Origin: Xanthostigma xanthostigma
Taxonomy: Eukaryota; Arthropoda; Insecta; Raphidioptera; Raphidiidae
Assembly (NCBI GenBank): GCA_963575645.1
Contig: OY754470.1
Location: 9,804,501-9,868,500, forward strand
Direction of reading: 5' to 3'
Length of the DNA: 64,000 nt
Under the pieces are notes generated by a model. The model had not been told where the DNA came from and searched no databases. It worked only from the letters and a program-made list of their open reading frames with translations. Each line of letters starts with the position of its first letter. The stretch's first letter is position 1. Positions 1-64,000 of the stretch are shown here, piece after piece. The position numbers were made by a program, and so were the translations under genes.

Positions 1-226
1 AATGTTCTCCTCTTTCGTTTAAGACTGGTTTCAAACCGATCTGATTTAAATTGAGCGAGAAATTAGCAAAAAGCACGCACAGGGTCAGGCGGAACGTTAC
101 GCGTTAGGAACGTTACGTTAGGAACGTTACGACCGTTAGGAACGTTACACTTTTTCGTACATGCAGCCGGTGTTTTATCAATTTATAAGATTGGTGATTC
201 ATCAATTTATAAGACGTTATCACGTC
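1..226 (+). mobile_element. HINE-like element copy G (cut by window start)
   Basis: Matches the interior and right end of the 668-bp copy at 37952-38619: the interior around GATCTGATTTAAATTGAGCG, a stretch of GTTAGGAACGTTAC repeats, then TTATAAGACGTTATCACGTC followed by an A-run. The left part lies outside the window. The GTTAGGAACGTTAC stretch is a small tandem expansion that differs in length between copies. Family assignment (Helentron/HINE) is inferred from asymmetric ends seen in complete copies. Confidence 0.75.
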
Positions 227-1209
227 AAAAATTTAATAGCACAATTTCAAAACTGAAATAGTTTTAAAACTTGCAAGCTCAAACTATTGCTAGCATCTTT
301 TCGGATTATGTAAATATGAAAAATAGTATCTATAAGTTTAATTAAAATATTTTTTTTTATATATTAAAAATACACTTTTGTAACCTGGAGTCTTATCGAG
401 AAATGCTTTTCACAATGATTGTATGTTTTTTTTGTAAAAAATCTCTGGTTTTACAATAAGCCGAACGGTAATATTATTGCTTGTGAGTTCAATGAATTGC
501 AAGTAGAACACCCAGTATTTAAATTCAGAATGAGAAAAATATTTTCACTATACGTTGTTTGTTTTTAAAACAATAAAAAAAAAAAAACAACCACAGAAAA
601 AAATAATTATCGTAAGTCTGATTGTTATTTTGGGAAAAACTTTCCCGAATATGTTTTCAATAAAATGTTTGTTTTTTCCAAATCCTTTGTTTTGATATCA
701 TTTGGGTGGGTGTATGCATTTGTTGATACGCATACAAGTCAATTAAAATTTTTTATTGCAGCCTACAACGTTTCCTAGTTTTAAAAATATATTCGTTCCG
801 CCAACCATTATTAACGAGCATTCATTCTTTATTTATTTTGCATTTCTTCACTCATTTTTCATTTTCTGTTCAAGTAAATTCACATTTTACATCCTTTTTA
901 TATGTCTATCATGAAAATTGTTTACTCAGTATTTCTAAAACAATTCAATTTACACCTTTTATAATTAATGTTCTTAAAATATATGAGGGTAATACGATGC
1001 TATAATTAGAATTTATTGTTTTAAGGAAATAAACAAATAACATATTATTATACTACGGCTATTTTTAATCTTCTACGTCTGAGTTCATTTTTCTTACCAA
1101 AAAAAATTCATCTTTGAATTCATTTATACGCCGTATCAACAAAATCAGTATTTCCGTTTTCGAGTGATTCCTAGACAAACAGACAACAATTTGAGAAATG
1201 TTTTCTTCC
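227..1209. other. AT-rich stretch, nothing identified
   Basis: About 980 bases of very AT-rich sequence with homopolymer runs. No open frame of note, no tRNA-like or terminal-repeat structure that I can support. Confidence 0.5.
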
Positions 1210-1217
1210 GCCTAGAT

Positions 1218-1717
1218 CAGTGATTCCCAAAGTGGTCTATATCGACCCCAAGGGGTCCATGGGAAAAAAATTTGGGGGTCCATGAAATGAAAAAAGGGGT
1301 CAATGATAGTGAATCTCCCAACAAAAAAAGAAACAAACTGGACATCGTTAACCGAAGAGATTTAAGATTAAACCTAACTAAATTGATACCAAATGTTGAA
1401 TTTATTATTAAAGCATCTGGTTCATCTTTCACACTAAAAGCATTTATTTTTTGCTTAGTTATTTTATGTAACAGAATTTAAATTTTAATTTGGTTCGTTT
1501 TTATTTGAATCTATAATAATTAATAAATGTATAAAACTAAATATTTCACACTACACTTCACTACCGTTATAAATTTAAATCGTTCAAAGTGAGTAGCACT
1601 ATTCCGGTTTTCAAAAAAACAATTGAGATTAATGAATTTGCAAAAAAGCAGGGGGTCTACCCAAAACCGAAAAACTTGGTAAGTGGTCTACGAGACAAAA
1701 AAGTTCGGGAACCTCTG
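1218..1717. mobile_element. Non-autonomous hAT element with 8-bp target duplication
   Basis: Begins CAGTGATTCCCAAAGTGGTC and ends (reverse complement) CAGAGGTTCCCGAAC, the CAG-start imperfect inverted ends of hAT transposons. It is flanked by GCCTAGAT (1210-1217) and GTCTAGAT (1718-1725), an 8-bp duplication with one mismatch, as expected for hAT transposases. At 500 bp it is far too short to be autonomous. Confidence 0.85.
1350..1430 (+). pseudogene. Possible hAT transposase C-terminal remnant
   Basis: Within the hAT element an open frame reads DLRLNLTKLIPNVEFIIKA. This resembles the stretch near the C-terminus of ZBED/BED-type hAT transposases, where an LRxxLxxxxP pattern follows the dimerisation region. 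The methionine of the 69-codon frame (1272) lies in terminal-repeat sequence, so that start is not meaningful. Only about 27 residues look protein-like, and the rest of the transposase is gone. The match is by eye and short. Confidence 0.25.
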
Positions 1718-1725
1718 GTCTAGAT

Positions 1726-3170
1726 TCTAGATAATTATAAGTAAGTAAATTATAAGCTGTTGAATGTCTATAATTACACAACCTTATCTATCCATCTAAA
1801 ACTCAAAGTTGTGGTATCATGTATTTTTTATGTCTTTGATTCAATGAAAAGTTCTTAAATTAAAAGGAAAACTTTTCGAAGAAAAATAAAATCCTGGCCA
1901 AGATTCGATAAAACGAAGACGCGTAAACAGACTTATTTATTGATCATACTAATATTGTTCTTTGCTCATGTGAAACTCGCTTATATAAACTTTCTTCTTG
2001 ATGTCTGTGTTTCCTCAGAGGATTTCCCGCTCACATATAAACAGCAGTGGCCCACACTTACACAAACAGCAATCGGGAACGTGTTTGCGGTTTCCCTTAG
2101 TACCTATTGTACAGTCCGTCCAGCCTAACATGTCATAACACCATAAGGAGGTTGATCCGTTACAGTCCCAATCAAAAAAGTAAGTCGAATTCTAAATGGC
2201 AAGTTTTCCATAATAAATTTTTACAAAAGGTTATAAGTCGATGATACCAATAAATTATTGTCATAAAGGCATAAATAAATAATTTATTTCTAACTTTTGA
2301 ATTTTGTTACAAAGTTAGGTTAAAAAAAATAAATTTATGTAAATATCTGTATTTTACATATTTTTTGCAGTAAATAATTAAAAAAAGAAATTTGAAGTAA
2401 TAAAAATAAAAATTAAATCATGAAAAAGTTGAAAATTCAGTTAAAATTGTTAAAACTGTCAAGAATAAAAGTCCATAATCGAAAAGTGCTAAGGTTTAAT
2501 GATTTTTTTTATTGATTAAAAGTCTCCTAATTAAATTGGAAAAAATATTAAAATATGCGTAACACATCGATGCTTTACATAGTTAGTTTTCGGAACTGTT
2601 GACATTATTTGGTTATTTGCAAAAAATTAAAATGTACCGTTTGCATGCTAGGTTGACATATTTTCCATAAGACTACATGTAAAAGTTTTTTTTAATTTTT
2701 AACTTTATAAATCTCCTAATGATTTTGGATTTTTTACTGAAAATTTTGTCATAAAAAAATCTTTTAAAAAAACTTTATTTCAGATTTTTTTCATTATCTT
2801 CGTAAAACGGCTCAACCTCGTTAAACGGAACCTAACAAACAATCTACAAAAAAATGAAAAACAGTTATTTGTATTATTTTAAGTTAAAGGAAGGTTTGGT
2901 AGAGGAACAATTAAAAAAATACCTTTACCGATGTTTAATCATAATAATAATAATAATAATAATTAACGTCCGTTTCTTGACTTTATGTCATAACAGACGC
3001 CATTCGTGCCATTACTATTTTTCATCTATTACACTTCCCGTTATTTTCTACAATTTTTTAACAATAGAATGAAGGAATTTTTAGGAAATTAGGATAAGGG
3101 AGACAAATTTTGAGCATAGGAGTTTAACAGGTATAATTGGCCATGGCCATCTCGATATTTATCTGGAATT
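1726..3170. other. AT-rich stretch with a short (AAT)n microsatellite
   Basis: No gene or element recognised. A trinucleotide run (ATA/AAT, about 26 bp) sits at 2938-2964. Confidence 0.5.
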
Positions 3171-3172
3171 GT

Positions 3173-3340
3173 TGAGGGAAACCATAGAAAACCTCAACAA
3201 GATGGTTGGTACCGGAATTAGCCTTTCTCGGCGAGAGGCAGTGGGAAAAACTGTCAGCCACATCTGCCCCCACCGGGATTTGAACCCGGTACCTGTCGAA
3301 TGCGAGTCTAGTGATCTCACCGCTACGCTACATAACCGAC
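3173..3340 (-). mobile_element. tRNA-derived SINE, minus strand
   Basis: Read on the minus strand there is an A-box-like TAGCGTAGCGGTGAGA (3315-3330) and a B box GGGTTCAAATCCC (3275-3287), the internal pol III promoter of tRNA-derived SINEs. The remaining body continues to about 3173. The stems of a functional tRNA do not form over the whole length, so this is a SINE head and not a tRNA gene. Confidence 0.6.
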
Positions 3341-3600
3341 TAAATGATCTGGCTTGCCGCTTATTTTTTATTTTTGATTTTATTAAATACTCAATTCGCG
3401 CGTAGGTATTAACATTACAAAATGCCTCAAGGACTTTTTTTGCAAATAAAATTTCGCAAAGTTAAAAATTCACAGCTTGGCTAGGCCTCACTACCCTTCA
3501 GCAAGATCTTCGATTTTGTGTTCATACATTACAAAATTTTCACGCTGTCTCAAATACCTACCCAAAAATGTTTGATAACTCTTGGACTAACACTTTTTGT
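3325..3600 (+). repeat. Interspersed repeat R, copy 1 (empty site for HINE-like copy A)
   Basis: Shares GACTAAATGATCTGGCTT, a TTAAATACT block, AAAATGCCTCAAGGACTTTT and AAATGTTTGATAACTCT with copies near 25030 and 29790-30960. In this copy the T-run at 3434-3440 is uninterrupted, whereas the copy near 29870 carries a 974-bp insertion there. Nature of the repeat itself unknown. Confidence 0.6.
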
Positions 3601-3882
3601 TTCAATTACCGAGAGAACGAAGTAAAGTTGAATTAATAGAACTGTAAAGTATTTTTCGCCCACTTAACACGTCTCATCTGTTTTTTCTTTGAGCATTTCT
3701 AATTACTAGGAAAATTGTCAATATTTTTATTAAACACCAATGTTGCAAATCTCTAGGCAATCATCTATTTCCATCTTTATTTCCAATTATTATGGTGAGT
3801 TACTTAGGTAGCATTCAACTCGATGTAAAGCTATTTATGTATGTATAGGGTGGAAAATTTTGAAATACTAAATAAAAAAAAA

Positions 3883-4198
3883 TTGGTTGTCTGTAAAGTC
3901 GGTTTACGGACGATAGTTTTACGTGATAACGTATTCCGTAATACATAACCTAAACCTCCCAAAATTTGGTTTCAATCCGCTTATCCTTGGTGTCGGAATG
4001 ATAAGAAATGTCAAAAGTGACGTTTGCAACTGTCAAAGTATTATGTTTTAATAATAATTAGTTATTCCAATACTTAACTTAGAAGGCGTTGCATTTCACA
4101 GAATACTAATGTCAAAAAATTGAATTAAACATTAGAAATTCAGCCGTTTTCATGTTGCATTTATACAGCTATTTTTCTATATAAATTTGTATAAAAAA
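3883..4198 (+). mobile_element. HINE-like element copy C1, truncated
   Basis: Begins with the family's hairpin end (TTGGTTGTCTGTAAAGTCGG, then ACGTGATAACGT) and follows the interior of the 37952 copy until about 4198, where similarity stops. The other terminus is missing. It sits in an A-run like the other copies. Confidence 0.7.
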
Positions 4199-4448
4199 AT
4201 ATATGGTCATACAGTAAGTAGATGAAACTTTGAAGCAGTAATGGGGGTAAAGAGTAGAATTACTACACCTTGAAACCGAACAGGAAACCGACAATAAGCT
4301 TACAGATTGTGGTAGGCTGAAATAGAAATATCAAAAGAAACAACTCACAAATAACACAATTAACAGTCGATAAATAAACATTTAATTATTCAGTTCCGAA
4401 AGTGCAGTAAAAATTATACAATTGAAAAAAATTAAATCAGAAAAAAAA

Positions 4449-5061
4449 TTGGTTGTCTGTAAAGTCGGTTTACGGACGATAGTTTTACGTGATAACGTAT
4501 TCCGTAATACATAACCTTTCACAAAATTAATAGATTTGTATAATAATTCGAATTTATGATATTGCATCTTTCGCTTCAAATTTAGGTTAATTTTATTTAT
4601 TTAAATCACTTACCATATAATATAATTGTTTTTTTTAACTTTCTTTCGTATTTAGTTTAAGTCTCAAAGATTAGCTGTCATAATATTTATAAAACAATTG
4701 CTTCACTGTTTATAATATAAAATTCCAAAACCTACTTACAATATTTAAGTATTTTCATACGTCAAAAAATTGATTTTTATAATGATAAAATTTGTAAGAA
4801 AACGATTTTTTCGAGAGATGAGACCTAGCTAAAACGATTTTTTGCCCCCCAAAATCCCTTTTCAGTAAATTTCATCCAAATCGTTAGGGCCGTTTTCGAG
4901 AAAAGCACGCACAGGGTCAGGCGGAACGTTATGCGTTATGCGTTATGCGTTACGCGTTACGAACGTTAGGAACGTTACGTTACACTTTTTCGTACATGCA
5001 GCCGGTGTTTTATCAATTTATAATATTGGTGATTCATCAATTTATAAGACGTTATCACGTC
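4449..5061 (+). mobile_element. HINE-like element copy C2
   Basis: Both ends are present: TTGGTTGTCTGTAAAGTCGG after an A-run at 4449, and TTATAAGACGTTATCACGTC at 5061 followed by AAAAA. The centre (about 4600-4890) differs from the longer copies. A GTTATGCGTTACGCGTTACG stretch before the right end is another expansion of the short internal repeat. Confidence 0.7.
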
Positions 5062-5203
5062 AAAAATTGTTGAAAACAATTACGTAAGAACTAGCGTTGG
5101 TCGATAGAGCTAAACCGATCTCGAGTACTAGTGTGTTATCGTCAACGAGGGTTTCAAATTTCAGTATCTTCACCTATTTTGAAGAAATGACCGAACATTT
5201 ATT

Positions 5204-5591
5204 GGGCGTGTTTGGCCGAAGTAAGTACTTACTATACTTACAAAATTTTCGGCCGGAACACAAAATAAGTGTTAACGCAGTAAGCATGGCTTAATATAAG
5301 ACGCCATTTTGCTTATTGTTGATGTACAAAAACAGACAGGAACAGACCTGTCATTTATCCATTTGCAACTATTTACATGAATTAAATTATATTTATAAAT
5401 TTAGTACTGTCAATTATATTCAGTCTATGAGATTATGTACGGGATATAACGTAAACCAGTGTTTTGAGTTATGTCAAGCCAGTAAGTCTGTCCTGGCCGA
5501 AAAGCGCTATAGTCAGCTTGTAAGATTTTATTTTTTTTATGCTAACTGGCTTACTAAGTTTAGTAAGTACTTACTTGGGCCAAACACGCCC
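5204..5591. mobile_element. TIR element, Harbinger-like MITE
   Basis: Left end GGGCGTGTTTGGCCGAAG followed by TAAGTACTTACTA; the right end reads the same in reverse complement with one change. Flanks are ATT on both sides, consistent with a 3-bp target duplication. GGGC-type ends with 3-bp duplications suggest PIF/Harbinger, but no transposase is present. Short frames inside it are chance. Confidence 0.6.
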
Positions 5592-6692
5592 ATTGTGAGT
5601 ATAACATAATCTTATTTTTCCATGGATAAAAAAAATGATTGGAAAGCGAACGAGTTTGCTTTAGAAAAAACTCAGTTATCGTTATATCAACATTATATTA
5701 TTATGTATATTCAAGTAATGGAGGGAAGTAATACGTCAACAATGGCTTTAAACAATCGTTCACGTCTTTTGTTGAAAATATTATACTGTCAGCACACCTT
5801 TTCCTCTTGCTATTTTCCACTATGACGCACCTGTCAATTTTTTATTTGCATGGTTTACAGAGTAGTATTCAGGCAACAGTTTCATATATCTAATATTTCA
5901 CAAACCACGAACAAATATCTCATTTAAAAAAATATAATATTTATTTATTGCCATATTCACCGAACGTAAATAGTTATTTATTCGGTTCATTTGTTTTCTT
6001 CCTCCGAATAAATTGCGATAATTCAATTCATCAAGCATAATTATCTTTACTGTAGATATAAATCTATTCTGTCCAAATTCTCGGGTATAAATATTTATTC
6101 ACGTGAGAAAATAATAAAGTGCCTCTAAAGTTTAAACTTTGTTTTTTTTTATATGGTATCCCGCAGGATACTCATTTATTGTCCGGATGGATTTTAACTT
6201 TAGGCCGAATACCGGATAGTTACCGGATATCTGTTTCATTTCTACTTTTTTGTGTTCCGAAATTTTCTCTGGGGTTACTTTGTTATTTTTTATAGTTCCT
6301 CATTATTTGGTCAACGTAAACATAAAATGCGGGGTCCAGTACGATAACTCGATGTGCCCAAATTTTGACTTTTTTTTAAGTCATAGAAAACGCTAAATTT
6401 GGACGTAAAAAAAAATTGCGGATTAGTCACAAATTTCCTCGAAAATACGTGAAAACTTTTCATCTTTCACTGTCATTTTTTGAATCTATAATAATCAGTC
6501 AGAAAACACATATACACGTCACTGCGCCAATAATAATAATTTATAAAAATCAATTTTCCGCACTTAAAACGGCTAATAACACTGTTGTATGTTATATAAA
6601 ATAATAATTGTGTATTTTCAATGGATAATCTGGACATCGAGTTATCGTACTCTAACCTAAAATGAGTGTTGTAAAGTGCCTATTAATCTATA
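5592..6692. other. AT-rich stretch, nothing identified
   Basis: About 1.1 kb without recognisable gene or terminal repeats. Confidence 0.5.
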
Positions 6693-6913
6693 TCTATACT
6701 AATATATAAAGCTGAAGAGTTTGTTTGTTTGTTTATTTGGTTGAACGCGCTAATCTCAGAAACTACTGAATCGAATTGAAAAAAAAATTTTGTTGAATAG
6801 CCCATTTATCGAGGAAGGCTATAGGCTATATAATATCACGCTACGACCAATTGGAGCGGAACTTCAATGAAAAATGTTGCAAGATGTATCTCAAAATTAG
6901 TCCGTCCGACAAA

Positions 6914-7280
6914 TAATACCAGGTGAACTGCCTTTACTAAATATTGTAATATAAGCGCGTCACGTTCACAAGCCCGGATAGCTCAGTCGGTAGAGCGTAA
7001 GACTCTTAATGCCAGAGTCTTTGGTTCTAGCCCCACGTCAAAGAATATATTTTTATTTTTTTTATTTTCTACATTGCTTTCTTCTAAGGCTTACATTTCA
7101 TTTTTTTAAAATTTTATTACGACTAATTAAAATTAAATAAATCTAATTAATAGCTCATTTAAAAACTGTTGCAACTATAGGTACCTATATAATAATAATT
7201 TTCATACAGTGTTTTCAATTAAATTTTATCATATTGAAAGAAATTTATTACTTAAAAAAAGTATAAATACTGCTTTTTAA
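6914..7280 (+). mobile_element. 367-bp insertion nested in the Helitron, with 7-bp duplication
   Basis: The second Helitron copy reads straight through CCGTCCGACAAAAACTTTT; here that sequence is split and CGACAAA occurs on both sides (6907-6913 and 7281-7287). The inserted segment carries a tRNA-Lys-like sequence 58 bases in and otherwise AT-rich sequence. It may be a SINE, or genomic DNA mobilised with a tRNA pseudogene. The 7-bp repeat is direct observation; the mechanism is inference. Confidence 0.65.
6972..7043 (+). tRNA. Decayed tRNA-Lys(CTT)-like sequence (pseudogene or SINE head)
   Basis: Starts GCCCGGATAGCTCAGTCGG like eukaryotic tRNA-Lys, with perfect D stem GCTC/GAGC and an anticodon loop CTCTTAA giving anticodon CTT. 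The acceptor stem cannot pair (GCCCGGA against GTCAAAG), the anticodon stem (TAAGA/TGCCA) and T stem are broken, and the B box is GGTTCTAGCC, not GGTTCGAGCC. It is therefore not expected to yield a working tRNA. Confidence 0.7.
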
Positions 7281-7422
7281 CGACAAAAACTTTTGAACGG
7301 TAACTCCGATCATTATGAAGTTTGGACACAACATTCATCTGGGTAAACTAAGATGAATGTGCGTACTCATGTCCCTTCCTTTCACATTCGTTCTTTTACA
7401 CCAAACCGGGCGGGACTGCTAG

Positions 7423-7940
7423 TGCACAATAAAATAATACGAAATGAAAAAAACAGTACATTGAATGAAAGCTTGAAACCTTCTTTAATCAATTTTCCTA
7501 GTACGATCCTGAAACGGTTACGTAACTGTCATTCTTTACTTTTACTAATTTGCTAAATTGCTTTTTCGATGGTGTTTTTATCGCCAGTTACTAAAACGTC
7601 AGGTTTAATTTCCGTTTGTTTTTCTTCTCGAATAGACTGAATCCCTTTTTAATAGCTTAATAATTCACTTGCTAAATACTTTGAATGCCTATCGGGGATA
7701 TCAATATCTGGCAAGACTTGTGATCGTTTTTATATTCCAAACGTAATAGTCCTTCAACTCGACCGTATAAATCGAATGAAAAGTAATTATGGAGATGGCG
7801 AATTAAAACGGAACATTTGTTTCTTTTTTTACTAACTGTGCTCTGAAAATATATGCCGGTCTTTTGTAATCAAATACATTAGAATGGAAGCATTTTGCTA
7901 TTTTTAATGACTTGGCGATAACCAATTTTCAACTTTAATG
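7423..7940. other. AT-rich stretch, nothing identified
   Basis: About 520 bases without recognisable features. Confidence 0.5.
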
Positions 7941-7944
7941 CTTT

Positions 7945-8375
7945 GTGGTAACAGTGAATAATTCAGGTAGGTATCTTATTAGATGCAAAAAAAAATTTAT
8001 ATAGTTTTTTTATTCAACTCGAGACCTACTATCGGAAACTTCTGAGGTATAATACACGCCATGAATCTAAAAGTCTCGGAACTTAGATGCGAATGTGGGC
8101 TTTCGTTTGTACAGTCTGTTGAAGAACTACAAACTCGCAACTCAACAAAACTATAATAACAATAACAACTTGACAATAGCGTACTCGACTGTACTTTAAA
8201 GCAGGAAAGCGACAAGTGACAAAGGCAACGAGCGATCACGGCAACAAATGGCAACATATATTTGTTTTTACATTTCAGAAATCTCCCTTTCTTTCTCTAT
8301 AAATTTATATAAAATCCTCATAAGGTTACATAAGAAAATATTCGAGAAAAACGTTATCAATCAACGTTATCAGTA
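7945..8375 (+). repeat. Interspersed repeat Z, copy 1
   Basis: Shares GTGGTAACAGTG, TTATTCAACTCGAGA, the block ACTACAAACTCGCAACTCAA, AAAGCAGGAAAGCGACAAGTG and a terminal AAGGTTACATAAGAAAATAT with pieces at 15045-15440 and 16153-16372. No coding potential or terminal structure recognised; class unknown. Confidence 0.6.
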
Positions 8376-9370
8376 ATTTGTCATTAATAATTTACACAAG
8401 TGTGAAGTCCACAAGTTTGGACGTATACCCAAAATTCGTGTTTTTAGAATTCTTTATTTAATACCTAGACGGGAAAACGTGTTTTTGTAATATTGTTATC
8501 TGTCTCTCCGTCGTTTGTATCAACACTACTAAAGAAGAGCTTGATCGATTTTGATGAAAGTTGATACAAGTATAGGATATTTTATATTCGGTTCAAAGTG
8601 ACTTATATTTCCGTTCTGCAATAAAAATTTGATGAGTGCAAATTAATACTTGGATGATTTTTTTTGCAGTGTAAAATTAATTTTACTGTACGTTTCCTTA
8701 CATCGGGGAAACACGTAATTTCTATTTTTATCGACTTTGCCAGAGGGAAGAAAAAGATTTACAAGATCTTCGTGTTTACTTGTCAATCTGTCACTACAGG
8801 CATATATGCAGAATATTTTAGTAAGGATGATCGCTTTCGGGATAACGAAAAAGTAAACGTGTTTATTTGAAAAGTGCGAGCGAAAGTTGAATAACAAAAT
8901 ATGTTCAAAATTGAGACGTTCTATTGACAAGTTAATTTAAGAAAACTTTGTTCGTAATTCAAGTAGGTATTTAGTTTATTTCGCTTGCCAATACCTAATT
9001 ATTGGAAATGTTTAATAAATTAAATTTTTCTTTTTGTAAATTGAAAATAAACACCCAATATTTAGCTAAAAACGTTTATTTGTTACAATAAAAAAAATAC
9101 AAATCCTGATTACAAGAAAGAAACGAACCATGTAATTTTATACACTATAGAATTAAACTTCTAGACACAACTACAGACAGAATAGTTAGTAAACTCCTGT
9201 TATCACAGTAACATAAATATGTGTTTTAAATACTTTTTTTGTATTTTATTCGCTTTTTTGTATTCTAAACCCTACCTGGAAGAATGTTTTGCTCATATTA
9301 TCATCAACAGCAACTAGGTATGATGCCACTAATGTAGCTAAAAACTACTGACACATTTCTTTAAGAGAAA
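8376..9370. other. AT-rich stretch, nothing identified
   Basis: About 1 kb. Short frames on both strands near 8650-8930 are not similar to anything I know. Confidence 0.45.
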
Positions 9371-9664
9371 ATGGCCGACCGGGTGTACCTTCATCCTGAA
9401 AATTCAGATTTAAACTCACCACCGACTTCTTTAATAATCGTAAAAATTGCTGCCCATCCAAAACACACAAATTACCTTACTACACTAAGTGAGGTTAAGA
9501 AAGCAAATTTGTTGAAAACTGAATTAAAGCCTCTGTCTGCAAAACGATACAGAAGAATAAATCACTTTGATATAATAAGTATCGTTGATGTTGAAAAGTT
9601 AATTAAAAAACGCAAAGAATCTACCGACGTCATACTAGTATTGTCCGTTCAGAAATGGACATAA
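9371..9664 (+). pseudogene. KRBA2/integrase-like transposon remnant (N-terminal part)
   Basis: A 97-codon frame contains KPLSAKRYRRINHFDIISI followed by VEKLI. This resembles the segment just upstream of the integrase domain in KRBA2-like, Ginger/GIN-type transposon proteins of insects, where a P-x-x-Y-R/K-x-L-x-R/H-Y/F-D-I/V pattern precedes a V/C-E-K-L-I motif. The family protein normally continues into an H2C2 zinc finger and a DDE integrase; here the frame instead runs into AT-rich repeats and stops. The first 60 residues align poorly with what I recall, and the ATG is simply the first available. Identification is by eye and moderate at best; it could be chance. Confidence 0.4.
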
Positions 9665-9792
9665 CTAGTTTTGTCCAATTAAAAATGCGCAAAACTAGTT
9701 TTGCTCATTTTATAACAGTCAATACCCGTTTAAATGTAAGATTTTGCTTTTGGGCTATATTCGTTGGTCCAAACTAGTTTTGCTCATTTATT
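9632..9792 (+). repeat. Cluster of AAACTAGTTTTG-type motifs
   Basis: ACTAGT-centred palindromes next to GTCC or GCTCATTT recur four times (near 9640, 9665, 9692 and 9771), twice as AAACTAGTTTTGCTCATTT. They lie immediately downstream of the KRBA2-like remnant and could be terminal sequence of that element. Confidence 0.45.
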
Positions 9793-9800
9793 TCGCTAAT

Positions 9801-10380
9801 TGATCGAATTCGGGTATAGACCGTAACATATATACTATTGAAAAAATGTACATAAATAAGAAACATTCATGTTTTTACTGTTTTACACCCGAAATAGCAG
9901 CTTCACAGACGAATCTCAATAGGCCTATTAGTTGAACTTGGAAATGAGTTTTGTAACATTTTATATTTCGTATTTGGATTGTTCACTTCATAACCGTATT
10001 TTTCCTTTTCCGTCGATCTACCTTGACTTTTATTCGGATCTGAAATGAAAAATACACATATAATCTAGTAAACGGGCCGTGTTGAATCTCGGTTTCTTTT
10101 ATTCTTGTCCATCTGTCGTCACCACCGTATTCACAACTGAATGAAAATACTTATTTTATTTATTACGCGATTCTCAGGCTTTTCTTACTCGTTTATCTTA
10201 TTAGATACAAAGCTATGTTTTCAGTAATTTTTCAACTGTATTTTTGGTTGAAATAGTCCCAAAATATTAAGCTACAAAAACTACTTTCTTCTAAAAAGTA
10301 AACTAAATAATTATTATTCAATTTTTTTCATTTTAAATATGAACATACTTAGAGCTCGACTGTCCTTTAAGTTCGATCTT
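9801..10380. other. AT-rich stretch, nothing identified
   Basis: About 580 bases without supported features. Confidence 0.5.
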
Positions 10381-10382
10381 TT

Positions 10383-10520
10383 ACCACAAGTGGTACCTAC
10401 TAGTTTAGACCAAAAATCACTTTTCAAAAATTTTACAATATCTTTCCGTTTTGAGTCCCCCAAATCCAAAAAACATATTTTTGGAAAAACTCTGTGCGTC
10501 TGTTAGTCTGTTAGAATGTT
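10383..10520 (+). repeat. Interspersed repeat Q fragment
   Basis: Shares ACTAGTTTAGACCAAAAATC, ATCTTTCCGTTTTGAG and ACTCTGTGCGTCTGTTAGTC with the start of the repeat at 11395. Truncated copy of the same element. Confidence 0.6.
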
Positions 10521-11394
10521 AAAACAAAAACTATAAAATTCATTTATAAAAAAAATGGACAATTAAACAGAGTATTTGGGTTACTTCAAAATTACTTTAG
10601 TTACTAAACTGACACCAAATTTAATAGCAAAAGGCAGTAGAAAAAATATCGAGTTATTGAAAATATAAAGAGGCTTATCGAATCAACATAATATTATTGT
10701 GGCTGTCTGACATTTCGTGAAAGTGTTCTCGGAATGACGCTTTTACAACCCACCATATTTTTACCTTAGTATAGGAATGGGCGTGGGAAACAGGTAACTC
10801 TGTAGGTGTGATAACATTTATTTTGACGAAATCAAAACTGAAGCTCAAAGCACACGATAGGAACATTAATAAATTATCCATTCTTTACTTTTCTTATAAA
10901 TGGATTTGCTTATTAGGGGAGAGCTGGATATTACCGCGCGGTTGACGATTCCGCGCCTTAGTATATTATAATAACTAAATGCAAGAAAAGCTTAAATTTA
11001 ACAATACCACGTTTTTCTATTTTTTGTAATTTTCTAATAAATACCTTGCGTTTAATTTTTTGAATTTTTTCCCATGGTGTATGCGTAGGCAAATAAATTT
11101 CCTTTTGGTTATTTGCATTTTTCATTATTATTATTTTCTTTATTATAATCAAATGTCAACATTTTTTAAGCTGGAATGGTCCCGTCGCCCAATTGGCTGG
11201 AATTTTTTTTTATTCATTTGGTGGAACTGACTATAGTCCTACTTCATCATACTATTCTACCATTTTGCTGCTATCCAGTTTTCACTTCATTACTTTAAAT
11301 ATATGGTATAACTTTTTCTCATTTATATCATTAAGGTAGAATTATTATGAGACCGTAATGCAACTGTACATATCTCATATTTTACCATTCCAAC
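10521..11394. other. AT-rich stretch with one end-piece of repeat S
   Basis: Mostly featureless. At about 11150-11212 the sequence AATGTCAACATTTTTTAAGC followed by TGGTCCCGTCGCCCAATTGG matches the right end of repeat S copies at 12000 and 51920. Confidence 0.5.
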
Positions 11395-12060
11395 CCACAA
11401 GTGGGGAATGGTACTAGTTTAGGACAAAAATCACATTTCAAAAATTTTAAAATATCTTTCCGTTTTGAGGTCCCCCGAATCCAAAAAATATATTTTTGAA
11501 TAAACTCTGTGCGTCTATTAGTCTGTTAAATTTTTTGTCTGTTACTCTGTCTGTGAACACGATACAGGTCAAAGGGATGTGCGGATTGAATACAAATTTT
11601 GAGAGGATGTTTGGTATGCAAATGTGAAGAGCCCTATTGTTTTTGGGGAAAATCGGTGCATGCGCAGAAGAGATATTAGCCATAACGGTGTTTTTTATAT
11701 AATAATGGTATACTTTCCATAACGGCTTATTATTCTATTTATTTTTTCATGAAAGTTATGTAAAATTTTTTTTTCTAAACTTTATAGTTTCGGAAATATT
11801 TTGAAAATAAAAAAAAATCAGCCGCTCTTGTGTTTTATGGATAATAAACTAGTTCGGCATGCTTTGATTAATTTTTACATGACGTGGAACATATTCTGTA
11901 GGTAACAATGGCAACGAATAGCAAATATCATATTGAATCCTAGCCATTACCCGCGTCACCTCACACGATATCAGAAATTTTATTTTGTTTATTATAATCA
12001 AATATCAACATTTTTGAACTTGGAATAGTCCCGTCGCCAAATTGGCTGGAATTTTCTTTA
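11395..12060 (+). repeat. Repeat S, copy 1, with one palindromic minisatellite unit
   Basis: Order of blocks: Q-type start, TGTGAACACGATACAGGTCA, TTTTGAGAGGATGTTTGGTA, a GGTGCATGCGC palindromic unit (11650s), GTTTTTTATATAATAATGGT, GGCATGCTTTGATTAATTTT, and an end AATTGGCTGGAATTTT. The same order occurs at 51480-51985. HINE-like copies share the central blocks, so S and the HINE-like family are related or exchange interiors. Confidence 0.65.
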
Positions 12061-12540
12061 ATAATTTGAAATTATTTTTCTTAATATCCGACGCTTATAT
12101 GAAAACAAGAATACTCATTTGCTGGACGAAATGTATTTCTTGAGCCGAGCGCATTTTAATAGATAGACAGACAGTTTGTAGATTATAGACGCTCAACAGA
12201 TGAGGTCATCGGCGTCTATTCGGTTGCATTGTGCATTGTGACATAGTAAGGCACTGTAATAACGACTGAACGGAAAAGAAGTACCATTGGACGAAGACAT
12301 CAACAGAAATGTGAATCATCTCGACGATGATAATTTAGATGAAAACGAAGACAACATCTATTAATAATCGGTAATTTGAATAAAACACTTTTCTGTGAGA
12401 AATATCACACAAACCCGGATCTGCGATTTTTTCTAACCAGGGCAGAAACTTGATAATGGCGCATGCTCTCTCCAGCGTTTGAGATAAATTACATAAAAAA
12501 AACTCACAAATATATAATAGCATTTTTCAACCATATTATA
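12061..12540. other. Stretch with a small acidic open frame
   Basis: Mostly featureless. From 12263 to 12364 a frame ends in an acidic run (HLDDDNLDENEDNIY then stop). It could be the tail of a lost transposon protein, but nothing upstream supports it. Confidence 0.3.
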
Positions 12541-13225
12541 AAGGGTGGTTAAATTTTAAGGGCCGATGTTGAATGTGAACCACACCTAAACGTCAAGTTT
12601 TTTTCTGCATTTCATTTGACATTTCTCAATTTCAGACTAACTCAATTTGAACCATTGGAAAGATACACAATCGAGCAACGCGTTAAAGTTATTCAGGCTT
12701 ATTATGAAAATGGGCGTTCAAATCAAAATGCATATCGTGCACTTCGTGATTTTTTCGGTCAATTTAATCGTCCAAATGTGCGTACAATCGGAAAAATCGT
12801 GCAAAAATTTGAGCAAACCGGGTCTGTAGGACATGTGAAAATTCAATGGCCGTGTTATCTCACGTGGTGGCGATGTCAATTGGCCGCCAAGATCATGTGA
12901 TTTGACACCGTTGGACTTCTTTCTTTGGGGTTATTTGAAAGAAAAGGTGTACGTCGATTAGCCAGCAACAATTCAAGAGCTAAAGGATGAAATAATTCGG
13001 CACATTAACGGCATAGAACCTCAATTATGCCTCAGCGTCATCGAAAATTTGGACCATCGGATGGAGGTGTGCCGCCGAGGTCGCGGCGGCCATTTGGCCG
13101 ATATTTTGTTCCATACATAATTGAACCATACCATATTATCATAATAAAAAGAAATGACAATAATTTCCTAAATAATTTGTGTTTTATTCAAAATCAACAT
13201 CGGCCCTTAAAATTAAACCACCCGT
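12541..13225 (+). mobile_element. Internally deleted Tc1/mariner-type element
   Basis: Inverted ends of about 30 bp (GGGTGGTTAAATTTTAAGGG then CCGATGTTGA at the left, the same with small changes at the right) flanked by TA on both sides. 685 bp in total, roughly half of a full-length element, because the middle of the transposase is missing. Confidence 0.85.
12616..13120 (+). pseudogene. Broken mariner-type transposase (DUF4817-like N-terminus)
   Basis: Two pieces of one transposase remain. The first (from about 12655, frame 1) begins LERYTIEQRVKVIQAYYENG and continues to a TIGKIVQKFEQTGSV motif: the helix-turn-helix DNA-binding region often annotated as DUF4817. The second (12854-13120, frame 2) contains WPPRSCDLTPLDFFLWG and runs to LADILFHT and a stop; the D in PLDFF (12914) aligns with the third catalytic acid of mariner-type DD(E/D) transposases. 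Between them the first two catalytic residues are deleted and the frame is shifted, and an in-frame TAG follows YVD in the second piece. The original initiator ATG before E-R-Y has become TTG. It cannot make active transposase but could be mobilised by a relative. Confidence 0.85.
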
Positions 13226-13839
13226 TATTATGATTTTGGCGCTGCCTGAAACTGCCAACCGGCGGGTGCCCCGGTTTTCCCTCCCCCCCAAGATCCGGGG
13301 CTGATATCACTTAAGAAAGTAGGTTTCCTAACTTGCCGGTTTTACATTTAGGACAGCCTATAAGTACTTGAAAAAATATTGAAATGGAAAAGAAAGTTTA
13401 TATACCCAAACCAAGGTTTATATTTAATAGGATTTGGTGAACATGAGCCTTAAGTATAATAAATATTTTGATAAGAAAACGTTTTCTCAATTACTATCGG
13501 TTACACTCTGTATGTCGTGTGTTTCTCTAACCTTTAGCCCTCTGTGAACATCTCCCTTCTGTTAAAATGTGCTGTCTACAAACTTTTTTACAACTTACCT
13601 AACTTACTTATTTTCATCACGTTTTTGCTACCTTTTTGCATTTGACTAAATCAAGTAATAAGATAACTTTGATTTAACACGCTAACTTACGAATATTTAT
13701 TTTTATTTTTATATGTGTCTGACGCGTTTTTTAGGTTTAAAAAAATGTGCTAATGCAGTTGGGAAAACAAAAGATATCGATTTATTCATTTGTTACCAAC
13801 AACAATTTTATTATTGACAAATTATTATGCTCCCTTTCT
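13226..13839. other. AT-rich stretch, nothing identified
   Basis: About 610 bases with a short GC-rich patch (13250-13305, C-rich run) and no identifiable gene. Confidence 0.45.
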
Positions 13840-14011
13840 AATTAATAAGAAAAATCGCAGGATTGTGGACAAAAAAAAATTTCAAAACAATAATAAATTA
13901 TTGTTTTGAAATTTTTTATTGTACTTGAAAAAGTCTAAATCTATAGATGAAATGTCGTACATTAATAAATATAATTTGTTGTCCACAATTCTGCGATTTT
14001 TCTTATTAATT
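13840..14011. mobile_element. MITE with about 30-bp inverted ends
   Basis: AATTAATAAGAAAAATCGCA with GATTGTGGACAA at the left is repeated inverted at the right with one or two changes. A second nested inverted repeat (TTTCAAAACAATAATAAATT region) occupies the left-centre. Confidence 0.65.
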
Positions 14012-14222
14012 ATTATCTCGATGGACACGATATCTAATAATTATTTATACACTCCCTTTCCTCTAAAAGTGCATCCAGTAATGAAATAAAAATAAATATT
14101 ATAGGTACCTATAACAATTATTATTTATTTTTATTTTCTATTTAAAAATATGAAAAATCATTGAAAACGAATAGCGTAAAAATGGATTTTAAATTTTTGT
14201 AATTGCTTATTTTTCGCAATAG

Positions 14223-14348
14223 CCAATAAATAAATTAACTGCCATATCATATTTTCTATTTAAAAAAAAAGTTATTTTTATTATAATATAAAAATTACTT
14301 AATTTTTTTAAATAGAAAATATGATATGCCAGTTAATTTATTTATTGG
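14223..14348. repeat. Fold-back repeat, about 45-bp arms
   Basis: CCAATAAATAAATTAACTG with CATATCATATTTTCTATTT is followed, after about 35 AT bases, by its near-perfect reverse complement. Confidence 0.65.
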
Positions 14349-14476
14349 TTAATATAAAATAAGCACTATAAAATAGTATATTACATCACAAGGGCCGAAA
14401 GTTGAATTCGCCTCGGGCTCATGACGCGCAGGGCCAAGATTTCAACTTTTAAGGCCCGTTTAGTGTATACGATTTT

Positions 14477-14700
14477 TCTTCATATCCGCTCGAAAGTACG
14501 TACTTTCGTCAGCAGGGACGAAAGATTGACATTTACTCCCAGTGAGAACGGAGGGAGGAAAAAATTTCTCATGCGTATTTATACTCGTAACTAGGGTTAC
14601 CGCTGTCATTTAATATAATATATAACAGGGAGTAAATGTCAAACTTTCGTCCCTGCTATAAGGTACGGAAAGTACGTACTTTCGATCGAAGTATGAAGAA
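14477..14700. mobile_element. MITE with compound inverted ends
   Basis: Ends TTCTTCATA, then a GAAAGTACGTACTTTC palindrome, then GCAGGGACGAAAG and TGACATTTACTCCC; the right half repeats these in reverse complement. 224 bp, no coding capacity. Confidence 0.65.
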
Positions 14701-15044
14701 AATTCTTTCTGAGGCTATATTTTATTTTCAATGATTTTTCTGTCAGTCGCTATTAAATGTCTTTGAATAACATATTAAAGTTTTAATGAAAATTTATGAG
14801 TTTTTAAAAGCAAATGAAAAGGAAAATTCTTATTTGCATCTTCATCAGTTTATTGACGAGTTTAACAAACTTTTGGAAATAATGATCGCAGCTATTAAAC
14901 TTTAAATATATTAGTAAATATATTGTATAGAATGACACTGCCCTATACCTACTTTAAAAAAATATATGGAAACGATCTTTCCATCGAAACTGTTAGATTC
15001 CTCATCAGATGTACCTATAACCTATATCACCGAAAGTGGTAACA
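14701..15044. other. AT-rich stretch, nothing identified
   Basis: About 340 bases without supported features. Confidence 0.45.
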
Positions 15045-15440
15045 GTGTATAATTCGTGAATCCAAGTTTAAATAGTCTTTTATTCAACTCGAGATTTACT
15101 ATCGAAAACTGCTGAGGTGTATTTTTTTTGTACTTCAAACGTAACTAGAATTGCACATGCATTTTTATTTTCTAACGGACACATATTTTTTACATTTTTG
15201 AAATCTACATTTTTTCTATAAATTCATATAAAATTTGAAATAAGGTTACAGAAGAAAATATTCTAGAGAAAAGATTTCAATTTATTAATTAATACATTCA
15301 TAGAACTCCACACGTATGTAAATTGTTAATAAATTATTGTTACTGTGTATTTAATAAATAAATTGAAAACGTTTCTCTAGCATATTTTCTTATGTAACCT
15401 TATTACTTATATGAATTTATAAAGAAGAAAATGAAAAAGA
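15045..15440 (+). repeat. Repeat Z, copy 2, with inverted segment
   Basis: Starts GTGGTAACAGTGTATAATTC and TTATTCAACTCGAGA as in copy 1. Its end block (CTATAAATTCATATAAAATT to AGAAAATATTCTAGAGAAA, 15218-15275) recurs inverted at 15368-15425, so a second partial copy lies head to head. Confidence 0.5.
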
Positions 15441-15889
15441 CGTAATACAATTCAAACACAGTACGTTATTGAGGTTTATATAGTAATTATTGTTTTTGTG
15501 AAAATTATCTCTAATAAATAATCTTATTCCGGCTTAAAATAGTCGACCTAAAGGATAAATGATAGTGGTCAACTATAAGCAAACAACGTTTTCAGGCTTT
15601 TTACCAAGACAGAGCTAATATAGTATACTCAACAATGTGTATACATGATGTTTGAAAAATAGGCCGTTAAACTTCAACGACAATTTTGCACCAGAAGCTG
15701 CAACATTTATTAATTTGAAAATACATCTGGCTAACTTTTCAAAGCAAAAAAGAGTGATCAATTAAAAAAAAATTATAGAACGTATACTATAAATTCATTG
15801 GAGTGAATCATACACTCTTACTTCAACATAAGTTTATATGCATAGTATACGGCATTACACTAGTTAAATCTATTTGTTTAAAAGTTTTC
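15441..15889. other. AT-rich stretch, nothing identified
   Basis: About 450 bases without supported features. Confidence 0.45.
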
Positions 15890-16528
15890 GGTAAAATGTA
15901 TTCTGAAATACATGCGCAGTGATAGGACGGTAACAAAACGTTCATTGTTTCTGAACAGAACACACACTATGGCAATAGTGTTTATTTGTGGGCGTTTGTT
16001 CAAGTCTCCCACGTGACAAGATATACTGCTTCCTGATTGGTTCTTGCTCATACCTAGCAGCGGACCTAGCAAGAAAAATAGCCCCTGTTCTAATTTTAAA
16101 AACTATCTTGAGAGCTAACAGGCGAGCTCGCAGTGGCGTCACTTCCAGCTTCGTATAATACGCACCGCGAATCTAAAAGGCTCGGAAGTTACATGCGAAT
16201 GCGGGCTTGCGCTTGTACAGTCTGTTGAAAAACTACAAACTCGCAACTCAACAAAACTATAATAACAATAACAAATTGACAATAGCGTCCTCGACCGTAC
16301 TTTAAAGCAGGAAAGCGACAAGTGACGAAGGCAACGAACGATTACGCGGTCAATAACCGGCGAGCGCACGTTCCGTGCAGGTAGCTGGGAGGTGGTGGGA
16401 GTCTTAAGGGCTCTAAAATGTGCCTTTGCGACTAACTTCCGAACCTCTTAGATTCGTGGCCCGTAGTTATCCCAGCCTACCGGCATGCAGAAATCCAAGC
16501 AATGTTTCTAGCCTCGTATGCAGCGGGC
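15890..16528 (-). mobile_element. MITE W, copy 1, interrupted by repeat Z
   Basis: On the minus strand the sequence matches the copy at 29351-29782: the terminal CGCTGCATACGAGGCTAG (16505-16525), GAAGCTGGAAGTGACGCCAC (16131-16150), GGGGCTATTTTTCTTGC and CACGTGGGAGACTTGAACAA. Between 16153 and 16490 repeat Z and other sequence are inserted. The far end (low coordinates) has no recognisable terminal repeat. Confidence 0.6.
16153..16372 (+). repeat. Repeat Z, copy 3, nested in MITE W
   Basis: Matches 8055-8260 over ACTACAAACTCGCAACTCAA, AAAGCAGGAAAGCGACAAGTG and GGCAACGA. It separates two parts of MITE W. Confidence 0.6.
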
Positions 16529-16750
16529 TTAAACTGTATACAGTATAGTTTGTCGGAGCATACATAAGTTATCCCAAAGCGCCTTTGGCACTTGGCATTC
16601 GTGCTGACATATTATAGCACTGCTCTCGTAGCTCGCTTCGCCTCGGTCATCCCCCGTCCTGGCGCTAGTGGCCACGGGGCCACATTTACAATGCAACGGC
16701 ACACGCCTCAAGTCATACGAGGGCTCGGATAGTAAGATCTCCTAACCTCT
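16529..16750. other. GC-richer patch of unknown nature
   Basis: This 200-base stretch is visibly richer in G and C than its surroundings (e.g. CTCGCTTCGCCTCGGTCATC). The 60-codon minus-strand frame in it resembles no protein I recognise. Possibly another repeat seen once here. Confidence 0.35.
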
Positions 16751-17129
16751 AAATTTTAGTATACTACGTTGTATTCACGATTCTGTTCACGATAGCAGCT
16801 TGTACTAAAAGCATCCGCCGCTTATCATAAATAAGGGTTTAGGAACAGCTTTATATTAATATTTAGCCCTGTATAATATATAAGAAAACTCTTATTTCAA
16901 AACGAATGAAATCTCATTTTTTAACTTCTCAGTATATTGGGAAGCGTATTAACGTCCAGAAGAAATTTTATAAATAAAATACTGCAAAAAAGTGGATTGT
17001 AAACGCAACCTCCCGAATAAAAAATGATTATCAAAAACAGTCCTACCTTTTTTTTTTTGTTTAAACAAAATGATTGCATTAAAGTGTATTTTAAGATTTC
17101 TTGAAAAATATTTGTCGGGTCTAAATTGT
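16751..17129. other. AT-rich stretch, nothing identified
   Basis: About 380 bases without supported features. Confidence 0.45.
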
Positions 17130-18270
17130 TAATCTATATATTAATAGGCCGCTGGACCGATTTCGATGAACGAGGTGTCGTTTGAAACGACTCGACGTAC
17201 AGATATGTAGTAGAGTGTCAGAATTCTAACGATCGAAAACTGATATTCAAAAATCAATTATTTTTAACCTAATAAAATAGATGGTATATTATGAGCAGGC
17301 AGTGGAAGAAACAATTTATATTTGATATCTCAAAATAATTACGATTCACTTTTAATTTTAAATTTAAACGAGAATTTATTTGATTTAAAAGGAACAAAGA
17401 TGAATAATATGTTTTCAGCGAGTAGTTTTAAGTAATATAAATAATTCCAAATTTCGTAAATCTTTTCATGTTTTTATGCATTTTGAAAATCTGCAACCAT
17501 ATATCACTTTTAGTTTCGGAGACATGGGTGTTTATTTATATTATTAGAGAAAAACTTAAAAACGCCATAACTTCTAAACGACTAATGATACAGACGTGTG
17601 AGTTGTCGGAATCGATTCAGTGCAATTTTTTCTATAGGAATAATCTCAGTCGTAAGTCGTATATAAAACATTATGTCATAGAATTCTGAGTTTTTTTAAA
17701 AACGGAAAAAGTAAGAAGGTGGGACCCTTCTTTCGAAATTGGAAAAATTTTGAAAAATAAGTTCACTCTATTTCGTTTGATATTACGCATACTTATAGAA
17801 AAAGTCCCTCTGAATCGATTCCGATCATACGCAACCGTGTATCTCTTTTAGTTTCGGAGATGTAGCCAATTTTAACTGCATAAATTTTTGTACGCTTTAA
17901 ACCGTCATAGCGTCTAAACTAATCGAGATACAAATTTGCGCTTAGGCCTATTCGATTCAGCGTACTTTTTTCTATAAGACACGTCAATATTAAGCATGTC
18001 GAAGATATTTATATATTTTTCCAAATATCGTAAATCATTTCATGTTTTTATGCGTTTTGCATATTTGCAACTTTTTAAGACACTAAATGATTTTTGGCCT
18101 GTTTTATATAAACCGAACTTATAGAAAAAGTCAAGCTTAATCGATTCCGGCAATCCACAACCATAAAATTGTAAAATTTTTGTTAAATGTGTTTGCTCTG
18201 TTTCGGTCGATTTTAGGCACACTTATAGAAAAACTCATTCTGAATCGTTTCCGACCATCTGCAATTCTGT
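17130..18270 (+). repeat. Degenerate tandem modules
   Basis: Several blocks recur in the same order with drift: TTTTAGTTTCGGAGA (17508, 17847), TCATGTTTTTATGC (17465, 18040), CTTCTAAACGACTAATGATA against a similar block 340 bases on, and GAATCGATTCCGA-type motifs at about 17820, 18140 and 18240, each preceded by CTTATAGAAAAA. This pattern is typical of modular non-coding parts of transposons; element class not determined. Confidence 0.5.
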
Positions 18271-19065
18271 ATATCCTGTGCAACTTGAAAATAGTACGAT
18301 TTTATCTGTTAAACTTAGAAAACAGTATTTCAGGCTGTGTGGACAGCTTTAAGAAAGTAGAAGCTTCCCAAACGTCAGAAGTTCGCATCCTCTTTGCTCA
18401 AGGATCAAGGACTATGTGCGTAAATACTCAGGAGGACAAGAAAGCAGCGGTTATTCCGGGTGAAACATACACATGTGTACTCTATTTTATATAAAGTGTG
18501 AAAAGCAGCGCAATGTGACCGCCCTACATAGTATACTCAATTGGGTTAAAACATATATCGACGGTACCAAAGACAAGCATCGTATCTTAAAAACGTCACT
18601 CTTGAAGGAATAAATGGAAGTATTATTTAAAGACCACGCACGCTACCAGCTAACTGCACTAACCCCAATATAAACCAGCACAAACCATCAACTTTTAATG
18701 CAGCTTTGGTAATGTGCGGTAGACATTGTGCAGTTCCTCAAGTAGTTTTATCAATGAAACTTAATTAATGACACGTCACTAGCATACTAGATCGGTTCAG
18801 TACGATTATACAGAAATTGCAGGTGACCGACTGACGATCGTTGCCGACTGCTGGATACAGGTGCTGGTCTAATGTGCGCTACTCCATTAAATAACACGCA
18901 TACCTTCACGAACAGGCACTTTCATTCCGAGCTGTGCTGGTCATACCGGTTTATGTTTGACAAATGTGTTCGTTCTTTTATTGTATGTACGGTTTTTGAT
19001 GGAATTAAATTGTAAAATGATAAGAAGTTGGAATCAAGAATAGATGATTTTACATATAAGAAATG
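18271..19065. other. Stretch without identified features
   Basis: About 800 bases; the 104-codon frame 18180-18494 overlaps the degenerate modules and looks accidental. Confidence 0.45.
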
Positions 19066-19078
19066 TCTTAATATTTAA

Positions 19079-19348
19079 ATCTTTGATTAACGTCTGATTA
19101 GAACTCTTCAATAAATAAAATTATCGACCAATTTTTCAGACAATATTTTAACAAAAAATATAATTAATACAATAACGTTTCAATCCGGATTTGGACCTTC
19201 TTCAGAACTGATCTAAAAAATAATTAATATTTAATTTCTAATTCGTTTTATATAAAATTATTAATTAGTATCAAAATATTGAAACGTCAATGTATTAATT
19301 ATATTTTTTGTAAATATATTGTCTGAAAAATTGGTTGATAATTTTATT
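19079..19348 (-). mobile_element. Palindromic Penelope-like element P, copy 1
   Basis: Starts ATCTTTGATTAACGTCTGAT, then AATAAATAAAATTATCGACC, and ends with the reverse complement of the latter. Flanked by identical 13-bp direct repeats TCTTAATATTTAA (19066-19078, 19349-19361). A hammerhead-like core lies on the minus strand (19177-19205): CTGAAGA, a 5-bp stem GGTCC/GGATT, then GAAAC. Long variable duplications and hammerhead motifs are features of Penelope-like retroelements. No reverse transcriptase is present. Confidence 0.6.
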
Positions 19349-19361
19349 TCTTAATATTTAA

Positions 19362-20654
19362 GTTACGGTAGTGTTGTGACAGTCGATAATAATATATGTT
19401 TCAAGAGAAATTTTTGTGAATAAAATGCATTTAATGTATCACGCGTGTAGAAGTGACAAGAATGTTTGGCACATAGTTTAATCTCTGGAACACAATACAG
19501 TAGAGCTTCGTTTATTAGGGGGCGGAACGTAGATGATTAATACGTTTCAGAGTCAACTCTATAATTTGACTGCAGATTACAGAAATTTAGCTTAATTCAG
19601 AAAGTTTAAATCAACAACCAAAATATTACCTACTCATTTTATTCAAATGTATTCTTAAAGAGTAATCGTGTTTGAGAATTTAAAAATACTGTACGTGCCA
19701 CTTTATTATTTTTCTTTTTTTAAATTTGTAAACGCGCAGCAGCGTGGCTATATGCGTTATATTATTTGGTTAAGTTATAAACACTTGGCTGAAGATGTTG
19801 CAACACCACCAAGACTTTAATTGTGTTGACGGGTACAAAAATAAAAAAAAAATGAATATAAAATTCAACAAAAACGTGATATAATATTTATTAACGTATT
19901 ACGAAAGACTAGTACATAAAAACTTTTAATATAAATGTAAAATCAATTTAACTTAAAATACTGTGCACTTTTATTCTTATACTGAGCAGGAGTGATGTTT
20001 TTCAAATGAATGCTATCACCCTACTGCCTTAGCCGGTCCTCTTACTTACTTATGCATCCGTTTTTTTTTTATTTTACTAAGCATTACTTTGTTTTATAAA
20101 TTATTACTATTGCCGATTGTACACTTTCCTGACAAAGATTTTATTTAACCCTGTTCGGGTCGTTACAATGTATTCTGTAGTTGTAAGATGATCTTGATTA
20201 TGATGTTTGAGACGATGATGATGGTGTGTATACGGTGGATACGGATGCAGCTGGCAATGATGAAGATATATTGATGAGATGAGCAACTTTATTATTATTT
20301 GAAAATATTCAAGCAAGATTACATCTGCATAACATAGTAGGTGATGAATAATTAAGAGACGGCCAATCGAGGTTATGTTGGACATAAAGTGACTAGGATG
20401 CTTCCAAGTAAATCATGAATTGCTGCATCGGTTACTTTGGGTTTAAGTTTGTCATGTTTTCCTTCAAATTAATATTGAAGTAGTTCTCCAAAATCAGGTC
20501 ATTGTCGAGAAACCGCTGTCATTCTCTCTTATCCTTTCCCCGTTTTCTTTACATTTAAGGGGTATAGAAAGTACTTGTTAAAACTTTCTGACCACAAAAA
20601 GAAACTAAGTTGAACTTGAACTCGGCAACAATTACAAAAATAATCTATATTATT
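19362..20654. other. AT-rich stretch, nothing identified
   Basis: About 1.3 kb; no supported gene or element. Confidence 0.45.
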
Positions 20655-21050
20655 ATAGCGGTCTGTCCCGGTTTCACCCTGCAAAATGTTTTTGTTTGCG
20701 ATCCGGCGTCTGAACTAATCAAGCTTTCAGCAAATTCTACCGGATTTACTTCTGAACTAATAGCTTTGAGCGAATTCTATCAGATGTCACAACTTGGTAA
20801 AAAAACAGTTTTTTTTTGTTTGATTCTGAACTAATAGCTTTGAGTAAATTCTATGAGATGTCGCTATATGTTACTAAAACAGTTTTTTTTTAAACAGCGT
20901 AATTTTGTACAAAATATTTAATAAAACTATCCTATAGCGTAAGTTAAACTAAGCAAGACACATTTACAAAATTTCATTAAAATAGGTTCAGTGGTTTCGG
21001 AGAATAGCGTGGACAAATATCATGACAAAAGATTTTTAGATATATAAAGA
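20655..21050 (+). mobile_element. Non-autonomous element T, plus-strand copy
   Basis: Begins TATTATAGCGGTCTGTCCCG, contains CTGAACTAATAGCTTTGAG blocks twice, and ends near GTTCAGTGGTTTCGGAGAAT and an ATATATAAAGATAAG tail. A diverged inverted copy is at 41535-41925. Probably a decayed non-autonomous transposon; superfamily uncertain. Confidence 0.55.
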
Positions 21051-21114
21051 TAAGTATTTTCCATTTAGTAAAGATTGTTTAATCGATGTTATTAGTTGAT
21101 CTTTATAAATTAAT

Positions 21115-21375
21115 AAGTGGCCCCGTCCGGGTTCGCCCGAATTTGTAGATTGTCAGCGTTTTTTTGTCGACTTACGTTGCAAAATTGGTCTCCACTATAA
21201 AAGCGCTTTTACTTTAACGCGATAGTATATAGCATATGTTCATCCTAAAGGTTCATTCTAAATACTGGTGAAAAAATGTTGAAATCGGATGAGTAGTTTT
21301 GGAGATTATCCTCTTCATATACACAAACTCACAAAATTCGCACTCCTTTTTATAATATTAGTACCTATAGATATT
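21115..21375 (+). repeat. Interspersed repeat ending TATAATATTAGTA
   Basis: Starts TGGCCCCGTCCGGGTTCGCC and ends CTTTTTATAATATTAGTACC, with a GAAATCGGATGAGTAGTTTT block. This layout is common in insect non-autonomous repeats; assignment is from general resemblance only. Confidence 0.45.
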
Positions 21376-21895
21376 CATTTACTGTTTTAATATCATTATT
21401 ATTCAGTAAATTGATTACTAATTAAAACAGACAAAATTTTAGTTGGTATATTTAAAGAGTACACGTTTCGGCCAATCTCGTGGGCGGTGGCACTTTTAAA
21501 CAACTTTTTTCCCAGTAGTGAAATTTATTTTACTGTTGGTGTATATATAATAAAAATTTTAGTATTATTATCAACTTTATGTATTAAAAACTTTTCTATG
21601 GAAAAAAATATTAGGTAGGTGCTCTGAAGATAATAATTTTTTTTATATTTAGAAATATAACAGAAAAAGAAAAAAGTTTTAATTTAGTTTTTAACTTTTA
21701 TAAATATTATTTTCAGATATATATACTTTTGTAATATTGTAACCCGTTTAATTGACAAATAGAATCATTTTGTGTATTATTTATTTTATGGCGAATAACG
21801 TAAACTAAAGCGCCTATACATATTATGTACTCGATTTGTCTGGAATTTGTGTCTCACGCTTTTTCGTTAAATATGGTTTCTACATCATCTATAGT
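21376..21895. other. AT-rich stretch with a V-type motif
   Basis: At 21788-21880 the block GCGAATAACGTAAACTAAAG then CGCCTATAC and a CTCACGCTTTTTCG end resembles 42062-42180. Otherwise featureless. Confidence 0.45.
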
Positions 21896-22229
21896 TCTAT
21901 ACTAATATATAAAGCTGAAGAGTTTGTTTGATTGAAGGCGCTAATCTCAGAAACTACTGGTTCGAATTGAAAAAAAAATAAATTGTTGGTTAGCCCATTT
22001 ATCGAGGAAGGCTACAGGCTATATAATATCACGCTACGATGAATAGGAGCGGAGCATCAATGAAAAATGTTGCAAAATGTAACTCAAAATGTGTCCGTCC
22101 GACAAAAACTTTTGAACGGTAACTCCGATCATCATAAAATTTGGACACTACATTCATCTCTAAGATGAATGTGTGTACTCATGTACCTCCCCCCCTATTC
22201 GTTCTTTTGCACCCGGGTGAAACCGCTAG
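21896..22229 (+). mobile_element. Non-autonomous Helitron, 334 bp, uninterrupted
   Basis: Starts TCTATACTAATATATAAAGC and ends GAAACCGCTAG followed by T. Just upstream of the end is the perfect palindrome CACCCGGGTG, the expected 3' hairpin of Helitrons. It is the empty-site reference for the insertion in the copy at 6693. Confidence 0.85.
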
Positions 22230-22905
22230 TAATTGGTATAAATACTTCTTAGCCCTGTCCGGTTTGTGTAGGTCAGTAGAACATAATAAATTCGCAGAGG
22301 CGACTTTGAAGGAGAAAAGAAAAATATAATTAGATATATGTAAAAAAAAAACTGTACTGAATTCATGAATATTATTGTATGGGAAGATTAAAATACGATT
22401 TATTTCCTTTTTTTATAATCGATTTTCTGGTTTGAAAGAAAAGTTCTGCAGTCATTTCAATTTGTGGATTTTAAATAATTAAATTCCTAGAATTTAAATG
22501 CAAATGAATGAACCGATTTTTATTTAATAAAGACTGTACGGTGGTATTATGTGCGAAACTCAATTGTATATATACAATGGTATGAAGTACACTATCGTTC
22601 AAGTTTCTTCAACCTTATATAATGTTAATGACTTCATTATATAATTTGTATTTATTACTGTTTGACTAATTCGATTTCCTTTAGTCTTTAATAATGAATT
22701 ACATTGAATTGACATTTTTCACGTGCGTGCCGTTATCTGATTCCTGTCTAGCGCATGTGCGTGTCGTGTATTTGTTATTAATTAATGACAGTAATTATAA
22801 TAGTACTCGGAAAAACGTTAATCTGTAGATGTGTTTTTAAGATATGTGATGTGAACAAAATGATATCTTATACCCGACTGGCGAGTATCAATCGAAAAAT
22901 GTTTA
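22230..22905. other. AT-rich stretch, nothing identified
   Basis: About 680 bases without supported features. Confidence 0.45.
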
Positions 22906-23416
22906 AAAATATTCTCTCAAAATTTCAGCTTCCTAGATAAAACCTGTGAACGGCGCAAGCCGACTTTGTTTCCCATTTAATTAACATGGGAGAAACGACG
23001 TTTTTACTCATTCATGAATAGCTGATAGATTTTTTTTTATTTTTAATAGCAGCATTTTGTAGAGAATTAAATTTCACACAAAAAAGGCCCTTAGTACTAA
23101 GTCCGTGAATTCATTGTCTTCAAAGATATATTCGCTTAAACATTCTCATAAAAAGAGGATTTCATTTGATTCATCAGTGTTTAAACGAACATATCTTTGA
23201 AAATAACGAATTGACGGATTTAGTACTAAAGAACTTTTCTGTGGGAAATTTAATTCTCTGGAAAATTCTGCTATCAAAAATGTAAAAAAAAATTCCAGCA
23301 GCTTCCTTGTTTGAGTAAAAACGTCGCTTTTCCCATGTTAATTAAACGAGAAACCAACTCGGTTTGAGCCGTTCGTAGGTTTGATCTAGAAAGCTACAAA
23401 TTTTAAGAGAATTTTT
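22906..23416. repeat. Large fold-back, arms about 240 bp
   Basis: The left half (e.g. TTTAATTAACATGGGAGAAA, CGACGTTTTTACTCA, AGAGAATTAAATTTC, TTAGTACTAA) recurs in reverse complement in the right half. Arms match at roughly 80 percent by eye with a short loop near 23150. A transcript would form a long imperfect hairpin. Confidence 0.65.
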
Positions 23417-24904
23417 AGGTTCAATGGTAAAACATTTGCCAATAGAACCGAAAACAAAAAAAAATTCAAAAAAACAACTTAATATACACATCTTACCTGC
23501 TTACTTACTGTACAATAGCAAGTAGTGATTAAAATGAGCTCAGAGCTGAGTGTGTGTATTGTGCTGTGCATTGTGCAAATGTTGCATGACTCCTGAGCAT
23601 GTATAATGACAGTTCACACCTCTGCAGTCTGCACCCTTGTGTAGTGCGTACTGTCTAGTGTCGCTCCTTTGAACGACTCGCTCTGAGCGACTCTTTTTAG
23701 TGAGCGGAGCGCACGGAGCCAGCTCCGAAGAAAGAGTTATGTGGACACATCACTAATCGCAAGTCTAACCGCATCACAAAAACATTGACCTAATCCAACA
23801 AAATTTCAAGTATGCAGTAGTTTAAAAAGTAAAAACTATCGGATATTGTTCGATATTTGAAATTTACGTCTTTCGATATGCTGAACAGTATTGTATATAA
23901 TCGTGTATGTATGAGCGCTACCAATACAAAAAAGTAAAAAAAAAAACGGTGTACCTAGGAAGTACAGACACATTTCGTTTGTCGACATACCCAGGGGAGA
24001 TAAACTTCCACGCAATTCACTTTTTCAATCAGTCGAATAAAAAACTCACTTGAACTTCAGCGTCATCTTAGTCAACGATATTCCTAGTAAAATTCGTTAT
24101 ATATACAGAATGATCATTTTAAAGTTTTCTTAAAAACTTTAATGCTTAAAACTAACTGCAGTCCAGATTACATGAATAACTAATGCAGTGATTTTTTTGT
24201 CTTTTATTTTAGAACTAGTAATTTATGTGGCTAGATTTTCTGTTTTTACAAAAACTGTATTCTATGATGCGAAATCAATAAAATACGGGATAGAAGTCTG
24301 CAAACGTGATAATAACTTGAAGGAACTTCAAAATAACACACAGCACAACATACATATTACACATAGCTAGTTTACAAACGACGTGACGTCACGCTGGAAT
24401 CCAAAATGACGAACAGCGTTTTAGACCTTTGAAGATTAAAAAATACAATTCTTAAAATTAAATTATATAATTTATATCACATTATTAACATTCCTCGTTT
24501 GCTTTTGTAAAATCGATCAAGAATATGTATGATTAGATTTTTTTCTTACATGGTGTAAAATACCGTATTGTAACAATGTCTTCAAACATCCTCCTGTATA
24601 GAAACATTGTGTGATGTGTCGGTTATTTTATGTACAGTCTTTGTTGTGTTATAACGGTGAACTATTTTTATTTTATTTCTTTTCCATTTTAGTAGCAAAT
24701 CGAGAAAAAACGCGAATAACTCCTCAAATATTTGAGGTTTCCAGGAAATTGAATCCTACACGAGGAACTTAGAATCTGTTTTCGTACATCGGTTCACAGT
24801 GTCAAACTTTTGATGTAATATTTACTTTCAAATCTATATATGAAACATATTTTTTTTAAAATACGATTTTATTTACCTGTTATTATTACGCAATTTCAAA
24901 ATCG
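23417..24904. other. Stretch without identified features
   Basis: About 1.5 kb. 23540-23760 is somewhat GC-richer, with CGCTCTGAGCGA and GAGCGGAGCG motifs, but no gene could be supported. Confidence 0.4.
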
Positions 24905-25080
24905 CGGCTATGTTGACGGATGCAGCTCTCTCTCTCTCTCTATCTCATACTTCAACCTACCCGTAGCGTCGTACTCGCGCTCACATACAATAAACAGTTT
25001 TGTAACCGCCTGGTAGACATTTAGACCCGACTAAATGATCTGGCTTATTTATTTTTTAGAGTATTTGAGGGTATTAAAAC
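24905..25080 (+). repeat. Repeat R, copy 2 (empty site for MITE W), with (TC)n
   Basis: Contains a TC run (24927-24945), CATACTTCAACCTACCCGTA, and GTAGACATTTAGACCCGACT. The latter is uninterrupted here, while in the copy at 29340 a MITE sits inside the ATTTAGAC. Confidence 0.6.
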
Positions 25081-26268
25081 ACAAGCTTCTTTGAAAATTC
25101 TTCTTTGAAAGTTTCTTTTCATATTTGAAGTACTGATCAAATATAATAAAAATAAAGTACACTTACCTATATCAGTATTTCACATTATAAATTTGTGTTA
25201 AAAATTAATTAAATTAATTAAAATATTTAGGGATGCGTGGAAAATGGATTTTTTCTTTCAGATTAGATTGAGAAGAAAACTTCAAATAGGCAAGTGCTAT
25301 TGAAAAAGATTTTTGTATATAATGTTCCTCTATGCCAAGTTTTATTAGTACTACTGTATTTTTTTCTCTTTTATTTAGTTATCTATTTTATATAATTTTT
25401 TAGTTGTCACGTAATCGACTGACATTGCTACAATTATAATATTTTTTTTTCTCAGAAATTGTTCAAACAATTCTATCTTTGCTTTCAGCGGTATTATATC
25501 GTCACAAAATAATATTTAAAATTAATTTTTAAAGTCAAGATTTTTTAAGATCCAGTCCTATTCAAGAAACTATTAAATCTAAATTAATCACGACTAAACA
25601 CCTAATTAGTTCATTACAAAAATAATTATAAATACAAATGAAGTTAATAAAAGAGTGTTAATTAATTTGTGACTAAATTCTGCTATTACGGCTCATGTTA
25701 TCAAACGTTAAAGAAAAAATCCATTCCATGCATAATTAGAAAATAAGTTAATTTCGTGTATTTTTTTCACAATGTAAAATTTCACCCGACAAAACAAACA
25801 AACCTTAGCTGTTGAGCATCTATAATCTACAAACCAAACAGTCAACATACTTACAAGATATTCTCAAATTTATTCGAATATTTTTCTAGTCGACTGGATT
25901 ATTTAATACTTTTAGAATAAATGACCTATACTTAGCAATACTTAATGAAGGTTCTATATTCGACACGCTTTTTTTATGTAGGTATATTCAATCATAAATT
26001 TTCGAGGGATTAATCGATTTGAAAATTGTCGACGCCAATCTGTTAATGCTAGCCGATTGGGACCTTAAAATTTTTATAAGATCGGTTCAGTCGTTTTTAA
26101 CTGACTTTGAAAAATGTTATTTTTTTATATAGTATGTCACCTCATATCTCCAGCATCTGTGAATTTAATAGAGCATACTTTCAGAATAGTCTTACACAAA
26201 CGGTACTTAAACTGATTCAGCTGTTTATATATCCACCAAAAAGTAAAAAATAAAAAAACTTAAAAAAA
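25081..26268. other. AT-rich stretch, nothing identified
   Basis: About 1.2 kb; 26060-26110 has a GATCGGTTCAGTCGTTTTTA block of the sort found near ends of insect non-autonomous repeats. Confidence 0.4.
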
Positions 26269-26512
26269 TTGGTTGTCTGTAAAGTCGGTTTACGGACGAT
26301 AGTTTTACGTGATAACGTATTCCGCACGAATATCATATTTAATAATACATAACCTAAATTTTAGTAGCTGTCAAACTTGGGCCGATCGTGCTTCTCTATC
26401 GTTTATACTGCGCTCTCGCTTGCACGCACAGGGTCAGGCGGAACGTTAGACACGTTACACTTTTTCGTGCGTGCAGCTGGTGTTTCATCAATTTATAAGA
26501 CGTTATCACGTC
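26269..26512 (+). mobile_element. HINE-like element copy D (short form)
   Basis: 244 bp with both ends: TTGGTTGTCTGTAAAGTCGG after an A-run, and TTATAAGACGTTATCACGTC. The middle is short and includes GCGCTCTCGCTTGCACGC, CAGGGTCAGGCGGAACGTT and CACTTTTTCGTGCGTGCAGC, as in the other short copies at 45175 and 60524. Confidence 0.8.
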
Positions 26513-26542
26513 AACAAGAAAATTGAATTTCTTTCAAAAAGG

Positions 26543-26670
26543 GTCACTAAAAAGCGTAAAATAACAATGTTTTGAGGTCAGCGCCAATTTAATATAAGTA
26601 CATAAAACATGAAAGTAATAAAATAGGGGTGCCGACCTCAAAATTCTTTTATTTTAAGCTTTTTAGTGAC
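26543..26670. mobile_element. Small MITE, 128 bp
   Basis: GTCACTAAAAAGCGTAAAAT and TTTTGAGGTC at the left; reverse complement with few changes at the right. Sits directly after the HINE-like copy D. Confidence 0.6.
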
Positions 26671-27536
26671 GTTTTTGACGGAGGTTCAATATTTTTTATA
26701 TTTGTATTTATGCTTTCGCACACCCCTATAATAATAATTTATTGTTACGTTGCTATATATAAAAAAATAAATCATTTATGTATTAAAACTTAAGGATTGA
26801 ATAAAGCTTTGAAAATATTAATTGAAAATTATTTCTTTACAGAATTGACTTCATTACTCAGAATCAGACGGAAGCAGTATAAAGTACTTGGAGAAAATGA
26901 AGGTAATTTTTCTTTTGTACGTTATAAAAACTCAAGCAGATATTGCTTCTCTTCCCGATAGGAGATACTATTTATATGGAGTAACAAAAGACATTTAGAT
27001 AAAATAAAGATATTTTTTATTGTCCTAAAAGCAAAATACAAACAAAGGTTGAGTAAAATTTGATATATTCAACAATTTCATCGAAAACAATTACAGTTTG
27101 GTTAGTAAAATTCGAATCATTATTTAAATAAAATTAAGACAGGTTTTTACCGCTTATTTTGGTTAAAATAAGCAGTAAAAAAAGAACACGCTCTCTCAAT
27201 TTAGCATGACCCGGAAATGTGTCTTTCTTGGTGTAAAAATAGATGGCACAGCTAGTTAAAGGACGTTTCGACCCGACCGTCGCAAACAACGAGTTAAACA
27301 GAATTTATTGGCCAACATACATCACGTATCTAAATAAGCATGCTATATCGGTCGATGTATTTTCGATTCGTCCTCGTCGACTACGATTCTTGTGTACCCT
27401 GCGACGACGTGCAACCAATAAACGTTCATTTAAATAAATGTATTGCGCTTCTGAAAAATTCATTGCGACGAAGAAAACCTTATTGCAATAAAAATCAATG
27501 CCATTGTGAAGATGAAATTAATTGTCGGCTAAAAAG
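26671..27536. other. Stretch with an unexplained GC-richer segment
   Basis: Mostly featureless. 27240-27480 is less AT-rich and holds a 64-codon frame without recognisable similarity; an AATAAA at 27418 makes a solo-LTR fragment conceivable but unsupported. Confidence 0.35.
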
Positions 27537-27720
27537 CAGACTTGTAAAAAATACTTTTTAAAAGTATTTATATACAAATACAAGTACTCTTGCTTCATTG
27601 AGTATTTAAATACAAACACTTTTGATGCATAGAGTATTTGAAATACAAATACAAAAACTAGAAAAGTATTTGTGTTTTGAAATACTTTTACTCAAATACT
27701 TTATTTTTAAAAAGTATGAA
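27537..27720 (+). repeat. AAGTATTT-type repeat, one hAT-like end
   Basis: Starts CAGACTTGTAAAAAATACTT and consists of alternating AAGTATTT / AAATACTT blocks. The same start occurs inverted at 34132. The right terminus is not recognisable. Confidence 0.5.
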
Positions 27721-27799
27721 CATATTAGGTAAACATCATATTGTTTTGTTTTCCTTGTAGTGAAAACATGCCACAAAACATTTGACTGACACTATATTT

Positions 27800-28353
27800 A
27801 GGGTTCAAAAGGAAAAAAGGAACCCTTATAGGATCACTTTGTTGTCCGTCTGTCTGTCTGTCAAGACTTTTGGAAATCAAAACCTATAGGCTACTTTCCG
27901 TTGACCTAGAATCATGAAATTTGACAAGAAGCAGTCTAATAGCACAAATAAAGGGAAAAATCCGAAAACTGTAAAAATAACAATGTTTTTAAACCGCACG
28001 TACATACTAACAGTTCTGATACAATACAAGCGTCCGCTACCGGTGCGTTTATACAGCACAATATGAGAACTCTCGCATACAAACCGGTACGACAACTAGG
28101 CTGTCTGATGTAGCCACGAGCTACAATACAGTTCAGTAGTCCATCCGAACCTCATTGCAATTACACGCTAAGTTGGCAAACTGGCCGCAACGTTTGTCGA
28201 TGTATGGGGACAACAGTTTTCCAATGGCTATGCGGGAAGAATCTTTGAGACTCGATTCCCGTGATGAACGAACTATTTACATACTTACATACAAGTTTGT
28301 ACGAAACCCTCGGTGCGCGAGTCCGACTCGCACTTGGCCGTTTTTTTTTTACA
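27800..28353 (+). mobile_element. Lepidopteran-type interspersed repeat ending in GAGTCCGACTCGCACTTGG
   Basis: Starts GGGTTCAAAAGGAAAAAAGG and AACCCTTATAGG, has a GTCCGTCTGTCTGTCTGTC run (27842-27861), and ends AACCCTCGGTGCGCGAGTCC then GACTCGCACTTGGCCG plus a T-run. This plan is very common in Lepidoptera as the non-coding end of a non-LTR-type repeat. A minus-strand end-piece is at 63352. Confidence 0.65.
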
Positions 28354-29254
28354 TTACAATAAAAGATGTACAACCGGATCACGTGATTTTGCGTGCCTGT
28401 ACCAAACTAGAGCTTTTATGAAATCTAGATGGATTGTAATGTAACCTACGTTTAATGATTACATTTTCGGTTAGTTTGATGCTAGAAAATTTGGTATAGA
28501 TTTTAAAATTAATTATACGGTTTTAAATGTAATTCGGAGGCAAATTTTCTAAAAAAAATTTTTTTTTTTTGACAAATTTAAAAAGCAGCAATACTAATGA
28601 TAATAATAAATATTCTTTATTTCATGCTGATATTTTTTTTTCAAATATATGCTTTAGTAGCACAGCTTAAAATTACGTCAAAAATTTCTCGATACTGTAA
28701 AGTGGGCTCTCTTTTAACATTAGCTTATTTTTTTATAAATATGCGGATGTCATTCGTATTTATTATTTGATCCGTTAACTTGTGCGTAAGTGAAAAGTTA
28801 AACCGCCTTTAATATTATTTTATCAAGCCTTGACATAAAGTGAACCCGTTTTTCATTTCCTTAATCCAACTTATAAATTGATAATATTTACTTTCATGTT
28901 AGATATGCATTTCACTACTGAAAAAAAATCCGTTTTCAATAAAAATGCATAGAAGAGGAAAAACCCAAACTTTAAACCATTATAATAAAATTGCTGGAGC
29001 GTGAAAAGGCGATATAGCGTAATATCGATGCTTCTGACTTGACCTATGTTTAACCTGCGAATTGTAGCTGCCTGATGTTAAAGCAAAGAAGCTTTTTACT
29101 TTCGTTAAAGTAAAAAAAAAAACTCGGTCAACTAGTTAGTAATGTTTTATTCATCACTTCCGGACCCTTGTTAAGCTAAACCAGTTTTAAGGATGAGAAA
29201 ACTATTCCACGTATACATTCTACAATAACCCAAAAGCATTTTTTTAAGATGCAC
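28354..29254. other. AT-rich stretch, nothing identified
   Basis: About 900 bases without supported features. Confidence 0.45.
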
Positions 29255-29350
29255 GTCCAAGCTGGCTAGCAGCACACATACGCTCTCTCTCACACTTCAA
29301 CCTATCTGTAGCGTCTTACTTGCACTCTTTGTAACTATTTGGCAGACATT

Positions 29351-29782
29351 TAAAGCCGCTGAACTCGAGGCTAGAAACGCTGCTAGAAACACTGCTGGCT
29401 GGATACGAAGCTGGAAATGACGTTACTGCAGGCTCGCCTGCTAGCTCACAAGATAGGTTAAAATTAGAACAGGGGCTATTTTCCTTGCTAGGTATAAGCT
29501 AGAACCAATCAGGAAACAGTATTTTGTCACGTGGGCGACTTGAACAAACGCCCACAAACCAACATTCTGCTCAGAGTCAGACAACAGTCACGTTTTGCTT
29601 TGTGTATATTTGATGTGTCACTGCGCGCGCATTAGATTTATTCACAAAACTAGCTTAAAAAGACGTCTCGTGTGAAGCGAGCACATAAAAGTAATCAAGA
29701 AAACCAGCGCTAGAAAACTAGTAGGCGAATGTATAGCAAGGAATCTAGCAGCGTTTCTAGTCTCGTGTGCAGCGGCCTTTAG
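29351..29782 (+). mobile_element. MITE W, complete copy
   Basis: Ends AAGCCGCTGAACTCGAGGCT then AGAAACGCTGCTAGAA; the right end repeats this inverted (CTAGCAGCGTTTCTAGTCTC then GTGTGCAGCGGCC). The inferred target is TTTA or TTA, from comparison with the empty site at 25018. Other copies are at 15890 and 35111. Confidence 0.75.
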
Positions 29783-29874
29783 ACCTGACTAAATAATCGG
29801 GTTTATTTATTTTTCATTTATTAAATACTTATGAAAAATTTTGTAATGCCTCAACGACTTTTTTGACGTGATAA

Positions 29875-30848
29875 CGTCTTATAAATTGATGAATCACCAA
29901 TCTTATAAATTGATAAAACACCGACTGCATGCACGAAAAAGTGTAACGTAACGTTCCTAACGTTCGTAACGCGTAACGTTCCGCCTGACCCTGTGCGTGC
30001 TTTTTGCTAATTTCTCGCTCAATTTAAATCAGATCGGTTTGAAACCAGTCTTAAACGAAAGAGGAGAACATTTTACATAGATTTCGTATAACAGAATTTG
30101 CCTAAACAGTTTTTTTATACAAATTTATATAGAAAAATAGCTGTATAAAATATAAATGCAATGTTGTCTATTGCATGGCGCGACGCGGTCGGTCGTCTTT
30201 GTTTGCCGTACATGGAAATTAGAAAATAACGTATGTCTTGTCTTAACATGAAAACGGCTGCATTTCTAATGTTTAATTCAATTTTTTGACATTAGTATTT
30301 TGTGAAATGCAACGCCTTCTAAGTTAAGTATTGGAATAACTAATTATTATTAGAACATAATACTTTGACAGTGTTGCAAACGTCACTTTTGACATTTCTT
30401 ATCATTCCGACACCAAGGATAAGCGGATTGAAACCAAATTTTGGGAGGATGTTTGATATGCAAATATGAAGTGGCCTATTGTTTTTGGGGAACATCGGCG
30501 CATGCTTAAAAGAATATATCTCTTATAATGATGTTTTATATAATAATAATATAGTTTTTAAAACGGTTTTTACTCTATCTATTTTTACTAGAAATTTTTG
30601 TAAATTTTTTGGGGAAAATCGGCGCATGCGCAAAAGAGATACATGCCATAGTTGTTTTTTATATAATAATAGTGTACTTTTTATAGTGTTTTATTATTCT
30701 ACTTAATAAAATTTACCTAAATTTGAAGCGAAAGATGCAATATCATAGATTCGAATTATTATAATTATTATATAAATTTAGGTTATGTATTACGGAATAC
30801 GTTATCACGTAAAACTATCGTCCGTAAACCGACTTTACAGACAACCAA
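29875..30848 (-). mobile_element. HINE-like element copy A (longest complete copy, 974 bp)
   Basis: Terminal GACGTGATAACGTCTTATAA follows a T-run; at the other end ACGTTATCACGTAAAAC is followed by a hairpin GTCCGTAAA/TTTACAGAC (30820-30842), ACAACCAA and a T-run. The inverted motif is thus terminal at one end and about 38 bp internal at the other. Asymmetric inverted ends, a hairpin near one terminus, insertion in T-runs, and internal minisatellite units are the described plan of Helentrons and their HINE/DINE-1 derivatives. No protein is encoded. Confidence 0.75.
30474..30715 (+). repeat. Two palindromic minisatellite units inside copy A
   Basis: GGGGAACATCGGCGCATGC (30486-30504) and GGGGAAAATCGGCGCATGCG (30611-30630) head two related units of about 123 bp that include TTATATAATAATA. 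The same unit is tandemly amplified at 45365-45945 and 63540-64000. Confidence 0.7.
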
Positions 30849-30960
30849 TTTTTTTCAAATAAATTTTTGCTAGGTCGTCAATTATAAAAGAAGTGTTATA
30901 CAAATTTTCACGTTGCTTTAAATACCTACCGAGAAATGTTTGATAACTCTCCTAATATAA

Positions 30961-31730
30961 AGTCTGTAAATTGCATCAATATGGTTAGTTCCTATGATTT
31001 AGTTTGGTTCTTACTGAATAATGTATAGAAAAAATAAAACAAATAAGATTATCCCATCCATAAGGTGATGTTTCAGCATTTGACGTCTGAAAATACTGAA
31101 GATGTAGTCTGTTATGATGTAAGAGGAGATTTTCTGCTTTAACATTTCTGTGTTGTTTATTTTTCCACCTCTTTGAGATATACGCGATAAAAACAAAATA
31201 CTGTGTACTTACCAGAATTTTTTGCTAATATGAAAAAAGTGAGTTGGTGAGGAAATAATCATAAAGTAAATAATCATTTGCCAGTAATTTTTTATGCGAA
31301 CTGAAAAGTCGAAATTATTTTTTTTACCTAGAATATAAAAGCAGGTAAAAAACTCATAATTGTACGTTCTTGATTAAAGGGGTGAAAACATTATTTGCGT
31401 ACACGTTACTTGTATTTTCACATCATAGTACCGTGCGTTCAATAAATCCATAAGTTATGTAATATGTATAACGATTTAGTGCTTTTGCTTATTCCATTCG
31501 ATTTTTAGCACGAAATTATTATAATTATTTATGAGAGCGTTATATTTACTGTTAATTGTACATCAGTTACTTTTTTAATTTCTTTTTAAAGAAGTTTTTT
31601 ATACCAGCCAACACGTGTTTTGAAGTATCTGAAAAGAGTTAATATATAGACGAAACGTTGTACATAAAATAAACCTCTATTTTATAGTATTATTTGTCCA
31701 CATAGCTGCGAATATGTCTTATTATGGGCT
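30961..31730. other. AT-rich stretch with a decayed ribozyme-like motif
   Basis: Around 31630-31665 a CTGAAAAG...GACGAAACGTTG string resembles the hammerhead-like core of element P but has lost the conserved G of CTGANGA. Otherwise featureless. Confidence 0.35.
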
Positions 31731-32138
31731 GAGAGCTGGCTACGGAGGGGTAGGGGTCACTCGGTGCAAAGCTGAAAATTTGCAGAATAATAGGAGATAG
31801 TAAAAGTAAGTAGGGAAAAAATTGCCAGAAGGCTAAGCGGAAGATAAAGAGCCGCTAGAAAGCGCTAATGTTGCGAAAAATGTTGCAATAATTATGTGAC
31901 TCAGTGCACTTCTGGCAATTTCTATACTTATTTATAGAACTTTATAGAAATTGCCAGAAGTGCACTGAGTCACATAATTATTGCAACATTTTTCACAACA
32001 TTAGCGCCTTCTGGCGGCTCTTTATCTTCCGCTTAGCCTTCTGGCAATTGTTTCCCTACTTACTTGTACTATCTCATATTATTCTGCAAATTTTCAGCTT
32101 TGCATCGAGTGACCCCTACCCCTCCGTAGCCAGCTCTT
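31731..32138. repeat. Fold-back with 196-bp arms, about 96 percent identical
   Basis: Left arm 31731-31926, spacer 31927-31942, right arm 31943-32138. Markers include GGGGTAGGGGTCACTCG, AAGCGGAAGATAAAGAGCCG and TATGTGACTCAGTGCACTTC. About eight differences between arms. No coding capacity; probably a young fold-back transposon or an inverted duplication. Confidence 0.8.
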
Positions 32139-32589
32139 CGACTATTATTGGACACCATATCTAATAAATAAAGAGTTTTTCGTGAATAACCACTTATTTA
32201 TGAAAGTCGCCAACCATAAATTTCCTTCATATTTTTAAAAATATTTTAATTTAATGGCGAGAGCTTTCTGTAAAGTCAGTGCATACATAAGCTTTATTTA
32301 CAGCTATTAAATGATCTTCAACCCGATATCATAAATCTTTGTTTATTATTTTTGTAAATAGCAAGCAGATTATTTAACGTGGTTTAAAAAAGTGATTGAT
32401 TGATTGATACAGGAAAACAATAAATCTGTAATCGAAATACTGTCAATACTGTGTCCCCTGAAACAACAATATATATAGTTGTCAGGAATTCGTGGTTTAA
32501 CGATGTAGTATGAGATTTTGTTATTAACATTTTTTGTAATATCTAGTGGCCTCACTTCGCGATTTTTTTTAAAAACGTATTCTAAAACA
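32139..32589. other. AT-rich stretch, nothing identified
   Basis: About 450 bases without supported features. Confidence 0.45.
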
Positions 32590-32829
32590 CAGTGTAAACT
32601 CTTTATAACGAATTGCAAGGGACCGAGCATTTTTTTTCGATATAAAGTGAAATGAGAAATATATATCTTTATTTAAAATTCCAATGGAATGTTTTATTAA
32701 TTATTCCCCAACCAAATAAATCTCCTTCAATAGGTACATATTTTTGGAACAAAACTTCTACTAACAAAAATTTCTACGTTTTAGGGGTTTTTTCGTTATA
32801 ACGAAGGACGTTATAAAGAGGTTATACTG
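32590..32829. mobile_element. pogo/Tigger-like MITE, 240 bp
   Basis: Left end CAGTGTAAACTCTTTATAAC; right end in reverse complement CAGTATAACCTCTTTATAAC with GTCCTTCGTTATAACG. CAGT ends with CTCTTTATAACG blocks and a TA flank (seen at the right side only) match pogo-type Tc1/mariner MITEs. Confidence 0.7.
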
Positions 32830-34032
32830 TATGTTAAAAATATAAAATACGTACCAATATTTTTTTGCTTTGTTATATTTTGTATTTTTTATGAAGAAGA
32901 AAAGTTTTGTGATTTGTAATACTGTTTCAACGTCATAGTGCCCACACTGATTGCATTGAAATTTGTTATCAAAATAGTAAATGTTGCCATTATCTCCTCA
33001 TATTTGCTGTCAAACATTGACTTCGTCTGGTTAGGCTAGTTCTTATAATAAGCATTTATAATTTAATGCTTGGCAGAGCGAAATGTCGTCATTAGTACCT
33101 TTTTTCAATATTCTTCATATTCGCGTTTTGGTACATTTGAAACACTCTAGTAGTAAAATTTGATGTCAACTATTTTCCCGAAAAATGTCATATTTGTGAG
33201 AATATTAATAAATGCAATCTTCTGGATGATGATAGTTTTAAAATTCTAAACACGTAACGATTATACTATGTCATAATAATAATAATAGCATAATGTGATG
33301 TTTAAACATAAATCACTAATTGAACAAGGTTAGTGCCAATTAATAATGGGCTGTACACAAACCAGTGTAGGCACTTTTGTTCTATAGTCAATGTTATCCA
33401 ATAGAATGTTGTTTGTAATCTAGTATAGGGTTTAACCATAAGGGCTTCCCGACTGCGTTTAAAATTGAGATCAAACGATTTTATAATGAATCAGCGGGCT
33501 TAAGTTGGGCACGGCACGGAGCAATCTGCATTTTTAAACAATAACTAAATATCGCACCATTATAACACTAGAAAAAAAGAAGACCTTATCGTTCCTTTTT
33601 TTAATACGAAACATGCAACATATGGACCTAATTATTTAGGAATGAAATTTTTTAATAAATTGTCTTTGGACCTCCGTCATCAGAGCCTTAAAACTTAAAA
33701 AAAAACGCTTTTTAAATATCTAAGTAAAGAATGTTTTTACACGTATAAAGAATTTTTAGAAGCGGGCAATGCTCCCTAAATACTACGTTTACATTTTTTT
33801 TCTGACGTGTTTTTTAACAATTTTTGTATATCTAAACCAATAAATCTATCTATCTATCTATCTATCGTTCTGTAATTAAATTTTGCCCTGTCATCTAATA
33901 AAGTTCTAGTAATGTATCAACAAACGCTATATGTTCTCTATATGTTCTCCAACATACACACACAACAAGCACTAACACACAGCTGTCCAACGCATACACA
34001 CAACAAACGTAAATGAAACATAACGCGAATAG
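32830..34032. other. AT-rich stretch with (TCTA)n microsatellite
   Basis: A tetranucleotide TCTA run of about five units is at 33846-33866. No gene recognised. CACACAC-rich sequence at 33950-34010 yields chance frames. Confidence 0.45.
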
Positions 34033-34132
34033 CAGCCTTGTAAAGTATTTGAGTAAAATTATTGCAAAATACAAATACTTTTTCAGTATATTCAATGTTA
34101 AATACTTTTAAAAAGTATTTTTTACAAGTCTG
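34033..34132. mobile_element. 100-bp hAT MITE
   Basis: Ends CAGCCTTGTAAA and (reverse complement) CAGACTTGTAAA; flanks GCGAATAG and GGGAATAT match at 6 of 8 positions. Interior made of AAGTATTT blocks, as at 27537. Confidence 0.6.
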
Positions 34133-34454
34133 GGGAATATCGTCGCGCCAATTGCACTGTTTTACTTCCAACCAAACGCGCCATTAGATGTTTCACATAA
34201 AAATTAGGTGTGTATTTTGAACGCGGCCCAATTCTATGGCGTGACGTAAGTTCGAGACTTCGAAGTCTCCACACACATTCAGTGCGGTGAAGGTTTAATT
34301 ACCAGCCTCTGCGGGAGCACAATTAAAATGTTATTAAATTCGCTAATATCAACATAGAAACAGACCGGCAATCTCAACGCTTTATACATACGTATGCATT
34401 ATACGTATAGATGTGTGTGTGTCAGTGTGTAATCATGTGACACATTCTGTATAT
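34133..34454. other. Stretch without identified features
   Basis: About 320 bases, with a short GT run at 34411-34429. Confidence 0.45.
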
Positions 34455-35020
34455 ACAGGCTGATTTTTAAGTTGCTTCTTCTTTTTTAACAACGTGTAGA
34501 AATTAAATAGACGAAAAAATATTTCACGTAATTTTTTATCAAAACTCAAAGTAACCTTACAAAGTTTAATTAATTTTTTTAAATTTTATTTATTTAATTC
34601 AAAAGCCCGGTCAACACACTCAAAGCAACCTTTCAAAGTTTAATTATTTTTTTAAAATTTTATTTATTTAATTCAAAAGCCCGCTCAACACAGACGAAGA
34701 AATGATAGCACGAATCGGAAATGCATCCTAAATAATTCGCGAAAGGATGGCTACGGCGCACGCATCTTTGTGTCCTACAAAACGGGGACAACTTCGAACA
34801 ATTTCTGTCTTGATAATGACATAACATATTTCCATAGTGACATAACATAACGCCGGGGGCGAGACTGACCTCAAAACTTGATAAAATTTAATACAACTTT
34901 GAAAGCTCGTTCCTCTTTCATTTTTAAGCTTTGATTAAAAAGTTACTTGAAATATTTGTTCGTCTATTTGATTTCTACACGCTGTTAAAAATAAGAATCA
35001 ACTTAAAAATCAGCCTGTAT
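34455..35020. mobile_element. TIR element with about 95-bp ends, Tc1/mariner-like
   Basis: Begins ATACAGGCTGATTTTTAAGT; the right end is the same in reverse complement. Similarity continues inward through GTGTAGAAATTAAATAGACG and a TATTTCACGTAA block. TA at each boundary fits mariner-type insertion. Next to the left TIR a segment of about 74 bp (ATTCAAAAGCCCG end) is tandemly duplicated (34544-34690). No transposase recognised. Confidence 0.7.
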
Positions 35021-35110
35021 AGCCTGATCAAATATTGCGACCGAAGGGATTTGAGATCTGGTTTACGCACGAAAACAGTTTTTTCATTCACTTTACTAAC
35101 GTATCGCGTT

Positions 35111-35425
35111 ATGGCCGCTGCACACGAGGCTGGCTGTTCCGCTGGGACTTGTGCTGGCTGCATGCACTGGTTGCGAAGATGGAAATGACGTCACTGCGGG
35201 CTCGCGTGCGTGGTCACGAGATAGATTTTAAAATTTGAACGGGGACTATTTTTAGTGCTTATTTGGAGCAAGAACCAATCGGGAAACAGTATCTTGTCAC
35301 GTGGGCGACGTAAACAAACTAACATTGCGTCATAATGCGTGTTCCGTTCAGAGACAATAAACGTTCACTTTTGTTAATATTCGAACTGCCACTGCGCGCG
35401 CACCAAACTCATCTATAAAGAATAC
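35111..35425 (+). mobile_element. MITE W, copy 3, one-ended
   Basis: Starts TGGCCGCTGCACACGAGGCT and continues with GATGGAAATGACGTCACTGC, AGAACCAATCGGGAAACAGT and CACGTGGGCGACG as in the 29351 copy, then loses similarity after CACTGCGCGCGCACC. The far terminal repeat is absent. Confidence 0.65.
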
Positions 35426-36766
35426 GGCAGTTTGTTAAATATTCTTATCGTTCAATTTGTATGATTCAGTGTGAACAACATTTAATTTTGTTTGCCAATA
35501 TACATAATACATACATACATATACTCGAAAAGTATTACCCTCCTTTTGGCGCAGTCGGACAAAAAATAATAAAAAATGTATAAAGTGCTATAGTAAAGAA
35601 AAGCAATTTGTGTGCAAAAAGTCGATTGTGTGTTATATATAATACTTTTAGTAAAAAATTTAACATGAAATGGCAATTTTAATACTTCCTTTGTGAAAAT
35701 TATTTTCTTTTAAGCTTTGGTTATAAAATTGTCGTAGACGAAAGTTATAGTTTTATTTTTGTAATTTAAAGGATAGTCTGTATATAGTTCTGGCAGAGAA
35801 TAATAAAATCTGATAGTTTTTGCAGTTAAATATATAAAATTTTATTGTTATGATTGCTGATTGTATCAACTACTATTGCAAGCAACCAATTTTCAGAAAC
35901 CTTAAAAGCGTTTATTGATTTAAATTCAAAGTTTATTTGCGTGAAATTCATCCATTTTTAATTACTTTAAGCAAATAAAGACAATTTATTCCGCAAAAAA
36001 TAAGACTCTAGAGTATTTTGTTTGTAGCTTTATGCAGTGTTTTTAACCTCAATATTTTTTTTTTTTGTTGTTATTTACGAGTGAAAACACATAAATTATT
36101 CATTTGTTTTATACTACTCCAGAAGTATAAATAAAAGAATTTGTTTTGTTAATGTATAAATTAACATTGTTTTAATTGTTAAAATGGCAACTGGAGAATA
36201 TTACGTTCCACGAGATATATATATTTTTTTCGGGTCTAAGAAATAAAAACTCGGGTCGCAGTGCGAAACCCTGCCGACAATATAGTGTATTTGCTTTTAT
36301 AAGCAGTGTGGCTCTATTGTATGAACTTAACTTTGTTTTTGGACAAAATAAAAAAAATTACCCTCTAATACACCCCTTAAAACAACATTTTTTTACTTAA
36401 TTTCAATACTACATACCAATTCAACATCTGTACCAAATTATATACACCCTTCAGTATGTAAATCCATATCAGTAAACTTGCGTTTTCATAAAATTTGTAA
36501 GTCCGGTCCTGTCGGGCCGATTTTATTTAAATTTTAGCAGCACATTTCAATAATTACTAAAGGGTTAAATTTCAAATTTGAAGTGATTCTGAGAATTTTT
36601 TCCGTATTTTTGGGCCCAAAAACATTTTTCAACCCCTAAATACCCCCCTTAAAATGGCCCGATCGTGTCCATTTTAAATAGGCTTCTTGCGATGATGGAT
36701 TCCAACATGTGGACCAAATTTCGTTTAAATCGATTTAGTCTGTCGAGAGTTATCGTGGTCACACAT

Positions 36767-36803
<37 letters not shown>

Positions 36804-37899
36804 CATATATATATAAACATTTCCAAAAATGGTGCCAAACTTCTTAGAAACTTATGAAACGTCGAGAAATTTTGGTCCGACCCCTAGGTCCCGCCATCCG
36901 ACCGACGCCAATAGTGTAAGTGCCTTATGGCAAATACACTAAAAAGACAAACACTTTCACAAATAAAAGAAAAATACTACATGAAAGCTAACTTTTGAAA
37001 TTTTTTTTGTTTAGAAGCAGTTTTGCTTAAATTGTATTATTATTTTTTATATTTATATTTTGTGGAACAATAAATATTATTCTCATTCTTATATATTTTG
37101 GTAAACCCGCTAATAGATAAATTGGTTCCTAACAATAATATAAAAACATTTTGGGCAGTGATATGGGCTGCTGAAAAAATAGTGAATCATAAAGTGAATT
37201 AAAATTTGTCTTTGAACAAACAAAAAAATGAAACTCTTTAATACACCCCTTAAAATTAGAAAAATATAGATTCTTCGTTAATTATTAATTTTGTCCGGCT
37301 CTGTTTTGTTAGTTTGTTAAAATTATGAAGATAGGCCGTCAAGCAGCGCATTTTCTTTTGGATTCATTTATATAAATTGAGATTTCGATTTATTTTTATT
37401 AAAATAAAACAGTAGCTTACATTACTCAGGGACAATGTAGCTTTTTCTTAGTGAAATAGTTTTTAGAATCGGTTCAGTAGTTTCAGAAATAACCTCCCAC
37501 ATACATACAATAAAATAAACAACAAGATGTGGTGTAAAAAATTGTAAAAAATGCCAAAAGTTCGACATAAGCCACTTTGCGTCATGCTCGTGGATTATAC
37601 GAGCCTAAAATCATTTTTCCACATCATTTTAACTTTTCCACTTGTGGAATATTATTCTCTGTGTGCATTAAGTATCTAACACTCATGAATATAAATGCGT
37701 AATAAACCACAGTGGAAAGCTGTTGATTTCAATTCGTGTTTCGAATTGAAACGCAATTTCGCAAATCGTTGTCAATTATTTTGTGATTCAACGATGAATT
37801 TTGCATTATGAACTCTGACACTGATAATTTATATGCCAGTCAACCATATACAAGTCGTATAACTAATAATTGATTATTTTTGTTCGTACAATAATATTT
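35426..37899. other. AT-rich stretch with (TA)n microsatellite
   Basis: About 2.5 kb. A TA run of about 50 bp is at 36763-36815. Phrases such as GTGGACCAAATTTCG and TCGGTTCAGTAGTTTCAGAA suggest old non-autonomous repeat ends, but no boundaries could be fixed. Confidence 0.4.
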
Positions 37900-37907
37900 C
37901 ACTGAAT

Positions 37908-38882
37908 CAGGGGTCGGTAACCACCGGTTCTCCAGTTCCATATGCAAAAAATTGGTTGTCTGTAAAGTCGGTTTACGGACGATAGTTTTACGTGATAACG
38001 TATTCCGTAATACATAACCTAAACCTCCCAAAATTTGGTTTCAATCCGCTTATCCTTGGTGTCGGAATGATAAGAAATGTCAAAAGTGACGTTTGCAACT
38101 GTCAAAGTATTATGTTCTATAAATAATAATTAGTTATTCCAATACTTAACTTAGAAGGCGTTGCATTTCACAAAATACTAATGTCAAAAAATTGAATTAA
38201 ATATTAGAAATGCAGCCGTTTTCATGTTAAGACAAGACATACGTTATTTTCTAATTTCCATGTACGGCAAACAAAGACGACCGACCGCGTCGCGCCATGC
38301 ATTAGACAACATTGCATTTATACAGCTATTTTTCTATATAAATTTGTATAAAAAAACTGTTTAAGCAAATTCTGTTATACGAAATCTATGTAAAATATTC
38401 TCCTCTTTCGTTTAAGACTGGTTTCAAACCGATCTGATTTAAATTGAGCGAGAAATTAGCAAAAAGCACGCACAGGGTCAGGCGGAACGTTACGCGTTAC
38501 GCGTTACGAACGTTAGGAACGTTAGGATTTAGGAACGTTACACTTTTTCGTGCATGCAGCCGGTGTTTTATCAATTTATAAGATTGGTGATTCATCAATT
38601 TATAAGACGTTATCACGTCAAAAATGATTATTCTATTATATAAACCCTTAAAAATTGTCCAATCGATCCATGATTGACTACCATGTTTATCTCTCAGCCA
38701 TTTCCACTCGCGTCTCACCCGCACCGCCCCCGTCGCGACGTGTCGTCCTCGGATATATATATTATGCCGATATAAGTAAATAGTAGTACTGAAACGAAAA
38801 TGTTTAGTGGCTCTTTAAAAACTGGGAATTTTTGTAAATTGTAACTTTTGGCTCTTCCGTCTTAAAAGGTTGCCGACCCCTG
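37908..38882. mobile_element. Non-autonomous hAT element with perfect 8-bp duplication
   Basis: Ends CAGGGGTCGGTAACC and (reverse complement) CAGGGGTCGGCAACC; flanked by identical CACTGAAT (37900-37907, 38883-38890). About 300 bp are its own; the rest is the HINE-like copy nested inside. Confidence 0.9.
37952..38619 (+). mobile_element. HINE-like element copy B, nested in the hAT element
   Basis: TTGGTTGTCTGTAAAGTCGG after an A-run through TTATAAGACGTTATCACGTC before AAAAA, 668 bp. Same interior as copy A but without the palindromic minisatellite block. It entered an A-run of the hAT element, so it is the younger insertion. Confidence 0.8.
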
Positions 38883-38890
38883 CACTGAAT

Positions 38891-39645
38891 TGGAAAACTG
38901 ACTTGCGAAACTAACCATAGTCAATTTCTAACTTTTCCATTACAGTACTATTTTTTCCCTTTACTACTGTAAAATCCTAACTTTAAATGAACTTGTAAAA
39001 TGCTAATCAGTTTTTAGTACAGTCATGGAACTTTAAATGAAAAAAGTAATAATTTCTCAGATATCTTAATTTAGTCAGACTCCTATAATTCCGCTCTTAA
39101 TGCAAACAGATAATTGCACATACCGCTAAACTAGCGGTATGTGCTTTATTATCGCTTTGTGCGTCAGAGCTGACTTTCGTTCATATAAGAAGTTATATCT
39201 AAGTTAATTTCACACGAAATCCATTCAAATTGAAGCTTTTTGAAAAGAGGAGATTCTAATCTATAAAACAGAACCATTTTTAAATCAATTCGAGTTCATA
39301 AATACTATTAAAATTGTAATTGAAAATCACAAACAGCAGTTGTCGGTTGGTCTGTACGTATGTACGTATGTACGTATGTACGTACGTCACGACTCTACAG
39401 ATCGCAATTTTGGTCGGATTGCCTTGGGTTATATTTTATTCACTTTGTTTACTATCAGACCAGAACCCTATTTAAATTCACTAAAATGTGTTCAGTAGTT
39501 TAATTTTTATAAACAGTTTTATTTTATTATTTTTGACAGCTAATAGTTTAAAAAAAAACAATATAATAATTGCTGTGTAAATATAGTGTAATCCATAAAA
39601 CAAGTGCTACACTTCTATACTGTGATAACACCACTACACGTATTA
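38891..39645. other. AT-rich stretch with 8-bp microsatellite
   Basis: A TGTACGTA-type run is at 39353-39387. No gene recognised. Confidence 0.45.
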
Positions 39646-39718
39646 GGCCGCCGTGGCGTAATGGTTATGCCGTTGGATCCCCAAGGGCAAGGTCCTGGGT
39701 TCGATTCCTTACGAGATC
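39646..39718 (+). mobile_element. tRNA-derived SINE head
   Basis: GGCCGCCGTGGCGTAATGGT with A box TGGCGTAATGGTTA and a perfect B box GGTTCGATTCC (39699-39709). The acceptor-stem halves do not pair well and a long T-rich tract follows, so it is a SINE or tRNA-like fragment, not a clear tRNA gene. Confidence 0.55.
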
Positions 39719-40797
39719 ATTGATTTTTTTCTTTTTTTTTCTTTTTATTTTGTTTTATTTTATTCCACTTGATATTAATTATATATTATATTATGTATAG
39801 TTCTTAATTTTTTTTATTTTTGCAAACTTAAAAAAAATATTTTTTCAATTTTTAATTATTTATTTCTTTAAATTTTTAAATCTTTTTAAATTTATTAAAA
39901 ATATTTTTTAATTGTTACTTTTTTTATCATACAGTGGAAAACTTGCGGGATGTGCACTTTTGGTTTTGCCAACTATTTTCTTTTATTTTGTATTGATTTC
40001 TCTACTAATATATCACATTTCGCTAGGATTTTTTTTACAGTTTCCCAAATTTAAATTATTTTCTTTTAAATTTTGTATTGTTCTTTCTGTTTTTTTTTCT
40101 ATTTTTATCCAGCAGGTAATCTGGAACGCTTTTTTATAACTTTTCTGTTGTTTTTTTTATATTTACAAAGTTCTATTTTAAGTTAATAAATTCTTATATT
40201 ATACCTTTATCTGCATTCTTCAAACATAATATATGCATTAAGCTTGGTGTACATTTATCTGGGCTAAAACTTTTTTTATCCAGTGTGTTGAAGAATGTTT
40301 AATTAAAAATTGAGTAAAAAACAATTTTTATCTCTAATATTTGACGTCACATGCAAGTATTCAACAGTTAAATACTTATATAGTATATTGTTTTTGTTCG
40401 AGTACTATTTTTCTATTTTTAAAAACACGTTTTTGTTATATTAAATTGTAGTTTATTTTTAAATTTGAGATGATAAAAAACAGCATTTATATTATATCGC
40501 CAAATCTTCCCCATCCACCATGTATAAAATATTAAAATCAAGAAACCAAATTTACGTATAACAGTAAACAATGAGGTTTATTCAAAATGGTGCGGCCTTA
40601 AAATAACATATTTTATAAAAATTAATTTACGAGCGTACCTACCTATATAACAATAAGTTTGAAAAAAAAATGTTTATTAAAATTTTTCGACATTAACGTA
40701 AAATATGCTTTTTGGGAACTATATGAAATTTATTTAAAAAAAACGTATTTGTTAGGCTAAATTTTGGTTTTTTCTGAAAGAAAAAAATAGCATTTAT
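39719..40797. other. T-rich stretch, nothing identified
   Basis: Extremely T-rich sequence after the SINE head. 40490-40560 is weakly similar to the outer arm of the inverted repeat at 41130-41186. Confidence 0.45.
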
Positions 40798-41186
40798 ATT
40801 AGTTCTGTTCCGAGCTGTTTGAGAACGGTAATAGAACCGTCACAGTCTTGCGCTGTAGCTCAAAAATCGATACAGTTTCATTTTAGCTACTGCGCAAGAC
40901 ATGATTTAAAAATTTTATACGTGGTGGAAGTACGGGTATATGGTGGAGAGGCAGGTATGGCGATATAAATTTAGCTCTGTTCCAAGTTGTCTGAGAACGA
41001 CAGCAGAACCGTCACAGTCCTGCGCTGTAGCTCAAAAATCGATACAGTTTCATTTTAGCTACTGCGCAAGACAGTGACGGTTCTGCTGTCGTTCTCAGAC
41101 AACTTGGAACAGAGCTAAAATTATATCGCCATACCTGCCTCTCCACCATATACCCGTACTTCCACCACGTATAAAATTTTTAAATC
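40798..41186. repeat. Direct duplication plus 113-bp near-perfect inverted repeat
   Basis: Arms 40903-41015 and 41074-41186 are reverse complements with one difference in 113; the 58-bp spacer has its own short inverted ends (GCGCTGTAGCT / AGCTACTGCGC). Upstream, 40805-40900 is a direct, more diverged copy of the segment 40975-41073. Such a structure suggests a fold-back element or a recent template-switch event. Confidence 0.8.
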
Positions 41187-41534
41187 AAGAATACAAAATG
41201 GAAAAAAGCATATCGTCTTAAAATAGGATATTTAAAAAAAAAAAATAATTATCGAGGGTGTACAATTTGTACTCATTCATTCATAGAATAACGTAAAAGT
41301 TTAAAAAAAAATATATGATGTTTAATAAAATTTTTCGATAGATATCCAGTTTTTATCTTCAAACTTACTATAAATAATATAAAATATGCTATTTGTGGAG
41401 TATACGACATTTAATAAAATTTTATGACTCGTGCATTTTATGTTCGGTTTATCTTTAAACGTACCTACTTTAATAATTAATGGAAAGTAAGCTTTTTTTA
41501 AACTTAAGCTACTCAAATATTCTATTAATATTTT
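41187..41534. other. AT-rich stretch, nothing identified
   Basis: About 350 bases without supported features. Confidence 0.45.
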
Positions 41535-41925
41535 ATATATTAGTATATAAATCCCGTGTCACTATGTTCGTCTGCGCTTATCTTCGAAACCACTGAACCA
41601 ATTTTAATGAAATTTTTTAATTTCAACTTATGCTATAGAATAATTTTTATTAATATTTTATACAAAATTAAAATGTTTTCTCAAAAAAAAACTGTTTTAG
41701 TAACATGTAGTGACATCTCAGAGCTATAAGTTCAGAAGTAAACAAAAAAAATCTGCTTTAGCACCAAGTAGCGACATCAGATAGAATTCACTCAAAGCTA
41801 CTAGTTCAGAAGCAAATCTTGTAGAATTTGCTCAAAGCTATTAGTTAAGACGCCGGGCCGCAAACGAAATACATTTGCAGCATTATATCTATTGCACCCG
41901 GTTTAAACCGCTATATATTAATATG
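41535..41925 (-). mobile_element. Element T, minus-strand copy
   Basis: On the minus strand runs from TATAGCGGTTTAAACCGGGT through two CTCAAAGCT(A)TTAGTT-type blocks to GTGGTTTCGAAGATAAGC and TGACACGGGATTTATATAC. Diverged inverted relative of 20655-21050. Confidence 0.55.
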
Positions 41926-42061
41926 ATAAAGTATTAATAATCAGTGCATCTTAAATCAGACTGGTTGCAAACCAGTCTCTATATCGGTTCAATAATGCAT
42001 AATATGTTCACGTGACTCGTAACACGCATGTCACGCACAATGCATGCGTGTATCATGCGCT

Positions 42062-42180
42062 TTTTAGGCGCGAATAGCGTAAGCTAAAGCGCCTATATGT
42101 ACTCGCTTTGTCTGTGAATCTGTGAATCTGTGAATCTGTGAATCTGTGAATCTGTGAATCTGTGAGTCACGCTTTTTGTA
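42062..42180 (+). repeat. V-type motif with 8-bp minisatellite
   Basis: TTTTAGGCGCGAATAGCGTA and AAGCGCCTA form an inverted pair, followed by six TCTGTGAA units (42111-42164) and a GAGTCACGCTTTTTG end, as at 21788. Confidence 0.6.
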
Positions 42181-42309
42181 TCCAGCGTACAGCCCAAACG
42201 ACTTAACCGATTTTAAAAAACTTTTTTTTGTTCGATTTGTCTCCGGGTAACTTAAATCCTAACGTCGCCCGATTTTTGAATTTTTGCTCCAGAGGGGAGC
42301 AATTTAGAA

Positions 42310-42960
42310 AAAACGAAGTTTTTCGCTTATATCTCGCTCAATTTAAATCAGATCGGTTCGAAACCTGTCTTAAACGAAAGAGGAGAAAATTTTACATAAA
42401 TTTCGTACAACAGAATTCGCCCAATCACTTTTCTTATACACATTTATATAGAAATAAATTCAATCTGATATAACCGATAGCAAACATCTTTCGGTTATCT
42501 CTCTCTGTTGCACGGTATAAAATGGCAATATAATTATTGCGTATGTTCAGTCTTAAAATAAAATTGGTCGATAATTTTATTTATGACAATAAAGAAATTA
42601 AAAGATAGCATTTGTTCAAAAACGGATGCCGTTTCGAATATTTCTGAAATGCAACGCCTTCTAAGTTAACAATTTGAATAAGTAATTATTAGAACTTAAT
42701 ACTTTGACAGAAGCAAACGTCACTTTTGACATTTCTTATCATTCCGACACCAAGGATGAGCGGATTGAAACCAAATTTTGGGAGGATGTTTGATATGCAA
42801 ATATGAAGTGACCTATTGTTTTTGGGGAACATCGGCGCATGCGTAAAAGAATATATCTCTTATAATGTTGTTTTATATAATAATAATATAGTTTTTAAAA
42901 CGGTTTTTACTCTATCTATTTTTACTAGAAATTTTTGTAAATTTTTTGGGGAAAATCGGT
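42310..42960 (+). mobile_element. Interior of a HINE-like/S element leading into the satellite
   Basis: Follows copy A in the same order: CGCTCAATTTAAATCAGATC, TTAAACGAAAGAGGAGAA, AATGCAACGCCTTCTAAGTT, GACACCAAGGATGAGCGG, GGGAGGATGTTTGATATGCA, GGGGAACATCGGCGCATGCG and a second GGGGAAAATCGG. At that second GGGGAAAATCGG the sequence switches into the 120-bp array. Confidence 0.7.
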
Positions 42961-45162
42961 GACGTCACTCTAAATCCAATATGGCGGACTTCTAAAGATG
43001 GCGGACTAATTTTATTATGCTTTCCTACAATATGGGTATCAAATGAAAGGGCTTGCTGCGAATAACTCGAAAAATAAAGTGACGTCACTCTACATCCAAT
43101 ATGGCGGACTTCGAAAGATGGCGGACTAATTTTATTATGTTTTCCTACAATATGGGTATCAAATGAAAGGGCTTGCTGAGAATAACTCGAAAAATAAAGT
43201 GAAATTACTCTAAATCCAATATGGCGGACTTCTAAAGATGGCGGACTAATTTTATTATGCTTTCCAACAATATGGGTATCAAATGAAAGGGCTTGCTGAG
43301 AATAACTAGAAAAATAAAGTGACGTCACTCTAAATCCAATATGGCGGACTTCTAAAGATGGCGGACTAATTTTATTATGCTTTCCTACAATATGGGTATC
43401 AAATGAAAGGGCTTGCTGAGAATAACTCGAAAAATAAAGTTACGTCACTCTAAATCCAATATGGCGGACTTCTAAAGATGGCGGACTAATGTTATTAGGT
43501 TTTCCTACAATATGGGTATCAAATGAAAGGGCTTGCTGAGAATAACTCGAAAAATAAAGTGACATTACTCTAAATCCAATATGGCGGACTTCTAAAGATG
43601 GCGGTCTAATTTTATTATGCTTTCCAACACTATGGGTATCAAATGAAAGGGCTTGCTGAGAATAACTCGAAAAATAAAGTGACGTCACTCTAAATCCAAT
43701 ATGGCGGACTTCTAAAGATGGCGGACTAATTTTATTATGTTTTCCTACAATATGGGTATCAAATGAAAGGGCTTGCTGAGAATAACTCGAAAAATAAAGT
43801 GACATTACGCTAAATCCAATATGGCGGACTTCTAAAGATGGCGGACTAATTTTATTATGCTTTCCAACAATATGGGTATCAAATGAAAGGGCTTGCTGAG
43901 AATAACTCGAAAAATAAAGTGACGTCACTCTAAATCCAATATGGCGGACTTCTAAAAATGGCGGACTAATTTTATTATGTTTTCCTACAATATGGGTATC
44001 AAATGAAAGGGCTTGCTGAGAATAACTCGAAAAATAAAGTGACATTACTCTAAATTCAATATGGCGGACTTCTAAAGATGGCGGACTAATTTTATTATGC
44101 TTTCCTACAATATGGGTATCAAATGAAAGGGCTTGCTGAGAGTAACTCGAAACATAAAGTGACGGCACTCTAAATCCAATATGGCGGACTTCTAAAGAAG
44201 CCGGACTAATTTTATTTTGCTTTCCTACAATATGGGTATCAAATGAAAGGGCTTGCTGAGAATAACTCGAAAAATAAAGTGACGTCACTCTAAATTCAAT
44301 ATGGCGGACTTCTAAAGATGGCGGACTAATTTTATTATGCTTTCCTACAATATGGGTATCAAATGAAAGGGCTTGCTGAGAATAACTCGAAAAATAAAGT
44401 GACGTCACTCTACATCCAATATGGCGGACTTCTAAAGATGGCGGACTAATTTTATTATGTTTTCCTACAACATGGGTATCAAATGAAAGGGCTTGCTGAG
44501 AATAACTCGAAAAATAAAGTGACGTCTCTCTAAATCCAATATGGCGGACTTCTAAAGATGGCGGACTAATTTTATTATGTTTTCCTACAATATGGGTATT
44601 AAATGAAAGGGCTTGCTGAGAATAACTCGAAAAATAAAGTGACATTACTCTAAATCCAATATGGCGGACTTCTAAAGATGGCGGACTAATTTTATTATGC
44701 TTTCCTACAATATGGGTATCAAATGAAAGGGCTTGCTGAGAGTAACTCGAAACATAAAGTGACGTCACTCTAAATCCAATATGGCGGACCTTTAAAAATG
44801 GCGGACTAATTTTATTATGCTTTCCTACAATATGGGTATCAAATGAAAGGGCTTGCTGAGAGTAACTCGAAACATAAAGTGACGTCACTCTAAATCCAAT
44901 ATGGCGGACCTTTAAAAATGGCGGACTAATTTTATTATGCTTTCCTACAATATGGGTATCAAATGAAAGGGCTTGCTGAAAATAACTCGAAACATAAAGT
45001 GACGTCACTCTAAATCCAATATGGCAGAGTTCTAAAGATGGCGGACTAATTTTACTATGCTTACTTACAATATGGGTATCAAATGAAAGGGCTTGCTGAG
45101 AATAACTCGAAAAATAAAGTGACGTCACTCTAAATCCAATATGGCGGACTTCTAAAGATGGT
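42961..45162 (+). repeat. 120-bp satellite array, 18 full units plus a partial
   Basis: Units start at 42961 and every 120 bases to 45121. Each has GACGTCACTC or a variant, AATCCAATATGGCGGAC, AAAGATGGCGGACTAATTTT, TTTCCTACAATATGGGTATC, AAATGAAAGGGCTTGCTGAG and AATAACTCGAAAAATAAAGT. Units are highly similar, with no length drift, so the array is young. Because 120 is divisible by three, frames stay open for hundreds of codons on the minus strand (40-residue periodicity); this is not evidence for a protein. Confidence 0.95.
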
Positions 45163-45174
45163 GACTAAGTTTTT

Positions 45175-45364
45175 GACGTGATAACGTCTTATAAATTGAT
45201 GAAACACCAGCTGCACGCACGAAAAAGTGTAACGTTCCATAACGTTCCGCCTGACCCTGTGCGTGTAAGCGAGAGCGCAGTAATGTATTATTAAATATGA
45301 TATTCGAGCGGAATACGTTATCACGTAAAACTATCGTCCGTAAACCGACTTTACAGACAATTAA
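45175..45364 (-). mobile_element. HINE-like element copy E (short form, 190 bp)
   Basis: GACGTGATAACGTCTTATAA after a T-run, then ACGTTATCACGTAAAACTAT, hairpin GTCCGTAAA/TTTACAGAC and ACAATTAA before a T-run. It directly follows the satellite and has split a GTTTTTTATATAATAAT block of the host repeat. Confidence 0.85.
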
Positions 45365-45945
45365 TTTTTTTATATAATAATGGTGTACTTTTTATAATGT
45401 TTTATTATTCTACTTTACAAGAAAGTTTTCTAAAATGTTTTTTGAGGGAAAGTCGGCGCATGCGCTAAAGAGGTATAAGTTATAAAGTTGTTTGTATATA
45501 ACAACGGTATACTTTTCATAACAGTTTATTATTCGATTTATTTTTACAAGAGTTTTGTATAATTTTTGGGAAAAATCGGCGCATGCGCAAAAGAGATACA
45601 AGCCATAGTTGTTTTTTATATAATAATGATGTACTTTTTATAATGTTTTATTATTCTACTTTACAAGAAAGTTTTGTAAAATGTTTTTTGAGGGAAAATC
45701 GGCGCATGCGCAGAAGAGGTATAAGTTATAAAGTTGTTTGTATATAACAATGGTATACTTCTCATAACAGTTTATTATTCGATCTATTTTTACAAGAGTT
45801 TTGTATAATTTTTGGGAAAAATCGGCGCATGCGCAAAAGAGATACATGCCATCGTTGTTTTTTATATAATAATAGTGTACTTTTTATAATGTTTTATTAT
45901 TCTATTTTTAAGAAAGTTTTGTAAAAAATTCTTTGAGCTAAAGTC
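45365..45945 (+). repeat. Palindromic minisatellite array, about 122-bp period
   Basis: TCGGCGCATGCGC recurs at about 45456, 45579, 45702 and 45825, with a decayed fifth near 45944. Each unit also has ATATAATAA, GTACTTTT or ATACTTTT, TTTATTATTC and TACAAGA. Odd and even units resemble each other best, giving an approximate 245-bp alternation. Confidence 0.85.
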
Positions 45946-46894
45946 GGCACATATATGTTATAAAGTTGTTTTTATATAATAATTGGGTACTTTTCATAAC
46001 GGTTTATTTTTCTATCTGTTTTTACAAGAAAGTTATGAATTTTTTTTTCTAAACTCATAATTTCAGAAATATTTTGAAAACAAATCTGTTATTCTTTTGT
46101 TCTGAAGATGTTAGTTATGTTTAATTTTTGCATGACACAATAACATATTACATAGAGAACCATGAATTTATTAAAATTATATTTTCCTTTCTGTGTTTCA
46201 TTATTTTCAACTGTTATTTTTACTTAGAATAAGTAAATTAAGTTATACTATATTATTCTCCAAGTGTCGTTAAATATATACACCGATTTTCAAGCAAAAC
46301 ACCGGGGTATTCGACGTAAAATTTCGCGCCTTGTAATTCTTGAATTACTTGGGCATATACTCCCACTGGTTTCAACATACATACACACAGTAACACACAC
46401 GCGATAGATAGTCTCCAATTTCAAGTATCTACCGACCCAGCAACTTCCTAAACAAACTAAAGTTAATTAGCATAGAGCTACTCTATACTTTATTACACCT
46501 ACTGCATATGTATGCGTCTGAGGTTACACCGTCTATTGGTGAGATTAAAGTTGGCTTTGGCCAGCTCTACTTCACTTCACACGTCATGTTAGCTTACGAC
46601 CTATTTCACTTTCACAATAGAAATTCTATCACATCATTCTAATTGACGATAATTCCAGTACAAGTGGCAGCGTCTTTCTTTATACATTTACGATAGTGCA
46701 GCTGAATTAAGGGGTCTTATTTACCTGAAAGATGAACGTTTTTTAAGGTTCATTTCAGGGTATTTAAAGTTACCAAGTAAGTAAAATAAAAATGGCATGT
46801 ATATTTATTCTACAAAATCACTTTGAAAAATGAGATTTTAGAAGGTCCTGTTGAAAAAATGGTACCTCACCGTCATCATGATAGCTGCTCGAAA
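45946..46894. other. Stretch without identified features
   Basis: 46050-46170 weakly resembles repeat S downstream of its palindromic unit. The rest is featureless. Confidence 0.4.
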
Positions 46895-47150
46895 TAACAT
46901 TTATGGCGTATAGAGCCATTTTTTATTATTTATTTTTCCGTACAAAATTTTTGATAAAACATTTCTAATTTTAAGTTTTTTTGAAACAACAATTTCAAGT
47001 TTTTGAACACTATTTACTAGTTTTCTAAAATTCTTTTCATGTGCCAATTTATATTGGCAAACAGTAATATTTTTGCTTTTAATAATCATTTCTAAAATGT
47101 TTCGCGGGCCGGAGAAAATTCTACTGCGGGCCGCCATTTGCCCAGGCCTG
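46895..47150 (-). mobile_element. One-ended hAT remnant
   Basis: On the minus strand starts CAGGCCTGGGCAAATGGCGG then CCCGCAGTAG, the same kind of end as the complete element at 48260. The opposite end and duplication were not found. Confidence 0.55.
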
Positions 47151-48251
47151 GTCTAAATATATTGTCTTTTCGTTGAAATATTCTTAAATTAGCGTTTCAT
47201 GAACTGTCTATTCATTTCACGAAATGTCGATGTAGAGTAGATGACTGCGAGATATATAGTTATTATTTCTTCATCTGTTGTTCGCAGAACAAGTTCATAA
47301 CATAAGTAATTTAATTAACTAAACAATTCTATAGCAACCTTGGGATAGGCTGCGATAGTGTTTATGTATAAAGTTGGGAGCATCCACGGCTGACTTGCTC
47401 TTTATACGTACGACATCAAGTTTAGCAGAACAAAGCATATGACCACACGCAGGTTATCTCATGAATTGACTGATGGGACTGCCTTTCTCAGTTGGTAATT
47501 AATCCGTCAACTAGTATTGCGTCATTCCAACGTACTGCCTATTTCTCACTTTATAATGTAATATTCACACCCAAAGTTTGAACAGCAGTGCTTCTAAATA
47601 GAATTAACGCTTCAATATAATTTCCTTTGAAATAAATTATAGTGCCATTACAATTGAAAGAGACTGTATTTGAATGCGATAATATTGCTTGAAACTCACC
47701 AATGTATGTTCCATTATGCTTGGACTGTCGGCTGTTGCTTTTTTATGCGGACTAGTAGTTGCCCAGTGGTCCAAATTCGATTTTTTTTTATTTGTCACTG
47801 TATTGATTTATCCAGAATCGATTTTACCTGTGTTAACTCGTACACATTGTGATGAAACGTATACTGTGCACTTTCCCTCATTTAAACGAAGAGAACGATG
47901 TATGTTTCATTACATGTGTGCGAACTAACATACTCAAATCGTTACCACACTCTCTTTTCCCTCCTGTATTTATATATACATACTGTATTCCACAGTATAT
48001 TGCAGTCTTTTTTTCATTATAATATTTATTACCTCTTTCATTGTTTCGAGTGAAGCAACTAAGTTTTTTTAAAACGTCACCAATTCATATTTTTAATTTT
48101 TATAAATAACAAATAGAATTTTTTTTTAACTTTTTTTTCGCGGATATTTTATTTGCAGATTTAATATCCAACTAGACAATAAATTCTCTTATTCTTCTCT
48201 ATTTAAGCTCATCGATAAAGTGTTTTAAGCATTAAGATTAAGATTAGATAG
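47151..48251. other. Stretch without identified features
   Basis: About 1.1 kb. A hydrophobic 79-codon frame at 47689-47928 has no recognisable similarity. Confidence 0.4.
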
Positions 48252-48259
48252 CTCTAGAT

Positions 48260-48503
48260 CAGGCCTGGCCAAATGGCGGCCCGCGGACCGGATCCGGCCC
48301 GCGAAGCATTTTATAAATGATTATTGAGAGCGAAAATAAAAAAAATAAGAAAAATAGTAAATCGCAAGGGCCACAATAGACGAAAAAAAACTTTTTTGTT
48401 GCGGAAATGAAAGGATCGTTTTTTTTGCTCTCCAAATTTATGGCCCACGGTCCAATTTTCATGAGCAATGTGGCCCAACGATTAAAAGATTTGCCCGCCC
48501 CTC
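48260..48503. mobile_element. hAT MITE, 244 bp, perfect 8-bp duplication
   Basis: Left end CAGGCCTGGCCAAATGGCGG, right end in reverse complement GAGGGGCGGGCAAATC. Identical flanks CTCTAGAT at 48252-48259 and 48504-48511. The target matches the TCTAGA-rich preference common among hAT elements. Confidence 0.85.
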
Positions 48504-48962
48504 CTCTAGATAATAGACGCTCAATAACTATGATCGTTAGCGTCTAAAATAGAAAACTTTTGAGTAGTAGATATGCAAAATTCCGGAGCTTTATAAAGTG
48601 TAATACATGAATGATTGTAAATTATAGACACTTGACAACGGGGATTACCCAAAATTCAAATCATTCCTCGTTTCAGATCTGCTGATATACCTATAGCCTT
48701 GTACATTGTCATTCTCATGTTTGTAGCATAGCTGCAATATGTCAAATATGCTACCAACATTTGTTTCACAAACTTACTAACCTTATATTTTGATGACTTA
48801 ACATCATACCATATGTTTGTCATGAGAAAATAAATTGCTGCAAACTATGATCAAAATAAAAATGCAAATATATGGTTTCAGCTATATTTGTTTTGTGAAA
48901 TATATACATAATTTGCATGTAAGTATGTCTACGGCCAAAAGAAAAACTGTTTATGTCAAATT
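48504..48962. other. AT-rich stretch, nothing identified
   Basis: About 460 bases without supported features. Confidence 0.45.
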
Positions 48963-49261
48963 TTGGATATATTGTTTCTATTTATTGATATATTTTTCGA
49001 CATAAGGAAAGAAACAAAAAGAAAAGAGAATTATATTGTAACAGTCTCAATAATAGTAAACATAGAAAACTCACCGATCTGCAACATCTGCCACGTGAAA
49101 CTGACAACAGAACATATTCTCCTTGACTGCATAAACTTCTTCGAATCCAGATATCAGAACAGCTTACCTGAAAAATTAAAAGAAGCACTAGAAAACTTAG
49201 AAATAAACGTAAAAAAACTATAAATTTTATATCAGAAACCGAAATTATAAATAGACTTTAA
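48963..49261 (+). pseudogene. Non-LTR retrotransposon (LINE) C-terminal remnant
   Basis: The frame contains CNICHVKLTTEHILLDC, a C-x2-C-x6-T-x-x-H-x4-C arrangement, followed by F-x4-R. This matches the zinc-knuckle-like tail after the RNase H domain of Jockey/R1/I-type LINE polyproteins. After VKKL (49221) a stop interrupts, but in another frame the sequence continues INFISETEIINRL and stops at 49261, so a single-base frameshift separates the last part. Everything N-terminal of about residue 30 (before 49050) does not look like LINE protein. Directly downstream lies a hAT remnant. The reverse transcriptase and endonuclease are absent. Confidence 0.7.
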
Positions 49262-49788
49262 TACGATTTTGGCGGGACGTCCCGATTTTTAAATCAAAAC
49301 CGCGCGGGACAGGCTCAGTCCCGCTTTTCGGGGATAACTTTAAAAGAAGTTAAATCTTCACAGAAATATTATGAATAAATAATTATTATAAATAATTATT
49401 CTCTTATTGTATAAGTTGCAATTTGTAACACTCACTCCACAGACCATTGTTTGAAACGCCATATTTTTCTAATGAATAAAACTTTTTTGATTTTGATTTC
49501 TGTTTTTTTTTTTTTATTCTGAAGACGAATAAGACAACTATTTAACGATAGGGTAAATCTGATTTAAAATATTATATTTTTATTAAAATACATTTTCTAT
49601 CGCTATTTTTGCTATTACTATTGTCACGTAAACGTAATTTTAATTCAAATAAAAAGATAAATAGGTATTTGAAAACTTCTGATTATATACGTTTTTTACT
49701 ATGTCCCGCTTTTGACGAAAGAATCCCGCTGTTTTCACTCAAAGAGTTCCAAAATCCCGACTTGGCAAAACAAAAACTGGCAACGCTG
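49262..49788. mobile_element. hAT remnant adjoining the LINE fragment
   Basis: The right end in reverse complement reads CAGCGTTGCCAGTTTTTGTT then TTGCCAAGTCGGGATTTTGG. The left side has the matching inner part (ATTTTGGCGGGACGTCCCGA) but lacks the CAGCGTTGCC tip, so the left end is truncated. The 80-codon frame (49609-49851) is not recognisably transposase. Confidence 0.6.
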
Positions 49789-50580
49789 AACTACATAAAC
49801 ATGTATATTTTTTTTAATGGCTTCTGCCGAAGCATTTATTATTCAAAATAAAAAAAAAATAATAATAGTAGTTTATGACCGGGCGGTGTACCGTAGTGGT
49901 GATAGTACCACCACCAGACGAGATAAAAAGATAAAAATTATAATAAGAAAAGGATAAAAGATATTGTCAAAAAATAGCCACGGATAAAATATTTATTATC
50001 AACACAAACAAATCCTTAAGAATTTAAATATTTAAACAAAAATTCGGAATTATGCTCTCCTTCAATTATTCGGAGTGCAATGTTTTGTCGTGGATTGCAC
50101 TATAATCCGTAAGACAAATCGTTTCCCAGACTGCATTTTACATGAACTAAATAAATGTTCCGAGCTCATTACTTGTTTTCTACGTTTTTCCTGGCTCTTT
50201 TCATCTTTGTTTCCTTGTTAGTTTTACAACTGTATGTACAGTTTTTGTGTTTCGATTATTCAATCTAATCGAAGTTCTTCCCTATCTATATTGCTTGCAT
50301 CAGTACATTACGACTTGTTTAAAATATGCTAAATCGCCGCCTTTTTCGATCAAAATAGCAACTAAAAATCTATTGGTTTTTAGGCTATGCGCCCATGGAC
50401 ACTTTTTCTTACTAACCTTTATGGGGTTATACGAAACGATTTTTTTCTGAAGAGGGGTTTTATTTGAAGTATTAATAAGTGTAGTGGTAATTTTTAGCTT
50501 TATTTCGGCATTTTTTATTTTTAAATATGTTTATTTAAACTGCTCCTGTAGACAGTCTCCTGGAGGTCCTTCAAAAAAAG
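49789..50580. other. Stretch with a partial fold-back copy
   Basis: 50355-50425 (AACTAAAAATCTATTGGTTT then TTAGGCTATGCGCCC) matches the right arm of the fold-back at 61670-62206. A GCGGTGTACCGTAGTGGTG string at 49884 has a weak A-box look but no B box. Confidence 0.45.
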
Positions 50581-50581
50581 G

Positions 50582-50867
50582 TTCTTCAATAAATAAAATT
50601 GTCGACCAATTTTTGCAGACAAATATATTAACGAAAAATGTATAAATTCAATACATTTCGGTAAAAATATTTTTTCAATATTTCGATATTAAAAAAACTT
50701 TAAGCGAATTTTATTAAAAACTAATTAGTGATTAATTTTAATATTTTTTAGATCAGTTCTGAAGAAGATCCAAATCCGGACCGAAACGTTAATAAATTGA
50801 ATTTTTATATTTTTTGTTAATATATTTGTCTGAAAAATTGGTTATAATCAGACGTTAATCAAAGATT
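50582..50867 (+). mobile_element. Penelope-like element P, copy 2
   Basis: Runs from TTCTTCAATAAATAAAATTG to TAATCAGACGTTAATCAAAG. Hammerhead-like core at 50759-50787: CTGAAGA, stem GATCC/GGACC with one mismatch, then GAAAC and GTTAAT. Less palindromic than copy 4. Confidence 0.55.
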
Positions 50868-51479
50868 CAAATCCCATAAGGTTTGTGTGGGGTCCTTTTC
50901 TATAGGACTAGAGATCACATCGAAACGAATATACGAATATACTGATTGAAGTCACTGTATATATTATTATCTTTTCTCAAATCGGAGCCATTTATTACAT
51001 CCGCCGGTTTAACTATAAACGACGTTCAGTAATTCATATCTAATTTTTTTTTATAAACGTTTGCTATAGACTCTTTAGATGAAAGAAAATTGAATTAGCT
51101 GCACAACTCTGTATTTATATTCGTTTATATATGAATGAACTGCGGGATATCTCACTTCAGCTCGACGGAATATTAAATTTCGTTCCCGAGATTATAACCT
51201 AAATTATAAAATATCGTTTATTCTTTCCTCGTAGTTATGAATATTGTAATCTTGCTATAAATGAATCTCATTTAACGGCATTATAATTATTGTTACTTGC
51301 TCTAGCAGTTCATTTTCTGAACAAATAAAACAAAAAGATGAAGAAGCGGTTTATGCACAAACAAACAGTTATTCAAAAATTACAAGACTATTTCTTTTGT
51401 ACTCTTAGTGCAGGCGCTGTACGCAGTTGAGTATGAAAAATGTGAAGACCAAAAAGGTAAAAAAAGAAGATTTGGAGTA
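50868..51479. other. AT-rich stretch, nothing identified
   Basis: About 610 bases. AAATCCCATAAGGTTTGTGT at its start resembles the right border of the fold-back at 62175. Confidence 0.4.
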
Positions 51480-51985
51480 TGCTTGTTTGTTAGTCTGTGA
51501 ACACGATACAGGTCAAACGAGTGAACGGATTAAAACCAAATTTTGGGAGGATGTTTGGTATGCAAATATGAAGAGCCCTATTGTATTTGGGGAACATCGG
51601 CGCATGCGCAGAAGAGATATATGCTATAACGGTGTTTTTTATATAATAATGGTATACTTTTCATAGCGGCTTATTATTCTATTTATTTTTTCAAGAAAGT
51701 TTCGTTATACATTTTTTTCTAAACTTTATAGTTTTGGAAATATTTTGAAAATATTTTATGGATCTGTCAGAAATAAACTAGTTAGGCATGCTTTGATTAA
51801 TTTTTACATGGCGTGGAACATGTTATGTCGGTAACCATGGCAACGAGTAGCAAATATCATATTGAATACTACCCATTACCCGCGATATCAGAGATTTTAT
51901 TGTCTTTATTAAAGTCAAATGTCAACATTTTTGAAGTTGGAATGGTCCCGTCGCACAATTGGCTGGAATTTTTTTTAATTGTATA
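51480..51985 (+). repeat. Repeat S, copy 2, with one palindromic minisatellite unit
   Basis: TGTGAACACGATACAGGTCA, GGGAGGATGTTTGGTATGCA, ATCGGCGCATGCGCAGAAG, GGCATGCTTTGATTAATTTT, AACCATGGCAACGAGTAGC and AATTGGCTGGAATTTT in the same order as 11395-12060. Confidence 0.7.
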
Positions 51986-53967
51986 GAAGTAAGAAACGGC
52001 CGTTCCTATATAAAAACGACATATTTTGTAATAGGGAACATGCATGTGGTTTAAATTTACATGATTTTTTTTCAAGAATCTTTATTGTCCGGACATTATG
52101 CCTAAACAATTATTTTACTATTTAGTTCGCTTTTAATTGTAAAAAATATTAATTAAAAAGTGCAAAATAAGCGAGGGAAATTCAATTTTACGAAACGCAT
52201 CACTATTGGTCGAAACAAAACGTGACGTCACATGGCACGTCACGTCATCTGATTAAAATTTAAATTTAATTTTCGGTAGATGGTATAACTGGAGTATGTT
52301 CTCGCGTTTGGTTTATCGTTCATGACAGCAGTCATAACCTAAACAGTGCATTTTTAATCATGAGTGAATGTCATCGTTATTTGACGTTACAAGCTACTCC
52401 TGTCAAATTAATAATCAAAAAACTGTCATTTAGACTTCACGTTTCTCGAGTTGTCGATGTTGCCGTGGTAACTTTTTTTGATACAGTCTAAATTATTAAT
52501 TATAATCAAAAAATAATAATATAACGTTAGATATAATATGTTTCATAGTTTGAATAAAAATAATAATTTTGATTACAAATATCTTTGATTTAAATTTTGT
52601 AATTCCCGCCAGTGCCATTTTAACTCATAATAAACCCTCGTCTTTATTATTGGTAGAATAAGTTGCAGCGTTGACAAACTTGTTAATGTAAATTGTAGTT
52701 GCGTCCAACTTATACAGTTATTTAGTCCAAGAAATGTTAAATATAAATTATTTAAATGGTCAATAAATTTAATTTTTTTTATATGTAAATAAAAAGGTTT
52801 TTTTAATCTATTACCTACAGTTATTTTTATAAAAAAATCTTTATTTAAACATAAGCAAAAATAGGTTTAAAGACAAATCGTGTACTGATTCTCTATATCT
52901 ACCGTGTTAAATTTCTATTTTTCAAGTATTAATATTTCAAAAACTAAGCGGTCAAAAAATTTCAAAAAATTAATTTAGTTTACATACACTATAATTATGA
53001 TTGTATGGAAAAAAATTTATTGAAAAATCTTTATTTTTTTTCATGCGCTAACCTCCTTAAAACTGAAAATTGTTATAAAAAAACTGTAAAACTATAGTAA
53101 CAAACACTGAACTGACAGAACGTGCCATGTGACGTAACACAAGACCCGCGAAAAATGGCGGCGTTCAAACAAGTCGAATTTTATCGATGTTTTAAAATTT
53201 ATTTTAATAATTAGTTTGAACATTTCCAAGAGTGTTTATATTTTTTATGGTGTTATAATGATGTAAAAAGTGAATTAAAAATATAAAAAAAATGCATGCA
53301 TATACCCTATTATAGAACATACCGGTACCTCCACCATAACGTCCCGTACTGCCACCATGCCAGATCTAATTAAGAAATCTAATATTGGGAAAAGGTTTAG
53401 AATGAGACACTTATTAATGGATCTATTATTTATTTAGTAGCATTTTAATTTAATTTTTAAAGGAGGTGATTAATTCATCATGTATTTTTTGATATATTCC
53501 GTTAAATATACCTACTCTCGCATGGCGCAGTGATGTTTGTGCTCCCGTTAGCACTACCTCAATTTAGCGCATCGGTTTAAGTAGACCTCTAACATAACAA
53601 TTGTATGTCAGGTTATTATAATATCTTATTATTATGTATGTAGGCTAATAAATACAAAGTTTATATAACTAAGTTGTAAAATAATGAAGGGCCTATAGAC
53701 GTCGTAAAGTTACAGTGACGTTGACTCAAAAGCACTCAATCTTATTCCGCTGATGTCTGCCACAAAATATAGGGTATTTAATTAACTTAAATAACTATAG
53801 AAGGAAGCAGTTCCTACGTACGAGACAACGCATTGAGATCTCACTCACATACAGTCTGTTTCGTTCTCGGCCGAACATCATAACTAGAGTCCGACCGAAA
53901 CTTCGGCAACAGTCGATCCAAAATTGAGTCGAATGTTTATTAATGTAACAGAGACGACAAAGAATTA
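51986..53967. other. AT-rich stretch with distant inverted motifs
   Basis: AACGTGACGTCACATGGCAC at 52209-52228 and its inverse ACGTGCCATGTGACGTAAC at 53120-53138 could be sub-terminal repeats of a 0.9-kb element, but nothing else supports it. 53310-53370 weakly resembles the arms of 40903-41186. Confidence 0.35.
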
Positions 53968-54150
53968 CGTGAGACAACAATAGGCTCGTCATTCTAACAA
54001 TGACACACAGATTGTTGTGGGACAACAATCAGATTGTTGTTCTAACAAAGATACACAGATTGTTATGGGGCAACAGTCGGCTTGTTATTCTAACAGTGAC
54101 ACACGAATTGTTGTGGGACAACAATCGGCTTGATTATTCAAACAATAACA
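53968..54150 (+). repeat. 48-bp minisatellite, about 3.5 units
   Basis: TTCTAACA recurs at 53992, 54040 and 54088 (exact 48-bp spacing), with a decayed unit at 54137. Units carry ACACAGATTGTTGTGGGACA and a CAACAATCGGCTTG-like block. Confidence 0.75.
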
Positions 54151-54230
54151 ATATGCGTAGATAAAAAAGGCTTTGTTGCCAAACAACAACGAATGCAAGA
54201 AAAAGAAAGAACTATCCAGCGCATATATAT

Positions 54231-54262
54231 ACCACCGCGATAGCTCAGTGGACAGACAGTGA
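54231..54262 (+). other. tRNA-like A-box fragment
   Basis: ACCGCGATAGCTCAGTGGAC resembles the 5' part of a tRNA or SINE head. No B box follows at the expected spacing. Confidence 0.35.
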
Positions 54263-54418
54263 GGTATCGTTGTTTCATCGAATGAACAATTGATATAAAT
54301 TGACAGTCAGTACCGTGAACAGTAACTGCTGAGATAAATAAATAAATGAACTGTATAAATAATAGTGTGATTGAAATTATATAAAACTGGATCAATATAA
54401 ATAATATTGTGTATATAG

Positions 54419-54860
54419 TTATAATAATAATAATAATAAATTTCTTTATTCATTATGCCAATTATAGCGTAAACAGCGTCATAACAATTGATAAAAAACA
54501 CGTTAAAAACCATTAAAAACAAATCATCAAATAAATATTAAAAACATAGACAGAACAGTTTAAAAACAATTTGCATTGAGCATAAAGATAGTACACACAT
54601 TGAAATAGTAAACACATTAAAATAGTACACACATTAAAATAGTACACACATTAAAATAGTAAAAACATTAAAATAGCATAAAAAGTAAAACATAACAATA
54701 TTAAAATTTAACTGTAATATTAAAAAATTCATCTATATTGTAAATAACATTTTCAATTAAAATATTTTTTATTTTTCTTTTAATTTTTGTTTGAGGTAAT
54801 TTTATTATTTCCGGTGGAATTTTATTACATATTACATTATATAGTGTTACGTATGTATGT
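54419..54860 (-). pseudogene. LINE 3' end: C-terminal protein tail, 3' UTR and (TTA)n tail
   Basis: On the minus strand a frame from about 54860 to a stop near 54709 reads LYNVICNKIPPEI, then KLPQTKIKRKIKNILIEN and IYNIDEFFN. This has the typical ending of Jockey/CR1-type LINE polyproteins (N-x-L/I-P-x-E-I ... F/I-K-x-K-L/I-K ... F/I-Y-x-x-D-E-F/Y). It is followed by an AT-rich 3' UTR that includes a 17-bp minisatellite, an AATAAA signal near 54449, and a TTA trinucleotide tail (54419-54439), which is a common LINE 3' tail. On the N-terminal side it is cut by the palindromic element at 54853. No other LINE domain remains. Confidence 0.65.
54593..54680. repeat. 17-bp minisatellite, about five units
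   Basis: ACACATTAAAATAGTAC repeated with small changes, located in the 3' UTR-like part of the LINE remnant. Confidence 0.75.
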
Positions 54861-55006
54861 GTTACGGTTAATACAAGAAAGTAGTTAATTCGCGAATTAA
54901 TCGCCTAATTACCCGAATTAACCAATCCTTGACGTTGGTTAATTCGGGTATTAGCCGGTTAATTCGCGAATAAACTACTTTCTTGTATTAACCGTAACAT
55001 ATACAT
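54853..55006. mobile_element. Palindromic MITE, 154 bp
   Basis: ATGTATGTGTTACGGTTAAT, ACAAGAAAGTAGTTAATTCG and ATTACCCGAATTAACC recur inverted around a ten-base centre (ATCCTTGACG). Inserted in the LINE remnant. Confidence 0.7.
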
Positions 55007-56579
55007 AAATAGTGACTTTGTATTCTTCATTACTTATTCTTTTATTTTGTTAGTTAGAATTGTTGTTTTGTTTCTGTTACGTTATAAAAAAGTACTTTTA
55101 GTTGTTTGTTTATTTGTTTTGTCAACGTTTCACTATTGTAAATAAATATTTTCCACCACGAACAAGAACAATTTTGTTATATTTATTTATTTTAGTTTGT
55201 AGCCGCTCTACAAATAAGGTCATTCAAAAACATATTATGTATAATCCGTGCGGTAATCTTTACTGTTAATGATCTAATAGTTGTGGCACATTTTTCATTT
55301 CACGAAAAATAGTAGTTAATGTATATTGGTAGTGAATGATTGTTAGTCGAGTCATAATATAATTACGAATAAAGTACAGAAACTAATATTTTTTGCATGT
55401 TTCTCGTATTATCTTAGTATCTAACTTTTTTTTGACAGTTTCATTTTAGGTTAGAATTATATTACTTCTAATTGTAGGCTGCGTTCAATTCTCATGCGAT
55501 ATTAGGCTGGCTCATTAAGAAATTGGTAGCACAACTACGTTTATTTTATAATTTGCGCTGATTTTTCACTCGGCACTTGGTAGAACATGATTAATCACCA
55601 ATAATAAAAACACTTGGAAATTCTTCAAAGTATTGAAGTGTTTTTATTATTTGTTATGTTTGTTTTATTTTAGGCATCTTTACAGCACTAGTGCTAAATG
55701 TATCACTTCACGACCGCTATACAGACATGAAAATAGGTATTTTGTAAGTGGGTGTGCGAAAAAAATATTTATAATTCATCAATTTTCTTTTCCGTAATTA
55801 TTATTTTTTTATTAACGATATCAAAGACATGCAAATACGTTTTATAAATTAAGAGTTAACGAGACGATCATCCCGTGTCTTGCATTTAAAAAAAAAATCT
55901 CATTAAAAGTGTAAAATTCGATTTTCATATTAAAAGTAAAATGTTTTAATTTACACTAGCGAAGAAAAATTAAAAAAGAAAGTAAAATACAGAGCTAACA
56001 AGGTACGTTGTATATAAAGATCCATACACACGTTCATATTTCTAACTAAAGTTTGTCAAATTAACCGTGCTATCATTTTTAGTGTTCCGTTGCAAAACAG
56101 AACACATGAAATCACTTTGGCGTATTTTCTCTAAAACTATTTGACGTAAAAATTTAAAATTTGGCATAAAGATAGATTGTGGTGGTCTAAATACAGGCGT
56201 GAAGTATAAAAAATAGTTTTTTTTTTTGGGGTTAATTTTAGCGGTTAAATTGGGAAAAAAATAGTTTCTTAAAGACAGTGCAGGATGTCAAATAATGTTT
56301 ATTGTAGCATTCTTTAATGTTATTTAATTTTTTGTCTAAACTGGCATTACTCACAAACGGCTGAAACGATTTTTATACTTTATCAGTCCGTACCCAAAAT
56401 TTTAAGGATAGAGTAATTCTACTTTTCAATAAACTATTTAATTACGCCATAAATTTGGAATTGCATAAGATGATTAGATTGAATTTCTGTCAAAACCAAC
56501 ATGCACTCGCAAAAACTCGATCTCCATACGAGCGAAGCCGATAAGACTACTTGAAAAGTTAAGATTGATATAGTACGAG
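55007..56579. other. AT-rich stretch, nothing identified
   Basis: About 1.6 kb without supported features. 56080-56230 has a GTTCCGTTGCAAAACAGAAC start that may be an old interspersed repeat. Confidence 0.4.
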
Positions 56580-56589
56580 AAACGATGTC

Positions 56590-57062
56590 TTCCCAATTGC
56601 GGTCGGAATTTTTCTCCCCACTTGCGGTCAATCAACATGACAAAATGCAAACAATGTCAGGGGTGATCTCGCTTGCGGTCAAGAAAATAACTTTTTAAAT
56701 CGGCAATTCCAAATTTCCTACGAAAAGAATAAGTCATTAAGTCATCTTAACAATTCCGAATGCAATCTAACTGATTTTTCCAAACATCAAAATAATATGG
56801 TATAATTAATTTTAATTTTTATTACTAAAGCCAATATTAGTTTTCATTTTTTATTTAATTCAATATTGTTGATGCGATGATGTTTTTGTTGCGCAGTGAA
56901 AAGCGAAGGGAGTATGGGCAGTTCCTGTTTTAGAAATTATCAAATTTTCTTTGGTCGCAAGTGGAGTCACTCCTAACATTATTTTCTTTTAATAATATCG
57001 ATTGACCGCAAGTGGGACGATAATATTGTTCTGACCGCAATTGGCACGACCGCAAGTGGCAC
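56590..57062. mobile_element. Element with repeated CCACTTGCGGTC motifs in inverted array
   Basis: Left side: CCAATTGCGGTC (56593), CCACTTGCGGTC (56618), CGCTTGCGGTC (56670). Right side: GGTCGCAAGTGG (56953), GACCGCAAGTGG (57004), GACCGCAATTGG (57033), GACCGCAAGTGG (57048). The spacing of the outer motifs is similar on both sides, as in terminal inverted repeats built from several binding-site-like units. No transposase recognised. Confidence 0.6.
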
Positions 57063-57072
57063 TATTTCCGAG

Positions 57073-57121
57073 AACTGTAATGTAACAAGCGAATACCCTT
57101 ATTGCTTGTTACATTACAGTT
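57073..57121. repeat. Perfect hairpin, 18-bp stem
   Basis: AACTGTAATGTAACAAGC, a 13-base loop, then its exact reverse complement. Immediately follows the repeated-motif element. Not an obvious bacterial-type terminator; context is eukaryotic. Confidence 0.75.
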
Positions 57122-57719
57122 AACAATCGTGTCCTACGGTGTGTATATATGAACCTTTACTTTTTCTTATAAACTTACAACGTCTTGTTTAATAACAAGT
57201 TTAATATTTTAGTCGCTTGCCGTAACTGCACTTATAATATATTGATAATTGGACGGCTCACGCTTCTGCGCTAGGCATGAGAAAATATAATAAAATGACG
57301 AAAAGATTGGAGGAAACATATTAAAATTAGAATTCATCTTTTTTGAAATTTGTAGTGAGATAGGTATTGTTTTCACGGAAAGAAAATATATCTACGCGTG
57401 TATTAACTTACACCATTATTGTGTTCAGCTGAAAAAAATTGATAATTTTTTTTCAAATTGTATATCTTTATTTTGCTACTTTTTAATGTTGAATCTATAT
57501 TTATAGAGACTTTGCTCCATCATTGACACCTAGAGAGCTAGTGATTTTATAAATGGTCAAAACAGATATTGATAATATGTCACATAGTATTAAATCAAAT
57601 AAAATTCTCTCAATGCTCAATAAGATACTAAAAATTTAAGTAATATGTATAATATTATTGGAAATAATATTTTGTTTTTTTTTCTTTCTTTTTAAGTACT
57701 TACAATTATATCGACTACT
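57122..57719. other. AT-rich stretch, nothing identified
   Basis: About 600 bases without supported features. Confidence 0.45.
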
Positions 57720-57893
57720 TATTAAAAATTGTTTGTTATTATTTTTTCAATATTTTAGAAACTAATTATTAATTAATTTTTATATTTCTGAGGAAGGTCT
57801 AAATCCAGCCCGAGCCGTTATTGTATTAAATTTACCTATATATTTTTTGTTAATATAATTGTCTAAAAAATTGGTCGATAATTTTATTTTTAA
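57720..57893 (+). mobile_element. Penelope-like element P, copy 3 (truncated)
   Basis: Only the half with CTGAGGAAGGTCTAAATCC (from 57788) to AAAATTGGTCGATAATTTTA is present; the hammerhead-like GAAAC has decayed to GAGCC. Confidence 0.55.
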
Positions 57894-57964
57894 AACAGAG
57901 ATATATACTATGTTAGATAAGCTATCACAGGCTAAGTACGATAGAAACTCTATAACTCGAGCTT

Positions 57965-58135
57965 CAACGGAAATGCTAAACATTTCGGGTTATGGAGTTT
58001 TTGATTTATTAATAATAAAATGTTCAATTTTACAGTTTCTGTACGTCATAGCTTATTGTTTGTTAAACTCTTCAATTTGAAGTAATAAAATCATTGATAA
58101 AGTCTAAACCTTCATAACCCGAAATGTTGAACACT
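57965..58135. repeat. Imperfect inverted repeat between two P copies
   Basis: AACATTTCGGGTTATGGAG (57978) pairs with TTCATAACCCGAAATGTT (58111). It lies between P copies 3 and 4 and may be another part of the same element. Confidence 0.5.
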
Positions 58136-58160
58136 TCGCGAATTTTATATTATAGACTTC

Positions 58161-58442
58161 AATAAATAAAATTATCGACCAATTTTTCAGACAATATATT
58201 AACAAAATATATAATTAATACATTAACGTTTCGATCCGGATTTGGACCTTCTTCAGAACTGATCTAAAAAATATAAAAAATAATTAATATTTTTTTATAT
58301 TTTTTAGATCAGTTCTGAAGAAGGTCTAAATCCAGATCGAAACGTTAATGTATTAATTATATATTTTGTTGATATATTGTCTGAAAAATTGGTCGATAAT
58401 TTTATTTATTGAAGAGTTCTAATCAGACGTTAATCAAAGATT
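58161..58442 (+). mobile_element. Penelope-like element P, copy 4 (best palindrome)
   Basis: AATAAATAAAATTATCGACC to TAATCAGACGTTAATCAAAG plus ATT. Flanked by identical 17-bp direct repeats TTTATATTATAGACTTC (58144-58160, 58443-58459). Two hammerhead-like cores face each other: minus strand 58228-58256 and plus strand 58315-58343. The plus-strand core has CTGAAGA, stem GGTCT/AGATC with loop AAATCC, then GAAAC. Confidence 0.65.
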
Positions 58443-58459
58443 TTTATATTATAGACTTC

Positions 58460-59040
58460 GCGTGAGACTGGAACTTCGAATTAGAGTGTAATGTGTGAAG
58501 TGAAATCATTTTTAGTTCTATTATAGAGTCATTTAGATTTCAACAGAAGAGAGGTTCAACTTTAAAGTTTTTATCGCAATTAAATAAAAAAAAAAAAACT
58601 TAAATATTGTAGCGTTTTTCCCATCCACCATTTTGCTATTATTATATTGGCAAATGGTAGTTCTGTTGTTCTATTGTTAGTTTTGAAAAGAAATTTTTCT
58701 TGTCCGTTACCTAGTTTGTTTAGAAACAAGCTTCGAATACATGTTTTTCCTTGATTAAACTGAAGTCAAGCGAACAAAAAAGAAAACAGTTTTTGAGCTT
58801 CTTTTCGATTAATCTAATTAATTTTTCAGTCGTGAAAGCGTGTTCCTCCCACAACATTGTCAGCTTCAATACGGAAAGTTTGCAGCGTTATTGTTTTCTG
58901 TAGAAAATGTAAAAGGTTTTAAGCATCATTCAACATAAAACAATGAACTTATGAATAATTCTTATTAATATACAGGGTGCGAATATAATTGCCTTCTTTA
59001 TTGTTTATTTTTGAGCGAAATCAACTGTCGATGCATTCAC
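58460..59040. other. AT-rich stretch, nothing identified
   Basis: About 580 bases. ACAGGGTGCGAATATAATTG at 58972 resembles starts of some insect TIR repeats and may be the true left border of the fold-back that follows. Confidence 0.4.
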
Positions 59041-59806
59041 CTCGGAAACGAAATAGGCTGAATATTTGTATAAACCTTTATTTCAGCATTTTACATGTTG
59101 TCTCAAAAGTTTCATAACATCACGTGTGAGAGTCCTTAGATATTCAAGGTCAAAGGTCGCAAAAATCACTTTTTTGCAAATATCTCGCTTTCTTTGCCTC
59201 AAATCGTATTTGAATTTATTATAAAAGTTGTAGAGTATAAAATTATCTACAAGTTTTGTCTTAAACATTTTTTTATACGTTTAACCGTTTTTGAGATAGA
59301 GCGCTCAGCCATACATGCCATAGCGCCAAGGTCAATCGCGAATACCAGTCCATAATACTGTTTTTTAACTTAATTATTCGTTAAATATTAGTTAATTAAC
59401 TATTTAATACATTATATTATTTATAAATATTACATATAAATTAAATAGTCATATATTACATACTTACCTTTTTCATATAAATAATGAGGTAATGAAGACT
59501 ATTTCAAATATATTTTATTAATAATATTCTCATTAAAAATAGTTGTTTTTTAAGTAGGAAATAAATTAAGAAAATATAAAAAAATTAAATTTGTAATGAA
59601 TTTTATATTCTACAACTTTTATAATAAATACAAACACAGTTTGAAGCAAAGGAAGCAAGATATTTACCAAAAAGTGATTATCGCAGTCTTTGACCTTGAA
59701 TATCTAAGGACGCTTACACGTGACCTTACGAGGCTTTTGAGACAAAATTTAGAATGCTAAAATAAAGGTTTAAAATAACATTCAGCTTATTCCGTTTCAT
59801 TCCGAA
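59041..59806. repeat. TIR/fold-back element, arms about 200 bp
   Basis: Left arm 59041-59240 and right arm about 59595-59806 are reverse complements at about 80 percent, sharing TTAGATATTCAAGGTCAAAG, TTGTCTCAAAAG and TTATTATAAAAGTTGTAGA. The 350-bp centre is AT-rich. The reverse frame at 59083-59268 lies in the arm and is not a recognisable protein. Confidence 0.65.
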
Positions 59807-60523
59807 GTTGTCCCCTTTTTTAGCTTATTTGACTGCACTAGAGCAGATTTTAACCTCTGCACTCGAGAAAATAAAAATGTATCAATCGTCGACTCTATTA
59901 AAACTCGTTTGAAATACATTTCAGTACCAATTTACAAAATAAATCAAACATTCCAATGTAATAACAAGAAATTTTAAAATAAAAATTATATACACAGATG
60001 CAATTTTTATGTATAGTTTGAATTTATTAACATAATTTAAAGTTGGCTTAAAAATTCCATCATACAGCGACCTGAATCGAAATGTTTTCTTTTTGTAAAT
60101 TTGGAAAAGCTCCAAGATAAAATAATAACAATGAAACTTTGAAACGTTTTACAATTAATGTGCCAGAAATGATGCAAGTAGTTATTTCAATATTACTAAA
60201 CTTTTCGACTTGTATTACCTATCTGTCGTGTGTCGTTTATTATATAATTTTAACATTGATTCGTGTGTAGAGCAAATAATAGTAAATCGCTACAAACAGT
60301 CCTAACACAACGGTTTCTTAAGCTTTAAATAATTTAGGGTTTATTTATGCAGTTTGTCTATTTTTTGACAAAAATATTATTAAATAAATTGGCATTACAA
60401 TATCACATTTGTTTTTCGTTTATAAATAATAATTTAAAACGCTAGTTATAGATATTGCTATTTTATTTTCAAACTTTTGTTATTATATAATCATTTAAGT
60501 AACCATTTTTGGTGTTTTTTTTT
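59807..60523. other. AT-rich stretch, nothing identified
   Basis: About 720 bases without supported features. Confidence 0.45.
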
Positions 60524-60712
60524 GACGTGATAACGTCTTATAAATTGATGAAACACCAGCTGCACGCAAGAAAAAGTGTAACGTTCCGTTCCGCCTGACC
60601 CTGTGCGTGCAAGCGAGAGCGCAGTAATGTATTATTAAATAGGTATGATATTCGAGCGGAATACGTTATCACGTAAAACTATCGTCCGTAAACCGACTTT
60701 ACAAACAACCAA
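60524..60712 (-). mobile_element. HINE-like element copy F (short form, 189 bp)
   Basis: Nearly the same as copy E: GACGTGATAACGTCTTATAA after a T-run, GTTCCGCCTGACCCTGTGCG, ACGTTATCACGTAAAACTAT, hairpin, ACAACCAA and another T-run. Confidence 0.85.
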
Positions 60713-61669
60713 TTTTTTTTTTGTAAGTTTGTTCAGTTTTGTTATCCTTATTTTGAACTAGGGACTGATGAAACTTAATATTAATAAAAATAATTTATTG
60801 AATATTTCACTTAAAATTTCATCCAAGTTTTAGGATTTCAATAGTCTGCCCAACCCCACGCAACTTAAAAGAAATGTTTTCTAAACTGTATTTATTGAAA
60901 TCGAATAAAAAAATGTTTAATAGGCAAGTAAATTATATTATTCGATTTCAAAAATAAGAAATGAACTTATTTTGATATTCGCATTTTGGTCGAAATATGC
61001 AAAGGAAGGTCTCTAAAGTCAAATAATTTTGTACTTTCGGGTCAGAATTAATACAAGTAATATAATTAGACAGAAAATACACAAAATATGATTGACAAAA
61101 GTAAAATAAGGTATAATTCCTTCTTAACACAGGATTTGACACAAGGCGTTCTTTTTTCTGTAGCCTTATATAATATTTTTTAGGTGTGACGAAAAAAAAA
61201 ATACCTTTTAAACATTACATCTTACTAATAATGCAATTACCCACTCAAAAAATTCTCATCGTCTCAACCCTGAATTTGTCAACCGGGTCATTCTCCGCTT
61301 TGCGAAGTTTGAAAGGTCTGGATATTTGTCGAATATTCGATTCATCCCTTATAGTTTGAACTTAAAAGGTTTGAAAGATGTCGACTTTTAACGACACAAT
61401 AGATCCTTATTGTTGAAGTATGAAAAGCATGTATTTTAATGTAAAAGACTCTGTCACTTGCCAAGTTGTTAAAATAGCTTTCGTTTTATCAGTTCATTTA
61501 CATTTTTTGACAAGAGTCTAACAAGATTTGATTAAAAACACTTAACGTAAAAAATAACTATTTTTTTATCATTGTCAAGAGCTAAAAATATTGTTTTTTT
61601 TTTATATTTTTTGTTGCATTTGCTCTTCAAAGTCAAGATGACCATTAAAACCATTTTCAGTTTTTCTGT
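60713..61669. other. AT-rich stretch, nothing identified
   Basis: About 950 bases without supported features. Confidence 0.45.
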
Positions 61670-62206
61670 AAAGAACTCCGCACACACCTTACGGGATTTG
61701 GTTCTCGGTTAAATTGATCGAAAATGGTTTTATTTTATAGTTTAAAAGTCACTAAGAAAAAGTGTCTATGGGCGCATAGTCTAAAATCAGATAGATTTTT
61801 AGCTACATATATGTTTAGCGAGGTTTTAGATATAGGGATATACATCGAATTCGCAAACATGTTCCATGTTCAACTTTTGTGTTTTTGTTTTAGAAATAGA
61901 AAAATAGTCGAAAACTATAAGTAATGTTAGAAGGTGTCAACCTATATAAAATAATGTCATATTTGGATTCAGTGCACTCGAAAACATATCTCTAGAACTT
62001 AGGATTTTTTTAAGATTGTGAATTAAATGAATATCCATATATATCTAAAATCTCGATAAACATATCTACAGCTAAAAATCTATTGCTTTTTAGGCTATGC
62101 GCTCACGGACACTTTCTTAGTGACCTTTAAACTATAAAATAAAACCATATTCGATCAATTTAACCGAGAATCAAATCCCATAAAGTTTGTGCGGGCTCCT
62201 TTCTTC
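61670..62206. repeat. TIR/fold-back element, arms about 185 bp
   Basis: Left arm contains GGTTAAATTGATCGAAAATG, TTTTATTTTATAGTTTAAA, AGTGTCTATGGGCGCATAG and AGATTTTTAGCT; the right arm (about 62020-62206) is its reverse complement at about 85 percent. A fragment of the same family is at 50355-50425. Frames in the arms show no known protein. Confidence 0.7.
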
Positions 62207-63344
62207 TTATTATACTCAATCTTCTTTTTAAGTTTAAAATTATGTTTAGTTACATTTTTCCAGCGAAAATGTAGGTAATATAAGTGCCTTAATTTGTTAG
62301 ATTTAATTATTACAACCTTGAAATAGAATTTGTGTTTTAAAAATGATTTACGATCTTCATAATAAAACAAAATGTGCTAAAATCCCCCTTTTCCCAATTA
62401 GAATTTGAAACTTTCTGGCACATAAAAAATAATTTATTTATTGTCGTCATTTTTAATGAAGGACTTAATTGACCAATTAATATGATCACTTTATCCACAA
62501 TATTTAATGCTTCAACTCTCTGAACACCCAATTGACATTTAAAAATAAATTATTGATTTAAAACCCCAACAATTCATCAAAAAGAAAAAAGTTCCATTAG
62601 AAATAAAATAAAATCTTGATGTTTCGCAGCTCATTAATTAAAAAAACCGACTACAGCTGACACAAAAGTACAAAACAATCACCCTATATGAAAAGTTGTC
62701 GGGTAAAAGCTCAACTATTTTTCATGTTGGAAACTTGAACATTGTGATAATTATTTATGGTCCAGGATTACATGACTCGGTGTAGGTGACTAAAACTTTA
62801 AACGTGTTTTTCTCGAAACTATGACCACTGAAATTCAAGAACCACTCGATGGATTTAAATTATGTTTTTACAGCTTACTGAAAGCATAAAAAACAAGGAT
62901 TTGATCGAAGGATATTGGTTTTGTTGAAAACTTCGACTTTTTTAACAATCTGTCCTTGCAATTTCGGGCGTAAGCTTTTAGAAGCCGCCATTTTATTAAT
63001 TTTCAAAACAAAAAATCTTCGATCAAGTCCTAGATTTATTATTGAACTAAAGACTTTTCTTTGTTTTATTGATTTTGGATGAACCAGCACAAAGTTATGA
63101 TGGTCACCGGAAAGCATTACCTATACTTGTGAGAGGGGTCCAACAAAGATGGCTATAACTTTGTCCAATTGTTTTTTTTTTAATTTAGTGAAGTCAACTT
63201 GAAATATTATAAGCTTTATGAAATAAATTAAATTTTGTCGAAAAACATATTTCATTAAACATTTTTTCATGCCTCTGACTACCCCTAGCCCCTTACACAA
63301 TATAAATAATTCGTTCCCCGCCCCAAAAGGTTTCTGATTTTCAA
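62207..63344. other. AT-rich stretch, nothing identified
   Basis: About 1.1 kb without supported features. Confidence 0.45.
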
Positions 63345-63405
63345 TAATATAAAAAAAACCGGTCAAGTGCGAGTCGGACTCGCACACGAAGGGTTCCGTA
63401 CACTA
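63345..63405 (-). mobile_element. End-piece of the CGAGTCCGACTCGCA-type repeat, minus strand
   Basis: AAAAAAACCGGTCAAGTGCG then AGTCGGACTCGCACACGAAG and GGTTCCGTAC is the inverse of the terminal part at 28300-28353. A 5'-truncated copy, as expected for a retroposed repeat. Confidence 0.65.
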
Positions 63406-63539
63406 TGTACTTTTTAAATACTTTTGTAAAAGAAACAAGAGAGGCGCTATAACAATATGTAACCAGTGGGAGTATGCAAGTAGTTCAAGAATTTCAAGGC
63501 GTGAAATTTTACATAATTCACCCCGGCGTTTTTATATTA

Positions 63540-64000
63540 TAAACACTTTTTTTACAAAAATTTCTTGTAGAATAAAATAATATAAGGTTTTGATAAATAT
63601 ACCATTATATCAAATAACAACGTTATGGCAAATATCTCTGTTGCGCATGCGCCGATTTCCCCAAAAAAAAAAAAATACAAAACTTTAGAATATTAAACGA
63701 TTATGAAACGTATACCATTATTATATAAAAACAATGTTATAGCACATATCTCTTCTGCGCATGCGCCGCCTTTCCCCCTAAAACTTTTTACAAAACTTTC
63801 TTTTAAAATAGAATAATAAACCATTATGAAATATATACTATTATTATATAAAACAACATTATTGCATATATTTCTTTTGCGCATGCGCCAATTTTTACCA
63901 AAAAATTACAAAACTTTTGTAAACATAGATAGAATAATAAACCGTAATGAAAAGTATACCGTTATTATATAAAAAACAGCCTTATAGTATATATTTCTTC
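63540..64000 (-). repeat. Palindromic minisatellite array, minus strand, runs off the window
   Basis: TGCGCATGCGCC recurs at about 63641, 63761 and 63882 with ATTATATAAAA and AGAATAATAAAC blocks between. Same unit as 45365-45945 in opposite orientation. The array continues beyond the window. Confidence 0.8.

Follow-up and report, generated by a model that had tools for sequence, protein, structure and literature searches.

The window, by which we mean the whole 64,000-nucleotide stretch of Xanthostigma xanthostigma DNA that was analysed, contains towards its right end an insertion, element A, which lacks an open reading frame (ORF) and forms a near-perfect palindrome (58161-58441) with one CTGAAGA-stem-GAAAC core on each strand. 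Its two arms (58157-58285 and 58286-58414) are 129 nt long, are 96% complementary and meet without a spacer. Between the right arm and the second flanking repeat lie about 27 nt more of the element (58415-58441), so that one arm carries a tail and the other does not. We read the arms as copies of the 3' end (pLTR) of a Penelope-like element (PLE), and the features are, in order:

58143..58160, no strand: left target-site duplication TTTTATATTATAGACTTC, identical to 58442-58459; its last four bases may be the element's own
58161..58285, minus strand: tail-less arm, inverted copy of the PLE 3' end (pLTR), from the palindrome and the family alignment
58225..58256, minus strand: the same hammerhead-type core in the inverted arm, from the pattern search
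58286..58414, plus strand: tailed arm, copy of the PLE 3' end (pLTR), from the palindrome and the family alignment
58315..58346, plus strand: minimal hammerhead-type core CTGAAGA-A-GGTCT.AAATCC.AGATC-GAAAC-GTT, from the pattern search; cleavage is predicted after 58346
58415..58441, plus strand: tail, a 3' extension of about 30 nt on one arm only (0 of 50 pairs two-tailed; 12,910 matches to the tail pattern)
58442..58459, no strand: right target-site duplication, same letters as 58143-58160

The first-pass annotation of this DNA had pointed to head-to-head cores, and these are confirmed: CTGAAGAAGGTCTAAATCCAGATCGAAAC on the plus strand (58315-58343) and its inverted equivalent (58228-58256) are the sole two matches in the window, against none in 100 shuffles. 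The flanking direct repeats that it gave as 17 bp are indeed identical over that length and extend by one more T to 18 bp (58143-58160 and 58442-58459); CTTC, the four bases with which the repeat closes, might just as well belong to element A as its end. The pairing that it had drawn between the terminal ATTAACGTC and the ACGTTAAT following GAAA does not exist in that form, because ATTAACGTC reads as the tail sequence GACGTTAAT in reverse complement and thus belongs to the other strand than ACGTTAAT. As the two cores are on opposite strands, an RNA made from either strand of element A holds one sense core together with its complement. The core lies 68 nt from the inner end and 97 nt from the outer end.

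The 3' box of element A occurs seven times in the window at no more than three mismatches (0.01 expected), which adds two more pairs (B and C), one longer single copy (D) and one fragment (E):

19079..19348, minus strand: copy B, a head-to-head pair with the tail at the left and a 13-bp duplication TCTTAATATTTAA (19066-19078 / 19349-19361)
42556..42582, plus strand: copy E, a very short fragment, by eye possibly a tiny head-to-head pair
50583..50867, plus strand: copy C, a head-to-head pair with the tail at the right and the 3' box of the tailed arm deleted
57600..57670, plus strand: copy D, decayed C-terminus of a PLE ORF, a repeated sequence with the frame NSLNAQ*DTKNLSNMYNI
57671..57889, plus strand: copy D, pLTR without a tail, no inverted arm seen

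A target duplication was looked for around copy C (50583..50867) and was not found. The frame of copy D resembles the ORF end of the longer family copies described below. Between copy D and element A lies a further inverted repeat (57970-58137; 38-nt arms, 82%), which does not match the arm query. At 42912-45164 on the minus strand, two adjacent open frames of 175 and 574 aa carry a tandem repeat of about 40 aa, LYFSSYSQQALSFDTHIVGKHNKISPPSLEVRHIGFRV, and are probably a minisatellite rather than a gene.

Searching the 623-Mb assembly (28 contigs) at no more than three mismatches gave 14,820 matches to the 3' box, 12,910 to the tail and 13,046 to the core, while the reversed controls gave none; in viral contigs, neither the 3' box nor the core had a match (0 and 0). 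A search with the whole element produced 1215 candidates, of which 40 were scored, and the 34 places taken from it, read with short flanks, are together with element A all head-to-head pairs (35/35). Since a whole-element query favours paired copies, the last 82 nt were used on their own for a second search, which yielded 43 matches (99 candidates, 40 of them scored); we read the 20 best places not seen before and left out the remaining 19. An inverted partner lies nearby in 16 of these 20 copies, among them the complex L060 and the partial L062, and was not found in the other four (L053, L056, L058 and L059). Among the listed 100 exact 3' boxes on contig C1, neighbours within 4 kb are head-to-head nine times, in the same direction three times and never tail-to-tail. 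A constant length of about 290 bp was considered and rejected: it describes the first 34 copies only, for which the query had favoured such copies, and when copies were sampled through the last 82 nt at the 3' end, 14 of the 15 pairs measured were 126-429 nt long, the fifteenth (L060, 61 nt) being probably mis-assigned.

Target duplications were counted on 57 elements (35 + 20 + B and C), from which seven were dropped because the tail pattern (L038) or an inverted arm within 460 nt (L036, L053, L056, L058, L059 and L062) was not found, leaving 50 pairs. A duplication with a score of at least 8 is present in 36/50 pairs compared to 79/2450 controls with swapped flanks, and at a score of at least 10 the figures are 34/50 and 9/2450; the suggestion of retroposition with target duplications is supported. 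Exactly 13 bp are duplicated in 17 of the 36 cases at a score of at least 8, with a median of 13.5, although the method takes the longest fit and so tends to overstate the length. The duplications, mostly 13-16 bp and accompanied by a tail at one end only, are not the short fixed ones typical of transposases acting on terminal inverted repeats. The remaining 14 of the 50 pairs show no duplication at a score of at least 8, some of them through mis-assigned ends (L015 has 13 bp on a separate reading). The duplicated sequences (n=34) have an AT content of 82% compared to 68% in the flanks.

The sequence upstream of copy D is also repeated in the genome (1112 candidates, 40 scored), and three such longer copies were read (L101, L102 and L103). 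In all three, the end of a PLE endonuclease ORF is found directly 5' of the element's pLTR. Upstream of its pLTR, L102 encodes YIGQTKRALKTRIREHQNN, split between two frames, and after it residues that align with the endonuclease of a further PLE of the genome (BLASTP, 15/34 identities, E 3e-8 in a single comparison); a 32-aa piece gives Pfam GIY-YIG at E 0.004, which is short of the curated cut-off, and a 60-aa piece gives nothing in Pfam. This piece with the GIY-YIG motif is seen in L102 alone (1/3); L101 and L103 retain only the last part of the endonuclease ORF and copy D its decayed end. L103 is itself a head-to-head pair whose tailed arm extends into the ORF. All three longer copies are broken, and no intact copy with the element's pLTR was found among them. 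RVT_1 was seen in other PLE families of the genome only, and the link of the short family to PLEs rests on the endonuclease end.

PLEs are common in this genome. A GIY-YIG profile search gave 37 matches over the cut-off (150 of 521 candidates scored), and a search with a PLE endonuclease protein gave 150 matches (best 150 of 1919 candidates scored). Among the latter best 150, the 33 neighbouring endonuclease pairs less than 6 kb apart comprise 22 head-to-head, 11 tandem and no tail-to-tail arrangements. At G000:C7:24097379-24113133, six endonuclease matches in the same direction follow one another with a period of 3,097 bp, five of them with an 823-aa open frame, and form a tandem array. Seven full-size pairs, one from the profile search and six from the protein search, were chosen by hand and read at both outer ends. 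Their arms are 99.4-100% identical, and exact duplications of 12, 13, 13, 12, 12, 13 and 15 bp flank them, in an uncontrolled search that accepted only ends separated by 15 nt or more; when this spacing rule was lifted, the same duplication was recovered in 5/6 pairs covered, and L096/L097 gave a chance 12-mer elsewhere. In six of the pairs, GAAACGTT lies 67, 68, 66, 71, 68 and 64 nt from the inner end and 102, 99, 100, 123 (with a poly-A run), 102 and 103 nt from the outer end; the seventh, taken from a variant core, has 51 nt and 85 nt. By Pfam, RVT_1 and GIY-YIG are both present in ORFs of L078 and L084, and L100 has RVT_1 in an 843-aa ORF with no GIY-YIG at E 0.01. The Penelope-like link proposed by the first-pass annotation is supported, in that the longer copies contain a PLE endonuclease ORF end and the full-size PLEs of the same genome share the build and the core type.

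One PLE, at C4:51.80 Mb, sits by eye inside a copy of the short element. Its core, CTGAGGA-A-GGTCT.AATAA.AGACC-GAAAC-GTT, is of three PLE families the nearest to that of the element A family (alignment score 52 compared to 29 and 31; 300 shuffles have a mean of 20 and a maximum of 48). It is the PLE with the 843-aa ORF named above (L100), in which Pfam gives RVT_1 and no GIY-YIG at E 0.01, although the end of this ORF is a 53% match to the endonuclease of L068. A proposed homology of the L068 pLTR to that of the short family was dropped as unproven.

The core of element A is of the PLE kind, and its role in insertion is putative. According to the parts of the reviews consulted, PLE hammerheads are minimal type I forms in which helix III is absent (PMC6155905, PMC7761336), so the permuted or long-range stem III invoked at first pass is not needed; what survives of the hammerhead reading is a hammerhead-type core of the PLE sort. 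In the family, CTGANGA and GAAA are intact in 55/70 arms and the triplet is GUU in 63/70, whilst stem I has 3 bp in 48/70 arms, 4 bp in 15 and 0-1 bp in 7. Pairing of stem II is kept despite change between the two cores of element A, as had been noted, but this does not extend to a family trend: 317/350 cells (70 arms) are paired compared to a mean of 318.5 when the 3' strands are dealt randomly, and 1690/2000 shuffles reach the observed value, so that no covariation beyond shuffles was found in these arms. Folding at minimum energy does not give the core a hammerhead shape, and an RNA that spans the full palindrome sets the core opposite its complementary copy. These three points speak against hammerhead activity. 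The Rfam covariance models that had been suggested as a check find no hammerhead in the window at the gathering threshold and none in 57700-58600 at E<=10, where the best matches are hairpin families that fit the palindrome; this silence does not discriminate, since five GIY-YIG loci with such predicted cores also have no hammerhead match. Cores of this kind (CTGANGA, a stem of at least 4 bp, GAAAC) occur eight times in 20 GIY-YIG loci against 0.033 expected, or at six distinct places because L077 and L079 overlap. In the part of PMC11167929 available, the hammerhead of an Anolis PLE is described as cleaving only with its protein, and cleavage as dispensable for insertion in vitro.

Taking these observations together, we suggest, with a probability of about 0.8, that in element A a PLE family has left a short insertion without an ORF, consisting of two pLTR 3' ends with a minimal hammerhead-type core joined head to head, and that it was made by two-ended priming. 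Two-ended target priming predicts just such an arrangement, with two different 3' ends at fixed positions, one per arm and both facing outward, within a single target duplication, and the protein of the Anolis PLE is reported to cut and extend both strands in vitro (PMC11167929, in part). We envisage that a PLE protein would cut AT-rich DNA with a stagger of about 13 nt, giving rise to the duplications seen. Both exposed DNA ends would then prime reverse transcription of the element RNA, one at an outer start, which would produce the tail, and the other at an inner start about 30 nt upstream; both of these ends are seen in the copies. The cDNAs would stop at varying points and presumably be joined to one another head to head, leaving the junctions that we read. 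Both arms would derive from the same source RNA or locus, as their shared rare variants indicate, or may have exchanged sequence later.

The junctions bear on this scheme in two ways. The point at which the arms meet varies copy by copy, and the arms often begin at different points; as the junctions differ between copies, the pairs were made separately and were not inherited as one palindrome. Rare variants common to both arms of one element number 9, compared to a mean of 1.21 and a maximum of 6 in 1000 random pairings, and mean arm identity is 0.960 within a copy as against 0.953 between copies (0/2000 permutations). A subfamily marker agrees between the arms in 32/35 copies and disagrees in 3, and in only 11/35 does a left arm match its own partner best, ties included. 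The similarity within copies fits one source RNA or locus; the signal is modest and gene conversion between the arms is also possible. Of the 70 arm starts in 35 copies, two are at +31/+32 beside the predicted cleavage site, six are at +21/+22 beside GAAAC and most are 5' of the core. Neither the start positions nor the junction microhomology had a control, and we claim neither a pile-up at the cleavage site nor its absence.

The element family itself fits a known kind of PLE, and the interesting part is the rule that a pair has one tail. No two-tailed pair occurs among the 50 tested pairs of the short family, all of which had been picked or recognised by a tail, so that tail-less pairs could not turn up among them. 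Two samples were not selected in this way. The full-size pairs, chosen by hand and not for the tail, have it on exactly one arm in 7/7 cases, and on C1, among the 100 listed exact 3' boxes, each of the 8 head-to-head pairs under 2.5 kb carries one exact tail and no more, in a count that took exact tails only and that a diverged second tail would escape. The ninth head-to-head pair on C1, with its arms 3.5 kb apart, has two tails. We did not meet a strict statement of this rule in the portions covered of PMC3846280, PMC7761336, PMC11167929 and PMC6155905; that scope excludes the two main papers on hammerhead PLEs, and we claim no priority.

The tail is also what separates two-ended priming from its closest rival, in which the first cDNA, or else an antisense RNA, serves as its own primer and is copied in return. 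Such fold-back self-priming has been proposed, and is preferred, for Penelope in a bdelloid rotifer (PMC3846280, as far as this source was available), and it would account for the head-to-head orientation, for the near identity of arms in full-size pairs (99.4-100%) and for the rare variants common to both arms. However, copying back would duplicate the tail, which is single in all 7 full-size pairs and doubled in none of the 50 short ones, and the arms often begin at different points. The tail evidence tests the antisense-RNA form less directly; taken as a whole, we regard fold-back as unlikely. Movement of a circular RNA cut by its hammerhead, as in a retrozyme or satellite, would explain a hammerhead-type core in thousands of copies, and PLEs and Terminons have been named as likely helpers of animal retrozymes (in the part of PMC7761336 covered), but there are no tandem dimers among the copies read, whose outer ends fall at the two 3' starts rather than at the predicted cleavage site, which makes this route very improbable. 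That element A is a palindromic non-autonomous DNA transposon (a MITE or foldback element) moved by a transposase is scarcely credible: long inverted repeats and a high copy number would suit it, whereas the asymmetric tail, the duplications of about 13 bp, the junctions that change from copy to copy, the solo copies and the endonuclease ORF end upstream would not.

If two-ended priming is adopted, the absence of pairs with both starts outer suggests a coupling of the two priming events. A tentative extension, to which we give rather less than even odds, is that one RNA serves for both, coupled and in a set order, such that the first DNA end would take the outer start and the second would be forced about 30 nt upstream. 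The hammerhead, conserved at about 67 and about 100 nt from the starts, might then be part of an RNA structure held by the PLE protein and not the cutter that defines the ends.

Much of this anatomy is already known. In the parts of the accounts available to us, the GIY-YIG PLEs Penelope of Adineta vaga (PMC3846280) and Poseidon of Anolis (PMC11167929) likewise have a pLTR, inverted head-to-head pLTRs, target duplications and a preference for AT-rich sites. Their pLTR region holds a hammerhead, reverse transcription has two starts separated by the length of a tail, and one inverted pLTR may carry a 3' tail of 30-40 nt, the inverted pLTR with a tail on one having been described earlier (PMC3846280). 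Unlike in these PLEs, the short copies here have no ORF, its end being held by copy D and L101-L103; the duplication is about 13 bp compared to 8, 9 or 10 bp or none in A. vaga Penelope (PMC3846280); and the data here comprise more than 14,000 3' ends, with 0/50 tested pairs two-tailed. The minimal type I hammerheads of PLEs (Cervera and de la Pena 2014; Lunse et al. 2017, as conveyed by the parts of reviews seen) share the CTGANGA-stem II-GAAAC order, the lack of helix III and a dispersal in thousands, and differ in that stem I here is mostly 3-4 bp, stem II has no covariation beyond shuffles and the core is a prediction. Animal non-LTR retrozymes (PMC7761336, in part) also carry a type I hammerhead core in short, non-coding repeats; the copies here are not tandem, their ends are PLE reverse transcription ends, and they have longer relatives with a PLE ORF end.

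As presented in the portions covered of PMC3846280, PMC7761336 and PMC11167929, the mode of PLE insertion, the origin of the inverted pairs and the purpose of the hammerhead are open questions, and the anatomy of element A gives clues to the insertion of these little-understood elements. With thousands of short insertions whose ends can be read in one genome, rules such as one tail per pair, a cut staggered by about 13 bp and the spacing between core and start become measurable, and they can be used to tell two-ended priming from fold-back copying.

Some copies hold other DNA. At L060 (G000:C12:6759881-6765461), arms of the family enclose a palindrome of other DNA that looks like captured and mirrored sequence. 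A 1.5-kb insert between the arms of L045 has no long ORF. At L046 (2938-3282), about 140 bp of unrelated, apparently captured DNA separates the arms of a head-to-head pair, for which the 12-bp duplication GTACACAATAAT can be made out by eye. L070 (2440-2510) holds a very short family pair about 0.7 kb from a PLE endonuclease fragment, again with a duplication read by eye, here of 13 bp (TATATAAAAAGAA).
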